NCBI RefSeq assembly: GCF_045679555.1
Contig: NC_092091.1
Span: 16,701,072 to 16,765,071 of the forward strand
DNA from: Salvelinus alpinus
Taxonomy: Eukaryota; Chordata; Actinopteri; Salmoniformes; Salmonidae
DNA length: 64,000 bases
Direction of reading: 5' to 3'
Shown here: positions 1 to 64,000 of the stretch, piece by piece
Numbering within the stretch: the stretch's first letter is position 1
How the letters are laid out: the number at the start of each line of letters is the position of its first letter
The notes under the pieces: generated by a model
What the model was told of the DNA's origin: nothing
Seen by the model: only the letters and a program-made list of their open reading frames with translations
Database searches by the model: none
Made by a program: the position numbers and the translations under genes

Positions 1-697
1 GTATGGCTTTGAAAGCAGGCTTACTCTGTACAGATATGAACATTGATTTGACTTGGAATATTCATTTAGTAGAGAGAGGATTGAGTCACTGCACCTGAGC
101 ACAGATCTGATACACAAGACTGCATCTGTCTAACACTGATTCCACAGAACATTGTGTACTATATTCTTGTACATTCATGTGTACTATAACTATTTGAGCG
201 ACAACCACTACTGGGATTGTTAACCTGGGCTTTTGTAGCAAAACGTTAGGAGCAGTTACATTACATTAGACAGGGACTTGATCTATTGGCATTTTTTGCT
301 TGAAACACAAAGAACTTTGATGGAAGGTCGGATCAAGGAATAAGCGTACAATTATAATGGATTTCAAAGACGATTTCTAGGAAAGTCTTTGAACCAAGGT
401 GCAGAGGTACCAGAACGTCCACCACACAGTTGGAGAGCTGACTAAAGTACCAATCACGTAGCAACCACACGTCTTGAAGCAATGCAGCGTTCCAGTTTTC
501 CATTTGACGATCAACTGTACGATCATGTCGGTATGCCTCGAACACCAGCAAAGTGCAGCAGGGATACGCTTTCTCAGCTCTATACATTCCCTAGTCTAGA
601 ATGCCCTGGAGCACTGAGTAGTAAGACACACAGTTAGGGAATGCAGCCCCCCCTGAATCCTTGCAACAGGAATGTCAGCCAGTCAGAGAAACAAAGG
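1..697. other. 3' flank of lrtm2, no gene seen
   Basis: No exon with matching splice phases and no recognisable repeat is visible. An 84-codon minus-strand frame at 333-587 has no family resemblance that I recognise. Part of this stretch is probably lrtm2 3' UTR, but I see no clear AATAAA. If the cacna2d4 reading is right, it also lies in a cacna2d4 intron. Confidence 0.5.
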
Positions 698-2657
698 TCA
701 AAAGCCTGTTATTCTGTATGTGTGGACTATGGGACTGGACTCTGGTTCTGGCTCAGCTGGGGATGTTGGGGAGGAAGGAAAGACGCCGTCCTCGACGTCT
801 GTCTCCCCCCCTCCCTCCCCAGCCATCAATGGCTGCCATGTGTTCTTCAGCTCCCTCTGGTACTTGGCCATAAGAGAGGCGTAGATACAGCCGTAGGTGG
901 CCGCCACCACCATCATCACACACACCACACCACACACACACGCCGCCACGATCTGAGTCCCCCAGGCCCTGCGCACGCTAATGGGCCGGTAGCGCTGGCG
1001 TACACAGTCTTCTTGGTTGGCCTGGGGCCCGTTCATGAGCCCGTTGATCCGACCGACACAGGGTGGGCGCCCCCCACGGGGCCCATCGTAGCCAGGGACC
1101 CTGGCCTGGTTCTCCAACTGCAGGCAGTAGTTGAACATCTCTATGGGGATGCTGCGGATGTCCCGCCCCCTCAGCTCCTTGGGTAGGTTGCATTTCACAG
1201 CATCCACCTGCCCGTCTGAAACACACATAGGGATCTAGTGGATCACTAGCACGATCAATAGATAATCAAGCTCATTTACAGATCAATAACAGACATGACA
1301 CAGTATCAGACTAGTACATGACATGGAACAAAGGCCAAACTGACTTGACTGTACATGAAACACTGTAAGCTTGAAGCAATACACAACATAATACTGACGT
1401 CTGTACAGCAGCCACTCCATCCAGTGCTTGAAGTCCCTCAGGTTGCAGTCACACTCCCAAGGGTTGCCTGCCAGTTGGAGGCTCAGCAGGCTGCCCAGGG
1501 GCTGGAAGGTGGCTCTGTCCAGGCTCCGCAGCTTGTTCCCAGTCAGAGACAGCCAGGCCAGGCCCTGGAGCCCGTCCAGCAGCCCATTGGGAAAAACTAC
1601 CAGGCCGTTCAGGGACAAGTCCAGCCCTTTCAGTATCCAAAGGCCCTGGAACAGCTCTCGGCTCAACCCCCAGCGACTACCGTTACACTGGGTAACCTCC
1701 GTCTGGTTACTGGGGTCTGTAGGGGTAAGTAGGGGGCAGTCACCCAGGTAGTTCCCTGAGAGGTTGAGCCATTGCAGGCCGCTGAGGCCGGAGAATGACC
1801 CTGGTTGCAGGCTGGAGAGGTGGTTGTCAGAGAGGTCCAGGAGCTCCAGAGCGCTGAGGTTGGACAGGTCCCCGTCGCCCAGGGAGGAGAGGTTGTTGTG
1901 GGGCAAGAGGAGGGTGCGGGTGTCCTGGGGCAGCAGAGGCAGGACGGTGGTTAGGGAGAGCAGAGCCAGGCCTGTACAGTCTGTGCCGTTGCTGTTGCAG
2001 ATGCACACAGTGGGACAACCGCTAGCTGCCTCTAGCAGACCCAGCAGTACTAGCAGCAGACTGGGCAGGGCTGCAAAGACTGGGGAGAGAGAAGAAGAGG
2101 GCTTTAGGAAGAGGACTTTGATAAATCTAAGCAATCTAAAACAAATATATTGTACGTACAGGAAGTTCTGGAGTAGATTAGATTAGAAGTTTAATAGTCA
2201 CATGTACAGGGTACAGTAAAGAAAATCATAAGCTCCGAGCTCCAACAATGCAGGTCAAAGTGAAATAAAACAATACATGTAATAATAAAGAATATAAATA
2301 CATTTAAATAAAATATATACATGTTAACACTTTAATAATGGTAAATGTTCATTGGGGTAGCGGCAGGGTAAATGTCCGTTGGGGGGAGGGTCAGAAGGGG
2401 GACAAGGGGAGCAGGTTGCTGCCTAGTGGTGTCTATTCAGCAGCCTGATGGTCTAGGCGTAGAAGCTGTCGGCCAGTCTTCCAGTATTTGCCATGATGCT
2501 CCCGTACTACTTGCGTATTCGTGATGGAAGCCGGAAGAACAGGACATGGCTCGGGTGATGAGTAACTAAACACTGTTGTCCGTCAATCAGCCCACTGTGG
2601 CAGTCACTCACCCAGGCTCTCCAGGTGGGTACTCCTAGGCAGGTCGAGGGGCTGCAT
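698..2657 (-). CDS. lrtm2: Leucine-rich repeat and transmembrane domain protein 2 (LRTM2-like), three coding exons
   Basis: Coding exons on the minus strand are 2657-2612, 2079-1399 and 1215-698 (stop 700-698), giving 414 residues (human LRTM2 is about 370). The junction phases agree: exon 1 ends G|GTGAGTG after one extra base, exon 2 enters after CCCCAG at the second codon base and leaves at C|GTCAGT, exon 3 enters after TTTCAG. Residues about 16-36 are a signal peptide. Then come an LRRNT cysteine cluster (CPTVCICN), several LRRs, an LRRCT beginning [18 protein letters not shown], and a transmembrane helix at about 331-353 (within [20 protein letters not shown]), followed by [12 protein letters not shown]. 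The LRRCT and transmembrane blocks match LRTM2 closely and choose it over LRTM1. It is a type I surface protein, likely neural. Exon 1 rests only on the ATG, a strong donor and phase, so the start is the least certain part. The gene is antisense to cacna2d4, apparently in one of its introns. The C-terminal tail (ending TYRITGF) differs from the mammalian one. Confidence 0.9.
2168..2480 (-). repeat. LINE-derived interspersed repeat in lrtm2 intron 1
   Basis: The stretch has the low-complexity, AT-rich run followed by a 'gtctattcagcagcctgatg' block that is typical of salmonid L2-type LINE 3' regions in reverse orientation. It shares style and wording with 32215-32660 and 54966-55395. It carries no intact frame. 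Confidence 0.45.
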
Positions 2658-2733
2658 GTCTGCTGCCACCCTAGACTGGCACTGGCATCGGGCTGTCTCA
2701 GTAGGTGCCCTCCTTGTGCCACCCACTAGCTAG

Positions 2734-2757
2734 AGGGAGAGAGAGAGAGAGAGAGAG
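2734..2757. repeat. (GA)n microsatellite
   Basis: A short GAGA run lies just upstream (on the minus strand) of the proposed lrtm2 first coding exon, within its 5' UTR or promoter. Confidence 0.8.
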
Positions 2758-3385
2758 ATGGTAGTACATGGTGTTGATGTGGATCTGTAGGAGAGAGATT
2801 GTTGGCCGTTTTGACTCTCATCTTATATAATACTGACTATGACAATATGTGTACAGATTAGTAAAGACAATATAATCTGTTCCATCTGATTTGGAAAAGC
2901 ATCATTATATACTTCCCCCTCTTCCCCCCTCTTCCCTCTCGGACTGTTCAAGAGTTTGTTTCCCTTTTCATCCCTTTCAATTCCCTGGTATTTCGAGGGG
3001 GGGGGGGGGTTCAGTCAAAAAGGAGCTTGATGCATGTGCTCTGTGCTTAGCCAAAAGTAAATGCAAGTACTCTACAGAGGTTTTTTAAATTGATTTAAAT
3101 TTAAAGGCAATGTTCCTGCGTTAGCGGAGAATGAATTCACCGTAAACGCTGCATATAATCCTCAATTAGCTTTACATTTATTTTGCACAATCTGTAACGC
3201 TTCAGCGATACAGACTGAACAGAGCACCAAGTCAAAGTTAACTTTCTACTGAACAGCCACTCAACTGTAGAAGTCTTACAGATAACCCTCATCTTTCACA
3301 TGCAGACAATCACAGAGGATAAAGTCATAGTTTTTTTCCCAGGCTGAGTTCTTGTGGCCTTTGGTCTCTGTATTGATTTGAAGTG

Positions 3386-3564
3386 GAGAAGGAGAGGGAT
3401 AGAGAGGTGAGAGGAGAGAGAGGAGAGACAGACGGAGAGAGGAGAGACAGACGGAGAGAGACAGACAGACGGAGAGAGACAGAGACAGAGAGTGAGAGAG
3501 AGGAGAGAGACAGACAGCGAGAGAGAGGAGAGAGAGAGACAGACAGCGAGAGAGAGAGAGACAG

Positions 3565-3642
<78 letters not shown>

Positions 3643-3650
3643 TGAGAGAG
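3386..3650. repeat. (GA)n / GAGACAGA microsatellite
   Basis: Imperfect GAGAGACAGACAG blocks pass into a pure GA run at about 3570-3640. It stays open in several frames on both strands, giving spurious Arg/Glu and Ser/Leu ORFs. Confidence 0.9.
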
Positions 3651-3844
3651 AAAGATGTCCTTCATTTACTGATTTGAAAGAAATGATGTAGCTCCATCAT
3701 GCGTGCCTCTGCTGCCACTTAGAGGAGCCTTAAGGTCTTTATTTTGTCATCGGTCCACAAAGATCCTGAATTGCTCTCCTCCGCTCAACATTCCTCTCCC
3801 ATTCGCTTAGTCTGTACTCACATACGTACGCACAGTCTATACAG

Positions 3845-3960
3845 TTGCAGGATCTTAATTTGACCAGTTTATCACAGCAGGAAAATAATCTTGCAGCAAC
3901 AGGAAATGTGAATTATTGTGTGGATTATTTGATCGTGTGAAGCGCAATGCCTGAGATGTA
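3845..3960. repeat. Dispersed repeat, copy 1
   Basis: The segment around 'aggatcttaatttga' through 'gcaacaggaaatgtgaa' recurs at 24770-24855 with few changes, including the block 'agcaggaaaataat'. Two copies in one window mark it as an interspersed repeat; the family is not identified. Most of the 3960-4900 stretch beyond shows nothing I recognise. Confidence 0.6.
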
Positions 3961-4904
3961 CGCTTGTGGCGGTTGGTGATGTTTAAGATGAGGGAGGACG
4001 ATTTAAAAAAAAAAAAAAATTATGAGCATGGCTTTATTTCTATTACAGCATGTTGGATGACTGTCGTTCATATTCCGTTCACCCAGCTCAATGTATTAGG
4101 TCGATAGGTTTAGGCTACTACATACCCATGAGGTTGCTACAACCTATGAATGAAAGTTTACAACATAGTCGAGAGAAAAATGTGAGTAATCAAGGTGACA
4201 GACAGTGACACATTCAATACTGCCTTGCACAATCTTGCCTGATCTAGGGTGTAATCATTAGTCCAACAGTTGCAAATGAGAGTTTCTATTGGACAAATTC
4301 AGGTATGTTTATCTCTGTTTCGTTCTGTTTGCCTCCGTTTATGAAACTTTTTTCAACAGAATTGGCAGAATGAATACACTCCTGATTACTCGCAAACACA
4401 GTTCACCTTCATAGCAGCCACATGCAAACAGCATGATTATTTTGCTCATTGTATAATTCCTTCTTGCATCTATGCGATCTCCTCCTCTCATATTTTCTCT
4501 TGGCTTGTGGACTTCTGTGCACAATACATCAGCTGTCTGTGACCAAACCTTCATATCATAACCGCTAACTGCTACACAAAGCCTACATCGTTGTCACCAT
4601 ATTAGCTAACGTCATAGTCAGCAAAGCTACTAGAACTAATGTGTTAGCAAACCCACTACAATCATGCAGTACAGTGTATAGTCAGCAAGCAGTTTAGCAG
4701 TTACACCGGGAGGCCCCTGTGGCTTACCTTGACTTGGAAGAGTTATAGCATCCCTCTCTGTTTGAGCTGGGTGTTTGAGTGGGGTAAACTAGCGATCTGC
4801 ATTCGCTAGCTAAGTGAAAGTGAATGTTTTTTTTTTAAATACAACAAAATCTCTCAATTTTTTTCAAAACTGTTCAACTATTGTTTGAGTCAACTACTCA
4901 CTGA

Positions 4905-5530
4905 ATCTCGAAATGAAGTTTGCTTGCTTCTGTTTCTCAATGTGATGTGTGCTTGGTTCTGATTCTCAATTTGATGTGTGCTTGGTTCTGATTCTCAATA
5001 TGATGTGTGCTTGGTTCTGATTCTCTATATGAAGTGTGCTTGGTTCTGATTCTCAATATGATGTGTGCTTGGTTCTGATTCTCTATATGAAGTGTGCTTG
5101 GTTCTGATTCTCAATATGATGTGTGCTTGGTTCTGATTCTCTATATGCAGTGTGCTTGGTTCTGATACTCAATATGAAGTGTGCTTGGTTCTGTTTCTCA
5201 ATTCTTGATATGAAGTGTGCTTGGTTCTGATTCTCTATATGAAGTGTGCTTGGTTCTGATTCTCAATATGATGTGTGGTTGGTTCTGATTCTCTATATGA
5301 AGTGTGCTTGGTTCTGATTCTCTATATGAAGTGTGCTTGGTTCTGTTTCTCAATTCTCAATATGAAGTGTGCTTGGTTCTGATTCTCTATATGAAGTGTG
5401 CTTGGTTCTGATTCTCAATATGAAGTGTGCTTGGTTCTGTTTCTCAATTCTCAATATGAAGTGTGCTTGCTTCTGTTTCTCGATACGAAGTGTGCTTGCT
5501 TCTGTTTCTCAGTTTTAGGTGCGCTTGGTT
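4905..5530. repeat. 29-bp minisatellite
   Basis: About 21 tandem units of roughly 29 bp, each built of 'tgtgcttggttctgattctc' plus an 'aatatgaag' or 'tatatgaag' end. Two unit types (tctcaatatgat and tctctatatgaag) alternate, suggesting higher-order duplication. Non-coding. Confidence 0.9.
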
Positions 5531-5989
5531 ATATTAGTGTATAGTGGAGGGTGTTTTTCGGTTTTTCTGTGTGAGCTGTGAGGTGTGCTGTGCTTGTCCT
5601 GTTTAATCAGGGGCATGATGAGTACATCTGATCTGGAGTCAGTTGATCCACAATGTTCTGTCACTGTCTGGTCTGGAGCCAGTGCAGCAGCAGCTTAATT
5701 AACCAGCCTTAAGAGGATGAGGTAATCTTCATTCCTCAATTAGTGCTGGGATCCTGAGAAGATTTACCCTGACCTGTCTGTCAGAGGTCCAGCACCAAGG
5801 AGGTTACAGAAGACATAGATGAAGTGGGGATATCTGATATAAGGCCTTTTCAGAGCGTTCATTTAATTTCCACGGCTACAAAGGAATTTGTGGAAATGTA
5901 ACATCTTGACACCAAGTGAAATGTCAGTATGAATATGCAAGCACGCAATATTTTAACCTAAACTGAGAGTATTACATTTAGGTCAGACT
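5531..5989. other. Non-repetitive intronic stretch, nothing recognised
   Basis: No exon, repeat family or RNA gene can be supported here. It lies in the presumed large cacna2d4 intron. Confidence 0.4.
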
Positions 5990-6019
5990 CTTGTGTAGTA
6001 GGGAACACAAATACATACA

Positions 6020-6268
6020 CAATACATACACACACACACATACACACATACACACATACACACACTGCCCTAATCCAAGGACATGTATAGAAGAGAAAAC
6101 ACTCAGATTTAGGGGAGGTACCTCATTTTCTATGGATATGGCTTTGAACAGAAGCCTCTGGCCACACTCCTGCCATTTACGTATCACACACACACACTCA
6201 CACTCACACAAACACAAACATTCACACACACACAAACTCACTCACGCACACACAAACTGGCACACACA

Positions 6269-6361
<93 letters not shown>

Positions 6362-6410
6362 ACACACACGCTTAGACACAAACTCACACACACCCACACA
6401 CACGCACTCT
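6020..6410. repeat. (CA)n microsatellites
   Basis: A short CA/TACA run at 6025-6065 and a long CA run at 6186-6400 (nearly pure between about 6270 and 6355) are separated by unique sequence. Overlapping open frames here are artefacts of the repeat. Confidence 0.9.
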
Positions 6411-6699
6411 CTCTCTCTCCCTCCCACATCAGAGCACTTCTCATTCCGTCCCTCAGTCAGCCTCTACTTCTCCTTGTCTCTGCCCTACTTTTTTAGGTCC
6501 AGTACAGTAGTCAAATCGAAGTGATTGAAGCACTTGGGAGTCCATTCCAGGGGGGGCTGCCTCATTGAATTACACTTCCAGCTGATGAGAGAAGCTTTTG
6601 GGGGAGGGGGATGACAATAAAAAGCTAGCATACATAATTTAGTACAGCCTTGCCACAAAAGGAAGATAGATAGACGCGTAAGTGTTGGGACAAATATGG

Positions 6700-7060
6700 T
6701 AGTCTATACAGACACAATTAAGTGTTTTGGCACCCTTACATGTTTCACTATTTCTTCTAAAATAAGTTGTAATTGAAACCTTTTGGGTGTACACATATGT
6801 ATTTGTTTAATTTACAGGATAAAAAAATAAATACATCTGAACTGAAATTTAGATATTTCACTTGAAAGGGAAAAAATGGCCTGGACTAAATTATACAAAA
6901 TTCTAATTAATTTGGTTGGAGGCAGGTGATTCTCGTGTATGTCTAATTTACCTCACCTGTGGTAAGTTGCAGGTGCCTACAGGGTACAAATAGCCATTCA
7001 ACCAGTTCTGAAAAGAGAAAAGGGAACATTTTGCTCCATTACACTCCAATGTAAAATGCA
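6700..7060 (+). repeat. Degenerate Tc1-like fragment (probable)
   Basis: The text resembles the 5' leader of fish Tc1-like elements ('cacctgtggtaagttgcagg', 'tacaaatagccattcaacca'). No transposase frame remains, and 7060-7395 shows nothing clear. Confidence 0.4.
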
Positions 7061-7395
7061 ATGGTGCCATTTAACTGCATCTGCATATGCAACAGCTCCA
7101 ACTGGCGGTGCAGTGTATCAAAGTATCCCATATTATACCAAGTGTTTAATTACAAACGATGGCGTTGTGAGCTGCATTGACAGCTTGGTACCATCAAGTG
7201 CACCATCACACAGATCACATTGGATTAGGCCTCCCTCCGCCTCCCACTCATTGATGGTAAATGTGCAGTTATTCCTGCCCCAGATTAGGACACAGGTCTC
7301 AATCGTCCCCGGCAGCAGGGTTTAGACTGCAGGACAGATGCTTGTTATGATTCCAGATGGCTGTTTGTGTGGCGGTGGAACACATAGAACACATT

Positions 7396-9000
7396 CAGGG
7401 CCTTGCAAAAGTATTCATCCACCTTGGTGTTTTTCCTATATTGTTGAATTACAACCTCTAATTTAAATAGATTTTTATTTGGATTTCATGTAATGGACAT
7501 ACATAAAATAGTCCAAATTGGTGAAGTGAAATTTAAAAAAGAACTTGTTTCAAAAAACTATTTAAAAAAATGTAAGAAACGTGGTGTGTACATATTTATT
7601 CACCCCCCTTTGCTATGAAGCCCCTAAATAAGATCTGGTGCAACCAATTACCTTCAGAAGTCACATAATTAGTCCACCTGTGTGCAATCTAAGTGTCACA
7701 TGACCTGTCACATGATCTCAGTATATATACACCTGTTCTGAAAGGCCCCAGAGTCTGCAACACCAGTAAACAAGGGGCACCACCAAGCAAGCGGCACCAT
7801 GAAGACCAAGGAGCTCTCCAAACAGGTCAGGGACAAAATTGTGGAGAAGTACAGATCAGGGTTGGGTTATAAAAAAATATCTGAAACTTTGAACATCGCA
7901 CGGAGCACCATTAAATCCATTATAAAAAAAATTGAAAGAATATGGCATAACGACAAACCTGCCAAGAGGGGGCCACCCACCAAAACTCACAGACCAGGCA
8001 AGGAGGGCATTAATCAGAGGCAACAAAGAGACCAAAGATAACCCTGAAGGAGCTGCAAAGCTCCACAGCGGAGATTGGAGTATCTGTCCATAGGACCACT
8101 TTAAGCCGTACACTCCACAGAGCTGGGCTTTATGGAAGAGTGGCCAGAAAAAAGCCATTGCTTAAAGAAGAAAATAAGCAAACACGTTTGGTGTTCGCGA
8201 AAAGGCATGTGGGAGACTCCCTTAACATATGGAAGAAGGTACTCTGGTCAGATGAGACAAAAATTTTGCTTTTTGGCCATCAAGGAAAACGCTATGTCTG
8301 GCGCAAACCCAACACCTCTCATCACCCCAAGAACACCATCCCCACAGTGAAGCATGGTGGTGGCAGCATCATGCTGTGGGTATGTTTTTCATCGGCAGGG
8401 ACTGGGAAACTGGTCAGAATTGAAGGAATGATGGTTGGCGCTAAATACAGGGAAATTCTTGAGGGAAACCTGTTTCAGTCTTCCAGAGATTTGAGACTGG
8501 GACGGAGGTTCACCTTCCAGCAGGACAATGACCCTAAGCATTCTGCTAAAGCAACACTTGAGTGGTTTAAGGGGAAACATTTAAATGTCTTGGAATGGCC
8601 TAGTCAAAGCCCAGACCTCAATCCAATTGAGAATTTGTGGTATGACTTAAAGATTGCTGTACACCAGCGGAACCCATCCAACTTGAAGGAGCTGGAGCAG
8701 TTTTGCCTTGAAGAATTGGCAAAAATCCCAGTGGCTAAATGTGCCAAGCTTCTAGAGACATACCCCAATAGACTTGCAGCTGTAATTGATGTGCACGCTG
8801 AATAGTTATGCACGCTCAAGTTTTCATTTTTTTGTGTTGTTTCTTGTTTGTTTCACAATAAAAAATATTTTGCATCTTCAAAGTGGTATGCATGTTGTGT
8901 AAATCAAATGATATAAACCCCCCAAAAATACATTTTAATCCCAGGTTGTAAGGCAACAAAATAGGAAAAATGCTAAGGGGTGTGAATACTGTAGAGCCAC
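7396..9000 (+). mobile_element. Tc1-like DNA transposon A
   Basis: The left terminal sequence begins CAGGGCCTTGCAAAAGTATT. The right end near 9000 is degraded (gtgtgaatactgtagagcc). A single transposase gene fills the interior in plus orientation. It sits among three consecutive Tc1-like elements in the presumed cacna2d4 intron. Confidence 0.9.
7799..8805 (+). pseudogene. Tc1 transposase, frameshifted
   Basis: The frame opens MKTKELSKQVRDKIVEKYRS, a paired-like HTH DNA-binding domain. It shifts frame near 7940, just after IKSIIKK, so the first part ends at 8041. The catalytic part is open from 8140 to the stop at 8805. That part keeps all three acidic residues of the DD34E triad: [14 protein letters not shown] and PIENLW. 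The full-length family protein is about 340 residues. The DNA-binding and catalytic halves are no longer joined in one frame, so the copy is inactive unless the frameshift is a sequencing error. Confidence 0.9.
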
Positions 9001-9471
9001 AGGTAAAACACATATAACAAGACATAGAAAAACACGTACACTACCGGTCCAAAGTTTTAGAACACCTACTCATTCAAGGATTTTTCTTTATTTTTACTAT
9101 TTTCTACATCGTAGAATAATAGTGAAGACATCAAAACTATAAAATAACACATATGGAATCATGTTGAACCTAAAAAGTGTTAAATTAATATATTTGAGAT
9201 TCTTCAAATAGCCACCCTTTTTGCCTTAATAACAGCTTTGCAATCTCTCAACCAGCTTCACCTGGAATGCTTTTCCAATAGTCTTGAAGGAATTCCCACA
9301 TTTGCTGGGCTCTTGTTGGCTGCTTTTCCTTCACTCTGCGGTCCAACTCATCCCAAACCATCTCAATTGGGTTGAGGTCGGGAGATTGTGGAGGACAGGT
9401 CATCTGACGCAGCACTCCATCACTCTCCTTCTTGGTAAAATAGCCCTTTCACAGCCTGGAGGTATGTTGGG

Positions 9472-9693
9472 TCATTGTCCTGTTGAAAAACAAAATGATA
9501 GTCCCACTAAGCCCAAACCAGATGGGATGGCATATCTCTGCAGAATACTGTGGTAGCCATGCTGGTTAAGTGTGCCTTGAATTCTAAATAAATCACAGAC
9601 AGTGTCACCAGCAAAGCACCCCCACACCATAACACCTCCTCCTCTATGCTTTACGGTGGGAAATACACATGCAGAGATCATCCTTTCACCCAC
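9472..9693 (-). pseudogene. Tc1 transposase fragment
   Basis: A 73-residue open remnant of the catalytic domain, containing VKHRGGGVMVWGCFAG. The upstream part of the coding region continues past the inserted SINE in other frames, up to about 10560. It is non-functional. Confidence 0.85.
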
Positions 9694-9701
9694 ACCGCAT
9701 T

Positions 9702-9898
9702 GGGGAGGCAGGTAGCCTAGTGGTTATAGCATTGGGTCAGTAACCAAACGGTTGCTAGATCAACTCCCCAAGCTGACAAGGTACAAATCTGTTGTTCTGC
9801 CCCTGAACAAGGCAGTTAACCCACTGTTCCTAGGCCATCATTGTAAATAAGAATTGTTCTTAACTGACTTGCCAAGTTAAATTAAGGTTAAAAAAGAA
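9702..9898 (+). mobile_element. Salmonid tRNA-derived SINE (HpaI type), inside Tc1 B
   Basis: It has a tRNA-like head with a Pol III A box (tagcctagtggttatag) and a B-box-like stretch (ggttgctagatcaactcc), an internal HpaI site in 'ggcagttaacccactg', and the tail 'aactgacttgccaagttaaa'. The same sequence recurs at 63571-63765. It lies within the transposase region of Tc1 B, so it inserted later. Confidence 0.88.
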
Positions 9899-10873
9899 AT
9901 TTTTAATCAAAAATCTCACAAAGACACAGCAGTTGGAACCAAAAATCTCCAATTTGGTCTCCAGACCAAAGGACAAATTTCCACCGGTCTAATGTCCATT
10001 GCTCGTGTTTCTTGGCCCAAGCAAGTCTCTTCTTCTTATTGGTGTCCTTTAGTAGTAGTTTCTTTGCAGCAATTCGACCATGAAGGCCTGTTTCAGGCAG
10101 TCTCCTCTGAACAGTTGATGTTGAGATGTGTCTGTTACTTGAACTCTGTGAAGCATTTATTTGGGCTGCAATTTCTGAGGCTGGTAACTCTAATGAACTT
10201 GTCTTCTGCAGCAGAGGTAACAGGGTCTTCCTTTCCTGTGGCGGTCCTCATGAAAGCCAGTTTCATCATAGCGTTTGATGGTTTATGCGACTGAACTTGA
10301 AGAAACTTTCAAAATTCTTGAAATGTTCCGTATTGACTGACCTTCATGTCTTAAAGTAATGATGGACTGTCATTTCTCTTTGCTTATTTGCACTGTTCTA
10401 GTCATAATATGGACTTGGTATTTTACCAAAAAGGGCTATCTTCTGTATACCGCCCTACCTTGTCACAACACAACTGATTGGCTCAAACGCATTAAGAAGG
10501 AAAGAAATTCCACAAATAATTTCTGTTAATTGAAATGCATTCCAGGTGATTACCTCATGAAGCTGGTTGAGAGAATGCCAAGAGTGTGCAAAGCTGTCAT
10601 CAAGGCAAAGGATGGCTACTTTGAAGAGTCTAAAATACTAAATATATTTTGATTTGTTTAACACTTTTTTGCTTACTATATGATTTCATATGTGTTATTT
10701 CATAGGTTTGATGTATTCACTATTAGTAAAATAAATAGTAAAAAAAAGTATAATAATTGAATGAGTTGGTGTTCTAAAACTTTTGACCGGTAGTGTAGAA
10801 CACATTGAACACATACACTACATGACCAAAGGTATGTGGACACTGTCAAACATCTCCAAAATCATGGGCATTA

Positions 10874-13150
10874 CAGTTTTTTCTGAATGCTTAAACACTA
10901 ACAGTAATTCTTGAAGCACTATAGTCTGAAACCATTAACACTTGTAGCCAATGCATTCATCAAGTGTGCCAAATTGAATGCACGTTCTCTTTTTTACACT
11001 CAGTTTGTAATTTTATAACACACTTTTTGCAAAACTGTAAATACAACTCACTGCTTTACACTCAATTTGCAATTTAATAACACACTAATAGCAATACCAT
11101 TAACATTGGTCCCTACATTGCTACACTATTCCGCCAATTTCCTTTCCACACTGACACATGTGAAAACACTTTTAGATAATGAGTTCACTTACAAATCAGA
11201 GATGGAGCACTATAAATAGGCCACTGATAAACAATGGGTTTGGACAACAATGGAGGCCAATATTGGACAGAGAGTAAGAGGGGTGAAAACTAGAGGAGGA
11301 GAAGGACGAGGTGAAGTAGGACGGGGGGAAGGAGAGGACGGGGAAGAGGAAGAGGAAGGGTAGTCAGGAAAACAATAAACTGATGAAATCAGAGCGACTA
11401 TGGTTGACCATGTTGTCCACCATGGGATGAGCATGAGGGAGGCTGGGCAACGGGTTCAACCAAATCTGAGCCGCTATACTGTTGCAGGTATCATCCGGAT
11501 ATATCTAAATGAGAACCGGTAAGTAACTGTAAGTGCTGTAGTCTTACTGGTACATTAGTATGTACTGTACTTTCATAATGAGAAGGATCTATCACTAAAA
11601 CCATTCAAATGTTTTTACACAACTGCAAGAAAACCAGTATCTGGTGGAAGAGGTCGCCTGTTCACCCCAGAGCAGGAGACCCACATTGTAAATATGGTCA
11701 TTGCAAATAGCTGCATCAGACTAAGAGAACTGCAGGACCACATAATGGCAGATAACACCATATTCCAAAACGTCAACAGAGTGAGTCTCTCTGCACTTTC
11801 TCGTCTCCTGAAACGCAATAGATTTAGGATGAAGCAGCTGTACAGAGTCCCCTTCGAAAGAAACTCAGACCGTGTAAAACAACTAAGATATGAATATGTG
11901 CAGGTAAGCTATACTATCCTATCATTGGTACTGGATCTAGAAGTGTATGGTGCTACATTATATTGACTGATCCCTGTCTTTTCCTACTGTGCTACATTGT
12001 TTTGTCTTGTCTCTTTCAGAGAGTCATGGAGCTAAAAAAAGATGCAGTGCATCATGAGCTAATATATGTGGACGAGGCAGGTTTCAACCTTGCAAAAACA
12101 AGGGGCCGCGGCAGAAATATCATCAGACACCGTGCCATCATCAACGTCCCGGGACAACGTGGTGGCAACATAACAATGTGTGTGGCTTTTAGTCAAAAAC
12201 GGCATCCTTCACCATCATGCCCATACAACAGGCCTATACAACACTGCACACATTACCACATTTCTGGACACCCTCCACAACAGACTAATCCCAATGACCA
12301 GGGACCAGAGCAGCGCAGGTACGTTATCATCTGGGACAATGTTAGTTTCCACCGGGCTGCTGTGGGCCGCAATTGGTTCACAGGTCACCCACTTTTCATC
12401 GCACTCAAATCTCCCCTATACGCTCCGTTCTGGAATCCTATTGAAGAATTATTCTCTGCATTGCGTTGGAAGGTGTATGATCGCCAGCCCCACCAATCCC
12501 CTTCTACAGGCAATGGAGGAGGCTTGTGGAGACATCGATCAGGGGTCATGCCAGGCATGTGATACTTTCCACGTTGCCTTCGTCAAGACAACATGGCATG
12601 TGATGTGGATGAAGTCTTATGGCCAGACCCACGAAGGACGAGATGGAGCCTCCTTTTTTTTCTCTTCTTATTTTTCTACCACAAATGTTTTTGTTTTCTT
12701 CTACTGTGCTTCTGTTGTTTGAGGAGTGTTAGAACATTTTGAAAAATATATATATATGTTTTCCCCTTATTTGTGTTGATGGTGTGTTATGTTCGGAAAA
12801 CACTTCCATACTTTACACATTTGGATACCTGTGTGTTTACTACATGTATGACAAAAAAACAAAAAAACTGCTGTGCACTGCACACAGAAAAAGAAAAAGC
12901 CACAAGTGTTTTTCATTTTTACTATCAGTGCCTAGTTGGTGCTTCGTGTACTTATTCAAATGATGGTTTGTGTGTACTGTATTGACGCAAAAACACAATT
13001 TGTTTTAAGAGTTTGAAGAGTTTTGCAAGAATTGTTTGCTTTTGCAAGAGATATATAATGTTTGGTGTAAGGTTTTGTGGTTAGTGTGTAGAGTTTTGCA
13101 AAAATAGCCTAAAGTTTCAAAGATAGTGCCTAAGCAATCAGAAAAAACTG
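10874..13150 (+). mobile_element. IS630/Tc1-superfamily transposon inserted in Tc1 C
   Basis: The terminal inverted repeats are CAGTTTTTTCTGAATGCTTA and the complement of its right end (CAGTTTTTTCTGATTGCTTA). A TA precedes the left end; the right flank reads AA, so the second TA seems mutated. The interior carries a transposase gene with two apparent introns. It is much larger than the simple Tc1 copies around it. Confidence 0.85.
11400..12560 (+). pseudogene. IS630-like transposase with two introns, broken
   Basis: Exon 1 is open from ATG 11400 (MVDHVVHHGMSMREAGQRVQ) to 11518, where CG|GTAAGT gives a donor. Exon 2 begins at 11630 and reads LFTPEQETHIVNMVIA up to 11904 (GTGCAG|GTAAGC). Exon 3 begins after TTTCAG at about 12019 with RVMELKKDAVHHELIYVDEA, containing a catalytic Asp, and later VIIWDNVSFHRAA and NPIEELFSALRWKVYD. 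The catalytic part is split by at least one frame change near 12200, because the expected middle of the domain continues in another frame (LYNTAHITTFLDTLH). An upstream glycine/arginine-rich leader at 11252-11360 is out of frame. Confidence 0.75.
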
Positions 13151-14280
13151 AAATAAGGAGTTGGTCCCCCTTTGCTGCTATAACAGCATCTACTATTCTG
13201 GGAAGGCTTTCCACTAGATGATAGAACATTGCTGAGGGAACTTTCTTCCATTCAGCCACAAGAGCATTAGTGAGGTTGGGCACTGATGTTGGGCGATTAG
13301 GCCTGGCTCGCAGTCGGCGTTCCAATTCGTCCCAAAGGTGTTCGATGGGGTTGAGGTCAGGGCTCTATGCAGGCAAGTCAAGTTCTCGACAAACCATTTC
13401 TGTATGGACCTCGCTTCGTGCACAGGGGCATTGTCATGCTGAAACAGGAAAGGGCCTTCCCAAACTGTTGCCACAAAGTTGGAAGCACAGAATCATCTAG
13501 AATGTCATTGTATGCTGTAGAGTTAAGATTTCCCTTCAATGGAACCAAGAGATCTAGCCCTAACCATGAAAAACTGCCCCAGACCATTATTCCTCCTCCA
13601 CCAAACTTTACAGTTGGCACTATGCACTATGCTTCCGCCAAACCAAGATTCGTCCGTCGGACTGCTAGATGGTGAATCGTGATTCATCACTCCAGAGAAC
13701 GAATTTCCGCTGCTCCAGAGTCCAATGACAGTGAACTTTACACCACTTCAGCTGATGCTTGGCATTGCGCATGGTGATCTTAGGCTTGTGGGCGGCTGCT
13801 CGGCGACGGAAATAATTTTATTAAGCTCCTGACGAACAGTTATTGTGCTGACGTTGCTTCCAGAGGCAGTTTGGAACTCGGTAGTGAGTGTTGCAACCCA
13901 GGACAGGCGATTTTTACGCACTACAGGCTTCACCACTCGGCGGCCCCTTTCTGTGAGCTTGTGTGGCCTACCACTTTGCAGCTGAGCCGTTGTTGCTCCT
14001 AGGTGTTTTCACTTCACAATAACAGCACTTACAGTTGAACGGGGCAGCTCTAGCAGGGCAGACATTTGACGGACTGACTTGTTGAAAAGGTGGCATCCTA
14101 TGATGGTGCCGCGTTGAAAGTCACTGAGCTTCAGTAAGGCCATTCCACTGCCAATGTTTGTCTATGGAGATTGAATGGCAGTGTGCTCGATTTTATACAC
14201 CTGTCAGCAATGGGTGTGGCTGAAATAGTCGAATCCACTAATTTGATGTGGTGTCCACATACGTTTGTATATATAATGTA

Positions 14281-14725
14281 GAACAACACATAGAAAACAT
14301 AGAACAACACATAGAAAACATAAAAGAAAACATAAAACAACACATAAAACAACACATAACACATAGAAAGGAAGGGAAAGGGGGATACCTAGTCAGTTGG
14401 ACAACAGAATGCATTCAACTGAAATGTGTCTTCCGCATATAACCTAACTTCTCTGAATCAGAGGTGCGTGGGCATGCCTTAATCGACATCCACGTCATCG
14501 GCATAGAACACATAGAACAACACATAGAACCCCACATAGAACACATAAAACCACACATAGAACACAAAAACCACACATAGAACACATAGAACACATAAAA
14601 CCACACACAGAACACAAAAACCACACATAGAACCACACATAGAACACATAGAACCACACATAGAACACATAAAATCACACATAGAACACATAAAATCACA
14701 CACAGAACACATAAAATCACACATT
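14281..14725. repeat. Short-period satellite, left block
   Basis: Tandem variants of 'acatagaacacataaaacca' (about 21 bp, with shorter sub-units) run at 14281-14365 and 14503-14724. The same sequence resumes at 18083 on the other side of the LTR element, so the two were once continuous. Confidence 0.85.
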
Positions 14726-15091
14726 ATCACGTTCTGACCTTAGTTTCTTTTTATGTCTTTGTGTTAGGTTGGTCAGGGCGTGAGTTTGGGTGGGTAGTCT
14801 ATGTTCTGTTTTCTATGTTGTTGTATTTCTATGTCTGGCCTGATATGGTTCTCAATCAGAGGCAGCTGTCGATCGTTGTCTCTGATTGAGAATCATATTT
14901 AGGTAGCCTGTTTTCCCACTATGGGTTGTGGGTGTTTCTTTTCTGTCTAGTGTCTGTTCACCTTACAGAACTGTTTCGTTTTTCTTATCGTTGTTATTTT
15001 GTGTAGTGTTCAGTTTGAAATTAAAATATGACGAACACTTACCACGCTGCATTTTGGTCCTCCTCTCCTTCCACCAACGAGAATCGTTACA
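14725..15091 (+). repeat. 5' LTR
   Basis: By eye it differs from the 3' LTR by about four substitutions and one 3-bp indel (an extra TTG in 'tatgttgttgta'), so the insertion is fairly recent. It ends ...GAATCGTTACA. Confidence 0.88.
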
Positions 15092-15171
15092 GAACCACCC
15101 ACCAGAAAAGGACCAAGCAGCGTGGTAACCAGGAGCAGAGGGTTCAGGACTCCTAGACATGGGAGGAAATT

Positions 15172-17664
15172 TTGGATAGCAAAGGACCCTGGGCACAGCC
15201 GGGGGAGTATCGCCGTCCGAAAGAGGAGCTGGAGGCAGCTAGAGCGGAGCGGCGCCACTATGAGGAATTGGCGCGAGGTAACGGGCACGAGAGGCAGCCC
15301 CAGAATTTTTTTTTTTGGGGGGGGGGGCACACGGGTAGATTGGCGGACTCAGGTAGGAGACCTGAGCCAACTCCCCGTGCTTACCGTGGCGAGAGAGTGA
15401 CTGGGCAGGCACCGTGTTATGCGGAGAAGCGCAAGGTGTCCCCAGTTTGCACGCATAGCCCGGTGCGCTACATCGCAGATCCTCGAATCGGCTGGGCTAG
15501 AGTGGGCATCGAGCCAGGAGGGATGATGCCGGCTCAGCGCATCTGGTCTCCAGTGCGTCTACTCGGCCTGGGGTATACTGCACCAGCCCTACGCACGGTG
15601 TCTCCAGTTCGCCAGCACAGCCCAGTGCGGCCTGTTCCAACTCCCCGCACTTGCCAGGCTACAGGGGGGATCCAGCCAGGACGAGTGGTGCTAGCTCTGC
15701 GCTCGAGACCGCCAGTGCGCCTCCACGGTCTAGTGCATCCGGTGCTTCGGCCAAGGACAAGGCCTCCTGCATGTCTCCCCAGCCTGGTGAGTTCTGTGCC
15801 TGTGCTAAACACTAACCCTCCTGCATGTCTCCCCAGCCTGGTGACTCCTGTGCCTTCTCCCAGAGCCAGGCCTCCTGTGTGTCTCTCCATTCCAGTGATA
15901 ATCCATGGCACGAAGCCTCCAGTGATAATCCATGGCACGAAGCCTCCAGTGATGATCCATGGCACGAAGCCTCCAGTGATGATCCATGGCACGAAGCCTC
16001 CAGTGATGATCCATTGCAAGAAGCCTCCAGTGATGATCCATGGCACGAAGCCTCCAGTGATGATCCATGGCACGAAGCCTCCAGTGATGATCCATGGCAC
16101 GAAGCCTCCAGTGATGATCCACGGCACGAAGCCTCCTGTGAGGATCCATGGCACGAAGCCTCCAGTGAGGATCCATGGCACGAAGCCTCCGGTGAGGATC
16201 CATGGCACGAAGCCTCCGGTGAGGATCCATGGCATGAGGCCTCCAACGAAGGACGTCAGTCCGGAGCCTCCAGCGACACCCTCTAGTCCGGAGCCTCCAG
16301 CGACGCCCTCTAGTCCGGAGCAGCCGGAGTCTCCCTCCTGTCCGGAGCAGCCGGAGTCTCCCTCCTGTCCGGAGCAGCCGGAGTCTCCCTCCTGTCCGGA
16401 GCAGCCGGAGTCTCCCTCCTGTCCGGAGCAGCCGGAGTCTCCCTCCTGTCCGGAGCAGCCGGAGTCTCCCTCCTGTCCGGAGCAGCCGGAGTCTCCCTCC
16501 TGTCCGGAGCAGCCGGAGTCTCCCTCCTGTCCGGAGCAGCCGGGGTCTCCCTCCTGTCCGGAGCAGCCGGGGTCTCCCTCCTGTCCGGAGCAGCCGGGGT
16601 CTCCCTCCTGTCCGGAGCAGCCGGGGTCTCCCTCCTGTCCGGAGCAGCCGTGGTCTCCCTCCTGTCCGGAGCAGCCGTGGTCTCCCTCCTGTCCGGAGCA
16701 GCCGGAGTCTCCCTCCTGTCCGGAGCAGCCGGAGTCTCCCTCCTGTCCGGAGCAGCCGGAGTCTCCCTCCTGTCCGGAGCAGCCGGAGTCTCCCTCCTGT
16801 CCGGAGCAGCCGGAGTCTCCCTCCTGTCCGGAGCAGCCGGAGTCTCCCTCCTGTCCGGAGCAGCCGGAGTCTCCCTCCTGTCCGGAGCAGCCGGAGTCTC
16901 CCTCCTGTCCGGAGCAGCCGGAGTCTCCCTCCTGTCCGGAGCAGCCGGAGTCTCCCTCCTGTCCGGAGCAGCCGGAGTCTCCCTCCTGTCCGGAGCAGCC
17001 GGAGTCTCCCTCCTGTCCGGAGCAGCAAGAGCAGCCGCCCGTCTGTCCTGAGCTGGCGGAGCCGCCCGTCTGTCCTGAGCTGCCGGAGCCGCCCGTCTGT
17101 CCTGAGCTGCCGGAGCCGCCCGTCTGTCCTGAGCTGCCGGAGCCGCCCGTCTGTCCTGAGCTGCCGGAGCCGCCCGTCTGTCCTGAGCTGCCGGAGCCGC
17201 CCGTCTGTCCTGAGCTGCCGGAGCCGCCCGTCAGTCAGGAGCTGCCGGAGCCGTCCTTCACTCCGGCGCTGCCGGAGTCGTCCTTTACTCCGGCGCTGCC
17301 GGAGTCGTCCTTCACTCCGGCGCTGCCGGAGTCGTCCTTCACTCCGGCGCTGCCGGAGTCGTCCTTCACTCCGGCACCGCCGGAGTCGCCTTTCACTACG
17401 GCGCTGCCGGAGCCTCCCATCAGTCAGGAGCTGCCGTACCCGTCCTTCACTCCGGCGCTGCCGGAGTCGCCTTTCACTACGGCGCTGCCGGAGTCTCCCA
17501 TCTATTCGGGGCCCGCTGCAAGGGTTCCCAGTCCGAGGTCGGCAGCGAGGGTCGCCGCTCCAAAGGCGCCACTTAAGCGGGCAAAGACTATGGTGGAGTG
17601 GGGTCCACGTCCCGCGCCAGAGCCGCCACCGCGTACAGACGCCCACCCAGACCCTCCCTTATAG
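15172..17664 (+). CDS. Repeat-built proline-rich ORF of the LTR element
   Basis: An 830-codon frame fills the LTR interior. The true reading may begin further 5', since the same frame already reads TWEEILDSKGPWAQPG before the ATG. A charged N-terminal part (PKEELEAARAERRHYEELA) could form a helix and may be a gag remnant. From about 15890 the protein is four successive 9-residue tandem arrays, all with a 27-nt period: VMIHGTKPP (about 13), EQPESPSCP (about 27), ELPEPPVCP (about 8) and ALPESSFTP types (about 9). No protease, RT or integrase motif is present. The homopolymer run at 15307-15328 lies inside the frame and is a likely length-error site. Function unknown; it could be a gag-like protein or simply repeat drift kept open by the 27-nt period. 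Confidence 0.6.
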   Translation: MDSKGPWAQPGEYRRPKEELEAARAERRHYEELARGNGHERQPQNFFFWGGGHTGRLADSGRRPEPTPRAYRGERVTGQAPCYAEKRKVSPVCTHSPVRYIADPRIGWARVGIEPGGMMPAQRIWSPVRLLGLGYTAPALRTVSPVRQHSPVRPVPTPRTCQATGGIQPGRVVLALRSRPPVRLHGLVHPVLRPRTRPPACLPSLVSSVPVLNTNPPACLPSLVTPVPSPRARPPVCLSIPVIIHGTKPPVIIHGTKPPVMIHGTKPPVMIHGTKPPVMIHCKKPPVMIHGTKPPVMIHGTKPPVMIHGTKPPVMIHGTKPPVRIHGTKPPVRIHGTKPPVRIHGTKPPVRIHGMRPPTKDVSPEPPATPSSPEPPATPSSPEQPESPSCPEQPESPSCPEQPESPSCPEQPESPSCPEQPESPSCPEQPESPSCPEQPESPSCPEQPESPSCPEQPGSPSCPEQPGSPSCPEQPGSPSCPEQPGSPSCPEQPWSPSCPEQPWSPSCPEQPESPSCPEQPESPSCPEQPESPSCPEQPESPSCPEQPESPSCPEQPESPSCPEQPESPSCPEQPESPSCPEQPESPSCPEQPESPSCPEQPESPSCPEQPESPSCPEQQEQPPVCPELAEPPVCPELPEPPVCPELPEPPVCPELPEPPVCPELPEPPVCPELPEPPVCPELPEPPVSQELPEPSFTPALPESSFTPALPESSFTPALPESSFTPALPESSFTPAPPESPFTTALPEPPISQELPYPSFTPALPESPFTTALPESPIYSGPAARVPSPRSAARVAAPKAPLKRAKTMVEWGPRPAPEPPPRTDAHPDPPL
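15889..17500. repeat. 27-bp-period minisatellite arrays (four families)
   Basis: Consecutive arrays of 27-bp units lie at about 15889-16240, 16310-17025, 17035-17230 and 17230-17500. All keep the same period and frame although their sequences differ. The antisense strand is also open for 613 codons (17646-15805). Confidence 0.9.
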
Positions 17665-17713
17665 GTTCAAGTTTTGCGGCCGGATTCCACACCTTTTGGG
17701 GGGGGGGGGGTAC

Positions 17714-18077
17714 TGTCATGTTCTGACCTTAGTTTATTTTTATGTCTTTGTGTTAGGTTGGTCAGGGCGTGAGTTTGGGTGGGTAGTCTATGTTCTGTTT
17801 TCTATGTTGTATTTCTATGTCTGGCCTGATATGGTTCTCAATCAGAGGCAGCTGTCGATCGTTGTCTCTGATTGAGAATCATATTTAGGTAGCCTGTTTT
17901 CCCACTATGGGTTGTGGGTGTTTATTTTCTGTCTAGTGTCTGTTCACCTTACAGAACTGTTTCGTTTTTCTTATCGTTGTTATTTTGTGTAGTGTTCAGT
18001 TTGAAATTAAAATATGACGAACACTTACCACGCTGCATTTTGGTCCTCCTCTCCTTCCACCAACGAGAATCGTTACA
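17714..18077 (+). repeat. 3' LTR
   Basis: It begins TGTCATGTTCTGACC directly after the G-rich polypurine tract and ends ATCGTTACA. Its TG...CA ends are intact, unlike the 5' copy. Confidence 0.88.
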
Positions 18078-18532
18078 CAAATAGAACACATAAAACTACA
18101 CACAAAAACCACACATAGAACAAATGAAACCACACATAAAACACAAAAACCACACATCGAACACATAGAACCACACATAGAACACATAGAACCACACATA
18201 GAATACATAAAACCACACATAGAACACACAAAACCACACATAGAACACACAAAACCACACATAGAACACTTAAAACCACACACAGAACACATGAAACCAC
18301 ACATAGAACCACACATAGAACACATAAAACCACACATAGAACCACACATAGTACACATAGAACCACACTTAGAACACATAAAACCACACGTAGAACACAT
18401 AAAACCACACACAGAACACTTAAAACCACACATAAAACCACACATAGAACACACACATAAAACCACACACAGAACACATAAAACCACACACAGAACACAT
18501 AAAACCACACATAGTACACATAAAACCACACA
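18078..18532. repeat. Short-period satellite, right block
   Basis: Continuation of the 'ccacacatagaacacataaa' satellite on the far side of the LTR element. Repeated open frames here (poly-Cys/Val or poly-His/Thr) are artefacts. Confidence 0.88.
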
Positions 18533-19630
18533 TGGCCCCCAGTGTGAACTCACGCTCTAAATCTATAATACGTAATTTATTCTACATTATTTCTCTTCCT
18601 AAACTGTGTTGTTGTTAGACCGCAAAACCAAAAGGGTCGATGTACTATAAAGAAGGCTATACAGTGTGTATCTATACATCTATAGAACATGTCCATTTAT
18701 GTTTTATTAATTTACTACCTTATAGTAAGCAGTATTATTTAAAAATCCACCCCCGATACTAGATGTCTGTATGTAGAGTTGATATATAAGGTTATTCAGC
18801 TACTAACTACTAGATGTCTGTATGCAGAGTTTATATACGTATAAGGTTATTCAGCTACTAACTCTACTTTATGTCTGTAGTCTTTTACATTTTATAAAGT
18901 CCTCTTTTCATCCCAGTACACACTACCTGCATTGCAATGCTACTGTACCTCACTGCAGCTTGGACAAGGACAATTTCCCTTGGTTGTGTTTTGCTCCCAC
19001 AAGTTTATGGATTAGTTCATTCTGATAATTGCACTGGAATGAGGGGGAAAACAGTGGGGGGGGGGGAAATGTCTTACCTGCAAACAGACTCAATGCATTA
19101 GCCTAGTAGCTGGAATATTATTTCACAAGAAGCATAGAGAAAGGGAGAACCTCCCTAACAACAGATACTTCTACACACACAGAGCAGCAGCACACTCTCT
19201 CTCTTGCTCTCTCACACAGCCAGTGCATTACTCACCATCTGGTGATGTCTCAGTCTCCAAAGTGCTATAGCTCTTAAATAAGAAAAGTGCTTCAGTAGTA
19301 TCTTTTATCCTCCCTGTGTGGAGGATAAAACAATATGCTTCATCTGATGTTGCTGCTAACGGAGGTGTTTGGAGAAAGGTCCTGGTTCCTGCTGTATCTC
19401 TGTGTATCCTGGATGCTGGGGTCCCAAGGGAACAAACACATGCTCTTAAACTCCTGTCTTCTCCTCTGCTTCCTCCTTCTCTCTGCCTCTCGGAGCGGTC
19501 TCTCTATCTCTCCCCTCTCCTCTCCTCTCAGGTCATCTTACCGACTGTGCTTTCCTGGTAGTTTGAGTACACTACTGTCCAGAGGTTCAGTCTAGCTGTG
19601 TGTGTGTGTGTGCATGAAGCTTGGTTTGAC
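18533..19630. other. Intronic stretch, nothing recognised
   Basis: No exon, RNA gene or repeat family is supportable. A direct duplication of 'actagatgtctgtatg' (about 18760 and 18810) is visible. Confidence 0.4.
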
Positions 19631-20345
19631 AAAAAGAGAGAGAGAGAGAGATGAGGAGAGAGAGGGAGGGGGAGGGGGAGCGGGGGGGAAGAGAGCGAGG
19701 GGGAGGGAGAGAGAGCGAGGGGGGAGAGGGAGAGCAGGAGGGAGAGAGAAAAAGGGGAAGAGTGGGGAGAGAGAGGGGGAGGGAGAGAGGGGGAAGAGAG
19801 CGAAGGGGAGAGGGAGAGCAGGAGAGAGAGAGAGAGAATGGGGGAGATAAAATGGGGAGAGAGGGGGGAAAGGGGAAGAGGGGGTAAAGAGGGGGAGGGA
19901 GAGAGAGAGCGAGGGGAGAGGGAGAGAGAGAGAGAGAATGGGGGAGAGGGAGAGCAGGAGAGAGAGAGCGAGGGAGGAGAGGGAGAGCAGGAGGGAGAGG
20001 GAGAAAGAGAAAGGGGAAGAGTGGGGAGAGGGAGAGCAGGAGGAAGAGAGAGAGAGAATGGGGGAGATAAAATGGAGAGAGAGAGAGGGGGAAAGGGGAA
20101 GAGAGGGTAAAGAGAGGGGGAGGGAGAGAGAGTGCGAGGGGAGAGGGAGAGGGAGAGAGAGAGAGAATGGGAGAGAGGGAGAGCAGGAGGGGGAGAGGGA
20201 AAGGGGAGAGGCAACGGGGGGGAGAGAGAGAGAGAGAGAGAGAGAGAAAGAAAGAAGGAGAGAGACAGAGAGAGAGGGGGGAGGGAGAGAGAGTGGAAGA
20301 GGAAGGAGAGGGAGAAGAGAGAGGTTGTGAGGGCGGGAGGAATCA
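19631..20345. repeat. GA-rich low-complexity tract
   Basis: About 700 bp of nearly pure purine on the plus strand (GAGA, GGGGGAGA and GGGAGAGC modules), with tandem reuse of 'agagagagagaatgggggag'. Such a purine tract can form triplex DNA. The ORFs on both strands are artefacts. Confidence 0.9.
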
Positions 20346-20972
20346 GCTGATATAGCTCAGTACCTCACAGAAGATCAGAGTGTCTCTATAGGCTGTTGTA
20401 AATCAGGGACCCTGAGCTGCATTTGTCCTAAAATGCCTAGTGATGGTTGGTGTGTGCCTCTTTTTCCATTACTTTCAGCTTTGCATCTGGTGGAAGACTA
20501 TTGACTGCAGAAAACTGCAAAACAATAAAAGCACCCCTGCTGCACCAGTGGCTCGTGCCAGGCAGCCAGGCAGCCTGACTTCCACTGATAAGGATCATGT
20601 CATTATGAGATAGACAGAATCTGTTCTTGACTCATTCTGCTGTGTCATTGGCCTTGCTGGAAAGGTAGGCAATGTCTGACAGGGAGGTATAGGTCTTCTG
20701 ATTGGCTCCTCCTCTGTTCTGTCCAATTAGAGGTCACCAACAACTTACTCTACTCCAAGGGGGCTTAAAGATGGGGCTTAAAGATGTATCTTTGTTATCA
20801 ACCTGTCATTGGTGTTGAATATCACCTTGTCATTCATTCAGTCATTCAGTCAGTCAATCAGTCAGTGTGTGTGGTCCTCCTTACTTCTCCGGACTGCAGA
20901 TGACATGGTTTTGGTCAGAAGGACTCATTAGTAGAGTGATCAGACTGGGTGTGTTTGTGTGTGCATCGTACC
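20346..20972. other. Intronic stretch, nothing recognised
   Basis: Apparently unique sequence. It ends in a short 'cattcagtcattcagtcagt' run at about 20834-20865. No gene feature seen. Confidence 0.4.
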
Positions 20973-22138
20973 GACACCACATGACCAAAAGACACTACAC
21001 ACCTGCTCGTCAAACATCTCATTCCAAAATCATGGTCATTCATATTGAGTTGGTCACCCCTTTGCTGCTATAACAGCCTCCACTCTTTCTGGGAAGGTTT
21101 TCCACTAGATGTTGGAACATTTCTGCGGGGACTTGCTTCCATTCAGCCACAAGAGCATTAGTGAAGTCGGGCACTGATGTTGGGCGTTTAGATCTGGCTC
21201 GCAGTCGGCATTCCAATTCATCCCAAAGGTGCCAGTCAAGTTCTTCCACACCGATCTCTACCAACCATTTCTGTATGGACCTCGCTTTGTGCACGGGGGC
21301 ATCATGCTGAAACAGGAAAGGGCCTTCACCAAACTGCCACAAAGTTGGAAGCACAGCATTCTCCAGAATGTCATTGTATGCTGTAGCATTAAGATTTCCC
21401 TTCACTGGAACTAAGGGACCGAGCCCGAATCATGAAAAACAGCCACAGACCATTATTCCTCATCCACCAAACTTTACAGTTAGCACTATGCATTGGGGCA
21501 GGTAGCGTTCTTCTGGCATCCACCGAACCCAGATTCGTCCGTCAGACTGCCAGATGGTGACTCCAGAGAACGCGTTTCCAATGCAATGGCGGCTAGCTTT
21601 ACACCCCTCCAGCCGATGCTTGGTATTGCGCATAGTGATCTTAGGCTTGTGTGCACCTGCTCAGTCATGGACACCCATTTCATGAAGCTCCCGACAAACA
21701 TGTATTTTGCTGACGTTGCTGCCAGAGGCAGTTTCGAACTCAGTAGAAAGTGTTACAACCGAGGACGGATGATTTTTACGCGCTACACGCTTCAGCACTT
21801 GGCAGTCCCGTTCTGTGAGCTTGTGTGGCCTAGCACTTTGCAGCTGAGCCGTTGTTGCTCCTAGACGTTTCCACTACACAATAACAGCACTTACAGTTGA
21901 CCAGGGGAGCTCTAACAGGGCAGAAATTTGACGAGCTGACTTGTTGGAAAGGTGGCATCCTATGACGGTGCCACATTGAAAGTCACTGAGCTCTTCAGTA
22001 AGGCCATTCTACTGCCAACGTTTGTCTATGGAGATTGCATGGCTGTGCTCAATTTTATACACCTGTCAGCAATGAGTGTGGCTGAAATAGTCGAATCCGC
22101 TAATTTGAAGGGATGTCCACATACTTTTGTATATTTAC
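20973..22138 (-). mobile_element. Tc1-like transposon D (same family as C), decayed
   Basis: The left part reads 'cacatgaccaaaaga' and the right part 'atgtccacatacttttgtat', the family's inverted ends. A minus-strand transposase remnant at 21405-21040 keeps FLFQHDAPVHKARSIQKW, but small deletions break the frame. There is no intact triad. Confidence 0.85.
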
Positions 22139-22145
22139 ACACATT

Positions 22146-22250
22146 TAATATCATCTAACCTAGTAATTATGCAATTTACTTGCATGCATGTGTGTGTGAG
22201 CCATCATAAAATTTGAGTAAATTGCATAATTACTAGGTTAGATGATATTA
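22146..22250. repeat. Perfect palindrome, 35-bp arms
   Basis: Arm 22146-22180 is the exact inverse complement of 22216-22250, with a 35-nt loop. It starts just after Tc1 D. The right arm ends in 'aggttagatgatatta', the same text as the unit of the adjoining minisatellite. Confidence 0.95.
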
Positions 22251-23162
22251 GATGAGGTTAGATGATATAAGATGAGGTTAGATGATATAAGATGAGGTTA
22301 CATTATATAAAATGAGGTTAGATGATATTAGATGAGGTTAGATGATATAAGATGAGGTTAGATGATATAAGATGAGGTTAGATGATATAAGATGAGGTTA
22401 GATTATATAAAATGAGGTTAGATGATATTAGATGAGGTTACATGATATAAGATGAGGTTAGATGATATAAGATGAGGTTAGATGATATAAGATGAGGTTA
22501 GATTATATAAAATGAGGTTAGATGATATGAGATGAGGTTAGATGATATAAGATGAGGTTAGATGATATAAGATGAGGTTAGATGATATAAGATGAGGTTA
22601 GATGATATAAGATGAGGTTAGATTATATAAAATTAGGTTAGATGATATAAGATGAGGTTAGATTATATAAAATGAGGTTAGATGATATTAGATGAGGTTA
22701 GATGATACGAGATGAAGTTAGATGATATAAAATGAGGTTAGATGATATAAGATGAGGTTAGATGATATAAGATGAGGTTAGATGATATAAGATGAGGTTA
22801 GATGATATAAGATGAGGTTAGATGATATAAGATGAGGTTAGATGATATAAGATGAGGTTAGATGATATAAGATGAGGTTAGATGATATGAGATGAGGTTA
22901 GATGATATAAGATGAGGTTAGATGATATAAGATGAGGTTAGATGATATAAGATGAGGTTAGATGATATAAGATGAGGTTAGATGATATGAGATGAGGTTA
23001 GATGATATGAGATGAGGTTAGATGATATGAGATGATGTTAGATGAGGTTAGATGATATGAGATGAGGTTAGATGATATGAGATGAGGTTAGATGATATGA
23101 GATGATGTTAGATGAGGTTAGATGATATTAGATGAGTTTAGATGATGTTAGATGAGGTTAGA
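22234..23162. repeat. 20-bp minisatellite
   Basis: About 46 tandem copies of gatgatataagatgaggtta with single-base variants (tatta, tatga, gattatataaaat), some arranged in higher-order blocks. It begins inside the right arm of the preceding palindrome. Confidence 0.95.
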
Positions 23163-23427
23163 TTAGTACTTTTGTTGTCTGTTATTCACAGAAATTGCAT
23201 TGCGTCAAAAGAGATCCACAACAAAAAGAGAGACATGATATAGGCATAACATCAGACAATCAATAGCTAATTACCATTTTAACAAGACAATTAAGTAACC
23301 ATCTGGTGAAATGAAGCATTGATATCTCACAACACAGAACTCTGCAGAAGTATCAACAAGCACAGAGCTACCGTGAAAGCCTGGTAGATGTGCTCAGAGT
23401 GATACCCTTCCCAAACACAATTGACCT

Positions 23428-23700
23428 GTAACGCACGCATCAAATCAAATCCAATTTGATTTGTCATGTGTCGAATACGACAAGTGTAGACCTTACTGTG
23501 AAATGCTTACTTACAAGCCCTTAACCAACATTGCAGTTAAAGAAATAGAGTTAAGAAAATATTTATTAAATTAACGAAAGTTTTAAAAAAATATTAAAAA
23601 GTACCTCAAGAAAATGACTTAACAATAACGAGGCTATATACAGGGGGTACCGGTACCGAGTCAATGTGCAGGGGTACAAGTTAGTCGAGGTCATTTGTAA
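23428..23700 (-). repeat. L2-type LINE 3' end, reversed
   Basis: The segment from 'aatccaatttgatttgtcat' through 'cttacaagcccttaaccaac' is the inverse complement of 51060-51310. The latter resembles the 3' UTR expected after RT ORFs like that at 26446-27369. This is a 5'-truncated insertion. Confidence 0.7.
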
Positions 23701-23717
23701 AGTGACTACGCATTTGT

Positions 23718-24288
23718 GGTGTAAAGTACTCAAGTAAAAATACTTTAAAGTACTTCTGAAGTAGTTTTTGGGGTATCCGTAATTTACTTTACTATTTATA
23801 TTTTTGACTACTTTTACTTTTACTCACTACATTCAGAAAGAAAATAATGTACTTTTTACTCCATACATTTTCCTTGACAATCAAAAGTACTCGTTACATT
23901 GTGAATGCTTAGCAGAACAGAACATCCCTGGTCATCCCTACTGCCTCTGATCTGGTGGACTCACTAAACACACATGCTTCGTTTGTAAATTATGTTGGAA
24001 TGTTGGAGTGTGCGCTCTGGCTATCGGTATTTTTTAAAATAAGAAAAGGGTGCCGTCTGGTTAGCTTAATAAAAGGAATTTTAAATTATTTTACTTTTGA
24101 TACTTAAGTATATTTGAGTAATTACATTTACTTTTGATACTTAAGTATATTTTAAATCAAATACTTTTAGACTTTTACCCAAGTATTATTTTACTGGGTG
24201 ACTTTTACTTTTACTTCAGTCATTTTCTATTAAGGTATCTTAACTTTTACTCAAGTATGACAATTTGGGTACCTTTTCCACCACTGTT
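23718..24288. mobile_element. Short DNA transposon (MITE-like) with TACTCAAGTA ends
   Basis: The left end 'tggtgtaaagtactcaagta' and the right end '...cttttactcaagtatgac ... ccaccactg' are inverted versions of each other. This is a common fish repeat. No ORF. Confidence 0.65.
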
Positions 24289-24557
24289 ATGCTTAGATAA
24301 TAAACATGCTAGCCCATCAGTGGTACCACAGTGTCCATTTGCATGCAAACAGCAGAAGCCTGATGCTAACTGAGCAAACTGCATAGAGGTGAACTGAAGG
24401 CCTGATTGATTTCCTGTCACACTATAATGCCCAACACCACACCCACCCAGCCTCTCAATAGTCACTCACAGACGGACACAGTAAATTAGGCTTCAGGGTT
24501 TTTGCAGAGTCCATGTTTTCCTCTCTCAACTGACCTGTGTGTGTGTTCTATTTTTAG

Positions 24558-34058
<9,501 letters not shown>

Positions 34059-34213
34059 CCAGGCTCCATCTCGCTTATGGCCTGTGGTTCTCAGATGGAC
34101 ATGAGAATGCAGACTAAACAATCTTAACATTCCATTTTTGTACATTTTCTAAAAGACCTACAACTACGTAAATAACCTACTAACACAGTAGTTCAAGTCA
34201 ACTCTGGAGTAAC

Positions 34214-34219
34214 AATAAA
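34214..34219 (+). terminator. Candidate polyadenylation signal of cacna2d4
   Basis: An AATAAA hexamer 156 bp downstream of the stop codon. It is the first one seen on the plus strand after the coding end. Confidence 0.55.
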
Positions 34220-35084
34220 AGGGCTATTTTCTCGTAAGACTCCTTTTCCCACACCGATAGAGAAAGAAACGAACCAGTCCTAACAAATGCCTCAATTTCT
34301 TTTGTACGAGCCATGGGATATGAGTTTGTGGACATGTGAATCGAAGGGAGAGACTGTTATTTTCATGGAGACACTGATATGGTAGAAAGATTTCAGCCCT
34401 CTACAGGGCAATCCATCTTAGTGCAGACTGAAGGACAACCACCCTGACAACCTCACTCAGCTGGAGAACTGTTGCCATAATATGCCCATCAACAGGAAAA
34501 TAGGAACATTTTCTCATATTTATACACAGTAACATTAAGATGTACTGTATTGATACTGTTGTTTTTTTGTATGTTGGAATGAACTACGGTACCAAAACTT
34601 TGTGCTACAAAAGAGGAAGGAATATTAATCTCTAATTTATAAGCAATAATGTATGTCATTACACTGGTGATTTGAATGGAACATGCTGGTGACAATTCCC
34701 TCAGAACTGAGAGGTGAGATCTAGTATAGTTTATGATTACTGGTACGCATGAAGCTTTACGAAATAATTGTCAGGGGGAGGAGACTGTTAAACAATAACC
34801 TATTGTCAAATGTGAATCAGAACACTACATATTTTTCTGTCTTATTCCCAACCCCACAGGACACAGGGCTCAATAGAATCCGTCTCGCCGTAGTCCAGCG
34901 CAGTAGCTCTAATTGAGCTGACATATGCAGTGTTTACTGTGAATGCAGTCTCCTCAAAAGCGGGAACATTGCCTTTAAATTTAAATTGCGCTATAGCGAC
35001 GAATTACGGCGATACGGATTGAATTGAGCCCATACTTACATGAGAAGCTGAGAGCAGCACAGAATCATCCACAGAGCAGCATTA

Positions 35085-35262
35085 TCAAATCAATCACATT
35101 TTATTGGTCACATACGTGTTTAACAGATGTTATTGCGGGTGTAGCGAAATGCTTGTGTTTCTTGCTCCGAAATTAGGGGTTAAGTGCCTTGCTCAAGGGC
35201 ACAACGGCAGTAGGTGGCACCTGAGATGTTGATGCCAGCAACCCTCTGGCCCATTTCTTCCC
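35085..35262 (-). repeat. LINE 3' end, reversed
   Basis: It starts 'aatcaatcacattttattgg', then 'aacagatgttattgcgggtg' and 'agcgaaatgcttgtgtttct', the standard salmonid LINE tail also seen at 32215 and 53320. Confidence 0.7.
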
Positions 35263-36749
35263 TGTAAAATTATTACAAGCTCACTGTTAGTAAACATGGT
35301 GTATTTCAATATTTGAATCATCAAAACGATCTGCATATAGTAGCTAGGACTACATGTAAATGAGATGCCATAGGTGCTTTGAGATATTGAGGAATATTAC
35401 AATATATTGAATATTTAAAATATGGTATCTTGTACCTTTTTCATTGTTGTCCCCTATAAGAGCTAGACCAATAAGAAACTGATACAGAGGGACATTATCT
35501 GTGACGTGTGCAAATGGTTGATGGCAGTTTGTACTGGAAACACACCGATACTGAGAAAATTCACCACTGCATTTATTTATCAAACAAAAACATGTTTTAT
35601 ACATTGTAGTATAGCCATTGCTTTCGTACACAGAATCTTTATCTTTTTAATACAAATGGAAAAGCTCTTTCGGTCCATCCACAGTAACTGGAGAACAAGA
35701 GGTTGACTGTATAGTAACAGGCAAACTTACCTTCAGTGCACAATCCAAAAACCCTCAACTACACACAACCACATTTTAAACTAAATGTATTATAGATTAT
35801 TACCTCTGTAATTCTAAGCTGTTAGAGATCTTCAGTGGTGATCAGTAGTAATGACAACTACAGTATACTGGAAATCCTGAAATATCTAGGGGGACAATTT
35901 TCACAAACCTATGAGAGAAATTTAGTTGAATATATTGCTTTAAAGTGAGGTAGCAACTTCCTGATTCACACAGATCACCCAATAAAATAATTTGTTTACA
36001 ATTCTGTAGAGATGTATGCATCTAGCAATACTGTACATCAACAACAGCAGAACATCTAAAGCTCTGTTTATACATGATTCTAACTTGCGTCCTTTGTCCT
36101 GCTCTTGTCCACATTCTGATTGTGCCCACATTTTTAGACATGTAGACAATCAAAAGACCGATTGTGATCAGATCATCCTGCCCACGCATTGTGTCTGAAT
36201 ACCTTACAAGTGTTATCTGGACAGATCTGGACAGAGAAACCATTTAAATAATTATTCTGCCCTCTAAGTGGCATCATTGACTGAGTACATCAATAGGTCT
36301 TACAATAAATATTTAGAAAGGATAGCTGTGAAATAATTTGCATAAAAGTAGGAACAGGACATCTGGTCACAATCCAGAAACAGTGGATGGATAATAGACA
36401 CATTTCTGGAAATACGGGCACAATCAGAATGTAGACAAGATCAGGAAAAAGGAACCATGTTAGCACCAGGTATAAACTGGCCTTAACACCACACTATACA
36501 GTTGTAGTGTGAGGGCTTAATCACAAATGACCAGTGCAAGGCTGAGAGATGGAAGAGACAGTGCACATTTCAACACATCTAGTGGAGTATATTTTTATCT
36601 TTCTGCCAGTAGCATTTTGATGAACTAGGATATTAACATTGTTCATAACCAGTACCTTTATGTCATTGGTATATAGAGATGAACGACACGTTTTGAAATG
36701 TAGCATTCATTTGACGGAGGGAAAGAAATACAGTTGGGAGGAAGCCCCT

Positions 36750-36755
36750 TTTATT
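36750..36755 (-). terminator. Candidate polyadenylation signal of afg3l1
   Basis: A minus-strand AATAAA (plus TTTATT) about 362 bp beyond the stop of afg3l1. Confidence 0.5.
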
Positions 36756-37116
36756 GAAATAAATAGCTGAAGATATCAAAACACGAGCCAAATGTACATG
36801 ATTCAGTTGACAAACTTATTTATGTGGAGAAAGAGAAAACATGCAACTCGTAAAAAGAACAAATCTCTCAAAAACAATGTGTCCACTGTCCATTAAATTA
36901 GCCTTTGAGTACCATGAGGCTCACCTCCAATATGGCCAATAATAAGGCATTAAAAGATTAGCATTCTGATTGAAAGTTTGTTTTGCACTGAGATAAATAT
37001 GTCCGGGGGCAGTGTACTATGCTAAATCACCCAACCCTCCTCTGCCTAGGCTACATGACTGGTGTGTGCTAAGACAGAGGTTGGGTTAAGAGGTTGCCTG
37101 TCACCGTTTGTCCTGC

Positions 37117-52209
<15,093 letters not shown>

Positions 52210-52535
52210 TCTCCCGCTGGCACTTGCCCTCCACTCTTTGAAAAAATATCAAATGTTCTAGATATTCTGGCTTCTTACAGTTCATCAGTGTGACAGTGTT
52301 GGATAACAGCCACAGTCATTACATACTGCAAGAGCAAGAATGTCAGAGCAAGACCACTAAGGACCCCAATAAATTGACCAAAATTATGCCTGACAATCTG
52401 GATTGGAATGTAAATGTTTTTCCATTGATTCTTAGGGTATGGTCAACAATTGCATGTAAAATATAACAATATTTAAAATACAGTATATCAAGGATGATAT
52501 GTGTTCAATAATTACAAGTTTACAGCTTTAATTAA

Positions 52536-52541
52536 CTTTAT
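52536..52541 (-). terminator. Candidate polyadenylation signal of urah
   Basis: A minus-strand AATAAA (plus TTTATT) about 320 bp after the urah stop, just downstream of the candidate CCAAT box of afg3l1. Confidence 0.4.
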
Positions 52542-52559
52542 TTCATTTATGCGCGAATA

Positions 52560-52620
52560 GGACGACTTTGAGTCTTTCTGCGGAGCTCGATCTTGCTCTG
52601 TGATTGGCTGAGAAACACAC
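52560..52620 (-). promoter_or_regulatory. Candidate afg3l1 promoter CCAAT box
   Basis: On the minus strand a CCAAT (52607-52603, in CAGCCAATCACAG) lies about 395 bp upstream of the afg3l1 ATG, in a locally GC-richer stretch. No TATA box is visible. The only 653 bp between urah's stop and the afg3l1 start must hold both the urah 3' end and this promoter. Confidence 0.4.
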
Positions 52621-52862
52621 ACGCACATTGCATCATGGATGAGCAATTTGACAGGTAGATTACAAAATATGTACGTTCATGATGAACAGACAAAAAGCAA
52701 AATATTCAGCACGTGATAGCCATTTCACTTCAGTTCATCATCATGACTATTTCAAACAACAGTAACTCGACCACTTAGGTATCAACTGGACATGTAAGCA
52801 TTTTAGCTCGATTAACCACATCCATGGTATAGTGCGGGCAGAGGCTCAGACGAGAGATGGCT

Positions 52863-55800
52863 CTAACTTCCCCTGTACGTGCTATAGGAGAAGCGGCTCA
52901 GGAGCAGGGGCAAGTGGAATCTCTCGTTTGGGTTTGTTATAGTGAAGACAATCTGTTGAAGAAAAAAAAGAGAAAGAAACAGAACATAATAAGGGTTTGT
53001 TGGTTTTAATCTTTCAAAAAGGGCGGAAATTCCTCCAGGGCAAATGTATTAGTAGGTGTATTGATACGTCCATGGCTGATACCCACTTACCTCAACATAT
53101 GGGTAGAAGGAGTTGTGACCCAAACTCTCCCAATATTGTCCAGTCTCAAAACGCATCTTATACATCCCAGGCGTGAACGCTTTTGTAGTGATGAGTCCAG
53201 GACAGCGACCATCTTCGTCGGTGGTTCTAAAATAATGAGAAGGTTGATGATTCTGCATGGGTTTTTGTCATATATTCAAGTTTCAAAATTGACATGGCCC
53301 AAAATTAGTATGTTTGTATCTTTTCAATTGCATAAATCAATTATTGGCCATGTACACATATTTTGCAGATGTTATCGCAGGTGCAGTAAAATGCTTATGT
53401 TTGACTAGAATACAGTATATACAGTGCATTTGGAAAGTATTCAGGCCCCTTGACTTTTTCACATTTTGTTACGTTACAGCCTTATTCTAAAATTGATTAA
53501 ATACTTTTCCCCTCATCAATCTACATACAATACCTCATAATATCAAAGCGAAAACAGGTTTTGAAATGTTTTTAAAAAAAATGCAAATGTATTAAACATA
53601 AGTATTCAGAACCTTTGCTATGAGACTCGAAATTGAGCTCAGGTGCATCCTGTTTCCATTGATCATCCTTGAGATGTGTTTACAACATGATTGGAGTCCA
53701 CCTGTGGTAAATTCAATTGATTGGACATGATTTGGAAAACCACACACCTGTCAATGCAGTTGACAATGCATGTCAGAGCAAAAACCAAGCCATGAGGTCG
53801 AAGGATGTGTCCGTTGAGCTTCGAAACAGTATTGTGTCAAGGCACAGATCTGGAGGAGAGTAACAAAACATGTATGCAGCATTGAAGATCCCCAAGAACA
53901 CAGTGGCCTCCATCATTTTTAAATGTAAGAAGTTTGGATCCACCAAGACTCTTCCTAGAGCTAGCCGCCCAGACAAATTGAGCCATCAGGGGAGAAGGGC
54001 ATTGGTCAGGGAGGTGACCAAGAACCCGATGGTCACTCTGACAGAGCTTCAGAGTTCTGTTGAGATGGGAGAAACTTCCAGATGGACAACCATCTCTTCA
54101 GCATTCCACCAATCAGGCCTTTATGGTAGTGGCAAGACAGAAGCCATTCCTCAGTAAAAGGCATATGACAGCCCACTTGGAGTTTGGCAAAAGGCACCTA
54201 AAGGACTCTCAGACCATGACCAACAAGATTCTCCGGTCTGATGAAACCAATATTGAACTCTTTGGCTTGAATGCCAAGCGTCACGTCTGGAGGAAACCAA
54301 GCACCATCCCTATGGTGAAGCATGGGGGTGGCAGCATCATGCTGTGGGAATGTTTTCAGTGGCAGGGATTGGGAGACTAGTCAGGATCAAGCGAGAGATC
54401 CTTGAAGAAAACCTGCTCCAGAGCGCTCAGGACCTCAGACTGGGGCTAAGGTTCACCATCCAACAGGACAACGACCCTAACCATACAGCCAAGACAATGC
54501 AGGATTGGCTTCGGGACAAGTCTCTGAATGTCCTAGAGTGGCCCAGCCAGACCCCGGACTTGAACCCAATCAAACATCTCTGGGGAGACCTGAAAATAGC
54601 TGTGCAGCGACGCTTCCCATCCAACCTGACAGAGCTTGAGAGGATCGGCAGAGAAGAATGGGAGAAACTCCACAAATACAGGTGTGCCAAGCTTGTAGCG
54701 TCATACCCAAGAAGACTCAAGGCTGTTATCGCTACCAAAGGTGCTTCAACAAAGTACTGAGTACAGGGTCTGAATACTTATGTAAATGTAATATATCCAT
54801 TTTTTATTTTCAATACATTTGCAAAAATTTCAAAACTGTTTTTGCTTTGTTATTATTGTGTAGATTGATGAGGAACAAAATTATTTTAATCAATTTTAGA
54901 ATAAGGCTGTAACGTAACAAAATGTGGAAAAAGTGAAGGGGTCTGAATACTTTCCTTATGCACCGTACATATGAAGTGGGTAAAGCAGTATGTGAACATT
55001 AAAGTGACCAGTGTTCAATGACTATGTACATAGGGCAGCAGTCTCTATGGTGGGGGGGTAGAGTGCCAGGTGGTAGGCGGCTAGAACAGTGACTAAGGTT
55101 CAGGGTAGGGTACTGGTAGAAGGTCAGCTAGTGGTGACTATTTGTCTGATAGCTTGGAGATGTTTTTCAGTCTCTCGGCCCCAGCTTTGATGCACCTGTA
55201 CCATCTCCGCCTTCTAGATGGTAGCAGGGTGAACAGGCCGTGGCTCAGGTGTCTGAGGTCATTGATGACCTTCATGTGACACAGGGTGCTGTAGGTGTCC
55301 TGGAGGCATGGCAGTGGGCCCCCAGTGATGCGTTGGGCTGACTGCACCACCCTCTGGAGAAACAGGATGCTCTTAATGGTGCGTCTGTAGAAGTTTGTGT
55401 TGGTCTAAAGGTAGTGCATCTCCATGCATTATCAGTCGATCACTATTAATAATAGCAGTGAACATTTCACAAATAGGCCTGAAGCTAGGCTAACTAGATC
55501 CCAAAGGTATATGCAACACACAAAGGGAGAAAAGAGTGAGACAGTAGGCCTATATCAGGCGGCTTGTTCACCCTACCCCACAGTCACTAGGTAGTAGGAC
55601 TATATCAGGCAGCCATTCACCCTACCCCACAGTCACTAGGTAGTAGGACTATATCAGGCAGCTGTTCACCCTAACCCACAGTCACGAGGTAGTAGGACTA
55701 TAAAAGGCAGCTGTTCACCCTACCCAACAGTCACTAGGTAGTAAGCCTATATCAGGCAGCTGTTCACCCTACCCAACAGTCACTAGGTAGTAGGCCTATA

Positions 55801-58653
55801 TCAGGCAGCTGTTCACCCTACCCCACAGTCACTAGGTAGTAGGACTATATCAGGCAGCTGTTCACCCTACCCCACAGTCACTAGGTAGTAGGACTATATC
55901 AGGCAGCTGTTCACCCTACCCCACAGTCACTAGGTAGTAGGACTATAACAGGCAGCTATTCACCCTACCCCACAGTCACTAGGTAGTAGGACTATAACAG
56001 GCAGCTATTCACCCTACCCCACAGTCACTAGGTAGTAGGACTATATCAGGCAGCTGTTCACCCTACCCCACAGTCACTAGGTAGTAGGACTATATCAGGC
56101 AGGTATTCACCCTACCCCACAGTCACTAGGTAGTAGGACTATATCAGGCAGCTATTCACCCTACCCCACAGTCACTAGGTAGTAGGACTATATCAGGCAG
56201 CTGTTCACCCTACCCAACAGTCACTAGGTAGTAGGACTATATCAGGCAGCTGTTCACCCTACCCCACAGTCACTAGGTAGTAGGACTATATCAGGCAGCT
56301 ATTCACCCTACCCAACAGTCACTAGGTAGTAGGACTATATCAGGCAGCTGTTCACCCTACCCCACAGTCACTAGGTAGTAGGACTATATCAGGCAGCTGT
56401 TCACCCTACCCAACAGTCACTAGGTAGTAGGACTATATCAGGCAGCTATTCACCCTACCCCACAGTCACTAGGTAGTAGGACTATAACAGGCAGCTATTC
56501 ACCCTACCCCACAGTCACTAGGTAGTAGGACTATAACAGGCAGCTATTCACCCTACCCCACAGTCACTAGGTAGTAGGACTATATCAGGCAGCTGTTCAC
56601 CCTACCCCACAGTCACTAGGTAGTAGGACTATAACAGGCAGCTATTCACCCTACCCCACAGTCACTAGGTAGTAGGACTATAACAGGCAGCTATTCACCC
56701 TACCCCACAGTCACTAGGTAGTAGGACTATAACAGGCAGCTATTCACCCTACCCCACAGTCACTAGGTAGTAGGACTATAACAGGCAGCTATTCACCCTA
56801 CCCCACAGTCACTAGGTAGTAGGACTATATCAGGCAGCTGTTCACCCTACCCAACAGTCACTAGGTAGTAGGACTATAACAGGCAGCTATTCACCCTACC
56901 CCACAGTCACTAGGTAGTAGGACTATAACAGGCAGCTATTCACCCTACCCCACAGTCACTAGGTAGTAGGACTATAACAGGCAGCTATTCACCCTACCCC
57001 ACAGTCACTAGGTAGTAGGACTATATCAGGCAGCTATTCACCCTACCCAACAGTCACTAGGTAGTAAGACTATAACAGGCAGCTATTCACCCTACCCCAC
57101 AGTCACTAGGTAGTAAGACTATAACAGGCAGCTATTCACCCTACCCCACAGTCACTAGGTAGTAGGACTATAACAGGCAGCTATTCACCCTACCCCACAG
57201 TCACTAGGTAGTAAGACTATAACAGGCAGCTATTCACCCTACCCCACAGTCACTAGGTAGTAAGACTATAACAGGCAGCTATTCACCCTACCCCACAGTC
57301 ACTAGGTAGTAGGACTATATCAGGCAGCTATTCACCCTACCCCACAGTCACTAGGTAGTAGGACTATAACAGGCAGCTATTCACCCTACCCCACAGTCAC
57401 TAGGTAGTAGGACTATAACAGGCAGCTATTCACCCTACCCCACAGTCACTAGGTAGTAGGACTATAACAGGCAGCTATTCACCCTACCCCACAGTCACTA
57501 GGTAGTAGGACTATAACAGGCAGCTATTCACCCTACCCCACAGTCACTAGGTAGTAGGACTATAACATGCAGCTATTCACCCTACCCCACAGTCACTAGG
57601 TAGTAGGACTATATCAGGCAGCTATTCACCCTACCCCACAGTCACTAGGTAGTAGGACTATAACAGGCAGCTATTCACCCTACCCCACAGTCACTAGGTA
57701 GTAGGACTATATCAGGCAGCTATTCACCCTACCCCACAGTCACTAGGTAGTAGGACTATAACAGGCAGCTATTCACCCTACCCCACAGTCACTAGGTAGT
57801 AGGACTATAACAGGCAGCTATTCACCCTACCCCACAGTCACTAGGTAGTAGGACTATAACAGGCAGCTATTCACCCTACTACACAGTCACTAGGTAGTAG
57901 GACTATAACAGGCAGCTATTCACCCTACCCCACAGTCACTAGGTAGTAGGACTATAACAGGCAGCTATTCACCCTACCCCACAGTCACTAGGTAGTAGGA
58001 CTATAACAGGCAGCTATTCACCCTACCCCACAGTCACTAGGTAGTAGGACTATAACAGGCAGCTATTCACCCTACCCCACAGTCACTAGGTAGTAGGACT
58101 ATAACAGGCAGCTATTCACCCTACCCCACAGTCACTAGGTAGTAGGACTATAACAGGCAGCTATTCACCCTACCCCACAGTCACTAGGTAGTAGGACTAT
58201 AACAGGCAGCTATTCACCCTACCCCACAGTCACTAGGTAGTAGGACTATAACAGGCAGCTAATCACCCTACCCCACAGTCACTAGGTAGTAAGCCTATAT
58301 CAGGCAGCTGTTCACCCTACCCCACAGTCACTAGGTAGTAGGACTATATCAGGCAGCTGTTCACCCTACCCCACAGTCACTAGGTAGTAGGACTATATCA
58401 GGCAGCTATTCACCCTACCCCACAGTCACTAGGTAGTAGGACTATAACAGGCAGCTGTTCACCCTACCCCACAGTCACTAGGTAGTAGGACTATAACAGG
58501 CAGCTATTCACCCTACCCCACAGTCACTAGGTTCCAGATGACTAGGAGTGAGTCCAGTCGGTGCAGACTGAGGGCCATTCTTGCCCCTGGGACTCCGTCA
58601 CCTGTGTTCAACACAAAGGTGGTCAGGGGGCTGTTTGGAAGTGTGGAAGACAT
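52863..58653 (-). CDS. urah: 5-hydroxyisourate hydrolase (transthyretin-like HIUase), three coding exons
   Basis: Coding exons are 58653-58517 (exon from 58662), 53226-53091 and 52952-52863, 120 residues. Phases are 2 then 0, with sites CCACAG|, GG|GTAGGG, TTTTAG|, GAG|GTAAGT and CAACAG|. It belongs to the transthyretin-related family that hydrolyses 5-hydroxyisourate after urate oxidase. Landmarks are [49 protein letters not shown] and the hallmark C-terminus [14 protein letters not shown]. Of the active-site set, Arg in DGRC and His in FHLPLLLS are present, but the N-terminal His of the TTHVL block is Phe (TTT codon). The exon 2 donor merges into a 49-bp minisatellite. A likely 5' UTR exon ends at 59351. 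The next gene on the strand is afg3l1, 654 bp on. The frame is otherwise intact, so it may be functional or a young decaying copy. Confidence 0.93.
53422..54965 (+). mobile_element. Tc1-like DNA transposon F
   Basis: Ends CAGTGCATTTGGAAAGTATT on the left and 'gaatactttccttatgcacc' on the right, each beside TA (53420-53421, 54966-54967). The intact relative at 32500 shows the empty site. A decayed transposase gene runs in plus orientation. Confidence 0.92.
53792..54760 (+). pseudogene. Tc1 transposase, broken, catalytic Glu changed
   Basis: The frame starts near 53792 ([20 protein letters not shown]) and hits a stop at about 53860. It resumes as [15 protein letters not shown], stops again at 54157, and continues in other frames ([34 protein letters not shown]) to the end at 54760. 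Of the DDE triad, RSDETN and QQDNDPNH are kept, but the third residue is Lys (LNPIKHLW). Confidence 0.9.
55541..58530. repeat. 49-bp minisatellite in urah intron, about 61 units
   Basis: Units of 49 bp ('cagtcactaggtagtaggac', 'tataacaggcagctattcac', 'cctacccca') repeat for 3.0 kb with few variant bases (atat/ataa, gctg/gcta). The last unit overlaps the 3' end of urah exon 2 and its splice donor. Confidence 0.96.
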
Positions 58654-58662
58654 CTCTGAAGA

Positions 58663-59640
58663 CTGTGGAGAAAGATACAACATGGTGATGGTCCTACAGT
58701 CATATTAGTTTCTGATGATAATAATACAAATAGGCCTACATTTTATTTATTTAATTGCCTTTACTTTTTGTTCATATACATTGTTTATAATGGGAGAATA
58801 GCCAATACCTTAGTTTTTCATTTGAATGTTTTTAAAACTTTTAACAGGCTGAAACCCCTACTTTCCTATGTTTATTCTTCATAGTCTCTGCCACTATATG
58901 AGTTTACAAGTCACTTTGTTTCTTTTGCACACTTGCATCAGTGAAGCCTCCGTTTTACATAAAGAATAGCAAAGCACCATTTAGTGTAAATGGAATAAGC
59001 TATTCATATGTGTATTTTAGTCTTTGAGAAAAAAATATTTGTCCATCCATTCAATAGCAATCCTTCTGACAGACTGTTGAGAACTTTTCCAGACACCCAA
59101 AGACACTACATGATCAAATACTTATTTTATGACTTTACCCAATTATCAGTACGTAGGCTATAGGCCTATGACAATGCAGACAGTCATTTGCTGAGACCTC
59201 ACTTGATTTAATTATACTCAATGGTCACAGAATAAGATCTTGCTTGGGCACAATAAATAGGCTAAACAAATTAGGCTACATTAATAGTGTAGTTGCTTCG
59301 TAAAAAATAATTGTTGTATGTTATTAATAAACTGTTTTATGAGTAATTACCTGGTTACAATGCAGAATTGCGGCTTGATTTAGGGGACCTTGTCAAGTAC
59401 AACAGTAGACTCCGGTGTTTTAGTCCTCCTCGACGCGGATGACTTGTTGTTTTACTTCTACAGCCTATATGAAACTAGAGTTTATTTGGTTCTCAACACT
59501 CACTCGTAGTGCAGTTGTATCAAACAAGACAGAATAGTAATAGTTCATTTTCATCCTTTGCGAGGGCAACTCACTCTGGATTCACTATGCGCAAACAAAC
59601 GTCAGGTGCCAAAGGTTGACCAGACCTATCTCTAAAATAA
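58663..59640 (-). other. urah 5' region, candidate 5' UTR exon ending at 59351
   Basis: On the minus strand a strong donor (ACCAG|GTAATT) ends at 59351 and could splice to the exon 2 acceptor at 58663-58664 (CCACAG). No ATG in frame with urah lies before it, so the start at 58653 stands. Exon 1 and the transcription start are not otherwise supported. No other gene seen. Confidence 0.35.
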
Positions 59641-60070
59641 CCTACGTTTACTGTGCGTAATCTTGTCAATATTGACAAAGTTTGGCCACATGGTTGATAA
59701 AGTGTTTATTGTGGTTGTGTGTCCGACTTAATTGCCCACTACAAGATAATAGACAATGCAAAATCAAATTGGAATAGTCCACAGATAAAAAATATATATA
59801 ATAATGTCCAAACCATTTGGCTAATTGTTAACAACTTGGTTTATGAATATACAAGTCAGGTGAATTAGTGAGCGGGGTACAGAGAACAATGGAAATCAAT
59901 AAGCTACCACTTTTCTAGGCCTAGGCTACTCCTCTAATGTAAGGTCAAATGAACTGAACCACTCAGTTATATGAAAATAGTTGTACATTTACTAAGCCTA
60001 CTATCACAATGTATAGTTCACATTTAGTATTTATTAAACACAAAGAGCCACCTGGCTTCATTAAACATAA

Positions 60071-60437
60071 TAGGGCTGTCAAACGATTTTAAAAATGCAA
60101 TTGAGTTAATAGCAGGATTTGCAGCGATTAATCTCAACCTCAAATTCAGAATTTGCTCAAATTGAGCTGTAATTTAAGAATGTTCATACAAAAAGCATTT
60201 AAAGAATATTGGCGTCTTGATTTTGTCCAAAGTACTGGTAAGCAAAATCAGGTAAATTGATCAAGCATACTTTCTTTAACCTCAATGTCAACTTGTTTTG
60301 ACATAAAATTGTTGTTTTTATGTATGTTGGATATTTTCCGTTTTTTTTTCAATGCTTTCAGACAATGCGATTAATCACGTGTGCACTAAAATTACTAAAA
60401 GTTAACTCAAGTTAACTGATTAACTCTGACAGCCGTA
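60071..60437. mobile_element. hAT-like MITE (GGGCTGTCA ends)
   Basis: The left end 'tagggctgtcaaacgatttt' and the right end 'gattaactctgacagccgta' are inverted; the interior repeats 'gcgattaatc' motifs. No ORF. Confidence 0.55.
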
Positions 60438-60904
60438 CTATATAATAACACAAAGTAAACGCAAAATGTTTTATATAATGAATGGATGGGAATATAACAA
60501 GAAAAATGTCAATTGTAAGTCAATTCATCAAGTTGTATAAGGATCATCATATCTTCAACGTTCTTTCTTTTTTCAGAGTACATAAATACAGTCTTGAATC
60601 ATTTTCTTGCTGCTCATTTAGAAAGTGAAATGTACTTTTTTCAACTGTTGTTTTCAAACAGTCACCATGGTATAGTAAAACCATAGAAACAGAATACATT
60701 TCTATGAGTAGAACGTTATACAGTAACGTTAGCATTATTGACAATTGTTATGACTATTTACAATGAACAATAGTTTTCAGTTGTGACATTGAAGCACCCC
60801 CTAAGTTTGACACCAGCCGTAATGGTCCCCAAAATAACTCAGTCAACCAAATCCCTCCTCAAGTCATTGACAATGACAAAACATGGTGGTTTGGTTTATA
60901 AGTA

Positions 60905-60955
60905 CTTGTAAGTCGCTCTGGATAAGAGCGTCTGCTAAATGACTTAAATGTAAGT
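60905..60955. repeat. V-SINE-like 3' tail fragment
   Basis: 'taagtcgctctggataagag' followed by 'cgtctgctaaatgactt' is the conserved tail found on many fish SINEs. Confidence 0.6.
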
Positions 60956-62179
60956 ACTCAGCATCTACTGTACATGTACATGTACATATCTCACTTCTAC
61001 AGTGGTGACAGTGAGGGGATGGCAGTGCCCATTCTTAAACAACAGCAGTGACTCCTCTAGGTTCATAATCAAGTTTCTCAATCAGTCAAATGAACACTAA
61101 TTCACCAAAGCCATAACCCCCTGCACACTGGTCCCTGGGGTTTTATAGGGGCACCACTTTGTTAGTTCCAAACATGGCTGGCTTCAAATAATGACAACAG
61201 GCATGGTGATTATAACACCATGCAGACAGCTGTTGTCACACTGACAGTCTTTATTAATGTGGACACTGGGAAATTGGTAGAGACAAATATGGAAAGACTA
61301 CAGGAGAACGCACAGGGAGTGTAGATGCCTGATACTGTTGGCCTATGCCTGGTAAATCTTGCATGGCTTTTTATATCAATTGATTTATTACACATTCCAA
61401 TTATGTGGCGAACTGGATACAGTAAGTGGCAAACAGCATTGCAAATCCTTATCTCTAATCTGAGAGGAAATGTAGTTGTCGGTCTGTCTGAAGCATATCC
61501 GCAGTGGCAGATTTATTCATAGGTGACATGGCGGCATCTGCCGGGGGCGGCATGGGGCGCCCACACAAAAGAAATTAAACAATTCTGAATGCTGACATTT
61601 GCGCGATCGGTTTTCTATCGCTCATTTGCATGTCACGTCAATGATATAATGTCGCCGTGTGGGACTGTGGGTCAATTAACCTTGTCGGAGTGGGCGCCCT
61701 GATTCTAGTTTGTGAGCTAGGCAGGCTACTGCCTGGGAAGGTCTCCCACTCAGAAGTACGAGATGGGAAGGGGGCGAGGTAGGTTGACCTCAGGTCTCCC
61801 CACTGGAAGCGAGGTAGGGGGAGCGGGGGAATCTATCAAATAGCGCACCTCTAACTTTGTACAGTACTAATGCAATTCGTTTTTGCAATTTAATTTGTGT
61901 GTTTCTTGTTTGAAGTGTGGGGGGGGGGGGGGGTTCACCCAGGGAGCCATACAAGCTAGAACCACCAGTGGTTGTCAGTCCCCTTTCGCAAGAGACTACA
62001 CTTTTTTTTTAAAGCTGCCATATTTTGTTGTGTCCATAAGTCAGTAGGAACCTGTTTTAAAGGAGAGATGGAGACACGAAGGTGAGCAGAATCTGACTGT
62101 GATAACGGAACCGAGGGTAACCAGGGAGATATGTCCTATTCATCAAACAAAACAATTCACTGAAGATCCAACTTTGGAA
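60956..62179. other. Intergenic stretch with an unnamed repeat
   Basis: No gene. 61505-61860 has a GC-rich repeat-like text ('gacatggcggcatctgccgg', 'gagtgggcgccctgattcta') of unknown family. A 16-bp G tract lies at 61919-61934. The rest shows nothing. Confidence 0.4.
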
Positions 62180-62500
62180 TACAGCTGGGCGATATGGACC
62201 AAATCCATATCGCGAAAAATTGCCTGAATTGATGCAATTACGATAAATATAATGATACGTTTTTAACATTGATGTGCACCAGTTTTTTTTATTATCCTTT
62301 AAACTACTACTACTAGTTTATGGTTGTAGCCATCAATTGTCCCATTAACTATCACCCATTTTAGCAAACTTATTTCATTTCAAACTACACATTTCTCTAG
62401 TATAGGCTACTTATCATAATGAACGATATCAGCAAAATGCCAGCGATAAGTGATCGGTATGGTTGTTGTCGATAATTTCCGGTATATCGCCCAAGCTCTA
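62180..62500. mobile_element. hAT-like MITE, third copy of the X/Y terminal family
   Basis: The left end TACAGCTGGGCGATATGG and the right end (complement TAGAGCTTGGGCGATATAC) are inverted. The flanking octamers CTTTGGAA (62172-62179) and CTTTGTAA (62501-62508) differ at one base and fit an 8-bp target duplication. Confidence 0.75.
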
Positions 62501-62508
62501 CTTTGTAA

Positions 62509-63566
62509 TGAACAGTATATTAATTTGAGGGTTGTGTCCATGTTGACTGTGATTAGAGATGATCGCGCCTCCTTTCACTTCAATCCCCCTCCATCTCTGT
62601 GCTGCTGTCACTGAGGTCCTTGAGTCTAGAGTGAGTAAAAGTGAGAAGATGGAGAATTTAAATTTTTTAAACTTTATTGGTCCACGCAATGTGGAAATTT
62701 GTTTTCGGCTTCACCACATAAAACAGACATTAAACATTATCAGGAGCACATAATCCTCAAGATCATTAAATTGCTTTACAAAGTACAAAAGTGCTACAGT
62801 GCCTGTGCAGTTTCAAGTTAATGTACTGTACATTCCATCATTGGTCTTAAAACCAAAATCAACATCAAGTTTTCCTAATTAAAAATACATCATCACCAAG
62901 ACTGAAGGACACCTGGTCATCTACACTATTCAATAATTAATATGTACATCATGATCCGAGACCATTTTCAACAACATAAGCACCTCAATATCACAATATA
63001 TTAACTTATACTTATTACACAGCATTCCAATGCAAACAATACTTTTTTGTGATATAGTTCTGTCAAATCACCTTTATTAGCCATACACACCTGATCTCAC
63101 ATGTCATCCTCCAGATCAGATTGATGGTTATTTATCTGAGAAACCAAAAGACAGAGAGAAGACTTTAAACAGATGCACAGATGGAGAATTACAGTCACAG
63201 CGCAATCAGGATATTTTAATCGACCAACAAAATCAACTTAATCAAATGCCCAGCTGTGGTAATTTTGGAGATCACTTTTTGATTGGTGAAAGTGATGGTT
63301 TCTAAATGGCGATGAGCAAATATAGCACAGTGTTTGTCATGTCAGCACATAACCAAGTTTAGGAGGGATGAGTGACACTGCCTGGCAACCTTAGAAGTTG
63401 GCATTACCCCTTGCCATTGAGACAGATTTGGGATGCAGTACAGTGGATGACTGGTTAACAATCTTCTGCTCTATTCATACCTTCCATCTTCAACTGTCAG
63501 AGAAACAATGACTCACCTGCCTGGTGAACCCTACAGCTCAGCCCACACAGCCGCAGGTTGAGGTTT
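62509..63566. other. Intergenic stretch, nothing recognised
   Basis: AT-rich sequence with no supportable exon, RNA gene or named repeat. 62660-62710 ('aactttattggtccacgcaa') resembles a LINE tail, but too little is left to be sure. Confidence 0.4.
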
Positions 63567-63765
63567 ATTGGTGGCAGGTAGCCTAGTGGTTAGAGTGTTG
63601 GACTAGTAACCGCAAGGTTGCAAGATCGAATCCCCGAGCTGACAAGGTAAAAATCTGTCGTTCTGCCCCTGCACAAGGCAGTTAACCCACTGCTCCTAGG
63701 CCGTCATTGAAAATAAGAATTTGTTCTTAACTGACTTGCCTAGTTAAATAAAGGTCAAAATAAAA
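63567..63765 (+). mobile_element. Salmonid tRNA-derived SINE (HpaI type)
   Basis: Better preserved copy of the SINE at 9702-9898. Features are the A box in 'tagcctagtggttagagt', the B-box region 'ggttgcaagatcgaatcc', the HpaI site in 'ggcagttaacccactg', and the tail 'cttgcctagttaaataaagg'. It immediately precedes a MITE. Confidence 0.9.
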
Positions 63766-63767
63766 TT

Positions 63768-63973
63768 GTCATGAATCTTGCCCTGTAGGCAACATTGAGC
63801 GATTTCCACTAGATGGGTCTGCTGAAAAGTAAAAATTGCCTATATCTTCAGAATTCATGAAAACAAAAATTCACTTTTTGGTTAAGGTTAGGTTTAAAAT
63901 CAGATGTATGACTTCGTGGCTGTGCCAGCTAGAGACCACTCTGCAGAGCTGCCTCCGGGACAAGATTCATGAC
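63768..63973. mobile_element. 206-bp MITE
   Basis: Exact 13-bp terminal inverted repeats GTCATGAATCTTG at 63768-63780 and CAAGATTCATGAC at 63961-63973. The interior contains no ORF. Family not named. Confidence 0.75.
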
Positions 63974-64000
63974 AATACATGCCAACATGCAGTGTGTCGG

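Follow-up and report, generated by a model that had tools for sequence, protein, structure and literature searches.

The minisatellite of the human gene IFI6 (6-16, G1P3) reportedly provides multiple splice donor sites, an observation ascribed to Turri in 1995. This work is cited in PMC2572611 and PMC2915984, as seen in excerpts of both papers, and a passage of PMC4526556 describes the IFI6 minisatellite with its multiple donors, two downstream repeats of which are used. Amphioxus has tandem repeats that straddle an exon-intron boundary and are termed 'mirages'. According to the excerpted parts of PMC3087553, they occur in globin genes and in Adh3, AG/GT signals are contained in many of the copies, and RT-PCR suggested that regular splicing is undisturbed. 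Further amphioxus mirages are given in a passage of PMC3902484 for troponin C and, in imperfect form, for PGBD5. New introns are reportedly formed by variable repeats that lie at exon-intron boundaries within segmental duplications of the human genome, with a mean of four 30-bp units (PMC2812944, in part), and the VNTR described in the available part of PMC5628181 lies within an intron, away from the junction. Among the titles and abstracts of the matches listed for the open-licence PMC literature, none concerned an array in a fish urah gene.

In this study, we analysed a window of 64,000 nucleotides from Salvelinus alpinus (contig NC_092091.1), i.e. the whole stretch of DNA to which all coordinates refer, in which the end of urah exon 2 runs into a 49-bp minisatellite. 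We consider it probable, with somewhat more than even confidence, that this is a tolerated array of the mirage type, of which mainly the first donor is used.

Gene structure and array anatomy

The coding part of exon 2, exon 3 and the coding part of exon 4 (Table 1) join to an intact 120-aa protein, which matched zebrafish 5-hydroxyisourate hydrolase (E 1.1e-50, residues 4-120), the NCBI model TIGR02962 (120.7 bits, cut-off 87.45) and PF00576 (117.7 bits, cut-off 25.3). Exon 3 opens after TTTTAG with A ACC ACC GAC, and joined to the ...GTG GG of exon 2 it gives G-T-T-D-E-D-G-R-C. Since the phase GG/A fits exon 3 and two paralogues share the junction, the donor is fixed at GG/GTAGGG (the slash marks the splice junction) with 58517 as the last exon base, which confirms the exon end proposed in the initial annotation. 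Two candidate acceptors, seven bases apart, precede exon 2 on the minus strand (CCACAG/TCTTCAG/AGATG, 58655-58662). As both paralogues begin with CAG/AGATG, the exon more likely starts at 58655 than at 58662, where it had been placed before.

Table 1. Features of the array-bearing urah copy in the window
Feature	Position	Strand	Basis
49-bp minisatellite, 61 units	55543..58532	-	Tandem Repeats Finder and independent unit parse
urah exon 2	58517..58655	-	coding from 58653; paralogue exon starts, phase
True 5' splice site GT (GGG/GTAGGG), phase 2	58515..58516	-	frame; paralogue junctions ACAGG/GTAACC (C33 and C5) at the same phase-2 place
Intron 2, 5290 bp	53227..58516	-	array in first 2974 bp
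urah exon 3	53091..53226	-	frame
urah exon 4, coding part and stop	52863..52952	-	frame

Tandem Repeats Finder reported the array with a period of 49, 61.0 copies and 97% matches, and an independent parse of the minus strand gave 61 units, with unit 1 starting at 58532 and the final unit adjoining 55542. Each unit consists of 16 exon and 33 intron bases and spans the exon 2/intron 2 junction, unit 1 comprising the last 16 bases of exon 2 (58532-58517) together with the 5' splice site. The earlier view of this donor as the end unit of a minisatellite of about 3 kb and some 61 copies was thereby borne out. The additional statement that every unit carries the same text holds for the splice signal in nearly all cases, as all units except unit 59 keep GT and GTAGGG at the donor position (60 of 61), but the exact 20-base text CTAGTGACTGTGGGGTAGGG is present in only 52 of the 61; TAGGGT is retained in all of them. 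The recurrence of the 16 exon bases some 50-60 times with a 49-base period is beyond chance, even without a formal test. Two features of mirages were found, namely an exon-intron unit across the junction and copied splice signals.

Among the first 60 units, 17 distinct sequences were counted. The commonest type accounts for 27 of these units and is identical to unit 1, each of units 2-6 contains one or more variants, and the final unit of the array has 50 bases with five differences from the consensus. In the plus-strand reading, most units of 55543-58532 resemble a 3' splice site (CTATTCACCCTACCCCACAG/T, unscored), and an antisense transcript would thus contain dozens of sites that look like acceptors.

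The window contains further repeats. A 26-bp minisatellite at 39373-39822 seems to have grown inside a transposon remnant, which we take to be Tc1-like. On the plus strand, 15157-17664 holds an open frame of 835 aa consisting mostly of 27-bp repeats (PESPSCPEQ-like), where other frames are also open over long distances, and at 25272-25548 the motif TGTC is repeated perfectly 69 times.

Donor strength and choice among the copies

As a measure of donor strength, we used the pairing energy with the 5' end of U1. The true donor reached -9.4 kcal/mol, the donor of exon 3 -11.8 kcal/mol, and a second GT located five bases further in the unit -6.3 kcal/mol. Exactly -9.4 kcal/mol was also obtained for 58 of the 60 later units and a stronger value for none, the exceptions being unit 14 (-4.7 kcal/mol) and unit 59, which lacks the GT. 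Among control GT sites, -9.4 kcal/mol was attained by none of the 122 in the remainder of intron 2, by none of the 5 in intron 3 and by 2 of the 332 in the 5.3 kb upstream. Read-through past exon 2 gives ...NLVTVG followed by TAG, i.e. a stop after residue 46, and consequently the same 46-residue fragment results from every later donor, in agreement with the read-through into a stop codon that had been predicted. An mRNA with such an early stop is expected to be removed by nonsense-mediated decay.

The equal pairing of donor 1 and 58 of the 60 later donors would also suit leaky splicing as in IFI6, in which several early units are used comparably, much of the mRNA includes additional 49-nt units and meets an early stop, and the output of the gene is low. 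Each early unit lengthens the 139-nt exon by 49 nt only, and the use of two downstream repeats in IFI6 (PMC4526556, in part) provides a precedent. On the other hand, amphioxus mirage genes are reported to be regularly spliced in the available passages of PMC3087553 and PMC3902484, and the intact 120-aa frame suggests past production of full-length mRNA. We regard leaky splicing as unlikely.

In the tolerated array that we prefer, splicing would leave mainly at unit 1, which is transcribed first and yields the shortest exon. In addition, the hnRNP A1-type UAGGGU on each donor might shift the choice to the donor most distant from the 3' splice site. A degree of leakage to the units that directly follow would be expected, and the resulting transcripts would stop after residue 46 and then enter the decay pathway. 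UAGGGA/U was found for hnRNP A1 by SELEX, and in excess over SRSF1 this protein favours distal 5' sites, according to excerpts of PMC9634572 and PMC5585400; the latter excerpt also describes SRSF1 as favouring intron-proximal donors. UAGGGU overlaps each donor copy, where the motif is defined for human hnRNP A1 and its reading in fish is assumed. What speaks against a choice of the first donor is that donor 1 is neither stronger nor, in predicted structure, more open than its copies and that IFI6 and SRSF1 point the other way.

Predicted RNA structure was considered separately as a cause of first-donor choice and rejected, because the openness of unit 1 ranked 12, 57 and 35 of 61 in three settings.

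A regulatory role of the array was considered as well. Array-bound hnRNP A1 could hold U1 at donor 1 as a length-tunable switch, in which array length and hnRNP A1 level set the productive share of transcripts and allele length varies between fish; we consider this very improbable. Hardly to be expected is also a functional rheostat, in which the length of the array, via loading of hnRNP A1 or U1, sets the amount of productive urah mRNA. The retention of TAGGGT in all units and of GT in all but one would be in line with it, but the motif arrived with the copied donor, and as UAGGGU belongs to this copied text, its abundance does not indicate selection. Moreover, variable sites are not significantly rarer in the exon and donor part of the unit than elsewhere (5/22 versus 9/27, p 0.53, for the first 60 units, the 50-nt last unit being left out).

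Paralogues, state of the carrier gene and origin of the array

The genome (2.37 Gb, 928 contigs) was searched for urah, which gave 10 matches, including a fragment in the window, and two further urah loci, C33 and C5. No tandem array was detected at the exon 2 junction of either paralogue at the default threshold, and each locus contains one short simple repeat elsewhere. Their intron 2 measures 303 bp in C33 and 3713 bp in C5. Exon 2 of C5 is identical to that of C33 at 128 of 130 bases. The C33 copy is intact, and in C5 (L010, G000:C5:39721500-39731000) exon 3, at 6943-7068, is 10 bases shorter, so that the reading frame is broken. The array-bearing copy differs from C33 at 31 of 118 aligned residues (dN 0.178, dS 2.12, the latter saturated); its exon 2 matches C33 in 95 of 140 alignment columns and the last 16 exon bases in 9 of 16.

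A second array locus was not found in the genome by a search that skips very common words: 24 unit matches were obtained from one candidate stretch, and all of them lie in the urah array. The 25-base unit pattern gave 0 matches in genome_contigs and a 20-base pattern 0 matches in viral_contigs, neither collection being meant for fish. Searches for a sister region yielded 11 matches for the upstream flank (10 of 10 candidates scored), namely the array locus, C33, C5 and fragments on C1, C36, C9, C19 and C20, which we take for an interspersed repeat, and at least 57 matches for the downstream flank, where the best 40 of 9022 candidates were scored. On the plus strand of the window, 40028-40132 and 40287-40343 form an inverted, broken copy of the end of intron 2 (78% over 115 bp) and of part of exon 3 (95% over 57 bp), the remains of a local duplication.

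The state of the carrier gene bears on the question whether the array has any consequence. Of the active-site set His, Arg, His and Tyr, described as important for catalysis in the available part of a plant paper (PMC2834698), the first His is replaced by Phe13 (LTTF) in the array-bearing copy, and His is present there in zebrafish, C33 and C5. Arg, the second His and Tyr are kept. Phe13 was equated with H6 of the Salmonella protein via the zebrafish alignment and the motif instead of a direct alignment, and in the Salmonella enzyme H6A, H95A or Y108F abolishes rapid hydrolysis (PMC4324301). By descent the gene is a urah; its activity is doubtful.

Upstream of exon 2, C33 and C5 have a candidate exon with a PTS2-like signal (MSTSRLQHIKDHLL and MSTSRLQHIKGHLL, respectively), whose join to exon 2 is putative. 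For the array-bearing copy, no qualifying PTS2 exon was found in 28,667 bases upstream, the one motif match being 24 kb away with a stop inside. Shorter scans gave one motif without in-frame Met within 5.3 kb and none within 9.9 kb. Such an exon could lie further off or be of different sequence. Teleosts reportedly possess two forms of 5-HIUase, one of them without a peroxisomal signal, and the rainbow trout enzyme is among those confirmed (PMC4324301). The array-bearing copy would fit the form without the signal. In a relative-rate count with zebrafish as outgroup, 15 residues were unique to the array-bearing copy and 6 to C33 (p 0.08), which is no more than suggestive.

These features would be explained if expression of, or need for, the array-bearing copy had ceased and the array were neutral, without any splicing consequence. 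The exchange of the active-site His for Phe, the missing signal exon in the upstream region searched and the excess of unique residues all point in this direction. Against it, the frame is open and the splice sites are canonical, the other active-site residues are kept according to our own mapping, and pairwise dN/dS is low (0.178/2.12, saturated). From this low ratio it follows that the copies were long constrained and that the array-bearing copy may not be dispensable. Loss of expression or need is an unlikely explanation of the locus. In the reading that we prefer, the array would be tolerated and may cost little, as its carrier is a divergent duplicate beside an intact copy.

Regarding its origin, the array may have started with the tandem duplication of a 49-bp stretch composed of the final 16 bases of exon 2 and the initial 33 bases of intron 2; through expansion and homogenisation, it would then have reached 61 units, each containing a copied 5' splice site. 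Because two paralogues share the junction without having the array, the exon end is its likely source. The anatomy of the array is directly visible in the DNA, and the direction of growth is what we infer from the shared paralogue junction. In this respect, the initial claim that the array grew from the exon end stands as far as the likely source is concerned. With no more than 9 of its final 16 bases shared with C33, the exon end may also have been overwritten later, and growth from exon to array is likely rather than proven.

In the reverse course, the array would have been born within the intron, and gene conversion from it would subsequently have given the exon end its present sequence, which would make the exon end the borrower. 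This is compatible with the exact identity of unit 1 to the commonest unit next to the variants in units 2-6, as well as with the low similarity of the exon end to C33. However, the phase and the ending W-N-[LI]-x-T-x-G are shared with C33, C5 and zebrafish, which is easiest to understand if the coding end came first. We rate conversion as improbable; it could reverse the direction, and an exon-to-array origin is the likeliest.

An older second repeat inside exon 2, upstream of the array, was also considered and dismissed, as its local score of 13 was reached by 561 of 1000 shuffles.

Comparison with known systems

At this locus, near-identical 5' splice sites compete in a natural series with a spacing of 49 nt, and only the first of them leads to the full protein. 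The locus would thus permit an in-vivo test of how one of several equivalent donors is selected by the spliceosome and of the effect of copy number on gene output. At the same time, arrays of the mirage type, described before in amphioxus and, as a related form, in human IFI6, are extended to a teleost genome.

The following comparisons refer to the parts of the cited papers available to us. With the amphioxus mirages, the urah array shares boundary-spanning repeats, copied splice signals and an intact gene alongside. In the globin gene BflGb9, it is the 3' exon boundary that is repeated, as in the urah array. The units differ, with 61 of 49 bp in the teleost gene versus units of 10-72 bp in Adh3 and, in BflGb6, two haplotypes with 6 and 3 units that measure 150-160 bp. 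Splicing of the amphioxus mirages was examined by RT-PCR, whereas the donor use proposed for urah is predicted from DNA sequence. IFI6 is similar in having a minisatellite at a 5' splice site with downstream repeats as candidate donors, but two of its later repeats are used and lead to protein isoforms, whereas the later donors of urah, if used, would lead to an immediate stop. The repeats in human segmental duplications likewise represent expansion of a boundary minisatellite with cryptic splice sites; they are described as making new introns, and none was seen at urah. Short-distance tandem donors (GYNGYN and similar) are competing 5' splice sites, too, but only a few bases apart.

As to the heterogeneous, mostly truncated transcripts that had been proposed as a consequence of the later donors, the analogies point both ways, with undisturbed splicing in amphioxus and used repeats in IFI6. 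The initial annotation recognised neither the carrier as a divergent paralogue with an altered active-site residue nor the array as belonging to a named kind. The kind of array is already known, in both silent and used forms, and within it the urah array has far more units than the quoted amphioxus globin clusters.
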